Origin: Actinoallomurus spadix
Lineage (GTDB): Bacteria > Actinomycetota > Actinomycetes > Streptosporangiales > Streptosporangiaceae
Length of the DNA: 64,000 nucleotides
Direction: 5' to 3'
Assembly: GCF_024055725.1 (NCBI RefSeq)
Contig: NZ_JAMXMX010000001.1
Location: 310,001 to 374,000, forward strand
The notes under the pieces were generated by a model, which worked only from the letters and a program-made list of their open reading frames with translations, did not search any database and had not been told where the DNA came from. Shown piece by piece: positions 1 through 64,000 of this stretch. Numbering within the stretch: position 1 is the first letter of the stretch; each line of letters starts with the position of its first letter. A program made the position numbers and the translations under genes.

Positions 1-125
1 CCGGATGCGGCGCCGCGATCCTCTCCCTCGGTATCCTCACCACCGGCCGCTGGGCCCGGCGGACCGCCGAGCGCACGGCCGAGCGCCTCATCCACGGCTC
101 GACCGAGACGGCGGATCCCGCGTGA
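1..125 (+). CDS. MFS-type transporter, C-terminal end (partial)
   Basis: Only the last ~40 codons are present, read in the frame that ends at the TGA at 123-125. They encode a small-residue hydrophobic stretch (AAILSLGILTTG) followed by a charged, Arg/Glu-rich tail. This is the usual end of a polytopic transporter: last membrane helix, then cytoplasmic tail. The MarR-type gene 118 bp downstream on the same strand fits an exporter-regulator pair. The family assignment is inference because no diagnostic motif lies inside the window. Confidence 0.5.
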   Translation, partial: GCGAAILSLGILTTGRWARRTAERTAERLIHGSTETADPA

Positions 126-156
126 GCCGGCCTCCCGTTCCGGAGGAGGGCGCATG

Positions 157-205
157 AACGAGCGGAGCGAGCGAGTGAGTGAGCGGCGATGAGCAGCGAA
201 TGAGC
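157..205. repeat. GAGC/GAGT low-complexity stretch upstream of the MarR gene
   Basis: A run of imperfect 4-bp units (gagc, gagt, gagy) separates the transporter end from the regulator start. Such short GAGY runs occur in intergenic DNA of GC-rich actinomycetes. No operator or clear stem is visible in it. Confidence 0.45.
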
Positions 206-243
206 GCGGCATCTCTGGCAGCTCTCCCGGCGAAGGAGAGCCC

Positions 244-714
244 ATGAACGACACGCCCGGGACGCCGCGCGACACGGCGGCACCGGCCACCGCCGACCCG
301 GACGCGGTCGCCCGCGTCTGGGCGGCGATGTCCTCGTTCGTTCTAGCGCAGGAGGACCGGCGCAAGGAGGTCGCCGAAACGCTCGGCATGAGCTTCTTCC
401 GCGCCAAGGCGCTGCGCCGGCTGCTGCCCGGCCCCCTCACGATGCGGGAGCTGACCGCCAGGCTCGTCACCGAGAAGCCGTACACCACCCTGGTCGTCGA
501 CGACCTGGAGCGGCGCGGGTTCGTCGAACGCAGCGTCCACCCGGACGACCGCCGCTCCAAGATCGTCACCTTGACCCCGGCCGGAGTCGCGGCGGCCGAA
601 GAGGCCGAACGCATCCTGGCCCGGCCGCCGCGCTCCCTCCTTGCCCTCGACCCCGGCGACCTGGCGGCCCTCGACCGGATCATGGCCGAGCTCCGCTCGC
701 CGCAGGACGGATGA
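244..714 (+). CDS. MarR family winged-helix transcriptional regulator
   Basis: 156 residues, usual for MarR proteins. The first ~30 residues are a Thr/Ala/Asp-rich extension. A helical dimerisation region follows, then a winged helix-turn-helix at about residues 55-125, with the recognition region around LTMRELTARL and the wing signature DDRRSKIVTLTPAG. Members bind palindromic operators as dimers and lose affinity on binding small phenolic or drug-like ligands; the ligand here is unknown. The ATG is preceded by a GAAGGAG ribosome site 5 bp upstream. It lies downstream of a transporter end and converges on the membrane protein at 732-1796, with 17 bp between stops, so either neighbour could be its target. 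Confidence 0.9.
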   Translation: MNDTPGTPRDTAAPATADPDAVARVWAAMSSFVLAQEDRRKEVAETLGMSFFRAKALRRLLPGPLTMRELTARLVTEKPYTTLVVDDLERRGFVERSVHPDDRRSKIVTLTPAGVAAAEEAERILARPPRSLLALDPGDLAALDRIMAELRSPQDG

Positions 715-731
715 CGGGGGTCCGGGGAGTG

Positions 732-1796
732 TCACCCCGTCGCGGGAGCGGGTTCTCTCCCGCGGCCTCCGGGGTGGCGGTGCCGCCAGGTCCAGAAGAC
801 CGCGCAGGACACGAGCGACCAGCCCGCGAGGACGAGGAACGGGAAGACATGCTGGTGGTGGCGGAAGTAGATCGCGGTGTGCTGGGCGTTGACCGAGGCG
901 CCCGGCGGTAGCCAGCGGCCGATGGTGCCGAGGGGCGAGGGCAGGAGGGCCCAGGAGACCGCGCCGCCCGAGGAGGGGTTGCCGAGCAGGACCATCAGGC
1001 TCCACGTGGGCAGCATCGCCCAGCGCCCGAACAGGGTCTTGAACATCGTGAACACCATGCCGCAGGTGAACATCGTGAACGACAGGATCGGCCAGGACTC
1101 GCCGAAGGGCAGGCGCAGCGCGCCCAGGAGCCAGTTCACGATCGCCACGATGACGAACCCGCCGAGCACCGAGTACGCCACCGTGAACGCGATCCGCTCG
1201 AGCGGCGCCAGCGCCGCCGCGTGCGCGCTGAGTTGGACGGCGCCGACGAACCCGAGGATCACCGCGGCGATCGAGACGTAGAACACGGCCAGGCCGCGCG
1301 GGTCACCGCGCTGCAGCGGCTTGATGTCCCGGACCGTGACCGAGACGCCCGTGGCACGGCCCACTCTCGGCGTGGTCTGCTCCAGAAGCTGCGCCACCGA
1401 GGCGCCCGACGCCCCGGCCACGTCGACGGTGACGATCCGGCCGGAGTCGCGGAAGTCGAGGATCGCGAACACCTTCTGGGCGTCCATCGCGTCGGCGGCC
1501 TCCGCCCGGCTCCGGTACGGGTAGATCTTCACAGAGGCGTTCAGCGCCTTCTCCAGCCCGCCGACGAACGCCTTGGCGCGTGCCGGCTGGTAGTTCCCCA
1601 CGATCGCCGCCGGGATGGAGTGCGGCGTGGGGTTCGCCATGGAGTAGGTGTAGGAGCCCGCGAACAGCCCGGCCGCGGCCGAGATGATCAGCACCAGCAC
1701 GGTCGCGGGCAGGAACGGCGACCGTTTGAACGCCGCCCAGCGCTCCGCGCGGGTGGGCGGCCTGCCGTGCGCGCCGTGGACCGGCGTCTCGGACAT
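732..1796 (-). CDS. DUF3533 / ABC-2-like integral membrane protein
   Basis: 354 residues. Topology is one N-terminal membrane helix (about 30-50), a ~130-residue extracytoplasmic domain (residues 55-165), then about five helices in the C-terminal half, ending in a basic tail. This layout, with FAGSYTYSMANPTPHSIPAAI directly after the first helix, matches the DUF3533/YhgE-Pip-like group related to ABC-2 permeases. No ATPase partner is adjacent. These proteins are linked to export or phage-receptor functions in other bacteria; no substrate can be read here. It converges on the MarR gene. Confidence 0.75.
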   Translation of the reverse strand: MSETPVHGAHGRPPTRAERWAAFKRSPFLPATVLVLIISAAAGLFAGSYTYSMANPTPHSIPAAIVGNYQPARAKAFVGGLEKALNASVKIYPYRSRAEAADAMDAQKVFAILDFRDSGRIVTVDVAGASGASVAQLLEQTTPRVGRATGVSVTVRDIKPLQRGDPRGLAVFYVSIAAVILGFVGAVQLSAHAAALAPLERIAFTVAYSVLGGFVIVAIVNWLLGALRLPFGESWPILSFTMFTCGMVFTMFKTLFGRWAMLPTWSLMVLLGNPSSGGAVSWALLPSPLGTIGRWLPPGASVNAQHTAIYFRHHQHVFPFLVLAGWSLVSCAVFWTWRHRHPGGRGREPAPATG

Positions 1797-1941
1797 GTCA
1801 CCACGCTAAGCGACGGCGTCCCGGCACGCGGCCCCGGGAGGGCCGGCGCCCGGGTGGGCGACGTCATGGTGATCACCGTCCGTCGTACGCTCGGCGGTCG
1901 GATCACCGCACGGTGCGGAGGCGCAGCGGAGAACCGCGGTC

Positions 1942-3366
1942 TCACTTCGCCGTGACGCAGAAGTACCACACGTTGATGTCCACCTCGGTCCAGGCGGCGT
2001 TGCATCGGGACGTGGAGGACACCCGGGTCAGGGCGATACCGCGGGTCATCACCTTGTACTCGGTGGCGGCGGCCCAGCAGGTGGCCTTGACCCAGGTGTC
2101 CTTGCGCTTGATGTAGTGAATGCAGTCTCCGGCCTTGGCGGACGATACGGAGCCGGAGAGGTTGAGCCTTTCGGTGGCCCAGACGGAGAAACCGCGGTCG
2201 CCGTGGTAGAGCAGGACCGCCACGACGGCGGCGATGCACAGGGCGACGATCCAGCCGCTCGAGTCGTTCGATTCCTCTGGTTCCTGGGGCGTGGTCTGCT
2301 GCTTCGGGGTGTCCGAGGTCTTCGCCGCCGGCTTCGCGGGCCCGGTGCTCTTCGGCGAGAGCTTCGCTGGTCTGGGTTCCTTCGCCGGTGGCTTGGACTT
2401 CTTCGCCGGTGGCTTCGCCGGTGGCTTCGCCGGCTTGGGCTTCTTCGCCGGGGAGTGGGCAGACGCGGGCACGGTCAGCCGTTTCGTCTTCGCGGTCTTC
2501 CCCGGGTTCGTGTTCTTCCCGGACGTTCCGCTCTTGCCGGCGGCCTTCGAGCGGTCGAGCAGACGGAACGCGTCGGCGACGGACGGGCGCCTGTCCGGCG
2601 CCTTCCTCATCAGCGCCATGATGAGGGGTTCCAGCCGCCCGGCGCGTTCGGGTGCCGGCGGATCCTCCGCGATGATCGCGGACAGGGTCTCGTCCGTGGT
2701 GTCGCGGTGGAACGGGGGGACGCGTTCGAGCGCGTAGTAGAGGGTCGCGCCCAGGGAGAACAGGTCGCTCGGTCCCTGCCCGTCGAGGCCGCGGGCGCGC
2801 TCCGGGGCGAGGTAGTTCATCGTGCCGATGAAGGTCCCGGGTGCGGTGAGCGACCGGTCGTCGCGCGCGACGGCGATGCCGAAGTCGGTGAGCAGGATGG
2901 AGCCGTTGTCGGCCATCATGACGTTGGCGGGCTTGACGTCGCGGTGGATGATCCCGGCCTCGTGCGCCGCGCCGAGCGCCTTCAGGAGTGCTTTGGCCAG
3001 CCGTGCCGTCTCGTTCACGGAGAGCGGTCCGTACCGCTTGACGTGGTCCTCCAGCGAGTGGCCCGCGACGAACTGCATGACGATCCAGGGGACGTCTCCG
3101 TCGATCACGACATCGTGGACGGTGACGATGTGCGGGTGGTCGCGGAGCCTCGCCGCGTTGCGGGCCTCGCGTTCGGCGCGCTCAAGGAACTGGGCGCGCA
3201 TGGCGGGCGGCAGCGCCGGGTGCAGCAGCACCTCCTTGACGGCGACCGTGACCCGCAGCAGTTGGTCCCACGCTCGCCAGACCCGTCCGAACCCGCCCGC
3301 CGCCAGCACCTCGTCGAGCCGGTAGCGACCGCCGATGGCCTGCCCCGGCTGCGCCTCCCGAACCAT
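1942..3366 (-). CDS. Serine/threonine protein kinase, membrane anchored
   Basis: 474 residues from the ATG at 3366, which has a GGGGAG ribosome site; an in-frame codon at 3435 lacks one. The Hanks-type kinase domain covers about residues 13-275: glycine loop LAAGGFGRVW, ATP lysine in VAVKEV (K44), catalytic loop HRDVKPANVM and DFGIA magnesium loop. A ~110-residue Lys/Pro/Ala-rich linker follows (repeats of PAKPP, AKKPKP), then a single membrane helix (WIVALCIAAVVAVLLY) and a ~80-residue extracellular domain with several cysteines. No PASTA repeats are present, so it is not PknB-like in its sensor. The lysine-rich linker probably interacts with the inner membrane or cell-wall polymers (inference). 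Confidence 0.95.
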   Translation of the reverse strand: MVREAQPGQAIGGRYRLDEVLAAGGFGRVWRAWDQLLRVTVAVKEVLLHPALPPAMRAQFLERAEREARNAARLRDHPHIVTVHDVVIDGDVPWIVMQFVAGHSLEDHVKRYGPLSVNETARLAKALLKALGAAHEAGIIHRDVKPANVMMADNGSILLTDFGIAVARDDRSLTAPGTFIGTMNYLAPERARGLDGQGPSDLFSLGATLYYALERVPPFHRDTTDETLSAIIAEDPPAPERAGRLEPLIMALMRKAPDRRPSVADAFRLLDRSKAAGKSGTSGKNTNPGKTAKTKRLTVPASAHSPAKKPKPAKPPAKPPAKKSKPPAKEPRPAKLSPKSTGPAKPAAKTSDTPKQQTTPQEPEESNDSSGWIVALCIAAVVAVLLYHGDRGFSVWATERLNLSGSVSSAKAGDCIHYIKRKDTWVKATCWAAATEYKVMTRGIALTRVSSTSRCNAAWTEVDINVWYFCVTAK

Positions 3367-3552
3367 CGATCTCCCCACTGGTCGCCCGCCGCGGCGATAA
3401 GGAAAAGCCGAGCCGAGGGTCAATCGTAAAGACATCCGTGTTCATCTGACAGTGGGTACGGCGTTCCGGCCGGGGCGCGGGGTCGTACGCCGCCGGACGA
3501 GACGAGCGGGCCGCGCGGTCACCGGCGAGCGGCTCCGGTGGCGCGATGGGAG

Positions 3553-5235
3553 CTACGACCGGCGGCGCGACGGCAGGACGACGACGGCGTCGCCGACGGG
3601 ACGCTGGCCGGTGGCGTCCGACGGCGAGTTGATCATCTGGCCGCCGACGACCATCGTCGTCGAGCCGCCGCCGTCGAGGTTCATCGCCTGGACAGCGCCG
3701 AGGCTCTTCATCACCTGCCCGGCCTCGGCGATGGACAGGCCCTGGCTGAGGGACGCCTGCCGGCCGTCCGCCTCGACGAGCAGCAGCCGCCCGTTCCCAT
3801 CCGTGCCGATCATGGTGCGGGGATTACGGCGCAGGACCCAGCCGTAGTAGAAGGACGGGTCGCCCGGGTGGACCAGCCCGTCGGCCTGCGGGGCGATGGC
3901 GACGCGGCCGCCGGTGACCAGCCGCGGGCCGCCGTTGACGACCGAGTCGTCCGGCCCGAAGCCGACCGGCCGCCCGCCGGGGCCCGTGACCTTCGTACGG
4001 AGGCGCAGCCGGTGCCCGGCGACCGCGTGCTCGCCGAGCCAGGACGCCTCGGTCCCGATCGCCTCGATCACCCGGCCCCCGGCGGGCACCGACGTGGTGG
4101 TGCGCGGCCCGGTGGACACGACCGTGCCGTGGGCGTCCAGCACGGCCTCGGTGCCGGGCCCGGTCGGCAGCGGCCCGCCGAACTCCGGCGTGAACACCGC
4201 CAGCTCGTTCGGGTCCGTGCAGGTGACGTCGTGCCGGGGGAGGGACGTCGGGCTGTCCTCCGCGTCGCCGCCGCAGTCACGGATCACTCCGGGGGTGCGG
4301 TTGAGTCCTTCGACCCGGTGCGTGCGGCCGTGTTCGTCGACCAGTTCGATGCTCGTCCACAGCTTCTTCAGCTCGACCCGGCGGCCGCCGTCCCGCAGGA
4401 TCGCCGCCACCCGGCCGTTGGTCGCGTCGTGCAGCAGCCTGCCGTGCTCCACGACGATGCCGGCCGAGTCGCCGGGCACCCCGTCGCTCGGGGAGATGAC
4501 GAAGAACCCGCCGTTCACGGCGGCGAGGGCGCCGGTGTCCTGGGCGATCTGGGCGGTCGTCCGGCGGCCGGCGAGGGTGGCGTCGTGGGACTCGGCGACG
4601 GTGCCGCGGAACCGGTGGACGTCGATGGTGAGGGCGCGGACGACCCAGGGCCCGGTGGTCGAGTCGCCGTCGAAGCCGGTGTAGACCACCGACGGCTTGA
4701 AACGCGCGGCCTTCAGCTGTCCGGCGGCGGCGTTCGCGGCGACCTGGGTGGCGTACCGCCCGACCCGCACCCGGTAGCCGATCACGCCCGCCCTGACGTC
4801 GGAGAACGCCGGGGTGGACACCGGCTGCGCCTGGCCGGTCCAGCCGGCCGCCGTGAGCTGGGCGACTACCGCGTCGGCCGCCGCGTGCGTCCCGAGGACC
4901 GCGGTGACGGCGTCCGGGTCGGGTGACGGCGGGATGTCGGAGGAGGTGGGGATGCCGACCTCGATGGTCCAGTAGTCGTCGGGCGACACCCGGCCACGCG
5001 TGATGGTCGTGAGGGCGACGCCCGGGGCCACGTCCCGGGTGGTGCGGGTCTCGGCCAGGCCGCCGGGGCCGAGCGGCAGTGAACCCGGCCTCGCCGCGCC
5101 GCCGGCGGGACGGCCGGCCTCGGCGGCTCCGGGTGCCGCGCCGGGGGTGGCCGCGCGCGCCGCCGTCCCGGTCGCCGCCAGCAGCGTGAGGGCCGCGGCG
5201 CCCGCGGCCCATCCCCGTCGAACTCCGTGCCTCAC
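3553..5235 (-). CDS. Secreted phosphodiester glycosidase (NAGPA domain) with SPOR-like domain
   Basis: 560 residues starting at a GTG with a GAGGAGG ribosome site. A signal peptide (WAAGAAALTLLAATGTAARA) is followed by a low-complexity stretch. A SPOR-like peptidoglycan-binding region occupies about residues 105-165. The C-terminal half carries the NAGPA/phosphodiester glycosidase fold of PF09992, with conserved AVNGGFF and MNLDGGGSTTMVV. Family members hydrolyse GlcNAc-1-phosphodiesters or related glycan linkages. With SPOR-like targeting, a role in cell-wall polysaccharide trimming outside the membrane is likely, but the substrate is not shown. Confidence 0.88.
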   Translation of the reverse strand: MRHGVRRGWAAGAAALTLLAATGTAARAATPGAAPGAAEAGRPAGGAARPGSLPLGPGGLAETRTTRDVAPGVALTTITRGRVSPDDYWTIEVGIPTSSDIPPSPDPDAVTAVLGTHAAADAVVAQLTAAGWTGQAQPVSTPAFSDVRAGVIGYRVRVGRYATQVAANAAAGQLKAARFKPSVVYTGFDGDSTTGPWVVRALTIDVHRFRGTVAESHDATLAGRRTTAQIAQDTGALAAVNGGFFVISPSDGVPGDSAGIVVEHGRLLHDATNGRVAAILRDGGRRVELKKLWTSIELVDEHGRTHRVEGLNRTPGVIRDCGGDAEDSPTSLPRHDVTCTDPNELAVFTPEFGGPLPTGPGTEAVLDAHGTVVSTGPRTTTSVPAGGRVIEAIGTEASWLGEHAVAGHRLRLRTKVTGPGGRPVGFGPDDSVVNGGPRLVTGGRVAIAPQADGLVHPGDPSFYYGWVLRRNPRTMIGTDGNGRLLLVEADGRQASLSQGLSIAEAGQVMKSLGAVQAMNLDGGGSTTMVVGGQMINSPSDATGQRPVGDAVVVLPSRRRS

Positions 5236-5836
5236 GACGCCTCCTCGCTCCCGTCCGATCTTGGTCAGATGATCACCTGACCTTGATCGAGTGCGTTGGC
5301 ATTCTACGGACTCCTGAAGCGCTCCAAAAGGGCTGGAAAGTGGCCGAACGCCGAACTCGGCGGTACGTCAGGGGACGGCCCCGTACGCGTGTCGTCGCCG
5401 GAGTCTTGCAGCCGCTCCTTCGGAGTGCCGGAGTACGCGCCCCAATACGTCGTGCCACTCGGGATGTAGATGGCGTCGACGTCCTTACGCTGACCCGGCA
5501 TCCGGGGCGGGGCGCGGCCACTGTCCCGGCCGCTGTTCCGGCCACGGTCCCGGGTGCCGGAAGGGGGGGCCTGAGAATGGGGTGGTCAAGGCCGGGGGCA
5601 CGAAGAACGAGTCCGGGGCCGCCTGCCTTCGCGGCTCTTTCGGCTCCGGCAAGAGCCACTTCTTCACCGTCCTGCGGCGCTTTGTAGCCTCTTGGCCGGT
5701 TCATCGGAAGCCCGATGCGCGGGGCGACGGACTCGTCGGCTCCCCGGTCCGGCGGCCGCCCATATGCTGGACAGTCGGATCGAACGGGCCCATTCCGCCC
5801 ACGTCGGTAGGCGACCACCCATCGGACGAAGGAAGT
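5236..5836. other. Intergenic region between divergent genes, mostly non-coding
   Basis: About 600 bp separate the divergent glycosidase and dehydrogenase genes. It should contain both promoters, but no convincing -35/-10 pair stands out. The + strand holds the Walker A fragment described at 5582-5700. The - strand has two open stretches (5304-5501 and 5485-5667) whose translations match no family I recognise and lack ribosome sites. Confidence 0.5.
5582..5700 (+). pseudogene. Possible remnant of a BREX PglY/BrxC-like ATPase (Walker A segment only)
   Basis: One open stretch encodes GSFGSGKSHFFTVLRRF, a textbook P-loop. The flanking residues, ending LRG before the loop and FFTVL after it, resemble the N-terminal ATPase segment of PglY/BrxC-type (DUF6079) proteins, which usually read RGSFGSGKSHFMAVL. 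Nothing before or after looks like the rest of that >1,000-residue protein. The frame runs on into the dehydrogenase gene by chance. I read it as a short decayed fragment; a chance P-loop is the alternative. Confidence 0.4.
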
Positions 5837-8647
5837 ATGAGCGTCACCCGCACCCAAGGAACGCCGAGGCTGCCCGCGCCGGATCCCGCCGTCCTGGCGG
5901 CGGTCGAGGCCGCGGTCCCGGGGATCACCCGCTCCCGCGCGAGCGACCGGCTCGGCCAGGCCCATGACGCGTCGCACTACCTGCTGACCCCGCAGGCGGT
6001 CCTCGTGCCCCGCAGCGCGGAGCAGGTCGGCGCGCTGATGCGCGCCGGTCTGCCGCTGACCTTCCGGTCCGGCGGCACCAGCCTGAGCGGGCAGGCGGTC
6101 ACCGACCACCTGCTCGTGGACACCCGGCGGCACTTCCGCGGCATCGAGGTACTCGACGGCGGCGCCCGTGTCCGGGTGCAGCCGGGCGCCGTGCTGCGGC
6201 AGGTCAACGCCCGGCTCGCCGCGTACGGGCGCAGGCTCGGGCCCGACCCGGCCAGCGAGGCGGCCTGCACGATCGGCGGGGTCGTCGCCAACAACTCCAG
6301 CGGCATGACCTGCGGAACCCACGCCAACACGTACGAGACCCTCGAGTCGATGGTCCTCGTGCTGCCCAGCGGGACCGTCCTCGACACCGGCGCGCCGGAC
6401 GCCGACGCCCGCCTGCGCGCCCTCGAACCCGACCTGGCGGCGGGCCTGGAACGCCTGCGGGATCGGGTCCGCGGCAACCCCGAGTCGGCCCGCCGGATCA
6501 AGGCCCAGTTCGCCCTGAAGAACACCATGGGCTATGGGCTGAACAGCCTTCTCGACCACGACACGCCCGCGCAGATCCTCGCCCACCTCGTCGTCGGCAG
6601 CGAGGGCACGCTCGCCTTCGTCGCCGAGGCGGTTCTGCGGACGGTGCCGGCGCACCGGCTCGCGGCGACGGGCCTGCTCGTCTTCCCCGCGCTGCGGACG
6701 GCGATGGCCGCCGTGCCCGAGATCGTCGCGGCGGGCCCGGCGGCCGTGGAACTGCTCGACGCCGAGTCCCTGCTCGTCGCCCAGGAGGACCCGAAGGCCG
6801 AGGACGTCCTGCGCACGCTCACCGTGGAGGACCACGCGGCGCTGCTGGTGGAGTGGCAGGAGTCGGATCCCGAGGTCCTCGCCGACCGCGAGCGCGCGGC
6901 GGCGCGGCTGTTCGGCGCCTTCGACCTGGCCGCTCCGGCACGGCTCAGCGGGGACGCCAAGGGCCGCGCGGCGCTGTGGCACATCCGTAAGGGCCTGTAC
7001 GCCTCCGTCGCCGGCGCCCGCCCCAGCGGCACGACGGCGCTGCTGGAGGACGTCGCCGTCCCCGTGCCCGCGCTGGCCGACCTGTGCGACGACCTCGCGG
7101 AGCTGTTCGCCAGGTACCGGTACGAACGCAGCGTCGTCTTCGGGCACGCCAAGGACGGCAACCTGCACTTCACGCTCAACGAGCACTTCGGCACCGACCT
7201 GCGGCGGTACGCCGACTTCACCGAGGACATGGTCGACGCCGTCCTCGGCCGGGGCGGCACGCTCAAGGCCGAGCACGGCACCGGCCGCGTCATGGCCCCC
7301 TTCGTACGACGCCAGTACGGCGACGAGCTGTACGCGGTGATGCGGGAGGTCAAGCGACTGTGCGACCCGGGTGACACGCTGAACCCCGGGGTCGTGCTGA
7401 CCGACGACCCGCGGGCGCACCTGCGGGACCTCAAGTCCGCCGTCACCGTCGAACCCGAGGTCGACCGGTGCGTCGAGTGCGGCTACTGCGAACCCGTCTG
7501 CCCCAGTCGCGACCTCACCACGACGCCGCGCCAGCGCATCGTGCTGCGCCGTGAGCTGGCCGCCGCCCGCGCCGCGGGCGACCACGAGCTGGCCCGGCGG
7601 CTGGAGGCGGAGTACGCGTACGACGCCGTCGAGACGTGCGCCGTCGACGGCATGTGCGCCACCGCCTGCCCCGTGCTCATCAACACCGGGGACCTCACCA
7701 AACGCCTGCGCGCGCAGGACCACGGCCGCGTCGCCCAGGCCGGTTGGAAGACCGCCGCCGGCCACTGGGGCGCGGTGACCCGCGCCATGGACACGGCGCT
7801 CGACATCGCGGCCGCCGCCCCGCCCGGACTCGTCGAGGCGGCGGGCCGGGCGGCCCGCAGGATCGGCGCCCCGGACACCGTCCCGGAGTGGAGCCGCGAC
7901 CTGCCGCGCGGCGGCGAGCCCCGGCGGCCCGCGCCGCTGCCGGACGCCGACGCCGTCTACGTGCCGTCCTGCCTGAACACCATGTTCGCCCCCGCCGAGG
8001 GCGGCCCGGGTGTCATGACCGCGCTGCGGCGCCTCACCGAACGGGCGGGCCTGCGCCTGCACGTCCCCGGGGACATCGCGAACCTGTGCTGCGGCACCCC
8101 GTGGTCGTCCAAGGGGTTCACCCAGGGGTACGAGGTCATGCGCGGCAAGGTGCGCACGGCCCTGCTGGCCGCCACCGACGGCGGCCGGATCCCGGTGATC
8201 AGCGACGCCGCGTCCTGCACGGAGGGATTCCGGCGGCTCGCCGCCACCGCCGGACCGGCCGTCGAGGTGCTGGACGCGGTCAGTTTCGTCGCCGAGCACG
8301 TCCTGCCCCGCCTGCCCGCCGCCCGCCGCCTGCCCTCACTGGCCCTGCACCCGACCTGCTCCTCGACGCGGCTCGGCCTGGACCGCGACATCGCCCGCAT
8401 CGCCGAGGCGGTCGCCGACGAGGTCGTCGTCCCGGAGGGCTGGCAGTGCTGCGCCTTCGCCGGTGACCGCGGCATGCTCCACCCGGAGCTGACCGCCTCG
8501 GCGACCCGCGCGGAGGCGGAGTCGGTGGCCCGCGGTGACTTCGCGGCCCACGCCTCGGTCAACCGGACCTGCGAGATCGGCCTGTCCCGCGCGACCGGCG
8601 AGACCTACCACCACCTGCTGGAGGTCCTCGACCAGGTCACCACCTGA
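5837..8647 (+). CDS. FAD-linked oxidase fused to Fe-S/CCG domains (D-lactate or glycolate dehydrogenase type)
   Basis: 936 residues from the ATG at 5837, preceded by GAAGGA; upstream in-frame codons belong to intergenic DNA. The order is: FAD-binding PCMH domain (~40-220, with FRSGGTSLSGQA), FAD-oxidase C-terminal cap (~270-520, with FGHAKDGNLHFTL), 4Fe-4S ferredoxin region (CVECGYCEPVCPSRD near 545-560 and CAVDGMCATACP near 600), then heterodisulfide-reductase-like CCG segments (NLCCGTPWSSKG, GWQCCAFAGDRG). This is the one-polypeptide form of the GlcD/GlcF or Dld-II arrangement. It oxidises a 2-hydroxy acid, probably D-lactate, passing electrons to the quinone pool. It overlaps the convergent esterase gene by 11 bp. 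Confidence 0.92.
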   Translation: MSVTRTQGTPRLPAPDPAVLAAVEAAVPGITRSRASDRLGQAHDASHYLLTPQAVLVPRSAEQVGALMRAGLPLTFRSGGTSLSGQAVTDHLLVDTRRHFRGIEVLDGGARVRVQPGAVLRQVNARLAAYGRRLGPDPASEAACTIGGVVANNSSGMTCGTHANTYETLESMVLVLPSGTVLDTGAPDADARLRALEPDLAAGLERLRDRVRGNPESARRIKAQFALKNTMGYGLNSLLDHDTPAQILAHLVVGSEGTLAFVAEAVLRTVPAHRLAATGLLVFPALRTAMAAVPEIVAAGPAAVELLDAESLLVAQEDPKAEDVLRTLTVEDHAALLVEWQESDPEVLADRERAAARLFGAFDLAAPARLSGDAKGRAALWHIRKGLYASVAGARPSGTTALLEDVAVPVPALADLCDDLAELFARYRYERSVVFGHAKDGNLHFTLNEHFGTDLRRYADFTEDMVDAVLGRGGTLKAEHGTGRVMAPFVRRQYGDELYAVMREVKRLCDPGDTLNPGVVLTDDPRAHLRDLKSAVTVEPEVDRCVECGYCEPVCPSRDLTTTPRQRIVLRRELAAARAAGDHELARRLEAEYAYDAVETCAVDGMCATACPVLINTGDLTKRLRAQDHGRVAQAGWKTAAGHWGAVTRAMDTALDIAAAAPPGLVEAAGRAARRIGAPDTVPEWSRDLPRGGEPRRPAPLPDADAVYVPSCLNTMFAPAEGGPGVMTALRRLTERAGLRLHVPGDIANLCCGTPWSSKGFTQGYEVMRGKVRTALLAATDGGRIPVISDAASCTEGFRRLAATAGPAVEVLDAVSFVAEHVLPRLPAARRLPSLALHPTCSSTRLGLDRDIARIAEAVADEVVVPEGWQCCAFAGDRGMLHPELTASATRAEAESVARGDFAAHASVNRTCEIGLSRATGETYHHLLEVLDQVTT

Positions 8648-9404
8648 CCGGGCCATCGTCGGACTCAGGGCCACGGCCGGACTCAGGGGCGCCGCCGGAG
8701 AGCATCCAGGACACCGCGCGGTCGACGACCGGCCCGGGGACCTCGTGGCCGCCGTCGAACTCCTCGTACGTGACCTGGTACCCCCGGGCCTGAAGCCCGG
8801 GGACCAGCCGCCGGCTGCAGGCGTCGATCCGCAGGACCCCGTCGCCCGTCCCGTGCGAGACGAACACGCGCGGGGTCCCGTGCGTGACCAGCGGCGTCGC
8901 GAACCCGGGGGAGAAGGCGACCACGGCGTCGAACAGGTCACCGTTGGTCAGCCCGATCGACAGGGCGTACGAGGCGCCGTCGGAGAAGCCGCCGGCGATC
9001 GCGCGGTCGACCGGGTAGAGGTCGAAGATCTCCTCCAGCACCCGGTCGATCCGCAGCACGTCCGCGCCGAAGCCGTCGACGATGAGGTCCCAGGTGCCCG
9101 CGGCCGACTTGGGCGCCACGAGCAGGAGCCGGTGCTCGTCGGCGGCGGGCAGCATCAGGTCCAGGCCCTGGCGCGCGGACCCGCCGGCGCCGTGCAGAAG
9201 GAGAACGAGCGGGTACGGTCGCCCGTCCGCGGGCGGTGGGACGTACGCCATGGCGAGGAGCTCCCCCGAGGGCCCGTCGAACCGCAGCAGTCCGGTGCGG
9301 TCCGATGTCGTCACCGGATCGCAGAGACGGACCGCCAGGCGTCCGTGGTGGAAGCCCTCCTCCGGCTGCGGATGGGGCTCGGCGGGCTCGGCGGTGAAGG
9401 ACAT
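8637..9404 (-). CDS. Alpha/beta hydrolase, PHB-depolymerase/esterase-like
   Basis: 255 residues from the ATG at 9404, which has a GAGGTG ribosome site; a longer reading from 9500 adds an unconserved leader. Visible motifs are the oxyanion LLLHGAGG, the nucleophile elbow GGFSDGA and the C-terminal histidine region DGGHEVP, with Asp in SHGTGDGVL. The layout matches the serine esterases related to polyhydroxybutyrate depolymerases and feruloyl esterases. No signal peptide is visible, so it probably acts in the cytoplasm. It is convergent with the dehydrogenase gene and divergent from the FAD oxidoreductase gene. Confidence 0.82.
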   Translation of the reverse strand: MSFTAEPAEPHPQPEEGFHHGRLAVRLCDPVTTSDRTGLLRFDGPSGELLAMAYVPPPADGRPYPLVLLLHGAGGSARQGLDLMLPAADEHRLLLVAPKSAAGTWDLIVDGFGADVLRIDRVLEEIFDLYPVDRAIAGGFSDGASYALSIGLTNGDLFDAVVAFSPGFATPLVTHGTPRVFVSHGTGDGVLRIDACSRRLVPGLQARGYQVTYEEFDGGHEVPGPVVDRAVSWMLSGGAPESGRGPESDDGPVRW

Positions 9405-9481
9405 CTCGATCACCTCAGGTCGGCGTCGGTAACCGATGGTGACGGTCCGGGAATACCACAGGTGACGCTGAGCGTTGTAAA

Positions 9482-9497
9482 CGTCATCTCTGGATGA
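9482..9497. promoter_or_regulatory. Short inverted repeat between divergent genes (GTCATC-N4-GATGAC)
   Basis: A perfect 6-4-6 palindrome, GTCATCTCTGGATGAC, lies midway between the divergent starts of the esterase and the FAD oxidoreductase. It is a plausible operator, but no regulator gene is adjacent. Confidence 0.35.
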
Positions 9498-9582
9498 CAT
9501 TCCCCGCCCCGAGCGCCGGACATCTCGTCCCCATGGCGTCCTTCATTCCACGGGCGGCCGTTCATAGGAGTTCTTTCCCCTC

Positions 9583-11187
9583 ATGGAGTTTCATACCGAT
9601 GCCCTCGTCGTGGGCGGAGGTCTGGGCGGGGTCGCCGCCGCACTCGCACTGGTCAGGTCCGGCGCCTCGGTCGTCCTGACCGAGGAGTACGACTGGCTCG
9701 GCGGCCAGCTCACCAGCCAGGCCGTGCCCCCGGACGAGCACAGCTGGGTCGAGCGTTTCGGCGTCACGGCCGGCTACCGGGCACTGCGCGACGGGATCCG
9801 CGACTACTACCGGAACCACTACCCGCTGACCGGCCGTGCCCGGGACTGGGGCGAGCTCAATCCCGGCGCGGGCTGGGTCAGCCGCCTCTGCCACGAGCCC
9901 CGCGTCGCCGTGGCGGTCATCGAGGCGATGCTCGCCCCCTACCGCGGCTCCGGCAGGCTGCGCGTGCTGCAGCCGTACCGGCCGGTCGCCGCGGACACCG
10001 AGGGCGACCTCGTCACCGCCGTCACCTTCGCCCACCGGGACACCGGCGAGCGGACGAGCGTGTCCGCGCGGTTCGTCCTCGACGCCACCGAGACCGGCGA
10101 GCTGCTGCCGCTGACCGGCACGGAGTACGTCACGGGATTCGAGTCGCAGGCGGACACCGGCGAGCCCAGCGCCCCGGCGGAGGCCCAGCCGCAGAACATG
10201 CAGGCCATCTCGGTCTGCTTCGCCATGGACCACGTCGACGGCGACCACACGATCGAGCGGCCGAAGACCTACGACTACTGGCGCGCGTACCAGCCGGACT
10301 TCTGGGGCGACCGCCTGCTGTCGTGGTCGGCCCCGATCCCGCGCACGCTCGAGCCGGTCGAACGGACCTTCACCCCCAACCCCGAAGGCGACCCGATGGC
10401 CGTCCTGGGCGACCAGCAGCGCTTCGGCGGTGACCTGGACCTGTGGTCGTTCCGCCGGATCGCCGCGCGCGGCCTGTTCGAGGACGGCGCGTACACCAGC
10501 GACATCACGCTCGTGAACTGGCCGATGATCGACTACTTCGACGGCTCGATCATCGATGTGCCGGACGCCGACCGGCACGTGGCCGCCGCGCGCGAGCTGT
10601 CCCGTTCCGCGCTGTACTGGATGCAGACGGAGGCGCCGCGGCCGGACGGCGGCACCGGGTATCCCGGGCTGCGGCTGCGCGGCGACGTCACCGGCGGCAC
10701 CGACGGCCTCGCCCAGGCCCCCTACATCCGCGAGTCGCGCCGCATCCGCGCGCTGTACACCGTGCCCGAGCAGGACCTGTCCCTGGCCGTACGCGGCGAC
10801 AAGGGCGCGGTCCACTACGGCGATTCGGTCGGCGTCGGCATGTATCGGATCGATCTGCACCCCTCGACCGGCGGCGACAACTACATCGACGTGGGCTGCT
10901 CGCCGTTCGAGATCCCGCTCGGCGCCCTGATCCCCCGGCGCGTGCGCAACCTCGTGGCCGCGGCCAAGAACATCGGCACCACGCACATCAGCAACGGCGC
11001 CTACCGTCTGCACCCCGTCGAGTGGAACATCGGCGAGGCCGCGGGCGCCCTCGTGGCGTTCTGCATGGAGCGGTCCGCGACGCCGTACGCCGTCCGCGAG
11101 AAGCAGGACCTGCTGTCGGACTACCAGACGCGGCTCGAGCGGTCCGGTGTGGAGCTGCACTGGCCGGACGGGGTCCACGGCTACTGA
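9583..11187 (+). CDS. FAD-dependent oxidoreductase (FAD_oxidored family)
   Basis: 534 residues. The N-terminus carries the dinucleotide-binding motif VVGGGLGGVAAALALVRSG, followed by WLGGQLTSQ, as in the PF12831 FAD-dependent oxidoreductases. A second conserved block near residues 445-480 (AAKNIGTTHISNGAYRLHP) is the usual FAD-contact end segment. No signal peptide is visible. Substrate is unknown; members act on sugars, quinones or secondary metabolites. A GGAG site lies 13 bp before the ATG, slightly far. The gene ends 7 bp inside the convergent molybdoenzyme gene. Confidence 0.85.
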   Translation: MEFHTDALVVGGGLGGVAAALALVRSGASVVLTEEYDWLGGQLTSQAVPPDEHSWVERFGVTAGYRALRDGIRDYYRNHYPLTGRARDWGELNPGAGWVSRLCHEPRVAVAVIEAMLAPYRGSGRLRVLQPYRPVAADTEGDLVTAVTFAHRDTGERTSVSARFVLDATETGELLPLTGTEYVTGFESQADTGEPSAPAEAQPQNMQAISVCFAMDHVDGDHTIERPKTYDYWRAYQPDFWGDRLLSWSAPIPRTLEPVERTFTPNPEGDPMAVLGDQQRFGGDLDLWSFRRIAARGLFEDGAYTSDITLVNWPMIDYFDGSIIDVPDADRHVAAARELSRSALYWMQTEAPRPDGGTGYPGLRLRGDVTGGTDGLAQAPYIRESRRIRALYTVPEQDLSLAVRGDKGAVHYGDSVGVGMYRIDLHPSTGGDNYIDVGCSPFEIPLGALIPRRVRNLVAAAKNIGTTHISNGAYRLHPVEWNIGEAAGALVAFCMERSATPYAVREKQDLLSDYQTRLERSGVELHWPDGVHGY

Positions 11188-12311
11188 TCTCCCGGCCCGG
11201 TCGGGCCGGGGGCCGGAGGGGACCCGGTCGTGGTCAGGCGGACCCGGTCCCAGGAGTTGTTGGCGTAGCCCTTCGGATTCCACAGCGCGGCGGGCGACTC
11301 CGGCTGCGTCATCCCGGTGGAGTCCCAGGCCCGGGCGGTGACGACGGTGTCACCACCCGGCAGGTCGACGGTGATACGCCACTCCTGCCACGTCCAGGGG
11401 CTCGGCGGCGGGTCGAGCTCCGCCTGGGTCCAGGTGCGTCCGCCGTCCAGGGAGACGTCGAGCCGGGCCACGGTGCGGTCCTCACCGGCGTACGCGTAAC
11501 CGGTGATCTCCGTCGGGCCCGGGGGAAGCGGTGTGCCGCCGTCGGGCGCCAGGATGGCGCAGGTGACGGCGACCGGACCGAGCGAGATGCCCGCCCCCGG
11601 CCCCGTACGGGTGGGGTCCGCGTCCGGCGGCAGGATGCGGTAGGCGACGGCCTGGAAGTAGTTGCCCGACGGGTCGGCCTGCGCGGTGACGCGCTCCAGC
11701 CACTTGACGCTGCGCGCCCCGATCCACCCGGGGACGATCATCCGCAGGGGCGCTCCGTGCACGTCGGGCAGGGGCCGGCCGTCCATCCCCCAGGCGAGGA
11801 GGACCTCGCCGGAGGTCGCCTTGACCAGCGGGATAGAGCCGCCGAAGGGCTGCGGCGGGTCCGCCAGTGGCGAGACGTCGGGCGCGGCGAAGGCGACGTG
11901 GCGGGCGCCGGGCCGTACGCCGGCGGCGGCGAGCACGTCGGCCAGCAGCACGCCGGTCCAGCGGGCGGTGGAGATGGCGCAGGGCCCCCACGGGTCCTCA
12001 CCGGGGATGTCCCGGACCTCGAGCAGTCCCGCCCGGCGGTTCCCCGCGCACTGCACGGTGGCGAGGATCTCCCGCTCGGCGAACCGCTCGCGCAGGTCGC
12101 CCAGCGACAGGGTGAGGGGACGGTCCACCAGGCCGTCCACGCGCAGCCGCCAGGCGCGGGCGTCGATGCGCGGGACCGGGCCGTGGTTACGGCTATAGAA
12201 GCTCTCACAACCGGTGAGCGGGCGGCGGGCCAGGGCGTGGCGCGGCGGCTCCGCGTTGAACGGATCACGCCGGTGCACCAGCATGTCGTCCCGTTTCCCC
12301 CACGGCCCCAT
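11181..12311 (-). CDS. Sulfite oxidase family molybdopterin enzyme
   Basis: 376 residues from the ATG at 12311, chosen because WGKRDDMLVHRRDPFNAEPP is the conserved start of the family; no strong ribosome site is seen. The Mo-cofactor domain includes SFYSRNHGPVP and the molybdenum-ligand cysteine in TVQCAGNRR (about C88). The C-terminal ~110 residues form the Mo-co dimerisation (Ig-like) domain, with ITGYAYAGEDRTVARLDVSL and GRTWTQAEL. There is no heme domain and no Tat signal, so it is a cytoplasmic SorA/YedY-like relative. True substrate (sulfite or another oxyanion or sulfoxide) is unclear. Confidence 0.9.
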   Translation of the reverse strand: MGPWGKRDDMLVHRRDPFNAEPPRHALARRPLTGCESFYSRNHGPVPRIDARAWRLRVDGLVDRPLTLSLGDLRERFAEREILATVQCAGNRRAGLLEVRDIPGEDPWGPCAISTARWTGVLLADVLAAAGVRPGARHVAFAAPDVSPLADPPQPFGGSIPLVKATSGEVLLAWGMDGRPLPDVHGAPLRMIVPGWIGARSVKWLERVTAQADPSGNYFQAVAYRILPPDADPTRTGPGAGISLGPVAVTCAILAPDGGTPLPPGPTEITGYAYAGEDRTVARLDVSLDGGRTWTQAELDPPPSPWTWQEWRITVDLPGGDTVVTARAWDSTGMTQPESPAALWNPKGYANNSWDRVRLTTTGSPPAPGPTGPGDQ

Positions 12312-12494
12312 GTCCCGAGCGCTACCCACGCGGACGGCCGCCACCCGCGCCGCCTCTCCGAGCGGAGCCAAGTTCGTGCCCGGAGTTCTTTGCCGGGCCG
12401 GGGCAGGACAGGACGGGGCAGGACGGGGGCAGGGCGGCGCGGGACCGTGTTCGGCGCGGTGCGGCGCGCGTTCGGGGTTCGGCGCGGGCCGCGC

Positions 12495-14177
12495 TCAGCC
12501 GCCGGACATCGCCGGGTCGGGAGACTCGGCGAAGGCGCACTCGGGGTGGGCGTCGCGGTCGATGATGTTGCGGACGGTGGCGTGGACGCGGACCGGGCCG
12601 GGCCGCAGGGCCGTCACCTGGAACCAGCCGTCGGGCGTGGTCGTGAGACAGGCCGCGCCGCCGTCGGCGACACCCCACATATCGTTGGCGTGGATGCGGA
12701 CCGTCTCCGTGCCGGCCGTCGGGAAGTCCAGGATGAACGACGAGACCTCGAGCGTGCGCAGCGTGGCGGGACCCGAGGCGAGCGGCACCGCGTCGGCCAC
12801 CTCCCAGACCTTCCAGTGCGCGTCGTGCCAGACCTCGTGCAGGTAGGAGGGCGGATCGGCCAGCAGAGCGGCCTCGGAGAGGCCGCCCCGGTCGAGCGGC
12901 ACGTCGGGCAGCGCGACCAGGCCGACGGCGTTGGCGTTCAGCCAGGCGCGGTAGCCCTCCGCGGTCAGCGGCCGGTAGAGCGCGGGGGAGTAGCGGAGGT
13001 CGAGCTGCCGCTCCCAGCCACGGGCGAGGGGGAACCGCTGGGCGAGGAACATGGTCTCCCAGTGCTCCCGGGTGAACGGGACCTCGAGCCGGCCCCCCGC
13101 GGGGTTCCGGGTGGCCAGGAACGACCGCAGACCGGCGTAGTACGAGGCGCTGGACGACGGGTCCCCGGCCGAGTTCGCCAGGGCGGTCGCCACGGGAACC
13201 AGCTGCCAGCTGAGCAGCGGTACGACCAGCAGCGCCAGCACCAGCCGCCGGCCGTAGCGGAGCAGCAGGTATCCCGCCGCCGGCAGCGCGAGGGTGCTGC
13301 CCAGCCGCGCGATGTTCGCCCCGACCGGGTTGGGCACCACGAAGAGGACGGCGCTGAGCGTGCCGTAGATCACCGCGAAGCGCCGGATCAGGGTGCTGCT
13401 CCGGGGCGCGATGGCCAGGGTCAGCGCGCTGAACAGCAGGACACCGAGGAGGTTGACCAGCGGGAAGGGGAACCGGCCGCTGCCGCCACCGGTCACGAAG
13501 GACACCAGCATGCCCAGGGCGGCCGAACCGAGCGGGGCGACCCGTCGCCAGCCCGCCTGAGGGGCCCAGCTCAGGCCCGCGAGCAGCAGGAACAGCCCCG
13601 CGAGCGGACTCGACAGCGAACAGCAGGCAGCCATCATGAACACCAGCACGGGCAGGCCCTCGAGCGCGGCGAGCAGCGCGGCCAGCCCGAAGGCCAGCCC
13701 GAGGGCGAAGGGCAGCTGACCGATGATCAGCTCACCGACGATGCCGATGGCGAGCGCCAGGCGGAAGAAGATCTGCGCGCCGTCGCGCGGGCCGGGCAGG
13801 AGCCGGCAGGCGGCCCAAGTGATCACCGTGCAGGCGAGCAGGCCGGTGATCCGCGCGCCCAGGACCGCGGCGATCGGCGGGAACAGCACGCTGTAGCCCG
13901 GCAGGCTGTGCCCGTCGTACCACTGGTTGTTGAACGCCACCGGGCCCGCGGTGCGCGCCACCCAGGTCCGGAAGTACTGCGCCGGCAGGTCCGGGCCCCG
14001 GAGGTCGAGGGCGATGACGAGAGCGCCGAGCACCAGCGTCACCGTCCACGGGTGGCGCACCGGCGCGGCGAGGCATCGGCGGATCCACGACTCGTCCCGG
14101 ACCGGCGGGGGCATGGTGGCCACGCGGCCGAGGCTCCGGCCGGTCCCGTCCGGGACGCCGCTCGGACGCGGACGCAT
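12495..14177 (-). CDS. Polytopic membrane protein of unknown function
   Basis: 560 residues from the ATG at 14177, which has a GAGGA site 9 bp upstream. After a basic N-terminus there are roughly nine or ten membrane helices to about residue 385, with an early extracytoplasmic loop rich in aromatics (FNNQWYDGHSLPGYSVLFPP). A ~170-residue soluble C-terminal domain follows, with beta-rich segments and a short Cys-containing end. The shape resembles GT-C-like or other lipid-linked sugar membrane proteins, but no catalytic motif is recognised. It stands alone between convergent and divergent neighbours. Confidence 0.7.
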   Translation of the reverse strand: MRPRPSGVPDGTGRSLGRVATMPPPVRDESWIRRCLAAPVRHPWTVTLVLGALVIALDLRGPDLPAQYFRTWVARTAGPVAFNNQWYDGHSLPGYSVLFPPIAAVLGARITGLLACTVITWAACRLLPGPRDGAQIFFRLALAIGIVGELIIGQLPFALGLAFGLAALLAALEGLPVLVFMMAACCSLSSPLAGLFLLLAGLSWAPQAGWRRVAPLGSAALGMLVSFVTGGGSGRFPFPLVNLLGVLLFSALTLAIAPRSSTLIRRFAVIYGTLSAVLFVVPNPVGANIARLGSTLALPAAGYLLLRYGRRLVLALLVVPLLSWQLVPVATALANSAGDPSSSASYYAGLRSFLATRNPAGGRLEVPFTREHWETMFLAQRFPLARGWERQLDLRYSPALYRPLTAEGYRAWLNANAVGLVALPDVPLDRGGLSEAALLADPPSYLHEVWHDAHWKVWEVADAVPLASGPATLRTLEVSSFILDFPTAGTETVRIHANDMWGVADGGAACLTTTPDGWFQVTALRPGPVRVHATVRNIIDRDAHPECAFAESPDPAMSGG

Positions 14178-14683
14178 GGATGTCCTCACTGCTCTGCTTC
14201 CTCCCCCGGCCTCAGCCGCAACGCCCGCCCACTGTTCCATCCTCCACGCCGGCGTCCCTGGCCCCCGCGTCGGCCTCCGTCCGGCACGCCCTGATCCTGC
14301 CGTATCGCGCTGCCGGGAGGAGTGGATCATCCCGCTCTCCGGCGTGTTCCGCCCCTTCCGGCGCTATTTCGGCCGGAACGGATTCCTCGGATAACGGAGC
14401 CGGAACGGAGGCCGGTCGGGCCGGCGGCAGAGCTCGGCCCGGACACCCGGCAGGCGCACGGCGCCGCCGAGAGGTGAACGGTCACGGAGCGGGATACGGC
14501 CGGATGCGGTCTTTTGTCACTGCTAAGCAGTGATGTACCCTCAGTGTCGGAACAGATACATAATGTGAGATCGTTCCGGGGCGGCGAGGGGGCGGCGACG
14601 TTCGACGACGCCTCCCACGCCCGGTCCAACGATCTCCGATCGCCGGCAGGCCCGCCCGACACCGCACTAGGAGACCTCTCCTC
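14178..14683. other. Intergenic promoter region between divergent membrane-protein and exporter genes
   Basis: About 500 bp with no credible gene. It holds the operator-like palindrome at 14517-14533 and, 24 bp further on, an AT-rich ATACATAATG stretch that could be the -10 of the exporter promoter. Confidence 0.5.
14517..14533. promoter_or_regulatory. Perfect 17-bp palindrome, probable operator of the exporter gene
   Basis: TCACTGCTAAGCAGTGA is a perfect 7-3-7 inverted repeat about 150 bp upstream of the exporter start, just before an AT-rich ATACATAATG element (14556-14565). This is the usual place and size for a TetR- or MarR-type repressor site. No regulator gene is adjacent, so the regulator is unknown. 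Confidence 0.6.
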
Positions 14684-17077
14684 ATGTCGACGACCGCCTC
14701 TACTCTCGTTCCCCGTCGCTGGATCGCCCTCATCTTCATCGCCCTCGCCCAGCTGATGGTCGTCCTGGACGCGACCATCGTGAACATCGCGCTCCCGTCG
14801 GCGCAGCGGGCGCTGGACATCTCGGATGCGAACCGGCAGTGGATCATCACCGCCTACACCCTCGCGTTCGGCGGGCTGCTGCTGTTCGGCGGCCGGGTCG
14901 GCGACCTGATCGGCCGCAGGCGCGCCTTCCTCATCGGCCTGCTCGGGTTCGCGGGCGCGTCGGCCGTCGGCGGCGCCGCGGTCGATGAGGCGATGCTGCT
15001 GGGAGCCCGCGCGCTGCAGGGCGCGTTCGGCGCGCTGCTCGCGCCGTCGGCGTTATCACTGCTGGCGGTGACGTTCACCGTCGCGAAGGAGCGGGCCAAG
15101 GCGTTCGGCATCTACGGCGCGATCGCCGGCGGCGGCGCCGCGATCGGGCTGATCCTCGGCGGCCTGCTCACCGAGTACCTGAACTGGCGCTGGGCGCTGT
15201 ACGTCAACGTGCCGATCGCCGTCATCGGGCTCGTCGGCGCGCTGGCGTTCGTCCGCGACCCCGCCCCGCACGACGGCGCGCGCCTCGACGTCCCCGGCGT
15301 CGTCCTCGTCACCGGCGGGCTGGTCGCGCTCGTGTACGGCTTCACCCGCGCGGAGTCGGAGGGGTGGAGCGACCGCGGTGTCGTCGGCCTGCTGGCCGGA
15401 GCCTGCGTGCTGATCGTGGCGTTCGTCGTGGTGGAGGCGCTGACGAAGGCCCCGCTGTTGCCCCTGCGCGTCATCCTCGACCGTAACCGCGGCGGCGCCT
15501 ACCTCGCGGTCGGCCTGTCGGTGATCGGCATGTTCGGCCTCTTCCTGTTCATGACGTACTACCTGCAGACGGTCAAGCACTACTCGCCGGTCCGGACCGG
15601 CCTGGCGTTCCTGCCGCTCACCGCCGGGATGATCACCGGTTCGACGCAGATCGCCGCCCGGCTGATGAACCACGTGCCGGCGCGCCTGCTGATGGTCCCC
15701 GGCCTGCTCGTCGCGGAGGGCGGCATCGCCCTGCTCCTCGGCCTCCGCGTCGACAGCGCCTACGCCGCCCTGGTGCTGCCCTCGCAGGTGCTGCTCGGCA
15801 TCGGGCTGGGCACGACCATGATGCCCGCCATGAACCTGGCCACCCTCGGGGTGGACGCACGGGATGCGGGCGTCGCCTCCGCGATGGTCAACACCTCCCA
15901 GCAGGTCGGCGGCTCGCTCGGCACCGCGCTGCTCAACACCGTCGGCACCACCGCGGCGACGGGCTACATCGCGGCGCACGCGGCCGGCCGTCCCACGCCC
16001 GCCCTCGCCGCGGCCGGGCTCGTGCACGGCTTCCAGGTCGCCCTCTGGTGGGCGATGGGCGCCATCGGCCTGGCGGCGATCATCGTCGCGGCACTCGTCA
16101 CCGGCCGGGGCGAGCCGCGTACCGCCCCCGCCCGGGCCACCACGGACCTCCCGCGTGAGGCGAGCGGCGCCGAAGCCGAGCCGCCCCGTGAGCTCGCCGT
16201 CGTCGGGACGTACGCCGAGGCACCGCCCGACGAGGGACCCCAGGGCGAGACCCGCCTGGCGTACGCCCCGGTGGCGTCGGCCGCGGGGCCGGGCGGGCCC
16301 AGCGGCCCGCGGGTCCGGGGCCGGGTACGCGGCGCCGACGGCGGCCCGGTGACCGGTGCCGCGCTCACCCTCATCGACCTCGGCGGACGCCAGGTCGACC
16401 GGGCCGTGACCGGCCCCGACGGCGCCTACGCGCTGCGCGCGCCGGGCGGCGGGCCGTACATGCTGATCACCGCGGCCGACGGGCACCAGCCGCGGGCGGC
16501 CACCGTCGTCCTCGGCGACGACCTCGTCGACCACGACGTGACGCTGTCCGGCACCGCGAGCCTCTCGGGTGCCGTACGCGCCGCGGTGACCGGCAGACCG
16601 GTCGCCGGGGCGGTCGTCGTGGTGACCGACGCCCACGGTGAGGTGATCGGCTCGGCCGAGACCGGCGACGGCGGCGGGTTCGTCTTCGAGGACCTGGTCG
16701 CGGGCACGTACGTCGTGGCGGTCAGCGCGGGCGGCCACCGGCCGGCGGCGCTGCCCGTCGAGGTCGGCCCGGGCGGCACCACGCGGTGTGAGGTGGAGCT
16801 GCCCGCCGGCGCGCGCGTGCACGGCACGGTGCGCGCCGGCAGCGACGACCTCCTGCTCGCCGACGCGCGGGTCACGCTCGTCGACGCCGCCGGCGACGTG
16901 GTCGCCACGGCCACGACCGGCCCCGACGGCGCGTACGCCTTCGAAGACCTCGACCCCGGCCCGTACACCGTGATCGCCACCGGGTATCCGCCGGTCGCCC
17001 TGGCGGTCCAGGCGGGTGAGAACGGCTCGGAGCCGCTCGGCCTGACCCTGCGCCATCCGACGGAGGAGCGGGCATGA
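14684..17077 (+). CDS. DHA2 (EmrB/QacA) MFS exporter fused to carboxypeptidase-regulatory-like repeats
   Basis: 797 residues. Residues 1-475 form a 14-helix drug:proton antiporter of the EmrB/QacA type, with motif A as GGRVGDLIGRRRAF and motif C-like GAIAGGGAAIGLILGGLL. A ~70-residue acidic linker leads to three tandem Ig-like carboxypeptidase-regulatory repeats (~545-615, 620-690, 695-785), each with the pattern VRG/VHGTVR...GPDGAYALR or FEDL. The exporter part is standard; the tail is cytoplasmic by helix count and may mediate protein contacts. The stop overlaps the start of the YceI gene (ATGA), indicating translational coupling. The operator at 14517 probably controls both genes. Confidence 0.92.
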   Translation: MSTTASTLVPRRWIALIFIALAQLMVVLDATIVNIALPSAQRALDISDANRQWIITAYTLAFGGLLLFGGRVGDLIGRRRAFLIGLLGFAGASAVGGAAVDEAMLLGARALQGAFGALLAPSALSLLAVTFTVAKERAKAFGIYGAIAGGGAAIGLILGGLLTEYLNWRWALYVNVPIAVIGLVGALAFVRDPAPHDGARLDVPGVVLVTGGLVALVYGFTRAESEGWSDRGVVGLLAGACVLIVAFVVVEALTKAPLLPLRVILDRNRGGAYLAVGLSVIGMFGLFLFMTYYLQTVKHYSPVRTGLAFLPLTAGMITGSTQIAARLMNHVPARLLMVPGLLVAEGGIALLLGLRVDSAYAALVLPSQVLLGIGLGTTMMPAMNLATLGVDARDAGVASAMVNTSQQVGGSLGTALLNTVGTTAATGYIAAHAAGRPTPALAAAGLVHGFQVALWWAMGAIGLAAIIVAALVTGRGEPRTAPARATTDLPREASGAEAEPPRELAVVGTYAEAPPDEGPQGETRLAYAPVASAAGPGGPSGPRVRGRVRGADGGPVTGAALTLIDLGGRQVDRAVTGPDGAYALRAPGGGPYMLITAADGHQPRAATVVLGDDLVDHDVTLSGTASLSGAVRAAVTGRPVAGAVVVVTDAHGEVIGSAETGDGGGFVFEDLVAGTYVVAVSAGGHRPAALPVEVGPGGTTRCEVELPAGARVHGTVRAGSDDLLLADARVTLVDAAGDVVATATTGPDGAYAFEDLDPGPYTVIATGYPPVALAVQAGENGSEPLGLTLRHPTEERA

Positions 17078-17901
17078 CGGAGGACAGGGGCCTGCGGGCG
17101 CGGGTCCGCACCACGGACGGCTGGGCGGTGCCGCACGCGGTCGTCACGGTCGCCGACATGACCGGGCGCCAGGTCTGCCGCGCCGAGGCCGACCCCGAGG
17201 GCGTCGTCCGCACCGGGCCGCTGCCCGCCGGCCGCTACACCGCGATCGTCACGGCCATCGGGTACGCCCCGTCGGCCTCGACCGCGCGGGTGGGCGCGGC
17301 GGGCGCCGCCGAGCTCGGCACGGTCGTGCTGGACCGCCAGGCCGGCACCGATCCGCCGCCGCCCGGCCCGTGGTCGATCGACCCGGCCCACTCCAGCATC
17401 CTGGTCAGCGTCCGGCACCTGGGCCTGTCGAGCATCCACGGGCGCTTCGGGGAGTTCGGGGGCCGCATCGACATCGCCCGGCCCGTCGAGGGCTCCCGCG
17501 TCGACGCCGAGATCAAGGCCGCCTCCATCGACACCGCCAACTCCCTGCGCGACGAGCACCTGCGGGGCGGTGACTTTCTCGACGTCGAGCGGTTCCCGGT
17601 CATCACCTACGCCGGTACGCACGCCGTTCCGGCCGGCGGCGACCGGTGGGTCGTGCGCGGCGAGCTGACGTTGAAGGGCGTCCGCCGTCCGGTGGACCTG
17701 GACCTGACCTACCTCGGCACCGGACCGGACCTGTGGGGCGGCGTCCGCGCCGCCTTCCGCGCCACCACCGAACTGCGCCGCGAGGACTTCGCGATGACCT
17801 TCAACCAGATGGTGGCGGCCGGAATCGGCGCCATCGGCACGACCCTCCGCGTCGTCCTGGACGTCCAGGCGGTGCCCGGCACGTCCCCGCCGCCGGTGTG
17901 A
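17074..17901 (+). CDS. YceI family protein with N-terminal carboxypeptidase-regulatory-like domain
   Basis: 275 residues, starting inside the exporter stop (ATGA overlap). Residues 5-90 are the same Ig-like repeat seen three times in the exporter (LRARVRTTDGWAVPHAVVTV). Residues 100-270 are a YceI lipocalin-like barrel, with WSIDPAHSSILVSVRHLG, RFGEFGG, and DFLDVERFPVITY. YceI barrels bind polyisoprenoids or other long hydrophobic molecules. There is no signal peptide, so it should be cytoplasmic. It may carry a hydrophobic substrate to the exporter through repeat-repeat contact (inference). Confidence 0.9.
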   Translation: MTEDRGLRARVRTTDGWAVPHAVVTVADMTGRQVCRAEADPEGVVRTGPLPAGRYTAIVTAIGYAPSASTARVGAAGAAELGTVVLDRQAGTDPPPPGPWSIDPAHSSILVSVRHLGLSSIHGRFGEFGGRIDIARPVEGSRVDAEIKAASIDTANSLRDEHLRGGDFLDVERFPVITYAGTHAVPAGGDRWVVRGELTLKGVRRPVDLDLTYLGTGPDLWGGVRAAFRATTELRREDFAMTFNQMVAAGIGAIGTTLRVVLDVQAVPGTSPPPV

Positions 17902-17905
17902 GGGC

Positions 17906-17935
17906 GGCCCGTCCCGCCGGACGACGGGACGGGCC
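17906..17935. terminator. Hairpin between convergent YceI and sedolisin genes
   Basis: An 11-bp GC-rich perfect stem (GGCCCGTCCCG with its complement) and 8-nt loop begin 4 bp after the YceI stop. There is no U-tract, as is common in actinomycetes. It may serve both converging genes. Confidence 0.6.
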
Positions 17936-17986
17936 GAAGGCGAGGGGCCCGCGCCCTGGATGCGCGGGGCCCCGGTGGACGAGTGG

Positions 17987-19963
17987 TCAGGACGCGTTGA
18001 TGGCGACGTCGTCGATGGTGAAGCTCGTCTGCAGGCCCGAGTCCTCGGTGCCGCTGAACGACAGGGTCACGGTCTGGCCCGCGTAGGACGACACGTCGAA
18101 GGTCTTCTGCGTGTATCCGGACGCGGCGTCGACGTTGCTGTAGGTGGCCAGGGTGGTGCTGCCGACCTTGACCGTCAGCTTGTCGTAGACGGTGCTGCCG
18201 GCTTCGCTCGTGTCGATGTGCAGCCAGAAGCTGAGCGAGGCCGTGCAGCCGGACGGGATCGTCACCGACTGGGTGGCGCTGTCGGTGTGGGTGGTGCCGT
18301 ACCCGTCGAGCCATGCGAAGTGGGTGCCGGAGTGCGCGGACTCACCGCTGCCGTTGGCGGACACGACGCCGGAGGTGGTCGTCCACGGTGAGGTGCCGCT
18401 CTCGAACCCGCCGTTGCTCACCTTGTTGCCGGAGGAGGAGCATCCGCCGCCGACCGTGTTGACGGTCCAGGTGAAGGACGCCGAGCCGGCGGCTCCGGTC
18501 GAGTCCTTGGCGGTGACGGTGACGTTCGAGGTGCCCGCCGCGGTCGGCGTCCCGGAGATCAGGCCGGTGGCGGAGTTGATCGACAGCCCGGCGGGCAGGC
18601 CTGTCGCGCTGTAGGTCAGGGTCTGGCCCGACGCGGAGTCCGTCGCGTGGATCTGCAGGCTGACCGCCGTGCCGACCGTGCTCGTCTGGTTGCCCGGGCT
18701 GGTCACCGTGACCGTGTTGCCGCCGGTGGATCCGCTCTGGAAGGCCGTCGCCCCGTTCGGGGTGCCCAGCCCGGTCGGCCCGTCGTAGCCGGAGGCGGCG
18801 GTGCAGAGGTAGGACGGGCTGCACGAGCCGTTGCGCCCGGACGTGACGTCGTTCAGCGCGCTCGTGTGGGCGTACGGATAGGACGCCGGGTACGTGCCCG
18901 ACGCGGGCGACCCGCCCAGCGCGTAGACGCCGGCGATGATCGGCGCGGACGCGCTGGTGCCGCCGACGACGAGCCACCCGCCGGTCTGGTAGCTGTCGTA
19001 GACGGCAAGGCCGGTGTTCGGGTCGGCGACGGCGGAGACGTCCGCCACGGTCCGCTTGGCGCAGCCGGAGTCCTTCTGCCAGGACGGCTTCGGGTCGTAG
19101 GAGGAGCAGCCCGAACCCGCGCCGGACCAGGTCGACTCGCTCCAGCCGCGCGCGTTCGACGCCCGGGACAGCGACGTCCCGCCCACCGCGGTGACGTACT
19201 GCGACGCCGCCGGGTACTCGGTCCCGTATCCGTCGTCGCCCGATGACACGGTGATCGCGACACCTGGGTGGTCGAAGTAGGAGGCGTCGCTGCTCGTGTC
19301 GGTGCCGTCCTCGTCGCCGCCGTAGCTGTTCGACACGAACTTGGCGCCGAGGCTCACCGCGGTGTTCACCGCGGTGCCCAGGTCCTCCATGCTCGGCTGG
19401 CTCGCCTCGACCAGCAGGATGTGGCAGTTGGGGCAGACCGCCGAGACCATGTCCAGGTCGAGGGACTCTTCTTCGGCCCAGCCGGAGTCGGCGGAGGGGA
19501 GGGTGCTGCCGCCGTTCTCGTTGACCTTCTTGAAACAGCCGTTCGCGGTGGTGCAGGCGGGCAGTCCGTACTGGGAGCGGTACGTCGCCAGGTCGGATTC
19601 GGCCTTCGGGTCGTCGTAGGCGTCGATGATCGCGACCGTCTGCCCGGATCCGTACGAGGAGGACGGCAGCGCGTACGCGCTCTGCAGGTCGGACGGGCCG
19701 AATCCGGACGGGGCCAGGTTCGGCTGGATCCCCTGGCGTGCGGTCACGTCGGTGCGCACCAGGGTGAGGCAGGCCATCTGGCCGCGACGGGTGGGCTCGG
19801 CGCACGCCCGCTTCACCGGGGAGACGTGGTGCGGTCCGGGCGCGGCGGGGGCGGCGTTCGCCGGCGCGGTCGCGGCGGTGAGGACGGCGAGGGGCAGCGT
19901 GAGTGCGGCGACGAGGGTGAGGGCGGCGTGCCACAGACGACGAGCTCGGGTGGGGGGTGACAT
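17987..19963 (-). CDS. Secreted S53 (sedolisin-like) serine-carboxyl peptidase with Ig-like and jelly-roll domains
   Basis: 658 residues from the ATG at 19963, preceded by AAGGGAG. A signal peptide (~1-38, ending ANAAPA) leads after only ~65 residues into the catalytic domain at [12 protein letters not shown]. The Glu/Asp pair is in [11 protein letters not shown] and the nucleophile Ser in [14 protein letters not shown] putative-Ig (He_PIG-like) domain follows (~425-505, [14 protein letters not shown]), then a ~150-residue C-terminal jelly-roll segment beginning GGFESG. It probably degrades proteins outside the cell. The large N-terminal propeptide typical of sedolisins is missing or reduced. 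It is convergent with YceI. Confidence 0.9.
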
Positions 19964-20167
19964 CCTTGCTCCCTTGTCCGGCGGGAGGCCGGGTGCGCGG
20001 TGGGATCGACCGCTTCCGGCCCGTGGCACCACGGGTGGTGGTGCTGCGCGGAACATAGGTTTGCGGTCACGTACCGGTCAATGCGGCTTTACGGTCTCTT
20101 GGCGAACGATGTCCGGTTCCGGCCGCGACGGGACCGAGCCGCGGTGCTGTGGAAGGAGAATGAGACG

Positions 20168-21082
20168 GTGCGTATCGGACTCCTGGGAACGGGCCCGTGG
20201 GCGGAACTCGCGTACGCCCCGGCGCTGCGAGGTCATGCGGACGTGGACTTCACCGGTGTCTGGGGGCGGCGGCCCGAGGCGGCCGGTGCCCTGGCCGAGC
20301 GCTTCGGCACCCGCCCGTACGACGACGTGGACGCCCTGATCGCGGACACCGACGCGATCGCGATCGCGCTCCCGCCGGCCGTCCAGGCGCCGCTGGCCGT
20401 ACGCGCCGCACGGGCCGGCCGTCACCTGCTGCTGGACAAGCCGCTGGCGATCGACGTGGCCGGCGCGCGCGCCGTCGTGGCCGCGGTGCGGGAGACGGGT
20501 GTCGCCTCGGCGGTGTTCTTCACCGCGCGCTTCGCGGATGGGCCGCGTCAGTGGATCGCCGAGCAGTCCCGGCGCGGTGGCTGGTTCACCGCCCACGCGG
20601 CCTGGATCGGCGCGCTGGACGGCGGGCCGTTCGCGGACTCGCCGTGGCGCCGTGAGAAGGGAGCACTGTGGGACGTCGGCCCGCACGCCCTGTCCGTGCT
20701 GCTTCCCGTGCTCGGCGACGTGCACCGGGTGGCCGCGGCGACGACCGGTCCGGGCGACACGGTGCACCTCGTCCTGCGGCACGACGGCGGCGCGTCGAGC
20801 ACCGCCACCCTGACCCTCACCGCGCCGGGCGCGGCCACGGGATCGACGGCCGAGCTGCGCGGCGACCACGGCGTCACCGCGATGCCCGCGAGCGAGGACA
20901 CACCGGTGACGGCGCTCGACCGGATGATCGGCACTCTGCTCGACGCGGCGCGCACGGGGCGCGGGCACGACTGCGACGCGGCGTTCGGCCTGCGTGTCGT
21001 CGAGATCCTGGCCGAGGCGGCCCGCCGGCTCTCGCCGGACGCCTCAGAAGGCGATCGGCCGGCCGAACGGGACGCCTCCTAA
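20168..21082 (+). CDS. Gfo/Idh/MocA family oxidoreductase
   Basis: 304 residues from a GTG at 20168 with GGAAGGAG 9 bp upstream; the open frame extends further but without conservation. The Rossmann domain begins RIGLLGTGPWAE and contains the family lysine in DKPLAIDVAGA. The C-terminal half forms the usual alpha/beta sheet domain, with WDVGPHALSVLLPVLG. Members oxidise or reduce sugars and inositols with NAD(P). Its substrate is unknown. It converges on the aldo/keto reductase gene. Confidence 0.9.
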   Translation: MRIGLLGTGPWAELAYAPALRGHADVDFTGVWGRRPEAAGALAERFGTRPYDDVDALIADTDAIAIALPPAVQAPLAVRAARAGRHLLLDKPLAIDVAGARAVVAAVRETGVASAVFFTARFADGPRQWIAEQSRRGGWFTAHAAWIGALDGGPFADSPWRREKGALWDVGPHALSVLLPVLGDVHRVAAATTGPGDTVHLVLRHDGGASSTATLTLTAPGAATGSTAELRGDHGVTAMPASEDTPVTALDRMIGTLLDAARTGRGHDCDAAFGLRVVEILAEAARRLSPDASEGDRPAERDAS

Positions 21083-21113
21083 CGCGGCTGCCTCCTGCCC
21101 GTCCTCGACGGCG

Positions 21114-21129
21114 CCGGTCCGCGGACCGG
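21114..21129. terminator. Short palindromic hairpin between convergent genes
   Basis: CCGGTCCGCGGACCGG is a perfect palindrome 31 bp after the Gfo/Idh stop and 60 bp before the end of the converging reductase gene. It is a candidate bidirectional terminator. Confidence 0.4.
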
Positions 21130-21188
21130 ACCGTCACCCGCGCGGCCGCCGGTCACGGGGAGCGCGGGCCACGCCGGTCCGCGGCGGG

Positions 21189-22049
21189 TCAGACGAACAG
21201 CGGCTCGGCCTGGGACCGCTCGACCAGCGCGTCCATCGCGGCGTCGCCGGGCGCCTCGCCGAAGCGGGAGGCGGCGTCGAGGACGCGGGGGAGCAGATCG
21301 ACGTCACCGACGCTGTTGACGAAGACACCGGGCCGGCTGAGCGCCCACCAGACGGCGAGGTCGATGTCGTCCTGCCGCTCGAGCGGCTCGTACCAGGTCG
21401 CCCGGGTGTGCGGGCGGCCCATCCACGGGCGCAGCGCGATCGACTTGATCGTCTGCACCGCCACCCGCCGCTCCTGGCACGTCCGGTACAGCGCCTCGAA
21501 GTTGTCGGCGTAGTACGGGTTGCGCATGGTGACGTAGTTGTACGGCAGCAGGACCGAGTCGAAGTCGAACCTCTCCAGGCTTCGCCGGTGGGTGGCCGCG
21601 ATCTGCGTCCCGTGACCGGTCACGCCGATCCACCGCACGAGCCCCTCCTCCCGGGCCGCGAGCGCCGCCTCGATCGCCCCGCCGGGGCTGAGGGCGATGT
21701 CCCACTCGATCGGGTCGGCCAGGGCGTGCAGCTGCCACAGGTCGACGTGGTCCACACCGAGGCGGTCCAGCGACCGGTGCAGCTCCTCGCGCGCGCCGGA
21801 CGCCGTACGCTCGCCGGTCTTGGTCGCCAGGAAGAACCGGTCGGGTTCCCGCCGCAGGAGCGGGCGGAGGCGCACCTCGGCCTCGCCGTAGGAGGCGGCC
21901 ACGTCGATGTGGTTCACGTCGTACTCGAGAAGGACGTCCAGGGTCCGATCCGCGATGCTCTGGGACACCGCGGCCAGTGCCGCGGCGCCGAAGATCACAC
22001 GTGTGCTGGTATGGCCGGTACGCCCGAACTCCGCCGTCTCGATCGGCAC
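21189..22049 (-). CDS. Aldo/keto reductase
   Basis: 286 residues, slightly short for the family (about 300-330). The TIM-barrel catalytic set is visible: Asp in IDVAAS, Tyr in ASYGEAE, Lys in ATKTGERT and a His in DLWQLHALA. It is a NADPH-dependent carbonyl reductase of the AKR superfamily, likely cytoplasmic. The adjacent Gfo/Idh gene is convergent, so the two are not in one operon. Confidence 0.9.
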
Positions 22050-22105
22050 CTGCGACCCCTTCTCGATCCAGGCGGGTGTCCTGCGCCGACGCCTCGTCGG
22101 GGAAC

Positions 22106-22141
22106 GGCCCGCGCGGTGCCGTACACGCTACCGCGCGGGCC
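22106..22141 (-). terminator. Hairpin downstream of the GH8 gene
   Basis: A perfect 12-bp stem (GGCCCGCGCGGT and its complement) with a 12-nt loop lies ~105 bp beyond the GH8 stop and upstream of the reductase start. It is a likely factor-independent-style terminator without a U-tract. Confidence 0.6.
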
Positions 22142-22161
22142 GTCGTCCCTGGTGTCCAGGA

Positions 22162-22261
22162 GCTCAGCGCCCGGCCGGCTCAGCGCCCGGCCGGGCTGAG
22201 TGCTCCGCCGGGCTCAGTGCTCCGCCGGGCTGAGTGCTCCGCCGGGCTCAGTGCTCGGCGG
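22162..22261. repeat. Six tandem 16-17-bp GC-rich repeats overlapping the GH8 stop
   Basis: Two copies of GCTCAGCGCCCGGCCG are followed by four copies of a 17-bp unit that alternates between GGCTGAG and GGCTCAG starts (GGCTGAGTGCTCCGCCG and variants). The last copy contains the GH8 stop codon and final codons. Alternating CTGAG/CTCAG units can pair with each other, so the array could form long stems in the mRNA end. Copy number may vary between strains. Confidence 0.75.
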
Positions 22262-23588
22262 GCGACGCCCAGATCCGGAACTTCCCGCTGTCGTACAGCA
22301 GTCCCAGCATGTAGAGCATCCCGTCGTAGTAGCGGGCGTAGCCGGACGGGATCTCGGTGTTCCAGAAGTCCCGGACGAACTCCCGCCGGACGCTGTCCGT
22401 CGCCGTGATGGCCGACGTCGAGTTCATCGCGACCAGGCCCTGCGCGTGGGCGGGCTCGTAGGTGTTCTGGCCCGACGACAGCGGCGTGCCGTCGAGGTGG
22501 TACCGGCTGACGTAGGTCGTCACGCCCTGGCCCTCGAAGAAGTTCTCCAGGGTGTTGGAGTACTCCTTCTGCCACGGCTTCGTGCCGAACCAGGCGGCGT
22601 CCACGTTCACGTTGGCGATGGCCCGCCAGGCGTCTTCCTGGAAGTTGTGGGTGTAGGAGTTGTCGGTCGGGGTCTCGCCCCGGCCCAGGTACGGCGTGCC
22701 GTCGAAGTTGGCGTAGTCCGGGGTCAGGCCGGTCCGCGGGTCGTGGGCGGTCTGCAGGAGCTTCTCTCCCGCGTCGTACGCCTTGTCCCACAGGTCCTTG
22801 TCGTCCTTGTCGATCGCGCCGAAGACCTTGTAGAAGGCGGGCAGCGCGTAGGACGGGTCGGTGTAGTACAGGAACGTCGCCGGCGGGGTGAACAGCGGCA
22901 GGTAGTACTTCCGGTCGAACATGTCGACGCCGCCGTTGTCGGACTGGTGCCACATGGCGTGGACGATCTGCCGGGCCTCGGTGCCGTAGTCGTAGATCCC
23001 GTCGCCGTTGCCCCAGCGGCCCTCGGCGAAGGCGAGCGCGGCGGCGATCCACTGGTCGCCGTCCGGGGCGACGCCCGTGCTGAGGATCTTGCCGGTCGTG
23101 TCGGTGTGCCAGGCGAAGAAGTACTTCTCCTTACCGCTCTGGAGCTGCATCTTCGTCTTGGCGAAGTTCCACAGAGAGTCGAACTCCTGCTTGTGGCCGA
23201 GCTGTACCGCGATCATCATCGCGTAGCCCATGCCCTCGCTGCGGACGTCCTGGTTGCCGATGTCCTCGACGTAGGCCATGTCCGGCGTGAGCTGGTAGTA
23301 GATCGTCTGGCCGTCGCCGCGGTGGGTGGCGTCCGAGCCCGGGTCGCCGTGGAAGAGCTGCTGCCAGGTGGCGTTCACCCGGGCCTCGACCGCCCGCCGG
23401 GAGATCCCGGCCTTGACGAACACGTTGGGGTACACGCCGGTGTGGGCGGCTCCGGCGTGGCTGTTGCCCACTCCCGCGGGCGGGTTGTCCGCCGCGGATG
23501 AGCTCTCCGCGGCCGAAGCCGTCGCGGGGGTGGTCAGGAGGGCGAGGGCCGACAGGACGGCCAGGCCCAGCTTCGCTTTCTTGCGCAC
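22248..23588 (-). CDS. Secreted glycoside hydrolase family 8 (Rex-like exo-oligoxylanase)
   Basis: 446 residues from a GTG with GAGAGGTG upstream. A signal peptide (LGLAVLSALALLTTPATASA) is followed by a full GH8 (alpha/alpha)6 barrel. The general-acid Glu lies in RSEGMGYAMMIAV and the base-side Asp in PDGDQWIAAALAFAEGRWG. Overall length and the EGMGYAM...DGDQW pattern fit the reducing-end xylose-releasing exo-oligoxylanase subgroup rather than bacterial cellulose synthase-linked CelA. No binding module is attached. It would release xylose from xylo-oligosaccharides outside the cell. Confidence 0.88.
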   Translation of the reverse strand: MRKKAKLGLAVLSALALLTTPATASAAESSSAADNPPAGVGNSHAGAAHTGVYPNVFVKAGISRRAVEARVNATWQQLFHGDPGSDATHRGDGQTIYYQLTPDMAYVEDIGNQDVRSEGMGYAMMIAVQLGHKQEFDSLWNFAKTKMQLQSGKEKYFFAWHTDTTGKILSTGVAPDGDQWIAAALAFAEGRWGNGDGIYDYGTEARQIVHAMWHQSDNGGVDMFDRKYYLPLFTPPATFLYYTDPSYALPAFYKVFGAIDKDDKDLWDKAYDAGEKLLQTAHDPRTGLTPDYANFDGTPYLGRGETPTDNSYTHNFQEDAWRAIANVNVDAAWFGTKPWQKEYSNTLENFFEGQGVTTYVSRYHLDGTPLSSGQNTYEPAHAQGLVAMNSTSAITATDSVRREFVRDFWNTEIPSGYARYYDGMLYMLGLLYDSGKFRIWASPAEH

Positions 23589-23961
23589 GCAACACCTCTC
23601 TGCGTCGACGTGAATCCGGTCGGGGACGAATGTCGGCCGAAGGCCACCCCGGGGGTGGCCTTCGGCCGGGTGCGCGCGCGCCGCGTTCCCCGTGCCGAGG
23701 ACGTTAAGCGCCGGAAATAGTCCGGGTCAAGGTCTAATTTCGACGTAACTTCCGGTCAGTTAATCCGTAGTCCGTAATAACTGACCGGAAAGGAGCGACC
23801 TGGCGAGAGGGGACCGCGGTTCCGGCGCTGGGCGAGATACCGGGCCGCGGCCGCGCGCAGGCGCGCGTGCGTCCCGTCATGGACGGAGGCGCCGGACAGG
23901 ACGGCCTTCGGCGGTTCGGCGAGCATCGCGCCTATGGGAACCCGGCCGGTGCCCGGGCCGA
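23589..23961. other. Intergenic region upstream of the GH8 gene with AT-richer core
   Basis: About 370 bp holding the GH8 promoter (a TTGACC element reads on the - strand at 23724-23729) and the inverted repeat at 23750-23790. On the - strand an open stretch of 56 codons (23756-23926, beginning MLAEPPKAVL) follows the radical SAM gene but matches nothing I know, so I do not call it as a gene. Confidence 0.4.
23750..23790. promoter_or_regulatory. 13-bp perfect inverted repeat (TTCCGGTCAGTTA) with 15-nt loop
   Basis: The arms at 23750-23762 and 23778-23790 are exact complements. The loop holds a TCCGTA direct repeat. It sits ~160 bp upstream of the GH8 start and ~170 bp beyond the radical SAM stop, so it is either an operator or a terminator. 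Moderate AT content and the tandem loop repeat favour a regulator site. Confidence 0.5.
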
Positions 23962-24969
23962 TCACAGGATGGTGAGCTGTTCGGGTTCGGCGGAGTACGG
24001 GGCCGCGGGTGGGGGCGTGCGCGGGTGGCGGAGGTTCCGGCCTCCGCGGATGCCGTACTCGTCGGCGAGGTCCCTGACGCGCCGGGCGATGCGGTGCTGA
24101 TAGTCCTTCGGCGCGTAGGCGCCGCCGCCGTACAGGCGCTCGTACGGTGCGACGAGCTCGGGGTGGTGTTCGCGGAGCCAGCGGGTGAACCACTCGCGGG
24201 CGCCGGGGCGCAGGTGCAGGACGATCGCGGAGACGGAGGTGGCACCGGTCTCGGCGATCCGGCGCACGGCCGCCTCCAACCGGCGCGGGCTGTCGGTGAG
24301 GTAGGGAATGATCGGGCTCATCAGGACACCGCAGCCGATGCCGTGCTCGTTCAGCGTCGCGCAGACCTCGAGGCGTTTGAGCGGACTGGGGGTGCCGGGT
24401 TCGAGCAGCCGCCACAGTTCCTTGTCGACGAAGCCGACGGACACGGCCGCGCTGACCTCCGTGCGGTCGGCGGCCTCCTCCAGCAGCGGTAGGTCGCGCA
24501 GGATCAGCGAGCCCTTGGTAAGGATCGAGAAGGGATTCGCCGCGTCCCGCAGCGCCTCGATGATGCCCGGCATCAGCCGGTAGCGGCCCTCCGCCCGCTG
24601 GTAACAGTCGACGTTGGTGCCCATCGCGATGTGCTCTCCGGCCCACTTCGGCGCGGCGAGCTCCCGGCGTACGAGCTCCGGCGCGTTGACCTTCACCACG
24701 ATCTGCGAGTCGAAATCCCGCCCAGTGTCGAAATCCAGATACTTATGAGTGTTCCTGGCATAACAGTAGACACACGCATGGCTGCATCCCCGATAGGGGT
24801 TGATCGTCCAGCGGAAGGGGACGCGCGAGGCGGCGGGGACCGCGTTGATGATCGACTTGGCTCGTATCTCGTGGAAGGTGATCCCGCGGAACTCCGGCGT
24901 GTCGACCGTGACCGGGCTGCCGAACAGTCCCGGATCCTCGCCGTCCAGCGACAACGCATCCCAACGCAT
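23962..24969 (-). CDS. Rv2578c-family radical SAM protein
   Basis: 335 residues from the ATG at 24969, which has AAGGTGG upstream; a GTG three codons earlier is less likely. The cluster-binding motif is CSHACVYC within NPYRGCSHACVYCYARNTH. The rest matches the actinobacterial Rv2578c group, including GTNVDCYQRAEGRYRLMPG and CGVLMSPIIPYLTD. These are SplB-like radical SAM enzymes of unsettled function, possibly nucleic-acid related. The gene starts 10 bp after the end of the LysR gene, suggesting a shared transcript. Confidence 0.9.
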   Translation of the reverse strand: MRWDALSLDGEDPGLFGSPVTVDTPEFRGITFHEIRAKSIINAVPAASRVPFRWTINPYRGCSHACVYCYARNTHKYLDFDTGRDFDSQIVVKVNAPELVRRELAAPKWAGEHIAMGTNVDCYQRAEGRYRLMPGIIEALRDAANPFSILTKGSLILRDLPLLEEAADRTEVSAAVSVGFVDKELWRLLEPGTPSPLKRLEVCATLNEHGIGCGVLMSPIIPYLTDSPRRLEAAVRRIAETGATSVSAIVLHLRPGAREWFTRWLREHHPELVAPYERLYGGGAYAPKDYQHRIARRVRDLADEYGIRGGRNLRHPRTPPPAAPYSAEPEQLTIL

Positions 24970-24979
24970 GGAACCCACC

Positions 24980-25870
24980 TTAGAACATGTGTTCGATCAA
25001 GGCTCGGGTGGTGGGTGTCGTGGCGGTCGTGTCGATGAGGGCGATGGCGGCGGGGTGCCAGGGGCGGTCGGCCGGGCCGGTGAGGACGAGCCGCCGGCCG
25101 ATCGCGGGACGTACGGGCACCAGCACCAGCCCGGGGGCGAGCATCGCGGCGGTGAGGGCGGGGACGATCGTGACGCCGATCCCCGCCCGCACCATGGCCA
25201 GCAGGGTGCCCATGTCGCGGATGCGGTGGGTGGGGGAGAGCGTCGTGCCCGCCCGCCGGTACAGCTCGCGGATGTGCCGTTCGCATCCTCCGCAGGACAG
25301 CAGGAAGTCGTCGTCCTCGAGGTCGGCCGGGCCGACGTCCGGCTCTCCGGCGAGGGGGTGGTCGTCGCGGAGAAGGGCGTGGAAGGCGTCCTCGGCGAGG
25401 AGGACGCCCGGTCCCGGTGGCGGGTCGACGAGGACGGCCAGGTCGACCGTGCTGCGGGCCAGCCAGTCGGCGACCTCGTCGTCCTCGCCCTCGAACAGGG
25501 CCACGTCGACGCGGGGCAGCCGGTCCTTCCACTGCGGGATCAGCCGGGGGAGCAGCCCCTGGCAGACCGTCGTCGGCGCGGCGAGCCGGACGGTGCCGGC
25601 CGGCAGTCCGTCGCGCTGAGCGGCGAGGTCGGCGATGGCCGCCGCCGCCGCGAGCGCGGCGCGGGCGTGACCGAGGACGAGGTCCCCGAAGGCGGTGGGA
25701 CGCGGGTGGCCGTGCCGGGCGAGCACGGCCCCGCCGAGGGTGCGCTCGAGCGCCGCGACGGAGTGGGACACCGCCGACTGGCTCACCCCGAGCTCGGCGG
25801 CGGCTGCGCCGAAGCCTCCGTGGTCCAGGACGGCGACGAACGCCCGCAACTGGCTCAGGTTGACGCTCAT
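24980..25870 (-). CDS. LysR family transcriptional regulator
   Basis: 296 residues, typical of the family. The N-terminal helix-turn-helix spans residues 5-62 (LSQLRAFVAVLDHGGFGAAA, then SQSAVSHSVAALER). The effector domain follows from about residue 90. It is divergent from the EamA transporter across 103 bp and probably regulates it; LysR genes next to EamA exporters are common. The radical SAM gene follows closely on the same strand. Confidence 0.92.
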   Translation of the reverse strand: MSVNLSQLRAFVAVLDHGGFGAAAAELGVSQSAVSHSVAALERTLGGAVLARHGHPRPTAFGDLVLGHARAALAAAAAIADLAAQRDGLPAGTVRLAAPTTVCQGLLPRLIPQWKDRLPRVDVALFEGEDDEVADWLARSTVDLAVLVDPPPGPGVLLAEDAFHALLRDDHPLAGEPDVGPADLEDDDFLLSCGGCERHIRELYRRAGTTLSPTHRIRDMGTLLAMVRAGIGVTIVPALTAAMLAPGLVLVPVRPAIGRRLVLTGPADRPWHPAAIALIDTTATTPTTRALIEHMF

Positions 25871-25973
25871 GAGTTCTCTTCATGGAGAGGGTGCGGCCAC
25901 TTGTTGGACTCATCATCGCACCGCCGCGCATGATCACGTCCCGGATCGGTGTTCGCGGTGTGAGGGAGGACGG

Positions 25974-26930
25974 ATGGAGCGGCGTAGAGGGCCGGCGGAC
26001 TGGGCCCCCGGGTTCGTGATCCTGTCGGTGATCTGGGGTTCGAGCTTCGCTCTGATCAAAGTGGCGATCGAGGCGGGCGTCGCGCCGCTGTGGGTCGCCC
26101 TGTGGCGGTGCCTGTTCGGGCTGGCGGCACTGGGCGCGGTCTGCGCCGCGCGGCGCGTGCCCGTGCCCCGTGGCACGCGGATGTGGGCGCATGCCATCGT
26201 CGTGGCGGCTCTGCTGAACTCCGTGCCGTTCGCGCTGTTCTCGTACGCGGAGACGCGGGTGAGCTCGGTCGTGGCCGGGGTGTGGAACGCCACCACGCCC
26301 CTGACGACGCTGCTGTTCGCCGTCGCCGTGATCCCCGGCGAGCGGCCGACGTACCGCCGGGCGATGGGGCTGGTGACGGGGTTCTGCGGCGTGCTCCTGG
26401 TCCTGGGGATCTGGCGGGGGCTCGACGGCGGCACGCCGGCCGGCAGCCTGGCCTGCCTGGGGGCGACCGCGTGTTACGGCGCGGGCTTCACCTACACCCG
26501 GCGCTTCTTCGCCGGGGGAGCGGAGTCGGCCGTCGCGCTCTCGGCGCTGCAGATCCTCTGCGCGACCGCCGAACTCGCCCTCGTCGCGCCGGTGGTGGCC
26601 GGCCCGCCGTCCTGGCCCGGGCCGGGGGCGGCCGTCGCGCTGGCCGTGCTCGGCGCCGTCGGGACCGGGCTGGCGTACATCATCAACCTCGGGGTGATCC
26701 GGGCGGCAGGTCCGACGGTCGCCTCGACCGTGACGTACCTGACTCCGCTGTGGTCCACGCTGCTGGGGGCGGTGCTGCTGGCCGAACCGCTCGGCTGGAA
26801 CACCCTCGCCGGCGGCCTGCTGATCGTCGCCGGGGTCATCGTGGCCCGCTCGCCCGGCCGGGGACCGGCGGCCGTCAGCGCGCCGGGAAGCCGGGAGCCT
26901 CGCGGGTCAGGTGTTCGAGCTCGCGGGTGA
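25974..26930 (+). CDS. EamA (DMT) family transporter
   Basis: 318 residues from the ATG at 25974, preceded by GAGGGAGGA. Ten membrane helices form two EamA repeats; the second ends with STVTYLTPLWSTLLGAVLLAEPLG. Such drug/metabolite transporters export amino acids, amines or other metabolites. Divergent transcription with the LysR gene suggests ligand-induced export. The reading frame overlaps the end of the convergent protease gene by 56 bp; that stretch encodes only the basic tail. Confidence 0.88.
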   Translation: MERRRGPADWAPGFVILSVIWGSSFALIKVAIEAGVAPLWVALWRCLFGLAALGAVCAARRVPVPRGTRMWAHAIVVAALLNSVPFALFSYAETRVSSVVAGVWNATTPLTTLLFAVAVIPGERPTYRRAMGLVTGFCGVLLVLGIWRGLDGGTPAGSLACLGATACYGAGFTYTRRFFAGGAESAVALSALQILCATAELALVAPVVAGPPSWPGPGAAVALAVLGAVGTGLAYIINLGVIRAAGPTVASTVTYLTPLWSTLLGAVLLAEPLGWNTLAGGLLIVAGVIVARSPGRGPAAVSAPGSREPRGSGVRARG

Positions 26931-27978
26931 GGTCGTGGGGGGTCACGATGCCGATCAGGCGGTCGCCGTCGAAGACGAGAAGGCGCGTGCGGGCGAGCTT
27001 CGCCAGCAGTTCGGTCAGCGGGGTCTCGGCGGTCGTGTGCTCCGCGTCCTCCACGAGGGTGCCGACGGGGGTGTCGGGCGGTTCACGGCGGATCCGCTCG
27101 GTGGTCACGACGCCGCGGACGACGCCGTCGTCGACGACCGGGTAGGCCGAGTGCCGATGGCGGGGCAGCATCTCGCGCAGGAACTCGGCGACCGGCATGG
27201 TGCTCGGCACGGTGAACGGGTCGGGCGTCATGATGCGGCGGATCGGGATGCCGTCGAGTCTCGCCCGGACCCTGGCCTGCCCCGCCTCGAGACCGGCGGC
27301 CGTGATGAGGAACCAGCCGACGAGCGTGAGCCACAGGCCGTCCGCGCTCCACATCGCGATGTAGAACCCGCTGAGCATCGTGACCCAGCCGAACGCCCGG
27401 CCGACCTGGGTCGTGTACAGGGTCGCCTTCAGCCGGTCGCCGGACCTCCGCCACAGCAGGGCGTGCACGAGCCGTCCGCCGTCCAGGGGAGCGGCGGGGA
27501 TCAGGTTGAAGGCCGCCAGGAGCCCGTTGATCAGGGCGAGCCAGGTGAGGCAGCCGGTCGCCAGGCCGTCGGCCTTCGCCAGGAAGAGGATCGCCGACGC
27601 GGTGCCGAAGACCGCCGCCAGCAGCGCGCTGACGAGTGGTCCGGACCCGGCGATGCGCACCTCGGCGCCCGGCGTGGCCGGCTCGCCCTCGAACCGGGAG
27701 ACCCCGCCGAGCAGCCATAGCGTGATCCCCGTGACCGTGAGGCCGTTCCGGCGGGCGACGAGCGCGTGCGCCAGCTCGTGGGCGAGCAGCGAGGCCAGGA
27801 AGGCGGTGGCGGTGAGCAGCCCGCCCAGCGCGTAGACCAGCGGAGGCAGGCCCTTGTACGTGTGCGGCAGTTGCACGCCGGCCAGGCCGTACGTGATGAG
27901 CGCGAAGATCACCAGCACGGTCCAGTTGACGCCGACGCGTACGCCGCCGATCCGGCCGAGCCGGAGGGTGTCGTTCAT
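26875..27978 (-). CDS. Site-2 protease family zinc metalloprotease with CBS pair
   Basis: 367 residues. Helix one follows MNDTLRLGRIGGVRVGVNW. The active-site HELAHALVARR lies near residues 65-75 and the second zinc region NLIPAAPLDGGR near 160-170. Several membrane helices precede two CBS domains (~245-365, IRRIMTPDPFTVPSTMPV and VVTTERI). The Rip3-like architecture suggests intramembrane cleavage gated by adenine nucleotides binding the CBS pair. The target, often an anti-sigma factor or toxin-like peptide, is not apparent nearby. Confidence 0.92.
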   Translation of the reverse strand: MNDTLRLGRIGGVRVGVNWTVLVIFALITYGLAGVQLPHTYKGLPPLVYALGGLLTATAFLASLLAHELAHALVARRNGLTVTGITLWLLGGVSRFEGEPATPGAEVRIAGSGPLVSALLAAVFGTASAILFLAKADGLATGCLTWLALINGLLAAFNLIPAAPLDGGRLVHALLWRRSGDRLKATLYTTQVGRAFGWVTMLSGFYIAMWSADGLWLTLVGWFLITAAGLEAGQARVRARLDGIPIRRIMTPDPFTVPSTMPVAEFLREMLPRHRHSAYPVVDDGVVRGVVTTERIRREPPDTPVGTLVEDAEHTTAETPLTELLAKLARTRLLVFDGDRLIGIVTPHDLTRELEHLTREAPGFPAR

Positions 27979-28054
27979 AGCCGCCGCCTTTTGTCGTCAC
28001 TGAGTAAGGGATACCCGCCAAAGCACTCCGGAGTCTCGGGCAGAATGCCCTGTC

Positions 28055-29620
28055 GTGGGGTTGTCCATCGTCAGGAGGAGCGCCGCCGCCGCGGCGGCGA
28101 TGGTCGCCATGGCCGGATGCGGCGGTCACCCGGACCGCACCCGGCCCCCCGCCGCGCAGTCGGCCGAGTGCGGTCAGGTCACGACGGCCCGTTCGGACGC
28201 CGGGCGGCAGACCCGGGCCATGTGGATCGTGTCGGTGGGCAACGGCGACTGGCCGAGCAGGCCGGGCCTGCCGGTGGCGAAGCAGCAGGCGGAGTACCGC
28301 GCCCTCCTGGACCTGGCCGTACGCCGGAACCTCAACACCGTCTACGTGCAGATCCGGCCGTCGGCGGACGCCTTCTACCCGTCCCCGTACGAGCCGTGGT
28401 CGCGGTACCTCACGGGGAAGCAGGGCAAGGCCCCGGGATACGACCCGCTGCGGTTCCTGGTCGACGAGGCGCACAAGCGGGGGCTGGAGTTCCACGCCTG
28501 GTTCAATCCCTACCGGGTGAGCACCGGGCCCAATCGTAAGAGCCTGGCTCCGAACAACCCGGCCCGGGTCCATCCCGACCGGGTGTACCGCTACGGCGAC
28601 GCGCTCTGGTACGACCCCGGCCTGCCCGAGGTCCGCGACCTCGTGTCGAAGGTCGTCCTCGACGTCGTGCGGAGGTACGACGTCGACGGCGTCCACTTCG
28701 ACGACTACTTCTACCCCTATCCGCTGCCGGGCAAGGAGTTCCCGGACAAGGCGACGTTCACGAGGTACGGCGCCGGCTTCAAGAGCCGCGCCGACTGGCG
28801 GCGGCACAACGTCGACCTGCTCGTCCAGGCCCTGTCGGCCCGCATCCACCAGGCGAAACCGTGGGTGAGGTTCGGCATCAGCCCGTTCGGGGTCTGGCGC
28901 AACAGGTCCGACGACCCGAACGGCTCGGCGACCCACGCGCTGCAGAGCTACGACGACATCTACGCCGACACCCGCAGGTGGGTGAAGAACGACTGGATCG
29001 ACTATGTCGTCCCTCAGCTGTACTGGCCGATCGGGTTCGGTGCCGCGGACTACCGGACGCTCGTGGCGTGGTGGGCCAGGCAGGTGGCGGGCACGCACGT
29101 GCAGCTGATCATCGGGCAGGCGGCGTACCAGGTCGGGCACGGCGGCCCGTGGGACAAGGCGGCCGAGCTCTCCCGCCACCTGGCGATCGACGCGAAGCAC
29201 CCCGAGGTGACCGGGGAGGCGATCTTCAGCGCCACCGATCTGCGGCAGGACCGCCGCGGTTTCGCGTCCCGGCTCGCGAAGGACCACTTCGGCCGTCCGG
29301 CGCTCGCCCCGGTGAGCCCGCGGACGCCCGCCGCCCTGCTGTCGGCGCCCAGCGGCCTGGTGGCCAAGGACCGGCGGCTGACCTGGCAGGGCGTCGGCGC
29401 CGCGGCGTACGCCGTCTACCGTTCGGCGGCGGAGGGGCCGGCGTGTGCCGCCCCGGAGGCCCGTCACCTCCTCATGGTGGTGCCGGGCGCGACGACCCGG
29501 ATCACCGACCACACCGCCGAATCCGGCCAGGTCTACACCTACTACGTGACGGCGCTGGACGGGCGGCACCGGGAGAGTTCTCCTACCCGGGGTGCCCATA
29601 TGACCGCCCAAGGCGGCTGA
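28055..29620 (+). CDS. Glycoside hydrolase-like (GHL10/DUF4015-type) lipoprotein
   Basis: 521 residues. The N-terminus is a lipoprotein signal with lipobox near MVAMAGC (Cys about residue 22). The TIM-barrel GHL10 domain (PF02638) spans about residues 50-385, with TVYVQIRPSADAFYPSPYEPWS, HAWFNPYRVS and VDGVHFDDYFYPYP. A ~110-residue C-terminal Fn3-like domain follows. Members, such as YddW, are thought to act on cell-wall or surface glycans; activity is not established. The GTG start at 28055 lacks a strong ribosome site. Confidence 0.87.
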   Translation: MGLSIVRRSAAAAAAMVAMAGCGGHPDRTRPPAAQSAECGQVTTARSDAGRQTRAMWIVSVGNGDWPSRPGLPVAKQQAEYRALLDLAVRRNLNTVYVQIRPSADAFYPSPYEPWSRYLTGKQGKAPGYDPLRFLVDEAHKRGLEFHAWFNPYRVSTGPNRKSLAPNNPARVHPDRVYRYGDALWYDPGLPEVRDLVSKVVLDVVRRYDVDGVHFDDYFYPYPLPGKEFPDKATFTRYGAGFKSRADWRRHNVDLLVQALSARIHQAKPWVRFGISPFGVWRNRSDDPNGSATHALQSYDDIYADTRRWVKNDWIDYVVPQLYWPIGFGAADYRTLVAWWARQVAGTHVQLIIGQAAYQVGHGGPWDKAAELSRHLAIDAKHPEVTGEAIFSATDLRQDRRGFASRLAKDHFGRPALAPVSPRTPAALLSAPSGLVAKDRRLTWQGVGAAAYAVYRSAAEGPACAAPEARHLLMVVPGATTRITDHTAESGQVYTYYVTALDGRHRESSPTRGAHMTAQGG

Positions 29621-29748
29621 CCAGCGCTTTTACGGAGACCACGTGGTATTCGGCCGCAAAGGCCGAGGCTCGCTGGCTTTTTGAGGTTTCCCAGGCAGAA
29701 CAAACAGGGGATGATTCCTGGAAATCTGTGACCCCCTGGAGGTGCGGC

Positions 29749-29952
29749 ATGGCGCTCTCGATGGAGGAGGAGCGAATCCTCACCGAGATCGCATCTCAAC
29801 TCGGTCAGGAGGACCCCCGCCTGGCCGACCGGCTGTCCAACTTCGGGCGCCTGCGCAGGCGGCGGCGCATCCGCGCCGTCGTGGCGATCGCGACCGCCGT
29901 GCTCGTGATCGCCTCATTGGTGGCCGCGGCCGTGGTCACCGTGCCGGTCTGA
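29749..29952 (+). CDS. DUF3040 small membrane protein
   Basis: 67 residues with a strong GGAGGTG site before the ATG. The N-terminal MEEERILTEIASQL... region is the DUF3040 signature, followed by basic residues (LRRRRRIRA) and a single membrane helix (AVVAIATAVLVIASLVAAAVV). It is a short member of a large actinobacterial family of unknown function, with several copies per genome as a rule. Confidence 0.88.
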   Translation: MALSMEEERILTEIASQLGQEDPRLADRLSNFGRLRRRRRIRAVVAIATAVLVIASLVAAAVVTVPV

Positions 29953-29961
29953 CGAACGAAG

Positions 29962-29992
29962 CCGCCCCCGCGGGAGGATCCCGCGGGGGCGG
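29962..29992 (+). terminator. Strong GC hairpin after the DUF3040 gene
   Basis: A perfect 14-bp stem, CCGCCCCCGCGGGA paired with its complement across a 3-nt loop, starts 9 bp after the stop codon. No U-tract is present. Confidence 0.85.
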
Positions 29993-30202
29993 TGCCACGC
30001 TTGGGCCGGTGTGGTGGTCGCCTCTCGGCGAAAGGCACAACGCGGCTCCTGCCCCGGCCAGATGGCCGGACGGTATTCCGCGAAGGCGGTAGGTGCGGCC
30101 CGGGGACACATGCCACACCGGCCCCACCAGCCTAACCGATCCCACCGGCGACCCGGCACCTCCCCGGCACGGCTCTTCGTACGGGTCTCGCGGCCGGCGC
30201 CG

Positions 30203-30655
30203 CTATGAGGAGCCGCCGAACGGGCCGGGCATGACGCCGAGCTGGGTGGCGATGGTCGCGATGTCGAAGTAGACCCGCTCGCAGATGATCCGGTCGCCGT
30301 CCGGCCCGTCGAAGAAGAAGAACGCCACCATCGGGCATCGGAAGGTGCGGCCGGTGGGCGGAATCCCGTACGCCTCGCCCAGGTGCGTGCCGAGCAGGTC
30401 GAACTCCGCGATGACGGCGTCGTCGGCATGGCGCAGGCGGACGTTGTCGTGCCGCTGGTCGGGGAAGGCCGCACGGGAGCGGTGGTAGTAGCCCATCACC
30501 TCCTCCGGGCCGTCGAACACCTCGCCGGTGGGGATGATCTCGTAGCGGGGGTGACTCATCGTCGCCAGCGTGACGTCGAAATCCTGGGCGGTCTCGGACT
30601 CGAAATGAGTGCGGATCAGGGCCTCACGGGCCTCACGCACGGTGGTGCTGGTCAC
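30203..30655 (-). CDS. SnoaL-like / NTF2-fold protein
   Basis: 150 residues from a GTG at 30655 with GGAGAG upstream. The cystatin-like fold is suggested by its size and by motifs such as YYHRSRAAFPDQRHDN and GRTFRCPMVAFFFFDGP. Such proteins are ester cyclases, isomerases or ligand-binding domains. It is divergent from the ECF sigma gene across about 180 bp. ECF41-group sigma factors carry a SnoaL-like extension; here the domain is a separate protein, so a link is only a possibility. Confidence 0.82.
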   Translation of the reverse strand: MTSTTVREAREALIRTHFESETAQDFDVTLATMSHPRYEIIPTGEVFDGPEEVMGYYHRSRAAFPDQRHDNVRLRHADDAVIAEFDLLGTHLGEAYGIPPTGRTFRCPMVAFFFFDGPDGDRIICERVYFDIATIATQLGVMPGPFGGSS

Positions 30656-30733
30656 GGTCTCTCCGTCCTGCGGATCGGGCGAATAGCGGCGAACTGCGAC
30701 CGGTGGCGCGTCGGCCCCCATAATGGATCTACA

Positions 30734-30760
30734 TTGTAAAGGTAGGCGGCGGTATCGTAC
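30734..30760 (+). promoter_or_regulatory. Putative ECF-type promoter upstream of the sigma factor gene
   Basis: TTGTAAAGG (30734-30742), then 12 nt, then TCGTAC (30755-30760). A near copy lies at 44746-44773 before the arylamine N-acetyltransferase gene. CGTA-type -10 elements are usual for ECF sigma factors. A site directly before an ECF gene fits autoregulation. The transcript would begin near 30766 and reach the GTG at 30834. Confidence 0.5.
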
Positions 30761-30833
30761 GACTGTTCATCGAAGACGACAGGACGAACGTGATGGCCCG
30801 CAACCCGGCGACCTCGGCCGGTGTTCTATCGAC

Positions 30834-31400
30834 GTGACCGACACCGATACCCGCCTCCCGATCGTCGCCGCGCTCACGGAGGACCTCGACACCGGCTTCG
30901 TCGCGCTCTTCGACGCATACCGTGACCTCGTCTTCTCCGCGGCGCTGCGGCTGTGCGGGCGGTGGGCGGACGCGGAGGACCTGACGGCGGAGGCGTTCCT
31001 GCGCGCCTATCGCGCGCTCGCCGGTTACGAGCCGCAGCGCATCGAGAGCCTGCGGCCACGCCCGTGGCTCATGACCATCGTGGCGAACCTCTGGCGCAAC
31101 ACCGCGCGCTCGGCCGCCCGGCACCCGCCTCCGGCGCCGCTGGAGGCCGCACCGGAGGCGGCCGATCCGGCGGAGCCCACCGAGCAGGCCGCCGAGCGAT
31201 CCGAGACCGGTCGCGAGCTGGCCGCGCTGCTCGGCGAGCTCCCCGAGGAGCAGCGCCTCGCCGTCGTGCTGCGGCACGTCGCGGACCTGCCGATCGCGGA
31301 GATCGCGACGATCCTCGGAGCCCCCGAGGGCACGGTCAAGTCCCACATCTCGCGGGGTCTCAAGCGACTCCGCCTGCTCTACCCGGGGAGTTCACGATGA
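30834..31400 (+). CDS. ECF RNA polymerase sigma factor
   Basis: 188 residues from a GTG at 30834, the only in-frame start after the putative promoter; its ribosome site is poor. Region 2 spans about residues 20-90 (DAYRDLVFSAALRLCG, then DAEDLTAEAFLRAYRAL) and region 4 about 125-185 (LPEEQRLAVVLRHVADLP, GTVKSHISRGLKRLR). The stop overlaps the start of the alkyltransferase gene (ATGA), the spacing usual for a sigma/anti-sigma pair. No classical anti-sigma factor follows. It therefore may be controlled by the methyltransferase-Ada protein encoded next (inference). Confidence 0.93.
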   Translation: MTDTDTRLPIVAALTEDLDTGFVALFDAYRDLVFSAALRLCGRWADAEDLTAEAFLRAYRALAGYEPQRIESLRPRPWLMTIVANLWRNTARSAARHPPPAPLEAAPEAADPAEPTEQAAERSETGRELAALLGELPEEQRLAVVLRHVADLPIAEIATILGAPEGTVKSHISRGLKRLRLLYPGSSR

Positions 31401-32185
31401 GCACCGTTGAGTCTTACGACCCGGAGCCCTCCGACCGGCGGGATCCGCTGATCGCCGGCCTCGGCGCACTGGCCACCGGCGCGCCGGCGGGCCTGCTCGA
31501 CCGGGTGGCGGCCCGCTGGGTGCGGGTCGACGCCGCGATCGGTGACGTCTACGTCGCGATGACCGACCAGGGCGTCGCCTACCTGCGCGCCGAGCAGGAC
31601 GAGGACGAGTTCGCCGCGTCGTTCCGGAGCCGGTTCGCGCGGCCGCTGCTGCCGGGCGGCAGCCCGCCCCCGGCCCTGGTGCGGGCGCTGCGGACGGGGC
31701 GCGCCGAAGGGCTCCACCTGGACCTGCGCGGACTGCGTCCCTTCGAGGCGGCGGTCCTGCGCGCGGCCGCGACGATCCCGCGTGGTGAGATCCGGCCGTA
31801 CGCCTGGATCGCCGAGCGGATCGGCCGGCCGAAGGCGGTCCGGGCGGTCGGCACCGCCCTGGGGAGGAACCCGGTGCCGTTGCTGATCCCCTGTCACCGG
31901 GTGACCCGTTCCGACGGCCTGATCGGGCAGTACGTCTTCGGCATGCCGGCCAAGGAACGGCTGCTGCGCATGGAGCACGTCAATCTCGACGAGGTCGGCA
32001 CTCTGGCGGCCAAGAACGTCTACTTCGTGGGCAGCGACACCACCGGCGTCGTGTGCTACCCGAGTTGCCGCGACGCGCGCCGGATCACACCGGCGCATTG
32101 GCATGGCTTTCGTACCCTGGGACAGGCCGAACGCGCCGGATACCGGCCGTGCCGGCACTGCCGGCCGGGGGGCGCCGCGCCCTGA
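31397..32185 (+). CDS. O6-alkylguanine-DNA methyltransferase with C-terminal Ada zinc domain
   Basis: 262 residues, translationally coupled to the ECF sigma gene. Residues ~40-185 form the MGMT domain: the N-terminal RNase-H-like part (IGDVYVAMTDQGVAYLR), then PRGEIRPYAWIAERIG and the methyl-acceptor Cys166 in LIPCHRV. Residues ~195-262 are an Ada zinc-binding domain with all four cysteines (C220, C224 in CYPSC; C252, C255 in CRHC) and TTGVVCYPSCRDARR. In E. coli Ada this domain is N-terminal, takes methyl from phosphotriesters and activates an AraC domain. Here the order is reversed and the AraC domain is absent. It repairs O6-methylguanine and probably senses alkylation. Confidence 0.92.
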   Translation: MSTVESYDPEPSDRRDPLIAGLGALATGAPAGLLDRVAARWVRVDAAIGDVYVAMTDQGVAYLRAEQDEDEFAASFRSRFARPLLPGGSPPPALVRALRTGRAEGLHLDLRGLRPFEAAVLRAAATIPRGEIRPYAWIAERIGRPKAVRAVGTALGRNPVPLLIPCHRVTRSDGLIGQYVFGMPAKERLLRMEHVNLDEVGTLAAKNVYFVGSDTTGVVCYPSCRDARRITPAHWHGFRTLGQAERAGYRPCRHCRPGGAAP

Positions 32186-32294
32186 GCGCCCGCCTCACCG
32201 GCCACGGTGCGTTCAGGGCCCTTTGCACATCCGTTCAGGGACGTCCTGTTGACTGACCTGGCAAGCCGTCGTCTCCGACCGAGGTTCCGCCGTT

Positions 32295-33494
32295 TTGAGG
32301 ATCCACACCGACCTCGTCCGCCTTGTCACCCGCCGCCCCGCATCCGGCCGTACCGAACCCGCTGATACCGCGCCCGCCCGTACCGAACCTGCCCGTGCCG
32401 AGCCCGCCCGTGCCGATCGGGATCCCTACTTCGACAACGCGAAGTTCCTCGCCGTCGTCCTGGTCGTCATCGGCCATGCCTGGGAGCCGCTCCGCGGCGC
32501 GAACGTCGGCGGCCGGATCCTGGAGGCGGCGCAGACGTTCATCTACGCCTTCCACCTGCCGGCCTTCATCGTCATGTGCGGGTACTTCTCACGCGGCTTC
32601 CCGACCACCCGCGGCCGTACCCGCAAGCTCATCGCCGCCATCGTGGTGCCGTACGTGCTGTTCAGCGTCGCGTATCCCCTCTGGGCCGCGCTGCTGTCCG
32701 GCCGCCACGTCGGCTGGGATCCGCTGGAGCCCTACTACCTGACCTGGTTCCTGCCCGCCCTGCTGCTGTGGCGGCTGTCCACGCCGCTGTGGCAGCAGAT
32801 CCGCCTGCCCGTCATCGTGGCGGTGCTGATCTCGATGCTCGCCGGGTTCGTCACCCTGCCGAGCATGCTCAACGCCGCCCAGGTGCTGTCGTTCCTGCCC
32901 TTCTTCGTGCTCGGCCTGGCCCTGCGACCGCGGCACTTCGCGGTCCTGCACCGCCGCGCCGTACGAGTCGCGGGCGCGGCGGTGCTCCTCCTCGGAGGTC
33001 TCACCGCCTACGTGCTCGCGCTGAGCGTCGACCCGGAGTGGGTGCACTGGCGGCGCAGCTTCGGCCAGCTCGGGGTGGGCGCTTCGGCCGGCGTCGGGTT
33101 CCGGATCGCCACGATGGCCGCCGCGCTGATCCTCACGGTGGCGTTCCTCGCGGTGGTGCCCGCGCGGCGCACCTGGTTCACCCGGCTCGGCTCGGCGACG
33201 ATGTACGCCTACCTGCTCCACGGGTTCTTCACGCTGTACCTGTCGTACCAGGACTGGTACTACGGCATCTCCGGCCGGCAGGTCGTGCTGGTGACGGGCG
33301 GCTGCGTGCTCCTCGCCGTGCTCCTCTCCGGGGACCTGGCGCGCCGGATGTTCCGGTGGGCCGTGGAACCCCGCCTGGACTGGCTCTTCCGCACGGGTTC
33401 CACCGGGCGCCCGCCGTCTCGCAGCCGGCGGGAGCGAGGGGAGTCCCCGCTCGGGCGGAGAGAGGACCCCCGCGCGGTCAGCGGAGCCGAGTGA
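32295..33494 (+). CDS. Acyltransferase 3 family membrane protein
   Basis: 399 residues from a TTG with GAGG upstream. After a Pro/Ala/Arg-rich N-terminus comes YFDNAKFLAVVLVVIGHAWEP, the conserved start of acyltransferase-3 proteins with the catalytic His in IGHAW. About ten membrane helices follow, then a basic Arg/Ser-rich tail. It is similar to fucose 4-O-acetylases and other OafA-like enzymes that O-acylate surface sugars. No glycosyltransferases are adjacent, so the acceptor is unknown. Confidence 0.88.
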   Translation: MRIHTDLVRLVTRRPASGRTEPADTAPARTEPARAEPARADRDPYFDNAKFLAVVLVVIGHAWEPLRGANVGGRILEAAQTFIYAFHLPAFIVMCGYFSRGFPTTRGRTRKLIAAIVVPYVLFSVAYPLWAALLSGRHVGWDPLEPYYLTWFLPALLLWRLSTPLWQQIRLPVIVAVLISMLAGFVTLPSMLNAAQVLSFLPFFVLGLALRPRHFAVLHRRAVRVAGAAVLLLGGLTAYVLALSVDPEWVHWRRSFGQLGVGASAGVGFRIATMAAALILTVAFLAVVPARRTWFTRLGSATMYAYLLHGFFTLYLSYQDWYYGISGRQVVLVTGGCVLLAVLLSGDLARRMFRWAVEPRLDWLFRTGSTGRPPSRSRRERGESPLGRREDPRAVSGAE

Positions 33495-33539
33495 TCAGGA
33501 GAGCTGCCCGGTGACACCGGAACGCCGGCCGGCCGCGGA

Positions 33540-34295
33540 TCAGCGGACGATGATCGCCTGCCGGCTGATCGGCAGCCGGTGTGCCGCCTCGGCGATGGTC
33601 GCCACCTGCTCGGGCGAGAAACGGGTGCGCTGGCCCCGGACCCACCCGGGCAGGCGATGCATGCGGAGGAGGGTCACGCCCTCGGCCTCGACGAGACCAC
33701 GGGCGAGGCGACCGCCGTGAATGACGGCCACGGCCTCCACGGCGACCTCACCGCCGAGACGCTCGGCGAGCAGGGCGGCGGTGGCGTCGGCCCGCGCACG
33801 CAACGCGGCGACCATCTTGGCGCCGGATCGCTCGTCGACGTACAGCGTGCCCTGGTAGGAGGCGATATCGGTGTCCGGAGCGACGGCCTGGTTGTCGACC
33901 ATCATGACGCCGGTCGGCCCGATCACCAGGTGGTCGATCTGGCCGTGTTCTGGAACGTTCCTTCCCTGCAGGACGCGGTATCCGCGCCAGCCGAGGGTCA
34001 GGCGCAGGAGGGTGGACGTACGCCGTTCGCCCCGCTGGCCCTTGCGCCAGACGCTGGACGCCATCCGCTGACGCAGGTAGTACAGAGCGTCGACCGCGGC
34101 GACCGCCACCGCGGCCAGCAGCCCGAACCAGACATCAACAAGTACCGTGCCGATCACCAGGCCGAGCGCGGCGAGCGCACCACGCACTTGAAGCCGGCGG
34201 CGCTTGCCCTGCGCCCACAGCTGCTCGTGCACCGCCTGGGGGGACCCGCCGATCAGCGCCGGGTTCTCCGGAACATAGATCGACCGACCGAACAT
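33540..34295 (-). CDS. NERD domain protein with N-terminal membrane anchor
   Basis: 251 residues from the ATG at 34295, which has AAAGGG upstream. Two membrane segments (~40-80) precede a NERD domain (~95-205), with GEHGQIDHLVIGPTGV-type sequence (HGQIDHLVIGPTGVMMVD). NERD folds are restriction-endonuclease-like. The usual lysine after VDS in the (D/E)xK motif is a glutamine here (VDNQAV), so catalytic activity is doubtful. No helicase or nuclease partner is adjacent. It stands between the acyltransferase gene and a long non-coding stretch. Confidence 0.85.
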   Translation of the reverse strand: MFGRSIYVPENPALIGGSPQAVHEQLWAQGKRRRLQVRGALAALGLVIGTVLVDVWFGLLAAVAVAAVDALYYLRQRMASSVWRKGQRGERRTSTLLRLTLGWRGYRVLQGRNVPEHGQIDHLVIGPTGVMMVDNQAVAPDTDIASYQGTLYVDERSGAKMVAALRARADATAALLAERLGGEVAVEAVAVIHGGRLARGLVEAEGVTLLRMHRLPGWVRGQRTRFSPEQVATIAEAAHRLPISRQAIIVR

Positions 34296-34943
34296 GACGC
34301 GACCCTTTCGCTCGGGGAGTTTATTATCCCGTGATTCCCGCGAAATGGGCATGGGGGGTGAGCTGGTTACACCCAAAAGTAACAAACGGAGATTCTGTCG
34401 AGATCTGCGTGTGGAATTGCCGTGCAACCTGCACTGCGGGTTGCATCGCGGGCGGAGCCTGCGCAGAGGCGCGGAATTCGGTCCGGTGACCGAGGGGTGC
34501 GGTCCACAATGAAGACGTCAGCATAGCGCCGCGGACCCCGGCGAATGCAGCGATATCGAGATGGGCGCACGCCGAATATTGGCGCGGATGCTGATTATGG
34601 CCGGACCTCATCGCCCGGCACCGAGGCTGGGGGTGGAGGGCCGGTGGCGTGGCACGAGGGGCCGAGAAGGCGGGCCGGCAGGCCGCTGCGGGCCATTACG
34701 GCGAAATCCGCTGGCCGGTCAACGTGCCGACCGCCAGCCGTTCGGTGAGCGCTCGCGCCCACAGCGGTGCCGGGCCGCCCGTCCTCCGGCCGGCGGGCCG
34801 CGCCGGAGGGCGGGTCACCCCCTCATCGTCACTCTCGGACGTCCGGATGGGAAGCCCCCGAGCCGCGCCGGGAGGACCGCACCGGCCTCCGCGCGGCCCG
34901 GCCGCCGCGGAGGCCGGTGATCACCGAATCGGCCGGTCGCCGA
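34296..34943. other. Non-coding stretch of about 650 bp
   Basis: No gene is supported on either strand. The first 250 bp are AT-richer than the surroundings and hold a short inverted repeat (GTTAC-N8-GTAAC, 34366-34383) that could be an operator for the NERD gene. Open frames here lack ribosome sites and family resemblance. Confidence 0.45.
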
Positions 34944-35723
34944 TCATCCGGAACTGCCATCGAGGAGCACGCGGGCGACGAGTTCGGGGTCGTCGCCCAT
35001 CGGGACGTGCCCACATCCCCGGAGCCAGACGAACCGCGCGTGCGGCAGCGTCTGCTGGGCGCGTACGGCCTGGCTCGCCCGCAGAAGACGGTCCCGCGTG
35101 CCCCACGCGATGGTCACCGGGACGTCCCGCAGCCTGCCGCGGAACGTGGTCCTGCGACCGGCCCGCAGGGTCGGTTCGAAGCCCACCGCGCCGCGCAGCG
35201 CGGCCGCGTCGGCCAGCAGGGTGTCGACGCCGATGAGTTCCGGCCGCCCGTAGATCATGCCGAACATGAGACGGCGCATCCGCGGCGTGTTCGCCAGCCG
35301 GCGCATGGTCGAGGCGGGCAGCCCGGCGCCGAACCGCGACGCGCGCAGCACGAGTCCGGCGTACCGCAGTTCGAGCGGCGTGTAGAACCCGGCGGGGGAC
35401 AGCGCGGTCACCGATCGGGCGAGTCCCCGGTCGGCGGCCTCGAGCGCGAACAGCCCGCCGAGGGAGTTGCCGGCGACGTGCGGGCGGTCGAGGCCGAGCC
35501 GGTCGATGAACTCGCGTAGCACGTTGACCACGCTGTCGAGGGTGTACGGAGTGCCGGGGGGAAGGGGTGGCGAGGCGCCGAATCCGGGCAGGTCGACCGC
35601 GATGACGTCGCGTTCCTTGGCGAGCCGGTCGATGACCGGCTCCCAGGCCTGCCAGCGGTGGCCGATGCCGTGCATGAGCAGCAGGGGCGGGCCGTCACCC
35701 CGCCGTTCGAAGACGATGTCCAC
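34944..35723 (-). CDS. Alpha/beta hydrolase
   Basis: 259 residues. Visible are the oxyanion segment LLMHGIGHRWQAW, the nucleophile elbow in VAGNSLGGLFAL, and the catalytic His in LRGCGHVPMGDD. The lid region (~120-190) is helical. It is a cytoplasmic serine hydrolase of the common esterase/haloperoxidase/lactonase group. Substrate cannot be read from sequence. It is the first gene left of the frameshifted AAA-like gene, on the same strand. Confidence 0.9.
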   Translation of the reverse strand: MDIVFERRGDGPPLLLMHGIGHRWQAWEPVIDRLAKERDVIAVDLPGFGASPPLPPGTPYTLDSVVNVLREFIDRLGLDRPHVAGNSLGGLFALEAADRGLARSVTALSPAGFYTPLELRYAGLVLRASRFGAGLPASTMRRLANTPRMRRLMFGMIYGRPELIGVDTLLADAAALRGAVGFEPTLRAGRRTTFRGRLRDVPVTIAWGTRDRLLRASQAVRAQQTLPHARFVWLRGCGHVPMGDDPELVARVLLDGSSG

Positions 35724-35982
35724 GCGGCGAGGGTAGACCCGAAGTTACCGCTTGGTCACTATGACGGCGCTCACGTCCCCGGCCCGAGCGGCCCCGGCGT
35801 TTCAGCCGGAGACCGGCGTCCAGGCGGCGTTGAGAGCCCCGCCCCTGGCCCCGCTGGTGGTGGCCCGGCTGTGTTCGTTCACCGGCATCGCCGTCGGGGC
35901 GTTCGTCCCGCCGGCCTGGCCGCCGTGGCCGTCGTGGCCGGAGCCGGATGCGGTGACCCGCCCGGCACCGGCCGCCGCACGC

Positions 35983-38858
35983 TCAGGGCTCGAGTTCCGC
36001 GGCGACGCCCTGGAAGTCCTCCATGGAGAGGGTCAGGGTGTTCTGCCCCTGGAAGATCTGGGTCTCGCCCGCCTGGCCGAGGTGGTGGTTGCAGGCACGG
36101 TCCAGGTACGCCTCGACGAGCCGGGCGTTGGTGAGTCGGCCACCTGCCATGCCTCCGATGCCAGCTTCAGGCGGCGTTCCCCGGCCAGCAGCGCCGCGAG
36201 GCGGACGCGAAGCTTCGGATCGGACAGATCGGGCAGCCGTACGACGCGGAAGTCGGTGATCAGCTCCGGGATGGCGTCGGTCAACTCGCGTAGCCGGCCC
36301 GGCGCGCAGGTCGCCGCGAGGATCGTCTCGCTGACCCCTTCGACCCGCGCCCGGTACAGCGCCGAGGCGTATGCCGCGCCACGGTCGTCGTCGAGGACGA
36401 CGGTGTCCAGTCCTTCGATCAGCAGCGTGTGGCCGCTGTACTCGGCGATGCGCTCGCGCAGCCGCCGCGGATCGATCTCGGCCAGTTCGTCGGCCATGAG
36501 CGTGTGGACCTCGCCGCTTCCCACACCGACTTCGGCCAGCGCGCGGGCGATCATGCGAGTGAGGCGGCGCTGGCCGCAGGACAGCTCGCCGACCAGCAGC
36601 ACCGCCGGCGCGGACGCGCTGGAGACCTCCTGACCGCGCAGGCTGAGGGCCCAGGTGCCGCGCCGGCGCAGTTCCGTCAGCAGCCGCTCGATGTCGTCGG
36701 GCCCCGGCAGGAACGTGATGCCGTGCGCCTCCACGAGCCGCGGTCCGTCGTCGGACCCGTCGGCCGCCGGGTCCGACGGCGATGCCGCTCCTCCTCCGGT
36801 GACCGGGTTCGTGAGCGGCGATGCCGTTTCTCCTCCGGCCGCCGGATCCGGGAACGGCGGCGGGGTGCCGCCTCCGGCCGCCGGATCGCCCGGGACGACC
36901 GAGGTCGGCGGGATTCCGGGTTCAGGCGTGAGGGCGGTGGGCGGAGCCGTGGAGAAGGGCGCGGCGGGCTCGGGTGTCACGGCGGTGGCCCCGGGAGTCC
37001 ACCCTTCGTACGGGGAGGCGGCAGATGAGGCGCCGCCGGGATCGGAGGACGGTCCGGCGGAGCCGGTGCTCGCCGGGGTGCCCGGGTCCGCCAGGGGCGC
37101 GACGGGCCCACCACCCCACGCTCTGGTGCCCTCGAAAGGGTCGAGGTCGGACGCGGGAGGCACGGACGACGAGTCGCCGGCCGGGAACCCCGGGCCGGAC
37201 GCCGGTGCCCCGCCCCCGGGCTGGAATGTGGGCCCACCCAGGCCCGGCTGAGAGGCCGGCGCTGCCGTGCCCGGCTGGGACGTGGGTGCTCCCAGGCCTG
37301 GCTGGGACGTCGGGCCGGTGCCTGCCGGGGTGCCGGGGATCGACGTGGGGGCGGAGCCGGGGTTCGAGGAGGGAACGGAGGGGAGCGGCTCGGAGGACGG
37401 CCAGGCCGCCGTCGCCGGCTGCGGCGGGGGAGCGGTGTCGGCCTTGCGCTGCTCGGCGAGGTGCGCGCGGGCGGCCTCGATGATCTCCCACGGGGTGAGG
37501 CCCTCCCCGGGCTCCGGCTCGGGCCCGGCGTCGATCGCCTTCATCAGCGCCGCCGGGACGGTGAACCCGGGCCGGGGCGGCATGATGTTCGCCAGCCGGG
37601 ACCAGGACAGCGCGGTGGTGTACGACGCGGCCAGCAGGGTCCGCAGGATCTGCGGGTCCGCGCCCGCGACCGCGGCGGGCAGCGTGCCGTCGACCGGCCA
37701 CAGCTCCCGGAGCGGGTGGCCCGGCTGCCCGAGCGACTGCAGGGTGCGGACCGCTTCGGGATCCAGCCAGGGGAGGACCGCGGCCATGGCACCGGGCGCG
37801 GCGTCGAGGTCGGCGGCCAGCAGCGCGAACGCGACCCGCCGGGCCTCGGCCGGCCCGCTCGCGGCGGCGGGGAGCGCGGCCGCCATCGCGGCGAGGTCGT
37901 AGCAGGCGAGCCGGAAGTGGTCGCCCGGCGCCGTCTCCCGCAGCAGCGTCACCCGTAGTTCGGGAGGGCAGCGGCGCAGCCATTCCTGCACGATCGCCGG
38001 GTCGCCATAGCGTACGGCGGCGTGGTCGCTCGGGACCATCCGCAGGGTGTTGGCGGCGATCGTGGCGAGCGCGTCGGCGCGTGGCCGGAAGGAGGGTTCG
38101 CCGCGCAGGGCCTCGGCGGTCTCCCAGAGGGCGCGGGCGATGTAGGAGGCGCCCATCGGGTCGCCGGCCCGCAGACGTTCGGTGTAGGCGCCGACGAACA
38201 GCGGGAGCGCGGGAGGCAGGAACCAGCGCGGGCCCGGCCCGGCGGGGATCAGATGGCGGCCGTACAGGCCGAGGAGCGGGTGGTCGTCCAGGGCGACCGG
38301 AGCGCCCGCGCACCAGAGGACGGCGAAGAAGGACACCGCGACCGGGCTCGGGGTGCCGGGCACGAAGTGCGGATCCTGCAGGGGGAACTGGGCGGGGTTG
38401 GCGCTCGACGCGGCCGCCACGGTCTGCTGAAGCCGGCCGAGCACGGTCGGGGAGGGCGGCGCGCCGAACAGGCCGTCGGCGGCCAGCGGACCGGGGGTGA
38501 GGTCCGGCCCGGTGGTCAGGATCGAGGGCGGGACCGGTGGGCGGCCCGCGCCCGGCGGCGCCGGCATCACCGCCTGCCGCGCGGCGGGGTCGAACGGGGG
38601 CGGGCAGAGGTGCCAGTTGCCGTCCAGGCCGCAGCGGTACCAGCGGCCCCATGCTCCGAACAGCCACCATTCACCGGCCCCGGCCAGCATTCGTGACGTG
38701 ATGGCCTCGGCGCGCGCGTGTGGCGGCGCGCCCATCCACCACGGGGAGGAGGTGATGCCGCGCACGTCTGTCTCGATGGCCGCGAACGGGTCGCTCGGGG
38801 GTGCGGCCGGGGCCTGCCAAGTCACGTTGCGATCGTAGTGGGTCGTTTCGAACGTCAT
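35983..38858 (-). CDS. AAA-like protein with degenerate Walker motifs, carrying a frameshift near 36134
   Basis: Read from the ATG at 38858. The N-terminus has a small aromatic-rich domain (SSPWWMGAPPHARAEAIT). A large Ala/Pro-rich helical region follows, then a Pro/Gly/Ser linker (residues ~490-690), then an AAA-like domain. Its P-loop region reads VLLVGELSCGQRRLTRMIA, without the GKT/S, and the Walker B region reads HTLLIEGLDTVV. In the continuous frame it stops at 36033 after 'WQVADSPTPG'. One base is missing near 36131-36138. Restoring the frame after WQVAD gives TNARLVEAYLDRACNHHLG, runs to the stop at 35983-35985 and looks like a normal AAA C-terminus. The cause (assembly error, mutation or programmed slip) is open. 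Confidence 0.75.
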
Positions 38859-38916
38859 TGCGGCGCGTAATGACCGTCCTGTAGCTTTGCTCCTTAAATT
38901 GGGAGGGGGTGGGCGC

Positions 38917-39894
38917 GTGGACGGCGCGCGGCTCAGGGCGTCGGGGCTCGGTCTCGGGATCGTGTCGGCGATCACGTTCGGCACGTCAGGGCCTTTCGGG
39001 AAGGCGCTGATCACCGCGGGTTATTCGCCGTTGCAGGCGTCATGGACGCGGATCGCCGGCACCACCCTGGTCCTCGTGCCGCTCGCCCTGCTGCTGCGCG
39101 GGCGTGCCGCCGGGCGCGCGGTGCGCGGGCGCTGGCCGCTCCTCCTGCTGTACGGGGTGATGGGGATCGCGGGCTGCCAGTCGCTGTACTTCCTGGCGGC
39201 CTCCCGCCTCCCCGTCGGGGTGGCGATTCTCCTGGAGTTCACCGGTCCCGTGCTGGTCGTCGGATGGATGCGCTTCGTCCAGGGGCGGAGCGTGCCCCGG
39301 AGCGCGTCGATCGGCGTGGGAATCGCGCTGGTCGGCCTCGCCTGCGTCGTGGAGGTCTGGTCGGGTCTCGGCATCGACCCTCTGGGGCTGCTCGCCGGGC
39401 TCGGCGCGGCCGCCTGCCAGGCCGCCTACTTCCTGCTCATCGACAAGGTCGGGGATGACGTCGACCCCCTGGTCATGACCGCCGCCGGATCGACCGTCGG
39501 CGTGGTCCTGCTCGCGGTGGCCGCGCCGCCATGGCGGATCCCGTGGCACCTGCTGACCACGGGCGTACGTTTCGGCGACCGCCTGACGCCGGGCTGGCTC
39601 CTCGTCGTCTGGATCGTCCTGATCAGCACGGTCACGGCGTACCTCACCGGCGTCGCCGCCGTGCAGCGCCTGTCCGCTCCGGTCGCGGGCGCCGTCGCGT
39701 ACATCGAGACGGTGTCGGCGGCGCTGTGCGCCTGGATCGCGCTCGGCGAGCGGCTGGGCGTCCCGCAGCTCGCCGGCGGGGCGATCGTGCTGGCCGGCGC
39801 GTTCGTCGCCCAGCGGTCGGTCGCCCCGGGCGGGCCGGTGGTGGAGCCGGTGCCCTACCTGGAGGCCGCCGGCGTCACGAGTTCTGACGGGTGA
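38917..39894 (+). CDS. EamA (DMT) family transporter, RhaT-like
   Basis: 325 residues from a GTG with GGAGGGGGTGG upstream. Ten helices in two EamA repeats: LGIVSAITFGTSGPFGKAL begins the first and AAACQAAYFLLIDKVG the second. Family members export amino acids or amines or move other metabolites. It is divergent from the AAA-like gene across 58 bp and ends 20 bp inside the convergent ABC permease gene. Confidence 0.88.
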   Translation: MDGARLRASGLGLGIVSAITFGTSGPFGKALITAGYSPLQASWTRIAGTTLVLVPLALLLRGRAAGRAVRGRWPLLLLYGVMGIAGCQSLYFLAASRLPVGVAILLEFTGPVLVVGWMRFVQGRSVPRSASIGVGIALVGLACVVEVWSGLGIDPLGLLAGLGAAACQAAYFLLIDKVGDDVDPLVMTAAGSTVGVVLLAVAAPPWRIPWHLLTTGVRFGDRLTPGWLLVVWIVLISTVTAYLTGVAAVQRLSAPVAGAVAYIETVSAALCAWIALGERLGVPQLAGGAIVLAGAFVAQRSVAPGGPVVEPVPYLEAAGVTSSDG

Positions 39895-40612
39895 AGGTCC
39901 GGGTGCCGATCGCCAGCGCGGCCACCGCGAACGCGGCCGAGACGGCCAGCCCGGCCGTCAGCGTCCCCGACGTGTAGTGGCCGGCGAACGCCGCGCGCAG
40001 CGCGTCGGCGCCGTACCGGAACGGTGTCGCGCGGGACGCGGCGTCGAGCCAGCCCGGCGCCGTGGACATCGGCAGGAGCGCGCCGGACAGCAGTAGCAGG
40101 GGCACCACGAAGGTGCTGGACAGCGGCGCGAACAGCTCCTGCCGCCGGAGGGCCAGCGCGAACGCGTAGGACAGTGCGGCCAGGCCGGCGGCCAGCGGCA
40201 GGAGCAGCGTCAGGCCGATGAGCAGCCCGGTGACCGGGACGCGGAACCCGAACGCCGTGCCGACCGCGATGACCAGCGCCGCCTGGCCGAGGAGCACGAC
40301 GGTGTTGGTGAGCACCCGGCCCAGCAAGAGTGCCAGGCGGGAGGCCGGCGTGACGCGCAGCCGTTCGAGGACGCCGAACCGGGCGTCGAAGACGATGCCG
40401 AAGCCGGCCAGGCCGGGGCTGAGCAGCGAGAGCTGGATCAGCACGCCCGGGACGAAGATCTGCCAGCTGTCGTGCCCGAGGTAGGACCCGAGCAGCGGCC
40501 CGAACAGGACCAGGTTGAGGACGGGCTGCAGCACGCCGAAGAGCAGGCCGAGCCAGCCCCCGAGCGTGAGCCGGAGCTGGTGGCGGAAGAGGAGCCAGGT
40601 GTCACGCGGCAT
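39875..40612 (-). CDS. ABC-2 type permease (DrrB-like)
   Basis: 245 residues with six membrane helices typical of an ABC-2 permease. The first segment contains FRHQLRLTLGGWLG, and a conserved loop reads FDARFGVLERLRVTPAS. It starts inside the end of the ATP-binding gene (11-bp overlap), so the two are translationally coupled and form a DrrAB-type exporter. A TetR regulator and operator lie upstream of the pair. Substrate is likely a hydrophobic drug or metabolite (inference). Confidence 0.92.
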   Translation of the reverse strand: MPRDTWLLFRHQLRLTLGGWLGLLFGVLQPVLNLVLFGPLLGSYLGHDSWQIFVPGVLIQLSLLSPGLAGFGIVFDARFGVLERLRVTPASRLALLLGRVLTNTVVLLGQAALVIAVGTAFGFRVPVTGLLIGLTLLLPLAAGLAALSYAFALALRRQELFAPLSSTFVVPLLLLSGALLPMSTAPGWLDAASRATPFRYGADALRAAFAGHYTSGTLTAGLAVSAAFAVAALAIGTRTFTRQNS

Positions 40613-41534
40613 GAGCGGCCGCCTTCCGGTCGGTGAGGGCCAGGAACACGTCGTCGAGGGTCGGCCGGGTGTGCCGGATCGACAGCGGCTCGACGCCGGC
40701 CGCGTCCAGGGCCCGGGTGAGCTCGATGAGGATGCGGTCCCCGGGGGCGACGGTCAGCCGCAGCGTGCGCCCGGTGACGCGCACCTCGCGTACGGCGGCG
40801 AGACCGGCGAGCGCCGACCGGGCGTGCGGCACGTCCCCGGAGATCTCGATGGTGACGACGTCTCCGCCCAGCCGGGCCTTCAGCTCCCTGGGTGATCCCT
40901 CCTCGATGACACGCCCCTGGTCGATGATGAGGACGCGGTCGCACAGCGCGTCCGCCTCCTCGAGGTAGTGGGTGGTCAGGAAGACGGTCGTGCCGTGCCG
41001 TTCGCGGAGCCGCCGGACGTGGTCCCACAGGGCGCTGCGGCTCTGCGGGTCCAGGCCGGTGGTCGGCTCGTCGAGGAAGACGACCGCGGGCCGGTGCACG
41101 ACGCCGAGGGCGATGTCCAGGCGCCGTTTCTGCCCGCCGGACATCGACCCGATCGGCCGGTCGGCGAGGTCGAACTCCGCCAGGAGGTCGCGGGATCGGG
41201 CGGGCGCGTCCGGCACGCGGTACAGCCGGGCCTGCAGCACCAGTTCCCGCAGGGCGGTGCAGGACGGATTGGTGCTGCCGCCCTGCGCGACGTAGCCGAT
41301 CCCGCGCCGTACGCCGGCCGGGTCGGCGATCAGGTCGTGCCCGGCCACGGTCGCGGTGCCGGCGGTGGGCCGCAGCAGGGTCGTGAGCATCCGGAGGGTC
41401 GTCGTCTTGCCCGCGCCGTTGGGCCCGAGGAAGCCGACGATCTCTCCGGCCCGGACGGTCAGGTCGACGCCGCGGACGGCTTCGGCGCCGGCGAAGGACT
41501 TGGCGAGGCCACGCGCCTCGATGACGTGATCCAT
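40602..41534 (-). CDS. ABC transporter ATP-binding protein (DrrA-like)
   Basis: 310 residues. Walker A is GPNGAGKTTT, the signature is SMSGGQKRRLDIALG and Walker B is VVFLDEPTTGLDP; D-loop and H-loop (LTTHYLEEAD) follow. A ~90-residue C-terminal domain is typical of daunorubicin-resistance ATPases. It works with the permease encoded next. The TetR gene is divergent, with a palindromic operator between. Confidence 0.94.
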   Translation of the reverse strand: MDHVIEARGLAKSFAGAEAVRGVDLTVRAGEIVGFLGPNGAGKTTTLRMLTTLLRPTAGTATVAGHDLIADPAGVRRGIGYVAQGGSTNPSCTALRELVLQARLYRVPDAPARSRDLLAEFDLADRPIGSMSGGQKRRLDIALGVVHRPAVVFLDEPTTGLDPQSRSALWDHVRRLRERHGTTVFLTTHYLEEADALCDRVLIIDQGRVIEEGSPRELKARLGGDVVTIEISGDVPHARSALAGLAAVREVRVTGRTLRLTVAPGDRILIELTRALDAAGVEPLSIRHTRPTLDDVFLALTDRKAAAHAA

Positions 41535-41555
41535 GGAGGCAGGCTAACCATAATC

Positions 41556-41570
41556 TTGGTGTCACACCAA
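41556..41570. promoter_or_regulatory. Operator between DrrA-like and TetR genes
   Basis: TTGGTGTCACACCAA is a perfect 6-3-6 palindrome, followed 8 bp later by a second half-site (GTCACACC). It lies 21 bp from the ABC start and 27 bp from the TetR start, so the TetR protein probably represses both from here. Confidence 0.75.
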
Positions 41571-41597
41571 ACTTTGAGTCACACCATTTCGAATACC

Positions 41598-42242
41598 ATG
41601 GACACCATGGCGGAAGAGCTCGGGCTCCGGGAGCGCAAGAAGCGCGAGACGCGGCAGCGCATCGCCGACGTCGCCATGGGGCTGTTCATGCTGCGCGGCT
41701 TCGACCGCACCACGGTCGCCGACGTCGCCGAGGCCGCCGACGTGTCCGTCAACACGGTCTTCAACTACTTCAAGACGAAAGAGGACCTGTTCTTCGACCG
41801 GCAGGACTTCGCCGTCCAGAGCCTCGGCCGGGTCGTCGCCTCCCGGCGCGCGGGGGAGCCGGTCGTCGAGGCGCTGCGCCGTGACTTCCACGAGGCTCTG
41901 GACGAGGGCGACTGGCGGTACGGCACCAACAGTGGCGCGGAGGACTTCTCCCGCATGGTGCTCGAGAGCCCGTCGCTGCGGGCGCGGATGCGCGAGATGT
42001 CCGACCTGCGCAGGGACCACCTCGCGCAGGTCCTGGCGGAGGAGACCGACGCCGACCCCGACGACCCCACCCCGAGGTTGGTCGCCGCGCAGGTCGTCGC
42101 GCTGACCCAGACCATCTCGATGGAGTACCTCCGGCGCCGCCGCGCCGGCGAGAGCCACGCGGCGATCCTCCCCGCCGTACGGGCCGCCGTCGACCAGGGC
42201 TTCGACCTGCTCAGGTCCGGCATCGGCGACTACCCGCGCTGA
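41598..42242 (+). CDS. TetR family regulator of the adjacent ABC exporter
   Basis: 214 residues from the first of two close ATGs (41598 or 41607); neither has a clear ribosome site, and transcription may be leaderless. The helix-turn-helix is at about residues 15-60 (VAMGLFMLRGFDRTTVADVA, then VSVNTVFNYFKTKEDLFF). The ligand domain follows. The gene is divergent from the DrrAB genes with the palindrome at 41556 between them, so it most likely controls that exporter. Confidence 0.92.
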   Translation: MDTMAEELGLRERKKRETRQRIADVAMGLFMLRGFDRTTVADVAEAADVSVNTVFNYFKTKEDLFFDRQDFAVQSLGRVVASRRAGEPVVEALRRDFHEALDEGDWRYGTNSGAEDFSRMVLESPSLRARMREMSDLRRDHLAQVLAEETDADPDDPTPRLVAAQVVALTQTISMEYLRRRRAGESHAAILPAVRAAVDQGFDLLRSGIGDYPR

Positions 42243-42274
42243 GCCCGTGTGCCGCCGCCTGGGCACGGCGGGAC

Positions 42275-42877
42275 TCAGCCGAGAGCCCCCGCGCGGGCGG
42301 CGGCCAGGGCGGCGTTCGCGGCCCGGTCGGCGACCGCCGCGTCGACCGGCTCCCGGCTGACGAACAGCCGGTAGTAGATGGGCGCCACCGCCGCCCGTAC
42401 GACCTCGGCCGGGTCGGTGCCGGCCGGCAGTTCGCCCCGGGCGACGGCGCGGGTCACGATCCGCGCGGCCTGCTCGTGCCGGGAGGCGAAGAAGCCGGCG
42501 AGCGCCACGGCGGCGGCGGAGTCCTGCATGGCGGCGGCGATGAACGCGGCCGAGACCGGGCCGTCGTCCGGATCGGTGAAACCGGTCACCACCAGACGGG
42601 TGAGGGCGCGCAGGTCCTCTTCCGCCGAACCGGTGTCGGGGATCGGCCAGGGCTCCTCGCTCGCCATCTCCAGTGCGTCCGCGATCAGGCCCTCGACGCC
42701 GCCCCAGCGCCGGTAGACGGTGGTCTTGTGCACCCCGGAGCGGGCGGCGACGCCGTCGACCGTCAGTGCGGCGTACCCCTTCTCGGCGAGCTCGCTCAGG
42801 GTGGCCGCCCGGACGGCGGCACGGACACGGGCGCTCCGGCCGCCCGGTCGCCGGCCGAGGCCATCGGTGATCGTCAT
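42275..42877 (-). CDS. TetR family regulator
   Basis: 200 residues from the ATG at 42877; a longer start at 42904 is possible. The helix-turn-helix lies at residues ~20-65 (ATLSELAEKGYAALTVDGVA, then SGVHKTTVYRRWGG). The C-terminal domain matches the TetR_C_11-like group. It is divergent from the ABC-F gene, with the palindrome at 42924 between. It therefore probably represses the ABC-F gene and itself. Confidence 0.9.
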   Translation of the reverse strand: MTITDGLGRRPGGRSARVRAAVRAATLSELAEKGYAALTVDGVAARSGVHKTTVYRRWGGVEGLIADALEMASEEPWPIPDTGSAEEDLRALTRLVVTGFTDPDDGPVSAAFIAAAMQDSAAAVALAGFFASRHEQAARIVTRAVARGELPAGTDPAEVVRAAVAPIYYRLFVSREPVDAAVADRAANAALAAARAGALG

Positions 42878-42923
42878 CGGAAATCCCGTTGCGCTCGGGA
42901 ACACTGGTCTGTCATCATCCTAA

Positions 42924-42939
42924 CGCAACACAAGTTGCG
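42924..42939. promoter_or_regulatory. Operator between TetR and ABC-F genes
   Basis: CGCAACACAAGTTGCG is a perfect 6-4-6 palindrome 46 bp from the TetR start. Its position between a TetR gene and its divergent neighbour makes it the likely repressor site. Confidence 0.7.
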
Positions 42940-43027
42940 ATAAGTCCCCCGCAGAGGAGAGCAGTCGCCATGGGCCTGACCCCGAACACCGCGAAATCCC
43001 GCTCACGCCGTGTATCGGAGGTCCGTT

Positions 43028-44620
43028 TTGTCAACTCAGCTCACCCTGCGGAACGTCGCAAAGTCCTACGGTGATCACCGCGTCCTCGATGATGTCTCGT
43101 TCTCCGTACGGCCCGGGGAGCGTGCCGGGCTCGTCGGGGAGAACGGCTCCGGCAAGTCGACGCTGCTGCGGCTGATGGCCGGCGTCGAAGCGCCGGACGA
43201 CGGCGACGTGACCGTCATGGCCGACGGTGGCGCCGGTCACCTCGGGCAGACGAGGATCGTGCCGCCCGGGGACACCGTCCAGCAGGCCATCGACGCGGCC
43301 CTCGCCGACCTGCGCGCGGTGGAGCGCCGGATGCGCGAACTCGAGGCCGACCTCACCGAGGACCGGTTCGCCGAGTACGCCGCGCTGCGGGCGTCGTACG
43401 AGGCCCGGGGCGGTTACGAGGCCGACGCCCGCGTCGACAAGGCGATCCACGGGCTCGGTCTCGCCCACGTGGAGCGGGACCGTCCGCTCGGCACTCTGTC
43501 CGGCGGCGAGGAGGCCCGGCTCGCGCTGGCCTGCGTGCTGGCGGCGTCCCCGGAGATCCTGCTGCTCGACGAGCCCACCAACCATCTCGACGAGCCGGCG
43601 ATGACCTGGCTGGAGGACCGGCTCCGCGCCCACCACGGCACGGTCGTCGTGGTCTCCCACGACCGGCTCTTCCTCGACCGCGTCGCGACCGTGATCTACG
43701 AGGTCGAGGACGGGGCCGTGACGCGCTTCGGCGGCGGGTACTCCGGGTTCCTCGCCGCGAAGGCGGCCGCCCGTGTCCGCTGGGAGCAGGCATACGCGGC
43801 CTGGTGCGAGGAGGTCGAACGCGTCGAGACGCACGCGGCGACCACCGCCCGCAGGGTCGCGCCCGGCCGGCCCATGAAGGACCGCAATAAACCCGCCTAC
43901 GACCGGGACGCCGGGCGCGTCCAGAGCTCGGTCGCCGGCCGGGTGCGTCAGGCGCAGGAGCGCCTCCGGCAGCTGCGGGCGAACCCGGTGCCCAGGCCGC
44001 CCGACCCGTTGCGGTTCGATGGGCTGTTCGGCGGGGGAGCGGGCGAAGGAACGCTCGCCGAACTGCGTGAGGCGACGGTCGGCGACCGGCTGCGCGGGGT
44101 CTCCCTCACCGTGACGGCCGGTGACCACCTGCTGGTCCACGGCCCGAATGGCGCGGGCAAGTCCACCCTGCTCCGCGTACTCGCCGGAGAGGAACCCGAT
44201 TCCGGGACGGTGCTGCGGCGCGGCCGGGTGGGGTACCTGCCGCAGGAGGTCGGCTTCGCCGATCCGCGCCGGTCCGCGCTGGCGGTGTTCGCCGACAGCC
44301 GGCCCGGTCACCCGGACGAGCACCGCGAGCGGCTGCTTGCGTACGGCCTGTTCCGCCCGGAGGCCCTGGACACGCCGGTCGGCGGGTTGTCGGTCGGCCA
44401 GCGGCGGCGGCTGGCCCTGGCCCGGCTGCTGGCGGCGGAGCACGATCTCCTGCTGCTCGACGAGCCGACCAACCATCTGTCCCTCGTCCTGGTCGAGGAG
44501 CTGGAGACGGCACTCGCCGACTACCGGGGTGCGCTGGTCGTCGTCTCTCACGACCGGACGCTGCGGGACCGCTTCCCCGGCGCGCGGCTGGAGATGCGTG
44601 AGGGACGTATCGCCGGGTGA
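43028..44620 (+). CDS. ABC-F family ATPase, ribosome-protection type
   Basis: 530 residues from a TTG with CGGAGGT 6 bp upstream. Two ABC domains sit in tandem: GENGSGKSTLL with LSGGEEARLALA and LLLDEPTNHLD, then GPNGAGKSTLL with LSVGQRRRLALA and LLLDEPTNHLS. They are joined by a ~90-residue interdomain linker rich in Arg and Glu. There are no membrane helices. ABC-F proteins displace antibiotics from, or otherwise act on, the ribosome. A divergent TetR gene with operator suggests inducible self-protection or resistance. No antibiotic cluster is visible here. Confidence 0.92.
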   Translation: MSTQLTLRNVAKSYGDHRVLDDVSFSVRPGERAGLVGENGSGKSTLLRLMAGVEAPDDGDVTVMADGGAGHLGQTRIVPPGDTVQQAIDAALADLRAVERRMRELEADLTEDRFAEYAALRASYEARGGYEADARVDKAIHGLGLAHVERDRPLGTLSGGEEARLALACVLAASPEILLLDEPTNHLDEPAMTWLEDRLRAHHGTVVVVSHDRLFLDRVATVIYEVEDGAVTRFGGGYSGFLAAKAAARVRWEQAYAAWCEEVERVETHAATTARRVAPGRPMKDRNKPAYDRDAGRVQSSVAGRVRQAQERLRQLRANPVPRPPDPLRFDGLFGGGAGEGTLAELREATVGDRLRGVSLTVTAGDHLLVHGPNGAGKSTLLRVLAGEEPDSGTVLRRGRVGYLPQEVGFADPRRSALAVFADSRPGHPDEHRERLLAYGLFRPEALDTPVGGLSVGQRRRLALARLLAAEHDLLLLDEPTNHLSLVLVEELETALADYRGALVVVSHDRTLRDRFPGARLEMREGRIAG

Positions 44621-44745
44621 CCGGCGGGACGTTCAGGGTCCGGAGTCGGGGACGTCCTGTCGTGACGAGGCCACCGTGCGCAGCTCCTCGTCGGTCCAGG
44701 TGATCGTTCCCGCCCGGAGCCCGTCGACGATGGCAGTAACTTACT

Positions 44746-44773
44746 TTGTAAAGGCAGTGGCCGATTGTCGTAC
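44746..44773 (+). promoter_or_regulatory. Putative promoter of the N-acetyltransferase gene, like the ECF sigma promoter
   Basis: TTGTAAAGG (44746-44754), then 13 nt, then TCGTAC (44768-44773). This repeats the element before the ECF sigma gene with one extra spacer base. The predicted start lies about 30 bp before the ATG at 44807. Confidence 0.5.
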
Positions 44774-44806
44774 CCATAGCGATAAGATCCGCGGCGGAGG
44801 TACGAG

Positions 44807-45703
44807 ATGGCCGGTCTCCACGTGTCCGCATATCTCCGAAGACTCGACCTGGTCGATCCGGGTCCGCCGAGCGTCACCGCCCTGCGCGCACTGCACGCCG
44901 CTCAGGTCGAGCGCGTCGCCTATGAGGCGCTCGACGTCCAGCTCGGCCGGCTCACCTCGATCGACCCCTACGAGTCCGCCGCACGGATCGCGGCGGGCCG
45001 CGGTGGTTACTGCTACCACCTGAACGGCGCGTTCGCCCTTCTGCTGCGCGCGCTGGGCTACGAGGTGACCTGGCGCCGGGCGGGCGTGCAGGCGCGGCGG
45101 GCCGCAGAGCCGCCGGGCCCGGCACTGGCCAACCACCTGGCGCTGACCGTACGCGGCCTTCCGGCCGAAGACTGCCCGTCGGGTGTCTGGCTCGTCGACG
45201 CCGGTCTCGGCGACGGGCTGCACCAGCCGCTGCCCCTGCGCGAGGGGGAGTACGTCCAAGGGCCGTTCCGTTTCCGCCTCCGGCGTTCGGATGTCGCGCC
45301 CGGAGGATGGCGGCTCGACCACGACCCCTCCGGCGCCTTCACCGGCATGGACTTCGGCATGCGGCCGGCGCGGGTGGAGGACTTCCTCGAGCGGCATCAG
45401 CACCTGTCGACGTCGCCGGAGTCGGGGTATGTGCGGACCTGCACGGTCATGCGCCGGGACGCCGGCGGCGCCGACGTCCTCACCGGGTGCGTGCTGCGGC
45501 GCGTCGGTGACGCCGCGGACCACCGGCGGGTCCTGGAGTCGAAGCGCGAGTGGTACGCCGTGCTCGGTGACGTGTTCGGCCTGAGGCTCACCGACCTGGA
45601 CGACGCCGACCGGGAGACCCTCTGGGCGCGGGTCCGCCGTGCCGACGAGGTGTGGGCCACCGGCCGCAGGTCATCCGCGACTCCGGCGGAGCCGGAGAAA
45701 TAA
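44807..45703 (+). CDS. Arylamine N-acetyltransferase
   Basis: 298 residues with a GGAGGT site. The Cys-His-Asp triad is visible: Cys in GRGGYCYHLNGAF, His in ANHLALTV and Asp in VWLVDAGLGDG. The length is standard for bacterial NATs. It transfers acetyl from CoA to arylamines, hydrazines or amino-quinone intermediates. It has its own promoter region, which resembles that of the ECF sigma factor, and may belong to that regulon (inference). Confidence 0.93.
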   Translation: MAGLHVSAYLRRLDLVDPGPPSVTALRALHAAQVERVAYEALDVQLGRLTSIDPYESAARIAAGRGGYCYHLNGAFALLLRALGYEVTWRRAGVQARRAAEPPGPALANHLALTVRGLPAEDCPSGVWLVDAGLGDGLHQPLPLREGEYVQGPFRFRLRRSDVAPGGWRLDHDPSGAFTGMDFGMRPARVEDFLERHQHLSTSPESGYVRTCTVMRRDAGGADVLTGCVLRRVGDAADHRRVLESKREWYAVLGDVFGLRLTDLDDADRETLWARVRRADEVWATGRRSSATPAEPEK

Positions 45704-45824
45704 GCCGGCGGGCCGTCGGTGGTTCCCGGCCCGTAAAGCGGTCAGGATCTGACCTGAGTGCTCCCTAGCTTGGCCCTTCGGTGAGCCCCCCGGCTCCCCG
45801 CGACGGCGGACACAGGAGAAGCAC

Positions 45825-46961
45825 ATGGAGATCACCCCGTTCAGCGTCGAAGTCCCGCAGGAGGACCTCGATGATCTGCGCGACCGGCTGGGCCAGACGC
45901 GCTGGCCCGACGAACTCCCCGGCGTGGGATGGGACTACGGCGTCGCCCGCTCCTACCTGCGCGACCTGGTCGCGTACTGGACCGACGAATACGACTGGCG
46001 GGTACACGAGGCCCGCCTGAACGAGATCCCGCAGTTCACCACGACCATCGACGGGCAGAACGTGCATTTCCTGCACGCCCGCTCCCCTGAGCCCGGCGCC
46101 CTGCCATTGATCATCACCCATGGCTGGCCCAGCACGGTCTGTGACTTCCTCGACATCATCGGCCCGCTCACCGATCCGCGCTCTCACGGCGCGGACCCCG
46201 CCGACGCGTTCCACGTCGTGGCACCGTCCGTGCCCGGGTTCGCGTTCTCCGGGCCCACCCGGGAGAAGCGGTGGGGGAGCAACCGCGTCGCGCGGGCCTG
46301 GGCCGAGCTGATGCGGCGCCTCGGTTATGACCGTTACGGCGCCCAAGGTGGCGATTTCGGCTCGATCGTCTCGCCGGAACTCGGCCGGGTCGCCCCGGAC
46401 GCCGTCATCGGTGTTCACGTCAACGCGCTGGTCAACGCCTCGACTGCCACCGGTCCGCAGGAACTGGACCTGCTCTCGGACGACGAACGCGAGCAGGCGC
46501 GGGCGAACCAGGCATGGTGGTACGCCCACTCGGGCTACGCCACGCAGATGGCGACGCGTCCGCAGACCGTCGCGTACGCGCTCAACGACTCGCCGGTGGG
46601 CCAGCTGGCCTGGAACCTCGAATGGTTCGTCGACCATGATCCGACCCGGACCCGGCAGCCGCTCGCCGACCGGGATGCGGTGCTGACCGACGTCACCGCG
46701 CTGTGGCTTACCTCGACCGCGGCCTCCGCCGCACGGCTGTACCGCGAGCTGATGGCGGACGGCTGGGGCCGCCCCGCTCCCTCAGGCGTGCCGACCGGGG
46801 TCGCCACGTTCCTCGGCGACCGGGCGATCCGCCGGCTGGCGGAGCTGTCCAACACCATCACACACTGGTCGGAGTTCGACACCGGCGGCCACTTCGCCTC
46901 CCTCCAGGCCCCCGGCCCGCTCGTCGACGACATCCGGGCCTTCTTCCGCACCCTCCGCTGA
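45825..46961 (+). CDS. Epoxide hydrolase (EHN-type)
   Basis: 378 residues with an AGGAGAA site. The N-terminal epoxide hydrolase domain opens with ITPFSVEVPQEDLDDLRDRL. The oxyanion HGWP lies in ITHGWPSTVCDF, the nucleophile Asp in AQGGDFGSIVSPEL, and the catalytic His near the end in TGGHFASLQAP. This microsomal-type epoxide hydrolase opens epoxides to diols in the cytoplasm. No monooxygenase is adjacent. Confidence 0.92.
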   Translation: MEITPFSVEVPQEDLDDLRDRLGQTRWPDELPGVGWDYGVARSYLRDLVAYWTDEYDWRVHEARLNEIPQFTTTIDGQNVHFLHARSPEPGALPLIITHGWPSTVCDFLDIIGPLTDPRSHGADPADAFHVVAPSVPGFAFSGPTREKRWGSNRVARAWAELMRRLGYDRYGAQGGDFGSIVSPELGRVAPDAVIGVHVNALVNASTATGPQELDLLSDDEREQARANQAWWYAHSGYATQMATRPQTVAYALNDSPVGQLAWNLEWFVDHDPTRTRQPLADRDAVLTDVTALWLTSTAASAARLYRELMADGWGRPAPSGVPTGVATFLGDRAIRRLAELSNTITHWSEFDTGGHFASLQAPGPLVDDIRAFFRTLR

Positions 46962-48320
46962 CGTTCGTGCCCAGCAGGGGGACCTCACGGACGAAGATCC
47001 TCGGCCTTGGCGTTCCGGTATTGGTCCCGGATCTCGGGGAGTGGTTGGAAACCGGCTGATTCGTAGGTGGCGACGGCGCCGACATCGGAGCTCGGGGTGT
47101 ACGCGAGCGCGCTCGACGAACCCAACTCCTGGAGTGCGGCCGCTGCGGCGATGGTGATCGTCGTGCCGTAGCCATCTAGTAGCCCGATGGCGAGAATCCG
47201 TCCGTCCCGGCTTCACGTCCGGACCGCCGCGGCCGTCGCCTCCGCACCGAACCGCCAGAACCAGCCTAGATCCCCCGGATGCAGTTGCCACGGCGCGCCG
47301 TCGTACTGCCACTGCCGCAGGACGCCCACAGTTTCGCTCAACCCGTTGACGCCCGGCTTGCCCAACTCGATCGCCATACCCCCGGATAACACACCACCGC
47401 GCCGACCGTCCGCACCCGGTCTTTCGGCCGACACTCGTCGTGGAACGGCTGTAGCCGGGACCTTCACAGTCGTCTTATGCGTCGTCTTATGCGACCCGGC
47501 CTATCGCCGGGTGGACTGCGCTGGGCAGCGGCTGAGCCGACACTTGACAGTGTCGGGATCAGAAGATTCCCCGACATCCCCGAACCGAGGCCCGCACCCC
47601 TCGGGGAAACCGGATATCCGGCGACCGAACATGCCCTTGGACGGGCTGTTCGGCGCGTGGATTGACGTAGCTCCCCAGCATCGATCACCAGCGGCCTACC
47701 TTGCGGCTCGCCGGGCTTTCAGGAGTTCCGGGCCGTGACCACCGGCCTCGACGCGGCTGATCATTTGGGGGACCGCCGGCGCGCGGCCGTCTCAGGGACG
47801 GACCCCGGGCCGGTCGACGACTCCGGCGGCGACCACGGCGTCTGGGGGAGGGGAGGCCCCGGTGCCGGGTGTATGGCTCACATCCATGGATGGTCCCCTG
47901 CGGGGGACGGGTCATCCTGGTCTTAACCGGACCCCGACGTGCCCTTCACGCTGAGCCGAGAGGCGGGTCGGTGAACACGATCCTTCAGCACTTCCCTAGC
48001 CTTACTGCGTAAAGGTCGTCGCTTAATGCAAAACTAACTCATAGAAGTACTTCATACACCCTCAACAAAGAGAAACCGCGGCTTCGACAGCAACCGCCCA
48101 CCGGGGGTAAGGGGGCAGGCCAAGTAAGCCGGAAAGGGGCAACGACCGTCGGGTGGGGTCCGAGCTGCACGGCACAGCCGCGGATGCACAGATCGGCTTC
48201 GGAAATCTCGAAGACGACATGACGCCCTGGGAAGAGGGACTTGCGCGTGCCGTTCGTTCCGCTAAGTGAGTGGTTCACGCCTCCCGAGCAGGAGTAGGCC
48301 CCGTATGGGAAGAGGAGCGC
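46962..48320. other. 1.36-kb scar with gene remnants and no intact gene
   Basis: This stretch holds the GNAT remnant at 46985-47377 and AT-richer DNA around 47980-48070. It ends with a short + strand frame (48162-48269, ending NLEDDMTPWEEGLARAVRSAK) that looks like the C-terminus of a lost protein. The rest has no supported features. It borders the DAO-type fragment and marks the left edge of the next cluster. Confidence 0.55.
46985..47377 (-). pseudogene. GNAT acetyltransferase remnant with in-frame stop
   Basis: Read from the ATG at 47377, which follows a G-rich CCGGGGGT, the frame gives a GNAT-like N-terminus (GVLRQWQYDGAPWQLHPGDL) and stops at a TGA at 47213-47215. Reading through gives SRDGRILAIGLLDG and then a normal GNAT end with SSDVGAVATYESAGF, to the stop at 46985. 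The stop sits where the family has a tryptophan (TGG), so one base change broke it. It is short (131 codons), so parts may also be lost. Confidence 0.6.
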
Positions 48321-48800
48321 ATGTCACCAATTGCCGTCGTGGGTGCGGGAATCGTAGGTGCCTCGGTGGCCTACCACTTGGCGACTCGGGGTCTGCCGGT
48401 GACCTTGATCGACCGGGTACCGTCATCGGCAGCGGGAGTGACCGGCGATTCGTTTGCGTGGATCGGCGGCTCGGGCGGTGATTGGCCCGGCGGGGCCGAG
48501 GACCTGCGTGGGATGGTCCTGGCCGACTACCGGCGCCTTGAAGGAGAGCTGCCCGGGGTGAGGGTGCGCTGGACGGGCTCACTGGCATGGGGCGATGTCT
48601 CGAAACTCCCTGGGAAGGGCGCAGGACTGGGTCCAGGCCGACGCTGGGTGGGGCGCAGCGAGATCGCGGCGCTAGAACCGAACCTCCCTAGCCCCTTGAG
48701 CGGGCCGTCTACGCGAGGAGGTCCGCCACGAGCCGCCGCGCGTACGAGGCGTCCAGCCGACCGGGGCGGAACAGGATGCGGTACATCATCGGTGCGATGA
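48321..48800 (+). pseudogene. Truncated DAO-type FAD-dependent oxidoreductase
   Basis: Starts at an ATG with AGAGGAG upstream. The first ~125 codons are a D-amino-acid-oxidase-like N-terminus, with AVVGAGIVGASVAYHLATRG and a conserved EIAALEPNL segment. Similarity fades by ~48690; a +1 frame continues a few residues (ERAVYAR) to ~48720. The frame then runs antisense through the TetR gene to a stop at 48800. About two thirds of the enzyme is missing, so it is not functional. Confidence 0.75.
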
Positions 48801-49260
48801 CGTGGTCGATGACCGACTCGACGTCCGGGGCCTTCTCCCCGCGTTCGGCCGCGCGGGCCAGGACCACGCCGACCTGCTCGGCGGCGTATGCCGAGCACTG
48901 GCCGGCATTGCTGCCGTCCGGATCGCCGAGCAGGGCGTCGCGGATGTAGGCACGGCCCGGGGGAGAGGCCATCTCGTCGAGGAACTGCTCGGCCCAGGCC
49001 TCAAGATCCGACGCCAGATCTCCCCGGTCCTCCGGTGCCGCGTCGGGCCGCAGGCGCTCGACCGCCACGTCCGACAGCAACTGCTGCAGGTCCCGCCAGC
49101 GACGATAGATCGTCGACGGAGTGACACCGGCGCGTGCGGCGACCAGTGGCACCGTCAGCGCGTCGCGGCCCACTTCGGCCTCGAGTTCGCGTACGGCGGT
49201 GTGCACCGCGTGCTGGACCCTGGCGCTGCGCCCGCCGGGACGCACCATCGTGCGACTCAT
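48709..49260 (-). CDS. TetR family regulator, probable controller of the amidase/MFS cluster
   Basis: 183 residues from the ATG at 49260. The helix-turn-helix is at ~25-65 (DALTVPLVAARAGVTPSTIY, then RRWRDLQQLL). The ligand domain is TetR_C_11-like. Its promoter holds a 25-bp element (49271-49295) resembling each arm of the inverted repeat at 50960-51028. It therefore likely represses itself, the amidase operon and the MFS operon. Confidence 0.9.
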   Translation of the reverse strand: MSRTMVRPGGRSARVQHAVHTAVRELEAEVGRDALTVPLVAARAGVTPSTIYRRWRDLQQLLSDVAVERLRPDAAPEDRGDLASDLEAWAEQFLDEMASPPGRAYIRDALLGDPDGSNAGQCSAYAAEQVGVVLARAAERGEKAPDVESVIDHVIAPMMYRILFRPGRLDASYARRLVADLLA

Positions 49261-49270
49261 GTCTTCCACT

Positions 49271-49295
49271 CTAAAGCAAAGACGTAGCTTCTAAG
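49271..49295. promoter_or_regulatory. Candidate TetR operator, similar to the 23-bp repeat arms
   Basis: The element begins CTAAAGCAAAGACG and continues with TAGCTTC. An arm of the repeat at 50960-51028 reads CTAACGCAAACGC then TTAGCTTTTG. The shared CTAANGCAAA and TAGCTT parts suggest the same protein binds both. Confidence 0.5.
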
Positions 49296-49339
49296 TGTGC
49301 GGCGCCGGCCGGTGGAGGGCGGCCGGCGCACGGGCGACC

Positions 49340-50719
49340 TCACGCCACCGGCGCGAGTTCGCGGGCGGGCTCGGTCCGTTCGTACGCGTGGCCCACGCGC
49401 AAGAGCGCGGCCTCTCCGAAGGGCCGTCCGAGCACCTGCATGCCGATCGGCATCCCCTGCCGGTCGTGGCCGACCGGCAGGGAGAGTGAGGGCACCCCGG
49501 TGATGTTGGCCGGGGCCGAGAGGCGCACGTAGGCGTCGGAGACACTCTCGACCGTGCCATCGGGCCAGGTGAGGGATTCTTCGCCGGCCCGTACCGCGGT
49601 CGCCGGCACCGCGGGCGCGGCGATCACGTCGACCTCCTGCAGCATCCGCGTCCACGTCCGCCGCATGAGCGTCCGGGCCCGCTGGGCGCGCAGGTAGTCC
49701 CCGGCGGTCATCAGCGCGCCCGCTTCGAGGAGGACGCGGACGTCCGCCGCGTACAGTCCGGCGGCCTCCCGCAGGGTCCTCTCGTGGTAGGCGGTGGCCT
49801 CGGGAACCATCAGTCCCCACTGGATCGCCTGGATGTAGCGGGTCATCGGAATCTCGACCTCGACGAGCCGTGCACCGAGGGTCTCGAGCCGGTCGATGGC
49901 GCGCCGGACCGCGGCCTCGACGTCGGGGGCGACGCGGTCGAAGTAGTAGTTGCGCGGCACACCGACGCGCAGTCCCGACAGATCGCCCTCGGAGGGCGGC
50001 CGACGGTCCGGCAGGCCGGCGGGGTCGCGAGGATCATGCCCGGTCAGGATGGGCAGTACGAGGGCCGCGTCCTCGACGGTGCGCGTGATGGGGCCGACGT
50101 GATCCAGGGACCAGGACAGTGATGTCACGCCGCGTCGGGGAACGAGGCCGTACGTCGGCTTGAGGCCGACCACTCCGTTCAGCGCGGCCGGCACCCGGAT
50201 CGAACCACCGGTGTCGGTTCCCAGGGCGAAGGTCGCGGTACCCGCCGCCACGGCGACGGCCGATCCGCCGCTGGAGCCGCCGGCGATCCGGTCCCGGTCC
50301 CAGGCGTTGTGCGTCTGTGGCGTGGTGAGTCCGTAGGCGAACTCGTGGGTGTGGGTCTTGCCGACCAGGACGGCGCCGGCCGCCGTAAGGCGCGCGGCGA
50401 CCGCACTGTCGGTCTCCGCGCGGTGACCGGCTCGTACGCGGGAACTCGCCGTGGTCGCCGTGTCGGCGACGTCGATCAGGTCCTTCAGCCCCACCGGGAT
50501 CCCGTGGAGCGGGCTACGGAGGCGACCGGCCGCGGCGTCGCGTTCGGCCTCGCGTGCGGATCGGCGTGCCCGTTCCGCCGTCACCGTGACGTATGCCCGC
50601 AGGCGCGGCTCCACCTGCTCGATGCGGTCGAGCACCGAGTCCACCAGCTCGACAGGGGACACGCGCCGAGTTCGTATCGCGTCCGCGGCGGCGGCGAGGG
50701 ACAGCTCATACGGCTGCAT
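49340..50719 (-). CDS. Amidase (amidase signature family, AtzE/GatA-like)
   Basis: 459 residues. The Ser-cisSer-Lys set is visible: Lys in GLKDLIDV, cis-Ser in GGSSGGSAVAVA, and nucleophile Ser in TDTGGSIRVPAA. The start lies inside the end of the small AtzG-like gene (14-bp overlap), with GGAGAGGAG upstream. A dedicated small subunit suggests an AtzE-like hydrolase that needs it for stability. The substrate, probably an amide or carbamoyl compound, is unknown. It is transcribed away from the 23-bp inverted repeat. Confidence 0.93.
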   Translation of the reverse strand: MQPYELSLAAAADAIRTRRVSPVELVDSVLDRIEQVEPRLRAYVTVTAERARRSAREAERDAAAGRLRSPLHGIPVGLKDLIDVADTATTASSRVRAGHRAETDSAVAARLTAAGAVLVGKTHTHEFAYGLTTPQTHNAWDRDRIAGGSSGGSAVAVAAGTATFALGTDTGGSIRVPAALNGVVGLKPTYGLVPRRGVTSLSWSLDHVGPITRTVEDAALVLPILTGHDPRDPAGLPDRRPPSEGDLSGLRVGVPRNYYFDRVAPDVEAAVRRAIDRLETLGARLVEVEIPMTRYIQAIQWGLMVPEATAYHERTLREAAGLYAADVRVLLEAGALMTAGDYLRAQRARTLMRRTWTRMLQEVDVIAAPAVPATAVRAGEESLTWPDGTVESVSDAYVRLSAPANITGVPSLSLPVGHDRQGMPIGMQVLGRPFGEAALLRVGHAYERTEPARELAPVA

Positions 50720-50915
50720 CGTGGTTCTCCTCTCCCATCCCGTACGCGGCGGCGGGCGGGGTGTCTCCGAAATCCAGTTCCTGCAGGACCGAGACGACCG
50801 AGTGGATGTGGTCGGCGATGACCGCGACCTGGCTGTGGCGGTCGCCCGCCAGGGGGAGCCCGGCGCGGGCAGCCCATCGGGCGGCCTCTGGCGGCGTCAG
50901 TTCAGTGGCGGACAC
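50706..50915 (-). CDS. AtzG/DUF4089-like small subunit
   Basis: 69 residues from a GTG with AGGAGG 7 bp upstream. The short helical protein (VAVIADHIHSVVSVLQELDF) matches the DUF4089/AtzG pattern, a GatC-like companion of AtzE-type amidases. It overlaps the amidase start by 14 bp. It is probably the first gene of that operon and required for the amidase to fold or be stable (from the AtzG-AtzE precedent). Confidence 0.8.
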   Translation of the reverse strand: MSATELTPPEAARWAARAGLPLAGDRHSQVAVIADHIHSVVSVLQELDFGDTPPAAAYGMGEENHDAAV

Positions 50916-50959
50916 GAAGGTTCCTCCTGTTCAAGCCGGAGCGGGATGCGATGCTCCAC

Positions 50960-51028
50960 CAAAAGCTAAGCGTTTGCGTTAGCCCACGATAGGAATTAAC
51001 GTGACCTAACGCAAACGCTTAGCTTTTG
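50960..51028. promoter_or_regulatory. Perfect 23-bp inverted repeat between divergent amidase and MFS operons
   Basis: Arms at 50960-50982 and 51006-51028 are exact complements across a 23-nt spacer. Each contains AAGCTAAGCGTTTGCG. It lies 44 bp from the AtzG start and 19 bp from the MFS start, so both promoters fall on it. It is a strong bidirectional operator, most likely for the TetR at 48709. Confidence 0.85.
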
Positions 51029-51047
51029 TGTCTCGTGGAGGAGTCTC

Positions 51048-52313
51048 ATGTCCAGCGCCTCACCAGGCGCGCTTGCACGGTGCGGCGGCTCACCGGTCCG
51101 CACCCGACGGGCGAACCGTACCCGGCGGGCGCACCGCGCGTCCTTCGTCCTGGACACCTCGATCCTGGTCGCCCTCCTGGCCGCGTCCAGCGCGCCGACG
51201 CCGCTCTACCCCCACTACCAGCATCAGTGGGGTCTGTCCGCCCTGACCATCACGCTGGTGTTCAGCGCCTACTCCCTGACGTTGCTGCTGGTCCTGCTGA
51301 TCACCGGAGCGCTCTCCGACCACCTGGGGCGGCGTCCCGTCCTGGGGGGTGCGCTGGTGCTGGCGGCCGCGGCCATGGCGCTGCTCGCCGCAGCGGGCGG
51401 TTCCAACGCGCTGATCGCCGCCCGGATCCTGCAGGGAGCGGCCACGGCCGCGGCCACCAGTGCGGCGGGCGCCGCCCTGCTCGACCTTGAAGATCCCGCG
51501 CGCCCGGGCAGGTCCGCCCTGACCAACGGCATCGCCCCCGTAGCGGGCATGGCCGTCGGCGTGCTCGCCTCGACGCTTCTGATCCGCCTCGCGCCGGATC
51601 CCACGGTGACCGTGTACGTGCTGCTGGCGGCGTTGTTCGCCGCCCAGGCCGTCGCGGTCGCGTTCACCACGGAGACGGCCCACCGGCACGCCGGCGCGTG
51701 GCGCTCTCTGCGCCCGCACCTGTCCGTCCCGTCCTCGGCCCGCCGCGCCCTGCGGCTCACGGGCGCCGGGATCGCCGCGGTCTGGGCGCTGGGCGGCTTC
51801 TACTCCTCTCTCGGGCCGGCGCTGGTCCGCCTGGTGTCCCCCGGCGGCCCCGGGGCGGCCGGCGGCATGATCTTCTTCACCGTCACCGCCATGGCGGCGT
51901 TCACCGTGTGGACGGTGCGGCGTACGGCGCCGGCCGTCGCGGCGACGGCCGGATGCGCGGCCGTCGTACCCGCCGCGGCGCTGACTGTCGGAAGTCTGCA
52001 CGGTGGCGGCCTGCCCGCCCTGTTCGGTGGGGCGGCCATGGCCGGCATCGCCTTCGGCGCCGTGTCCCAAGGGGCGTTGCGCATCACGCTCACCGCGCTC
52101 TCCGAACGAGACCGCGCCGCGACCCTGGCCGCCTACTACGTGCTCAGCTACCTGTCGATGAGCCTTCCCGCCATCGCCGCGGGTGCCGCCGCTGGACGGT
52201 ACGGGCTGGGGACGGCATCCCACACTTACGCCGCGGCGGCCGCCCTCCTCGCCATCGTGGCGGTGGCGGCGCTCACGGTCTCACGACGGAGCCCGATCGA
52301 TGAATCCCGATGA
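51048..52313 (+). CDS. MFS transporter
   Basis: 421 residues with about twelve membrane helices and a GGAGGAG site. Motif A reads SDHLGRRPVLGG and a central loop follows. It looks like a single-substrate exporter or importer of the AraJ/CynX type; direction is not shown. It is divergent from the amidase genes across the 23-bp inverted repeat and should be co-regulated. The metallo-beta-lactamase-fold gene follows 19 bp later and is probably in the same transcript. Confidence 0.9.
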   Translation: MSSASPGALARCGGSPVRTRRANRTRRAHRASFVLDTSILVALLAASSAPTPLYPHYQHQWGLSALTITLVFSAYSLTLLLVLLITGALSDHLGRRPVLGGALVLAAAAMALLAAAGGSNALIAARILQGAATAAATSAAGAALLDLEDPARPGRSALTNGIAPVAGMAVGVLASTLLIRLAPDPTVTVYVLLAALFAAQAVAVAFTTETAHRHAGAWRSLRPHLSVPSSARRALRLTGAGIAAVWALGGFYSSLGPALVRLVSPGGPGAAGGMIFFTVTAMAAFTVWTVRRTAPAVAATAGCAAVVPAAALTVGSLHGGGLPALFGGAAMAGIAFGAVSQGALRITLTALSERDRAATLAAYYVLSYLSMSLPAIAAGAAAGRYGLGTASHTYAAAAALLAIVAVAALTVSRRSPIDESR

Positions 52314-52332
52314 AAGAAGGAACCGACAGAGC

Positions 52333-53277
52333 ATGCGGACACCACCGCTCAAGGAATCCAACGACGCCGCCACCACCGCCTCATGGGCTGTGGGCGACAT
52401 CACCGTCCACCGTGTCGACGAGATCCCGCTGCCGCCCGCGACCGGCCCTTGGCTGCTGCCCGACGCCATCCCGGACGTGGTCACACGCCAGAACTGGCTG
52501 CGTCCCCACTTCGCCGACGACCGGGGCATCCTGCGCATCGACAGCCACAGTTTCGCCTTCTCGGTGGGCGGGCTCCGCGTCCTCGTGGACACCGGCATCG
52601 GCAACGGCAAGACGCGGGCGAACCCGGCGTGGCACGACCTGAGGACCGACTACCTCGCGCGCCTCAGTGACGCGGGCTTCTCCCCGGAGTCCGTGGACCT
52701 GGTCATCCTCACCCATCTGCACACCGACCACGTCGGCTGGAACACCCGCGAAGAGCAAGGCGTATGGGTACCCACCTTCCCCCGCGCCCGCTATGTCGCC
52801 TCCCGGGTCGAGTGGGAGTTCTGGGCCGGTTACGACATGGACGAGCCGCGACGACAGATGTTCCGCGACTCGGTGCACCCGGTCGATGACGCGGGGATGC
52901 TCGACCTCGTCGACGTACCCGCCGACGGTGCCGAGGTCGCCCCCGGCCTGCGCCTGCTGTCCACGCCTGGCCACACCCCCGGTCACATCTCCGTGCAGCT
53001 GAGCAGTCACGGCGAAACGGCGCTGATCACGGGCGACTGCGTCCACCACCCCGTCCAGTTCGCCCACCCCGCCATCGGCAGCTGCGTCGACATCGACCCG
53101 GAACAGGCCGAGGCCACCCGCCGCTCCCTGCTCGACGCGCTCGCGGGCACGAACACCCTGGTCCTCGGCACCCACTTCCCACCGCCTACCGCCGGTCGCG
53201 TGGTCGGCCACGAGGACGGCCACCGCCTGATACCGGTCCCCCCGGTCCATGGCCGCACCGACCAGGGCGTGCACTGA
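52333..53277 (+). CDS. Metallo-beta-lactamase-fold hydrolase
   Basis: 314 residues from the ATG at 52333, with GAAGGA 11 bp upstream; an ATG at 52300 overlapping the MFS end is the alternative. The zinc motif is THLHTDHVGW, with further ligands in TPGHTPGH and ITGDCVHHPVQ. It resembles lactonase-type or general MBL hydrolases. With the amidase and transporter it may open or detoxify the same compound class (inference). No signal peptide is visible. Confidence 0.92.
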   Translation: MRTPPLKESNDAATTASWAVGDITVHRVDEIPLPPATGPWLLPDAIPDVVTRQNWLRPHFADDRGILRIDSHSFAFSVGGLRVLVDTGIGNGKTRANPAWHDLRTDYLARLSDAGFSPESVDLVILTHLHTDHVGWNTREEQGVWVPTFPRARYVASRVEWEFWAGYDMDEPRRQMFRDSVHPVDDAGMLDLVDVPADGAEVAPGLRLLSTPGHTPGHISVQLSSHGETALITGDCVHHPVQFAHPAIGSCVDIDPEQAEATRRSLLDALAGTNTLVLGTHFPPPTAGRVVGHEDGHRLIPVPPVHGRTDQGVH

Positions 53278-53534
53278 AACGGGCATCGCTCACGCGGGCT
53301 GCGCCCCTGGCGCAGAGCCGGGAGTCCGGGGCCGTCCCGGGCTCCCTGCTCCGGCGAAGGCGACGATCTCCGGGAGGCCCGGCTCGTAGCCGTCACCGGT
53401 GTTCACGTGCAAGGTGGGGACGGCCCGTGGGGAGCAATGGAACGAGAACGTGCCGTGCGATTCCAGGTGTTTGCAACCGTCAACCTGGTTTACGGTCTAG
53501 ACAACCGCATTGTCTATCTGAGGAGTGATCCTTC
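53278..53534. other. Intergenic region with an unassigned - strand reading-frame remnant
   Basis: On the - strand 53290-53497 an open stretch encodes a protein-like sequence (SHGTFSFHCSPRAVPTLHVN, then TGDGYEPGLPEIVAFAG) with no start codon. It looks like a gene end but I do not recognise it. The + strand side holds the AhpD-like gene promoter and the operator at 53498-53516. Confidence 0.35.
53498..53516. promoter_or_regulatory. TetR-type operator before the AhpD-like gene
   Basis: TAGACAACCGCATTGTCTA is a perfect 7-5-7 palindrome ending 18 bp before the ATG. Its TAGAC/GTCTA ends match the palindrome before the TetR gene at 55977. Confidence 0.75.
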
Positions 53535-54089
53535 ATGACGTTCGTCGACCACACGATCGAGTCCGCGCCGCCCGCGGCCCGCCGTTCCATGGAGGCCGTC
53601 GCGAAGAACTTCGGCTACCTGCCCGCGGCCGTCACCCGGCTCGCCACCTCGCCGCAGTTGCTGGACGGTTTCCTGCGGGCGAACGGCCTGTTCGAGAGCA
53701 CTTCCCTCCACCCGCTCGCCCGGGAGGTGCTGGTCATGACGATGGCCACCCGGAACGGCTGTCACGCCTGTGTCGCCCTGCACTCGGCCAAGCTGACCTC
53801 CCTCGGCGCGGACCCCGGCCTCATCGCGGCGCTGCGCGAGAGCCGCCCGCTGGAGGACGCGCGGCTGGAGGCGATGCGGTGCTTCACGCTGGCGGTGCTC
53901 GCCACCTCGGGCGCGGTCTCCCCGCAGGACATGCGGGACTTCCTCGGTCATGGCTACACGCGGCAGAACGCCCTGGAGGTCGTCCTCGGCATCGGCGCGT
54001 ACACGATGTCGACTCTGGCCAACCGGATGACGGACGCTCCGCTGGATGAGCCGCTCCAGCCGTTCGCGTGGAGCGGGCACGCCGCCTGA
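53535..54089 (+). CDS. Carboxymuconolactone decarboxylase/AhpD-like protein
   Basis: 184 residues with a GAGGAG site. The AhpD-like core contains the CxxC in NGCHACVALHSAKL (about residues 76-79) with the partner His. Such proteins are alkylhydroperoxidase-like reductases or decarboxylases; the CxxC favours peroxidase or disulfide activity. It has its own TetR-type operator and converges on the SDR-hydrolase fusion. Shared TAGAC operators suggest the same TetR controls both. Confidence 0.9.
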   Translation: MTFVDHTIESAPPAARRSMEAVAKNFGYLPAAVTRLATSPQLLDGFLRANGLFESTSLHPLAREVLVMTMATRNGCHACVALHSAKLTSLGADPGLIAALRESRPLEDARLEAMRCFTLAVLATSGAVSPQDMRDFLGHGYTRQNALEVVLGIGAYTMSTLANRMTDAPLDEPLQPFAWSGHAA

Positions 54090-54112
54090 ACCGGCCCGGG
54101 CCGGTTCAGGCT
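54085..54112. terminator. Perfect 28-bp palindrome at the AhpD-like stop
   Basis: The palindrome begins GCCTGAACCGGCCC and continues with its exact complement; it includes the TGA stop. It lies between convergent genes and forms a 14-bp stem in RNA from either strand, so a bidirectional terminator is likely. Confidence 0.7.
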
Positions 54113-54132
54113 CTTCACACCGGCGAGCGTCC

Positions 54133-55980
54133 TCAGGCGTTCGTGATCTTCAGGCCGCCAGGCGTGGTCGGGGAGGTGGCGTGTTCGCGGACGGCCCGGG
54201 CCAAATCGTCCGGGTGGGTCAGCTGCGGGTGGTGGCCCGCGCCGGGGATGGTCGTCACGGTGACCCGGGGAAGCGTGTCCACCAGGGCTCGCCCTTCGGG
54301 GGTAAGCGGATCGTCCGAGCCCACGATGATGTGCACGCGTCCTGGGTACCGTCGCAGCGTGGCCTGGAGCTCCTCACGCCATCGCGGCTGCGCGGTGGCG
54401 GCCAGGAGCCGGGCGGCCGTGGTGGCCGCCGCGCCGCGGCGCAGATCGGTCACGCTCGAGCGGAGCGCGGTCGCGGGCGCCGTGCCCCCGGTGAGCCGGT
54501 CGGTCAGCGCTTCGGGGGTGACGCGGCTCAGGTACCAGCGGGTCAGCGGCGTCCAGCGGGCCGGGCGGGCGGGGCGTGCCTGCAGGAAGAACGGTGCTAC
54601 GAGGGTGAGCCGCTCGACCGTGCCGGGATGGGCGGCGGCGGCTTCGACGGCGGCCGCGGCGCCGATGGAGTGGCCTACCAGGTGGCGGGCGCCGGTCTCG
54701 GTCACCAGCGCGGTGAGCCAGGCCGGCCAGTCGCCGTGGTGTCCCGCGCTCATTCCCAGCCCGGGCAGGTCGACGGCGCGGGCGTGGTCCATGGCCGTGA
54801 TGACCGGCGCCCAGGTGTCGGCGTTGACCGGGAGGCCCGGGAGCACCACCGTGGGTGTGCCCGGTTCGCCGAGTTCGAAGGTCCGTACGCCGCCGGTCGT
54901 GATGAATCGGCGGTCGCCGGTGGGGGCGTCTCCGAAGCGGTGCGCGGCCAGGTGGTCGGCCCAGCGGTGGATCGTCGGGGCGGTGTCCGGCATGGTCAGC
55001 CCGTGGCGGGCGGCGAAGGCGTGCGCCGAGGTGGTGGGGTAGCGGTCTTCGGACAGGAATGTCAGGGTCTCCGGGTCGGCCTTGGTGAGTCGTGGTGGCA
55101 GGCGCTTGAGCAGGGCCACCGGGATCCGTGCGCGGGGTGTTGTGACCCGGTAGTGCTCGGCGACGAGGGCGAGCAGGGAGGGCAGGGCGGGGGTGTCGTC
55201 GTCCAGCAGCCAGTACGCGGTGTGCTCGGCGTCGTCGTCCAGTGGGAGGAGGGTCATGAACCGGGCGAGGTGGTCGACGGCGATGACGGGTACGAACGTC
55301 CGCGCGTTGCCGGGTACCGCTGCGAGGGAGCCGTGCCAGAGGTCCTTCAGCGTGGAGGCGAGCCCGAGGTACTGGTCGGACTCGCCGGTGGCGCTGTCGC
55401 CGATGACGCTGGCGGGGTTGACGATGGACCAGGGGACGTTCAGCCGGTTCGCCTCCGCCTGGAAGACGGCGTCCGCTTCGACCTTCGACGCCTCGTACGC
55501 GCCGAGGGCCTGGTAGGTCTCCCGTCTGCGCTGTTCGTTCCATGGGGCGGGGTCCTGTCCGCCCACGCGGTATCCCGAGACGTGGACGAGGCGGCGCAGG
55601 TGTGGCAGCCGGGCCGCGAAGGCGACGATCGCGCGGACGCTGTCGACGTTGGCGTGGCGGGCCTCGTCCGCCGACATCCCGAAGCGGTAGGCGCCGGCGC
55701 AGTTGTAGATCTCGGTGACGTCCTGGTGGTCGCCTTGGATCAGTGCGGGGTCGGTGAAGTCGGTGCGGAGGTCGGCCGGGGTCGTGTCGTGTCCGTGCTC
55801 GTGCAGCCATCGGGTGAGCCGCCGGTGGGAGGCGGGGTTCCGGGTGGCCGTGCTCACCCGGACGCCGGCGCGGCCGAGCGCGAGGACCAGGTGGCGTCCG
55901 ATGAAGCCGGTCGCGCCGAAGACCAGCGCGTGCCGGTCCGCGGCGTTCGTGTTCGGCGTGTTCGTGTTCACGGCGTTCAT
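54133..55980 (-). CDS. Extended SDR epimerase/reductase fused to an alpha/beta hydrolase
   Basis: 615 residues. Residues ~15-345 are an extended short-chain dehydrogenase: VFGATGFIGRHLVLAL, an atypical HVSGYRVGG Ser region, and Tyr-Lys in YEASKVEAD. Residues ~365-600 are an alpha/beta hydrolase: VVLPGLPVNADTW, nucleophile Ser in VGHSIGAAAAV, His in GAGHHPQLTHP. A reductase acting on a carbonyl or glycosyl substrate followed by hydrolysis in one chain is unusual. The start overlaps the upstream TetR gene (ATGA). The TetR likely represses it. Confidence 0.9.
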   Translation of the reverse strand: MNAVNTNTPNTNAADRHALVFGATGFIGRHLVLALGRAGVRVSTATRNPASHRRLTRWLHEHGHDTTPADLRTDFTDPALIQGDHQDVTEIYNCAGAYRFGMSADEARHANVDSVRAIVAFAARLPHLRRLVHVSGYRVGGQDPAPWNEQRRRETYQALGAYEASKVEADAVFQAEANRLNVPWSIVNPASVIGDSATGESDQYLGLASTLKDLWHGSLAAVPGNARTFVPVIAVDHLARFMTLLPLDDDAEHTAYWLLDDDTPALPSLLALVAEHYRVTTPRARIPVALLKRLPPRLTKADPETLTFLSEDRYPTTSAHAFAARHGLTMPDTAPTIHRWADHLAAHRFGDAPTGDRRFITTGGVRTFELGEPGTPTVVLPGLPVNADTWAPVITAMDHARAVDLPGLGMSAGHHGDWPAWLTALVTETGARHLVGHSIGAAAAVEAAAAHPGTVERLTLVAPFFLQARPARPARWTPLTRWYLSRVTPEALTDRLTGGTAPATALRSSVTDLRRGAAATTAARLLAATAQPRWREELQATLRRYPGRVHIIVGSDDPLTPEGRALVDTLPRVTVTTIPGAGHHPQLTHPDDLARAVREHATSPTTPGGLKITNA

Positions 55981-56570
55981 GACGCGGCCTTAGTGCTCTG
56001 GTCGAGGAGGGTGGCGAGGGTCTCGGCGGCGCAGCGCAGTGGTTCGGCCGAGCGCTGGGCGCGCGACACGATCATCGCGCCCTCGACCATGCTGACGGCG
56101 GCCGTCGCCGTGGAGCGGGCGGCGGGGCGTGGCCGGCCGTGGGCGACCAGGTACTCGGTCAGGGGCGCGATCCAGGACTCGAAGGCGTCCGCGCAGGCGT
56201 CCCGGAGCCGCTGACTGTGCGTTCCCATCTCGAGGGTCACCACGGAGACGGGGCATCCGAGTGTGAAGTCGCTGTCGGTGAGCATTCCGGCGAGCACGTC
56301 GATGACGTGGCGGACGACCTCGCCCGGTGTCGCCGACGGTAGTGCGGAGTCGCTGAGGAGGGTGCCGAAGCGGGCGGCGGCGAGTCCGACGGCCTGCTCT
56401 CCGAGGGCCTCCTTGCCCTGGGGGAAGTGGAAGTACAGCGATCCTTTAGGCGCGCCGGCGTGTTCGACCACGGCGTTGAGCCCTGTGCCGCTGTATCCGT
56501 GGCGCTGGATGAGTTCGAGCATCGATTCGACCAGCCGTGCGCTGGTCTCGGCTCCCTTGGTTCCGGCCAT
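55977..56570 (-). CDS. TetR family regulator of the SDR-hydrolase operon
   Basis: 197 residues. The helix-turn-helix is at ~15-60 (SMLELIQRHGYSGTGLNAVV, then APKGSLYFHFPQGKEALG), close to the AcrR/QacR-like TetR group. It is coupled to the SDR-hydrolase gene by a 4-bp overlap. Its promoter contains TAGACCAGTCTA (56581-56592). It likely also acts at the AhpD-like promoter (53498), which has the same half-sites. Confidence 0.92.
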   Translation of the reverse strand: MAGTKGAETSARLVESMLELIQRHGYSGTGLNAVVEHAGAPKGSLYFHFPQGKEALGEQAVGLAAARFGTLLSDSALPSATPGEVVRHVIDVLAGMLTDSDFTLGCPVSVVTLEMGTHSQRLRDACADAFESWIAPLTEYLVAHGRPRPAARSTATAAVSMVEGAMIVSRAQRSAEPLRCAAETLATLLDQSTKAAS

Positions 56571-56580
56571 GCGGCGATAA

Positions 56581-56592
56581 TAGACCAGTCTA
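56581..56592. promoter_or_regulatory. TetR operator (TAGAC-N2-GTCTA)
   Basis: TAGACCAGTCTA is a perfect palindrome 10 bp before the TetR ATG, an autoregulatory position. The half-sites recur with wider spacing at 53498-53516. Confidence 0.7.
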
Positions 56593-56647
56593 CATATTTT
56601 GTGGCCGCCGGCCGGGCACGGAGGGCCTGTGCGTGGGCCGGGACGGG

Positions 56648-56995
56648 TTACAGCGCGGCGACCGCCTCGTCGACCGTGGGGTAGGAGGTGAAGACGTCGT
56701 GGAGCCCGACGATGCCGAAGACGCGGTTCAGGTCGGGGTTGAGGCCGACCAGCGCGAGGGGGGCCTTGCTCGCCTGCGCGCGGTGGTACGCGGTGACCAG
56801 CACGGTGATGCCGGTGGAGTCGCAGTAGGTCAGGTCGGTCAGGTCGATGATGACGCCTTCGGCGGCGAAGGCGGTCTCCTGCAGGGCCTGCCGGAGGTGC
56901 GCGGCGGTGTAGTAGTCGAGCTCGCCCGTGACGGTGACCACGGTCGGGCCGGCCGGGTGGGCGTGGGTGGTGGCGGTCAGGACGCGGTCGGTCAC
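56648..56995 (-). CDS. STAS-domain anti-sigma factor antagonist
   Basis: 115 residues. The fold follows RsbV/SpoIIAA-like proteins, with TVVTVTGELDYYTAAHLRQA and the phosphorylatable Ser in TYCDSTGITVLV. When unphosphorylated it would bind an RsbW-like kinase and release a sigma factor. The start overlaps the end of the small gene upstream. It is transcribed away from the large sensor gene, across about 350 bp. Confidence 0.9.
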   Translation of the reverse strand: MTDRVLTATTHAHPAGPTVVTVTGELDYYTAAHLRQALQETAFAAEGVIIDLTDLTYCDSTGITVLVTAYHRAQASKAPLALVGLNPDLNRVFGIVGLHDVFTSYPTVDEAVAAL

Positions 56996-57174
56996 CGGTT
57001 CTCCTGTACGGGGACGGTGGTGGGACGGTCGGGCACGGAGAGGGCCAGCAGGGCGGTGATGCGGTTCAGGGCGCCGTCGTCGACGTTCAGGGCCTGGTAG
57101 CGGTGGACCGCGGCCGGTCGCCGCCGCTCGTCGGTGTCGCGGTCGCGCGACGCCGTGGCGGGTGCGGTGTCCAT
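56992..57174 (-). CDS. Small hypothetical protein in the partner-switching island
   Basis: 60 residues with an AGGAGAG site before the ATG. The sequence is charged at the start (RDRDTDERRRPAAVHRY) and moderately helical after it. It matches no family I recognise. Its end overlaps the STAS start by ATGA, so the two are translationally coupled. It may be a small partner of the STAS protein. Confidence 0.65.
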   Translation of the reverse strand: MDTAPATASRDRDTDERRRPAAVHRYQALNVDDGALNRITALLALSVPDRPTTVPVQENR

Positions 57175-57345
57175 CGGTGTCGCTCTCCTACCTGTGTGAA
57201 TGCGTCCCGGGCAGAAGATCCGGACGAAACGGCCGGGGGTTGGTTGGCCTATCCTACGGAAGCCGCCGGAGTGTCCCCCGCCTCAGGTCCCGGCGGGGGC
57301 TGTGGCAGGATCCGCCGGCACGGGGTCGTGGCGAGGGAGAAGGCG

Positions 57346-60300
57346 ATGAGCGATGGGGGGCCCACCGGGCCGGTGGAGGACGCCGGGTCCGGGCCCGTGG
57401 CGGCGGGGGCCGACGTGTTCTTCGTCGACGGGGAGGTCGGGCGGGATCTGGCCGTGGTGGATTGGGCGGCGACGCCGCTCGGTCCGCCGGAGGGCTGGCC
57501 GCAGAGTCTGCGGACCGCGGTCAGCATCCTGTTGTCGTCGCGGTTCTCGATGTGGATGGCGTGGGGTCCGGAGCTGACGTTCTTCTGTAACGCGGCCTAC
57601 CGGCGGGACACGCTGGGCCGTAAGTACCCCTGGGCGCTGGGCCGGCCGGCGCATGAGGTGTGGGCGGAGATCTGGGACGACATCGGCCCGCGGATCGGCA
57701 CGGTGCTGACCACGGGGGAGGCGACCTGGGACGAGGCGCTGCTGCTGTTCCTGGAGCGTTCGGGGTACCCGGAGGAGAGTTACCACACGTTCTCCTACAG
57801 TCCGCTGCGTGACGACGCGGGTGCGGTGGTGGGCATGCTGTGCGTGGTCAGTGAGGAGACCGAGCGGGTCATCGGCGAGCGCCGCATGGCGACGCTGCGT
57901 GATCTGGGCTCGGATCCGAGTGTGGTCCGCACCGAGCAGGAGATGCTGGCGTTCGCCGGCCGTCAGCTCGGGGGGAACCTGCGGGATCTGCCGTTCACGC
58001 TGGTGTACCTGTTCGGCGATGAGGGGTCCGCGCGGTTGGCGGCGGCGACGGGGATCGGGGCCGGGCATCCGGCCGCGCCGGCGACGGTTCCGGTCGATGA
58101 CGCGGGTGGTGTGTGGCCGGCGGCGGCGCTGGCGCGGGGGGAGTCGGCGCTGGTGGCCCTCGATGGTGCCCCGTTCACCGGGCTGCCGGCCGGGGGCTGG
58201 CCGGAGCCGCCGGCGCACGCGCTGGTGGTGCCGCTGCTGCAGCAGGGCAGCGCGCCGTACGGTTTCCTGGTCGCCGCGTTGAACCGGTACCGTCCGCTGG
58301 ACGAGGGTTATCGGGGGTTCATCGAGCTGGCCGCCGGGCATGTCGCGGCGGGTATCGCCAGTGCCCGTAGCTATCAGGCGCAGCAGCGGCGGGCGGAGGA
58401 GCTGGCCGAGCTCGACCGTGCGAAGACGGCGTTCTTCTCCAACATCAGTCATGAGTTCCGTACCCCGCTGACACTGATCATGGGTCCGGTCGACGAGCTG
58501 CGCGGCAGGCTGGGTGCCGCCGACCCGCAGGTCCGTGAGGAGCTGGAGGTCATCCGGCGTAACGGGTTGCGGCTGGGCAAGCTGGTCAACACGCTCTTGG
58601 ACTTCTCGCGTATCGAGGCGGGCCGGATGCGGGCCCGGTACGAGCCGGTGGACCTGGCGGCGGTGACCGCCGAGCTGGCGAGTGTGTTCCGTTCCGCGAT
58701 CGAGAAGGCGGGGCTGGACTTCACGGTGGACTGTGTCCCGCTGCCCGAGCCGGTGTACGTGGACCGGAGCATGTGGGAGAAGGTGGTCTTCAATCTGCTG
58801 AGCAACGCGCTGAAGTTCACCTTCGACGGTTCGATCCGGGTGCGGGTGGGCGTGGAGGACGATCACGCGGTCGTCATGGTCGCCGATACGGGGATCGGCG
58901 TGCCCGCCCAGGAGATCCCGCGGCTGTTCGAGCGTTTCCACCGGATCGAGAAGGCCCGTTCGCGGTCGAACGAGGGCAGCGGTATCGGGCTGGCGCTGGT
59001 CAGGGAGCTGGTCGGCCTGCACGGCGGCACGATCGGCGCGGCCTCCGCCGAGGGCCGGGGTACCACGTTCACCGTGCGGCTGCCGTTCGGGCACGCTCAT
59101 CTGCCGTCCGACGCCCTCATCGCCGGGGACGCGACGGCGACGGTGCCGGCCACCGCCGACCCGTTCCTCCACGAGGCTCTGCGCTGGCTGCCCTCGGACT
59201 CGCGGGACGACGGCGCGGCGCCGCCGGCCTCCGAGGAGGTCGGGCACGGCACCGGTGAGGAGACGGCGGGCGGGCTGCCGGGCCGTGGCATGCCGGCGCG
59301 GGTGCTGGTCGCCGACGACAACGCCGACATGCGGGAGTACCTCACGCGTCTGCTGCGCGGCGCCGGGCACGAGGTCACCGCGGTCGAGGACGGGCAGGCC
59401 GCGCTGGAGGCCGCGCGGGCCGACGCCCCGGACCTGGTCGTCAGTGACGTGATGATGCCGCGCCTGGACGGGCTGCAGCTGGTCGCCGCGCTGCGTGAGG
59501 ATCCACGGACCGCGAGCGTCCCGGTGCTGCTGTTGTCCGCGCGTGCGGGGCAGGAGGCCTCGATCGAGGGTCTGGAGGCCGGCGCGGACGACTATCTGGT
59601 CAAGCCGTTCTCCGCGGCGGAGCTGCTGGCGCGGGTGCGGGCGAACGTCGAGCTGGCCCGCCTGCGCAACCATCACGCCCGCTGGCGTACGGCCCTGGTC
59701 GAGTCTTTGCAGGAGGCGTTCTTCGTCTGCGACGAGCAGGGCGCCGTCGTGGAGATCAACGCGGCGTTCACCGAGATCCTGGGGTTCGATGCCGAGGGCC
59801 TGCCGTACGCGCCGATCCACCCGTGGTGGCCCGACGCGGAGGACGATCCGGAGGCCCACCGGCTGGTGGCGGAGGCGTTCGCGGGGGTGGTGTCGGAGGA
59901 GCGCGGCATCTACACGGTGCCGGTGACGCACCGGGACGGGCACCGGATGTGGATCAGTGTCGCGTTCAACCAGGTTCAGGACCTCGACACCGGGCAGCGC
60001 GCGACCGTGGGCACCTTCCGTGACGTCACGGCCGAGCACTATGCCATTCAGCGGGAGACGGCGGTGGCGGCGCTGAGCCTGCGCCTGTCGCAGGCGGCGA
60101 GCCTCGATCAGGCGCTGACCGGTGCGCTGGAGGAGGTGCGGGCGCTCTGGCGTGCCGGCCGTGCCCTGGCCGTCGTCTTCCCGGGCGCGGGTGGCGCGCC
60201 GGTGGTGACCGCGACGGGCGGGGACGTCGCCTGGGAGGCGCTGACGGAGCAGCATCGGGCCGCGCTGGCGGGGCTGCGGGAGGGCCCGTCCCTGGCGCCG

Positions 60301-61557
60301 GCGACGAACGCCGCCGGTACGGCCGCGGGTGTCGGCCTCGAGCACCCGCATGGCCCGATGGTGCTGTGGCTGGACCTGGACGGTCACCGCCCGTTCACCG
60401 GCCAGGATCAGACGCTGTTGTCGCTGCTGGCCGGTCACCTCGCGCAGGGCCTGGTCCGCGCGCACCAGATCGACCAGCAGCGGGAGACCGCGATCGCCCT
60501 GCAGCGTTCCATCCTCGGCCCGGCCGACCTGCCGGAGGGGTTCGCGGTCCGCTACGAGCCCGCGGCTCGTCCCCTGGAGGTCGGTGGTGACTGGTACGAC
60601 ACGGTGCCGCTGCAGGACGGGCGGATCGGCATCGTCGTCGGTGACTGTGTCGGGCGTGGCCTGCAGGCCGCGACGGTCATGGGGCAGCTGCGCAGCGCCT
60701 GCCGGGCGCTGCTGCTGCAGGATCCCCAGCCCGATCAGGTCCTCACCGCGCTGGACCATTTCGCCGCCGGGGTCCCCGGCGCGATGTGCACGACCGTGTT
60801 CTGCGGGATCCTCGACCCGCAGACCGGTCACCTGGCCTACTCCAGCGCCGGGCATCCGCCCGGCATCGTCGTGTACCCCGACGGCGCGCTGCACCTGCTC
60901 GAGGGCGGCCGGTCCGCGCCCCTGGCCGTGCGTCCCGGCAGCGCGCGGCCGTACGCCGGGCATGTCCTGCCGGCCCGCGCGACGCTGCTGCTGTACACCG
61001 ACGGTCTGGTGGAACGCCGCCGCCGGCCGTTGACCGAGGGCATCGGCATGGCCGGTGAGGCGGTGCAGGAGGGCCGGGACACCGGGATCGACGTGCTGGC
61101 CAGTCAGGTGATGACGCGGCTGGCGCCCGCCGGGGGGTATGACGATGACGTCGCCCTGTTGCTGTACCGGCATCCGGCTCCGCTGGAGATGACCTTCCCC
61201 GCGGAGGCGACGCAGTTGGCGCCGGTCCGCAGGGCGCTGCGCAGCTGGCTCACCAAGTGCGACCTGCCGCCGCAGATGGTGCAGAACGTGCTGGTCGCCG
61301 CGGGTGAGGCGTGCGCGAACGCGATCGAGCACGGTCACCGTGACGCGCCCGGTGACGTCGTGTACATGCGTGCCGAGGCGCTGGTGGATCGGATGCGCCT
61401 GACCATCACCGACAGCGGCCGCTGGAAGACTCCCGAACCCGAGGCCAACGCCCATCGTGGCCGCGGGTTCGCCTTGATGCGCGCCATGATGCAGCACGTC
61501 ACCGTCACCCCCGGCCCCGACGGCACCACCGTCGACATGCAGACCAGGATCGCCTGA
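57346..61557 (+). CDS. Hybrid sensor kinase/receiver with SpoIIE phosphatase and RsbW-like anti-sigma kinase
   Basis: 1,403 residues from the ATG at 57346, with GAGGGAGAAGG upstream. Domain order: PAS (~15-170), GAF (~180-345), HisKA with the His in NISHEFRTPL (~369), HATPase (~480-590, NLLSNALKF and DTGIGVP), REC with the phospho-acceptor Asp in VVSDVMMPR (~702), PAS (~785-900), GAF (~905-1040), SpoIIE PP2C (~1050-1265, GDWYD and SAGHPPG), then an RsbW-like HATPase (~1280-1400, GEACANAIEHGH). The stop overlaps the STAS start (TGATG). It senses signals, phosphorylates or dephosphorylates STAS proteins and so frees a sigma factor. No membrane helices are present. Confidence 0.95.
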   Translation: MSDGGPTGPVEDAGSGPVAAGADVFFVDGEVGRDLAVVDWAATPLGPPEGWPQSLRTAVSILLSSRFSMWMAWGPELTFFCNAAYRRDTLGRKYPWALGRPAHEVWAEIWDDIGPRIGTVLTTGEATWDEALLLFLERSGYPEESYHTFSYSPLRDDAGAVVGMLCVVSEETERVIGERRMATLRDLGSDPSVVRTEQEMLAFAGRQLGGNLRDLPFTLVYLFGDEGSARLAAATGIGAGHPAAPATVPVDDAGGVWPAAALARGESALVALDGAPFTGLPAGGWPEPPAHALVVPLLQQGSAPYGFLVAALNRYRPLDEGYRGFIELAAGHVAAGIASARSYQAQQRRAEELAELDRAKTAFFSNISHEFRTPLTLIMGPVDELRGRLGAADPQVREELEVIRRNGLRLGKLVNTLLDFSRIEAGRMRARYEPVDLAAVTAELASVFRSAIEKAGLDFTVDCVPLPEPVYVDRSMWEKVVFNLLSNALKFTFDGSIRVRVGVEDDHAVVMVADTGIGVPAQEIPRLFERFHRIEKARSRSNEGSGIGLALVRELVGLHGGTIGAASAEGRGTTFTVRLPFGHAHLPSDALIAGDATATVPATADPFLHEALRWLPSDSRDDGAAPPASEEVGHGTGEETAGGLPGRGMPARVLVADDNADMREYLTRLLRGAGHEVTAVEDGQAALEAARADAPDLVVSDVMMPRLDGLQLVAALREDPRTASVPVLLLSARAGQEASIEGLEAGADDYLVKPFSAAELLARVRANVELARLRNHHARWRTALVESLQEAFFVCDEQGAVVEINAAFTEILGFDAEGLPYAPIHPWWPDAEDDPEAHRLVAEAFAGVVSEERGIYTVPVTHRDGHRMWISVAFNQVQDLDTGQRATVGTFRDVTAEHYAIQRETAVAALSLRLSQAASLDQALTGALEEVRALWRAGRALAVVFPGAGGAPVVTATGGDVAWEALTEQHRAALAGLREGPSLAPATNAAGTAAGVGLEHPHGPMVLWLDLDGHRPFTGQDQTLLSLLAGHLAQGLVRAHQIDQQRETAIALQRSILGPADLPEGFAVRYEPAARPLEVGGDWYDTVPLQDGRIGIVVGDCVGRGLQAATVMGQLRSACRALLLQDPQPDQVLTALDHFAAGVPGAMCTTVFCGILDPQTGHLAYSSAGHPPGIVVYPDGALHLLEGGRSAPLAVRPGSARPYAGHVLPARATLLLYTDGLVERRRRPLTEGIGMAGEAVQEGRDTGIDVLASQVMTRLAPAGGYDDDVALLLYRHPAPLEMTFPAEATQLAPVRRALRSWLTKCDLPPQMVQNVLVAAGEACANAIEHGHRDAPGDVVYMRAEALVDRMRLTITDSGRWKTPEPEANAHRGRGFALMRAMMQHVTVTPGPDGTTVDMQTRIA

Positions 61558-61886
61558 TGACAACCCCGCTGACCTTGACCCCGGCCCGTCGAGCGGACGG
61601 CACGCCCGTCCTGAACGCCGCCGGTGAGATCGACATGAGCAACAGCGCCGATCTCGCCAGTGCCGTGACGTCCGCGCTGGGGGACTCGGGAGGGCCGCTG
61701 ATCGTGGATCTGACCGAGGTGGAGTACCTCGACAGTGCGGGGCTGAGCATCCTGCTGTCCTACGCCGACCGTATCGAGGTGATCGCGACGCCGCTGCTCG
61801 GGCCGGTCCTGACGATCTGCGGGCTCACCGACCTGACGACGGTCCGGGGCCTGGACCCGGCGGACCCGGCGGACCCGGCGTCCTGA
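61557..61886 (+). CDS. STAS-domain anti-sigma factor antagonist, coupled to the sensor
   Basis: 109 residues, starting on the last base of the sensor stop. VLNAAGEIDMSNSADLASAV and the Ser in YLDSAGLSILLS mark an RsbV-like fold. It ends in a short DPADPADPA repeat. It is the likely substrate of the phosphatase and kinase domains encoded just upstream. Together with the upstream STAS protein it gives this island two antagonists. Confidence 0.92.
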   Translation: MTTPLTLTPARRADGTPVLNAAGEIDMSNSADLASAVTSALGDSGGPLIVDLTEVEYLDSAGLSILLSYADRIEVIATPLLGPVLTICGLTDLTTVRGLDPADPADPAS

Positions 61887-61919
61887 GCCGGTCCCGCGCC
61901 GGGTGGGCGGCCCGCCGGC

Positions 61920-62951
61920 TTACGCGCGCAGGTCCAGGGAGATGTGGGGGGACAGGGCGCGCAGGAACTCGGGCGCGTCGAAGATCTCGCCGGCGGAGGC
62001 GACACCGGTCGCCCTGGTCCGTCCCGTGAGGATCCGGTCGACGGCCTCGACGACGAGGGGCGCGGTGACGGCGTAGATGTCGCGGCCTCGTGCCACGGCG
62101 CGCCGTTCCCGGCCGCCGGAGCGTACGACGACGTCGACGAGGAAGGTCTGCGCGGATCGTCCCTGCTCGTCGACCGCGGCGGGTGCGGGCGTGTCGGGGT
62201 CGGCGATGTCCTTGGCGGCCTCGACGGTCATGTAGGTGCGCACGTCGGGGATGGGCAGGTGGCTGGGGATGGTGACGACGTCGGCCATGGAGAACTCCCC
62301 GATGACGGCGCGGGGGCCCATCGGGCCGGGGAAGGGCCATTCCAGGGTGGGCGGGTCGTCGTGGCGGTACTCCAGCCGCCCGCCTGCGTAACGGACGCGA
62401 CGGCCGTCGCGCCGCCGCCGGGAGACGGTGCCGGAGGCGCGCGTCCCGGCGGTGGGGTGCCAGCCGCTCAGCCCGTAGGCGATGTGGGCCTCGTCGGCCG
62501 TCGTCCAGTCGCCCATCGCGGCGGTGGCCAGCAGGTCACCGAGGCCGCCGTAGAAGGCCATCGCGGGGACGATCACGGCTCCGGCGGCGCGGGCGCGGTC
62601 GGTGAAGTGCGCGAAGGTGTCGGCGTTGGCCTCGATCTCGGCCGCCACGTCGACGTAGGGGATTGCGGCGCGCAGGGCCGCCTCGATCACGGGTGCGGCC
62701 GTGTCGGCGAACGGCCCGGCGCAGTTGATGACGGCCGCCGCGCCGGCCAGGGCGCGGTCGAGGGAGGCGGGGTCGCCGACCGACGCGGGGCGGTACTCCA
62801 GTCCGTCCTCCGCTTCGGCCAGTGTCTTCAGCTGGAGGGCGTCGCGGCCGGACAGAACCGGGACGAACCCGCGTTCCCGTAGCCGCGTCACCACGAATCG
62901 CCCGGTGTGCCCGTACGCGCCGAACACCGTCACCGTGGGCCCTGCTCCCAT
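61920..62951 (-). CDS. Saccharopine dehydrogenase-like NAD(P)-binding protein
   Basis: 343 residues from the ATG at 62951, with GGGAGAG upstream. The Rossmann domain opens TVTVFGAYGHTGRFVVTRL, followed by AAAVINCAGPFADTAAPVIE and YVDVAAEIE, as in trans-acting enoyl reductase/saccharopine dehydrogenase-like proteins. No membrane helix is evident. Function is unknown; members include enoyl reductases of polyketide lipids. It is divergent from the GlxA-type regulator, which may control it. Confidence 0.88.
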   Translation of the reverse strand: MGAGPTVTVFGAYGHTGRFVVTRLRERGFVPVLSGRDALQLKTLAEAEDGLEYRPASVGDPASLDRALAGAAAVINCAGPFADTAAPVIEAALRAAIPYVDVAAEIEANADTFAHFTDRARAAGAVIVPAMAFYGGLGDLLATAAMGDWTTADEAHIAYGLSGWHPTAGTRASGTVSRRRRDGRRVRYAGGRLEYRHDDPPTLEWPFPGPMGPRAVIGEFSMADVVTIPSHLPIPDVRTYMTVEAAKDIADPDTPAPAAVDEQGRSAQTFLVDVVVRSGGRERRAVARGRDIYAVTAPLVVEAVDRILTGRTRATGVASAGEIFDAPEFLRALSPHISLDLRA

Positions 62952-63026
62952 GATCTCTCCCGTACGCGGATGGTCCTTTGTGGTCTGGTGTGGACATCCT
63001 GGCGGGGACGGGCGTCTCCCCACGAG

Positions 63027-63061
63027 TGTCCGGAACGCCATCACCCGTACAATTCCGGACA
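63027..63061. promoter_or_regulatory. 9-bp inverted repeat abutting the GlxA regulator start
   Basis: TGTCCGGAA and TTCCGGACA are exact complements across 17 nt; the second arm overlaps the A of the ATG at 63061. It lies between the divergent dehydrogenase and regulator genes and may be an autoregulatory site. Confidence 0.65.
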
Positions 63062-64000
63062 TGCATAGGGTTGCGCTGGCCGTCACCGATGGGATGCTGC
63101 ACTTCGAGCTGTCCCTGGCGTACGAGGTGTTCGGGAACGGCCCTGCCGGCCTGGCCGGTTCCTGGTACGACTTCGTCGTCTGCGGGCCGGGCGCCGTGCG
63201 GGCGGGGCGGTTCCGGGTGGAGCCCGACGAGGGGCTGGACCGGCTCCCGCACGCCGACACCGTGATCGTCCCGGGCTGGGCGGACGTCGATGAGGACCCG
63301 CCCGCCGCCCTGGTGGAGGCGGTGCGCGCGGCGCATGAGGCCGGCGCGCGGGTGGCGTCCCTGTGCACGGGCGCGTTCGTGCTGGCCGCCGCCGGGCTGC
63401 TGGACGGGCGGCGCGCGACGACGCACTGGACGCACACCGATGTCCTGGCCGCCCGCCATCCGCGGGTGGAGGTGGATCCGGACGTTCTGTACGTGGACAA
63501 CGGCAGCGTGCTGACCTCGGCGGGGAAGGCCGCCGCGATGGACCTGTGCCTGCACCTGGTCCGCCGCGACCACGGTTCGTCGGTCGCGAACGCGGTGGCC
63601 CGGCGGCTGGTCGTGCCGCCGCACCGGGACGGCGGGCAGGCCCAGTTCGTCACCGCCCCGGTGCCGGCGCCGGACGGTCACCCCCTGGGCGAGTTGTTCC
63701 CCTGGGTGATCGAGCGGCTGGATCAGCCGCTGACCGTGGAGGACCTGGCGCGCCGGGCGCGGATGAGCGCGCGGAACCTGGGCCGTCAGTTCCGGGCGGT
63801 GACCGGTACGACGCCGCTGCAGTGGCTGCTCACGCAGCGGATCCGCTACGCCCAGGAACTGTTGGAGACCACCGATGACAGTGTCGAGGCGATCGCGGCG
63901 GCCACCGGCATGGGCACCGCCACGACGCTGCGCCGGCACTTCAACCGCACGGTCGGCGTGCCTCCGGACACCTACCGCCGCACCTTCCGCGCGCGGCCCG
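63061..64000 (+). CDS. GlxA-type AraC regulator with DJ-1/PfpI domain (partial)
   Basis: Open from the ATG at 63061 to the window edge (313 codons, no stop), so it is cut at the right. Residues ~1-190 are a class-I glutamine-amidotransferase-like DJ-1/PfpI domain with the cysteine elbow in ASLCTGAFVLAAAG. Residues ~215-313 are the two AraC helix-turn-helices (LTVEDLARRARMSARNLGRQ, then VEAIAAATGMGTATTLRRHF). Such proteins regulate catabolic or detoxification genes. Little sequence should be missing. The divergent dehydrogenase gene is the likely target, through the inverted repeat at 63027. Confidence 0.93.
   Translation, partial: MHRVALAVTDGMLHFELSLAYEVFGNGPAGLAGSWYDFVVCGPGAVRAGRFRVEPDEGLDRLPHADTVIVPGWADVDEDPPAALVEAVRAAHEAGARVASLCTGAFVLAAAGLLDGRRATTHWTHTDVLAARHPRVEVDPDVLYVDNGSVLTSAGKAAAMDLCLHLVRRDHGSSVANAVARRLVVPPHRDGGQAQFVTAPVPAPDGHPLGELFPWVIERLDQPLTVEDLARRARMSARNLGRQFRAVTGTTPLQWLLTQRIRYAQELLETTDDSVEAIAAATGMGTATTLRRHFNRTVGVPPDTYRRTFRARP

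Follow-up and report, generated by a model that had tools for sequence, protein, structure and literature searches.

A predicted TetR operator pair in the mirror-symmetric divergent promoter of an amidase and a transporter operon of Actinoallomurus spadix

A perfect inverted repeat separates two divergent operons, one for an amidase and one for a transporter, in the window analysed here (the whole stretch of 64 000 nucleotides). We consider it very probable that this repeat is an operator pair for the TetR-family protein encoded at 48709–49260, located within a mirror-symmetric divergent promoter, that a third operator serves autorepression of tetR, and that a small molecule releases all three units. 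Comparison of loci strongly supports a putative regulon of three promoters under this TetR. From the same comparison we infer that the protein binds the motif and that binding represses. The initial annotation had already proposed one TetR acting on three promoters. Its central idea is right in substance, since the same motif is present at all three candidate sites and recurs at tetR orthologues, even where the amidase is absent. The weight that it gave to the perfection of the repeat is not borne out.

The repeat and the genes around it

The left arm (50960–50982, CAAAAGCTAAGCGTTTGCGTTAG) and the right arm (51006–51028), its exact reverse complement, enclose a spacer of 23 nt. They lie in the 132-bp gap between the start of a small gene (50915, minus strand) and that of an MFS transporter gene (51048, plus strand), so the arm length, spacer and gap first reported are all confirmed in the sequence. 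When mismatches are allowed, the symmetry runs into the spacer and the arms reach 32 nt at 91%. The longest perfect inverted-repeat arm in the window (loop 4–60) is 23, compared to 11–15 in 20 first-order Markov shuffles. The 69-base element has a single occurrence in the whole 8.0-Mb genome (71 contigs).

Each arm is by itself a 10-3-10 pseudo-palindrome, TTAACGCAAA-N3-TTTGCGTTAA, which is found again next to orthologues of the nearby tetR. The left arm is here called operator O1 (plus strand) and the right arm, its inverted copy, operator O2 (minus strand). A similar element had been pointed out at the tetR promoter (49271–49295); it is real, and its conserved part covers 23 bp (49271–49293, minus strand), hereafter operator O3. 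At two mismatches or fewer, a pattern drafted after sight of the arms and of the tetR site matches three places in the 8.0-Mb genome, which are both arms and the tetR site. Three mismatches are needed for two other places in the genome to match.

The sites were scored with a matrix made from 15 sites of seven distant loci only, at which tetR is divergent to an MFS gene (tetR//MFS loci) and the TetR proteins are 52–64% identical. With this matrix the three sites of the window rank 1–3 in the 64 kb, with 30.2 bits for O1, 30.2 for O2 and 25.4 for O3. The next non-overlapping site has 1.5 bits, and the highest score in 100 shuffles was 15.1 bits.

Elsewhere in the window, a palindrome, TAACGCAACACAAGTTGCGATAA (42921–42943), lies between divergent TetR-like (42275–42904, minus strand) and ABC-F-like ATPase (43010–44620, plus strand) genes, both named by eye. 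It is distantly similar to the studied operator (1.5 bits) and is likely the own operator of the TetR-like gene.

Leftward of the repeat are the small gene (50706–50915, minus strand), encoding a conserved protein of 69 aa, and a gene for an amidase-signature hydrolase, AtzE/GatA-like (49340–50719, minus strand; Pfam). Rightward are genes for the MFS transporter (51048–52313, plus strand; Pfam) and an MBL-fold hydrolase, lactonase/organophosphatase-like (52333–53277, plus strand; Pfam). The amidase falls under the curated AtzE cut-off (TIGR02715 of NCBIfam, 322.5 bits vs 425.75) and is thus not an AtzE by this profile, and the MBL protein scores below all lactonase cut-offs. Among solved structures, the nearest relatives of the amidase are GatA, biuret hydrolase and others, and those of the MBL protein are organophosphorus hydrolase, methyl parathion hydrolase and lactonases. 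These relatives leave the substrate unfixed.

The 69-aa protein is 62–94% identical to the window's copy in 13 relatives. The initial annotation had called it AtzG. No Pfam family matches it at E up to 10, a comparison with the PDB gave nothing significant (best E 0.096), and a fold search (Foldseek) with a moderate model (mean pLDDT 67.9) was not significant either: six of the 11 weak matches are transamidosome chains (GatC, GatF and others), all at E of at least 5.7. Neither profile nor fold places it among the AtzG/GatC small subunits and, because it matches no Pfam family, ‘AtzG’ is a label by position. A CMD-domain (AhpD-like) gene downstream of the MBL gene (53535–54089) was considered as a member of the operon and dropped; no relative locus searched had a match for it, so it probably lies outside the conserved cluster.

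TetR and the conservation of its putative operators

The proposed repressor gene tetR (48709–49260, minus strand) encodes 183 aa. Pfam profiles place the protein in the TetR family (TetR_N, 33.8 bits for a cut-off of 24; TetR_C_11, 77.5 for a cut-off of 32), as do its recognition helix and its fold, the latter from a structure model of moderate confidence (mean pLDDT 68.6). The start is most likely the ATG at 49260 and not the GTG at 49269, because the matches of relatives begin nearby and the distance from the −10 box to the ATG is conserved. On the minus strand O3 ends in TTTAG, and the predicted tetR −10, TAGAGT (49273–49268, minus strand), overlaps this operator end. At 19 of the 21 loci inspected, a TANNNT spans the end of the operator a short way ahead of the ATG (L087 and L095 differ). 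Since the ATG at 49260 is only seven nt past the −10, the tetR mRNA is probably leaderless. The 3′ end of tetR is overlapped by a fragment of an FAD-dependent oxidoreductase (DAO) gene (48270–48800, 176 aa, profile positions 2–133 of 353), which looks like a truncated gene.

Loci of relatives were obtained by TetR searches of 297 family and 394 class genomes and by one MFS search of named genomes. Thirty-four larger stretches, together with L032–L034, were taken for comparison. The class-genome search matched 19 new genomes, from 16 of which stretches were used (not G463, G561 and G569). A fourth match of the MFS search, L035 (35% over 85 residues), was left out.

Twenty-one relatives carry tetR, the amidase gene, the MBL gene and, in whole or in part, the small gene; nine of the 21 also have the MFS gene. 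The second locus type, tetR//MFS without the amidase cluster, is represented by nine loci (L045–L051, L097 and L098). Both types have two copies of the motif in the intergenic region, spaced start to start by 46–47 bp in amidase clusters and by 44–50 bp in tetR//MFS loci. A search for the arm motif in relatives with the same genes, as the initial annotation had suggested, thus had a mixed outcome: the operator pair is kept in 20 of the 21 related amidase clusters, L041 having lost the second (right) operator O2, and the perfect repeat is found in none of the 20. Identity between the arms is 23/23 only in the window and 14–20/23 in these relatives, which speaks against the perfect repeat itself being a conserved switch. 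Judged by this pattern, the repeat is a set of two TetR-type operators, not one element, and the operators are identical here incidentally. As a pair, the arms are well conserved and would be essentially a classical bacterial switch.

Eleven loci from a single genus in another family (g85) were added once the matrix had been built. Every one of the ten complete loci has the pair, 46–47 bp apart, and a third site at tetR; the tetR sites score 14.4–35.7 bits. With the window and partial loci counted, a site of at least 14 bits adjoins the tetR start in 20 of 24 amidase-type loci. O3 is not recognizable in L042 (−15.2 bits) and is weak in L038 (9.3 bits), L041 (11.6 bits) and L090 (5.4 bits). Weak or single sites are found in L101 and L102.

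A pattern describing the half-site pair matched eight of the 297 family genomes, all of which belong to the 18 genomes that have a TetR orthologue (E<1e-50); the reversed control gave no match in the family genomes. The pattern misses ten of the 18 orthologue genomes. The hypergeometric value for the overlap, 3e-11, is not an independent p-value because some of these loci had served to draft the pattern.

Two residues of the recognition helix, T47 and S49, do not vary across the 34 TetR proteins of the motif-bearing group; in 14 more distant TetR proteins T47 is absent from all and S49 from 13. Best scores at the loci of these 14 range from −13.7 to 13.4 bits, and motif and helix do not separate the two groups perfectly because L020 (13.4 bits) and L021 (12.4 bits) carry moderately similar sites. 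A related motif of another form, GCAACGATCACTGC-like, stands at the more distant TetR//MFS loci L022, L023, L024 and L030, where residues of the recognition helix have changed as well. A second, more distant TetR//MFS pair in the closest relative's genome (L099; G166 contig 19, 66506–66546), with a TetR 41% identical, carries a related half-site pair and is one of the places that the half-site pattern matched.

A further locus departs from this arrangement. In L100 (G124 contig 197) the amidase gene and both operators are kept, the second with an indel, and neither tetR nor an MBL match stands beside them. In the same genome tetR//MFS is located on contig 235, separate from the amidase. Since no tetR adjoins them, this suggests that the L100 operators may be regulated in trans.

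Promoter architecture, proposed mechanism and alternative readings

The inner half of each operator, TTTGCKTTA, contains a −35-like hexamer, TTGCKT, and on both strands a TANNNT follows in the spacer after 17 or 18 nt. In the window, the predicted MFS-ward promoter (50974–51002, plus strand) consists of a −35 TTGCGT (50974–50979), 17 nt and a −10 TAACGT (50997–51002), with a start at ∼51009. The predicted leftward promoter of the small gene and the amidase gene (50986–51014, minus strand) consists of a −35 TTGCGT (51014–51009), 17 nt and a −10 TATCGT (50991–50986), with a start at ∼50979. Start sites were placed by consensus spacing only; the rightward one falls inside O2 and the leftward one inside O1. 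The mirror symmetry arises because each inner half-site holds the −35 of a predicted promoter whose −10 is in the spacer. By this geometry each operator touches both predicted promoters: O1 holds the MFS-ward −35 together with the predicted leftward start, and O2 holds the leftward −35 together with the predicted MFS-ward start.

The leftward −35/−10 layout is present in 21 of 21 amidase clusters and the rightward one in 20 of 21 (window included). L039, L041, L088, L100, L101 and L102 were left out of this count (partial, lost operator, weak sites or indels). In the tetR//MFS loci the MFS-ward −10 is found in 9/9 and the opposite −10 in 0/9. In L100, read by eye, the leftward boxes are retained and the rightward −10 is missing. 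The leftward −10 is thus found only where the amidase operon is present, and the rightward −10 is absent where the MBL gene is absent. Inner half-sites of the amidase clusters are nearer the consensus than outer ones (8.76 vs 7.05 of 10; Wilcoxon p 8e-8, a value that is too small because the loci are related and not independent); the difference is weaker in the tetR//MFS loci (p 0.07).

In the proposed mechanism, each of O1 and O2 would be occupied by one or more TetR dimers. O1 would cover the MFS-MBL −35 and the leftward start site and O2 the reverse, so that occupancy of the pair would lock both directions. Through the arm pair one repressor could probably shut two back-to-back promoters at once. 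O3 would cover the tetR −10, giving autorepression, and a small molecule would release TetR and switch on the three units together. As a guess, this inducer is probably an amide or lactone, either toxic or catabolic, that the enzymes and/or the transporter handle. A further proposal, to which we give even chances, is a ‘double lock’: each operator would block one promoter at its −35 and the other at its start site, hence each would touch both operons, and the two directions would appear or erode independently with the genes that they serve.

Perfect arms of 23 bp could also pair with each other, and a hairpin (bidirectional terminator, attenuator or cruciform) might then be the function of the repeat. 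Pairing between the arms is not kept in the 20 relatives, which speaks against this, and each arm retains the operator motif separately. The repeat moreover sits between divergent genes, where a terminator is unneeded, neither mRNA would carry both arms since the predicted starts are inside them, and no Rfam match was found in 48500–54200; we judge a hairpin extremely improbable. The perfection of the repeat would equally suit a mobile-element or recombination site, such as a terminal repeat or a recombinase target. Its single place in the genome, the lack of a match for the intergenic region in 72,556 plasmid records and, between orthologous genes, a conserved position, spacing and set of promoter boxes make that reading hardly credible.

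TetR-type operators cannot be assigned from sequence alone, and another regulator might bind them, for instance a TetR encoded in the window at 55977–56570 or at 42275–42904; the latter gene adjoins the vaguely similar palindrome at 42921–42943. We think this very unlikely, as the motif follows the orthologues of the 48709 TetR across genera, even without amidase and MBL genes, and is present at the promoter of that tetR itself. A role for TetR as activator or dual regulator instead of simple repressor would find some support in the overlap of the inner half-sites with the −35 region, which some activators also occupy. The sites, however, cover both promoters at the −35 and the predicted start, and tetR at its −10, which are classical positions for steric repression. 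Most studied TetR-family proteins are also repressors, according to the accessible part of PMC3511530, and we regard activation as highly improbable.

Relation to known systems and significance

The closest parallel is tetR/tetA of Tn10, where tetO1 and tetO2 overlap the promoters of two genes and provide autoregulation (as given in the accessible text of PMC3037858). Similarly, two operators overlap both predicted promoters here, in 20–21 of the 21 amidase clusters, the window among them. Unlike Tn10, both divergent units are structural operons and tetR is ∼1.7 kb away with a third operator of its own; the operators mirror each other and enclose the −35 boxes, and their motif is not that of Tn10. 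The window's tetR is also downstream of the amidase gene and not a divergent partner, which it is only in the tetR//MFS relatives.

Bidirectional promoters of Escherichia coli likewise use pseudo-symmetric sequence for divergent transcription, here with predicted elements, and include acrR/acrA with a TetR-family repressor (PMC12825309, accessible part). The common distances between starts named there are 18, 10 or 23 bp, whereas ∼30 bp is predicted here, and as far as that text goes the present arrangement differs in its separate −10 boxes and in an operator at each −35.

Ms6564, SCO5951 and SCO0332 are the nearest solved TetR proteins in sequence and fold, at only 19–28% identity to the window's TetR (structural alignment, moderate model). 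Ms6564 is described, in the available portion of PMC4150764, as forming a dimer of dimers on a 31-bp site. The pairing of a small gene with an amidase-signature gene recalls AtzE-AtzG and GatCA (PMC6219798, in the part accessible); the window's amidase differs by its score under the AtzE cut-off and the small protein by having no Pfam or significant structure match. In Streptomyces, 250 of 372 TetR-family genes are divergent to a neighbour (Ahn et al., PMC3511530, accessible part). The tetR of the window belongs to the remaining, less predictable group, and the operator led to its candidate targets. No paper describing the operator or the gene cluster was found in the open PMC literature.

The analysis assigns a putative operator motif and regulon to a subgroup of TetR_C_11 proteins across several actinomycete families, the named relatives being Actinoallomurus, Actinomadura and Streptomyces. 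This assignment would offer a direct route to the substrate, by a derepression screen. Amidase clusters and tetR//MFS loci together form a natural experiment on a bidirectional promoter that gains or loses directions. If the double lock is true, they would provide a natural series for how repressed bidirectional promoters arise and decay.
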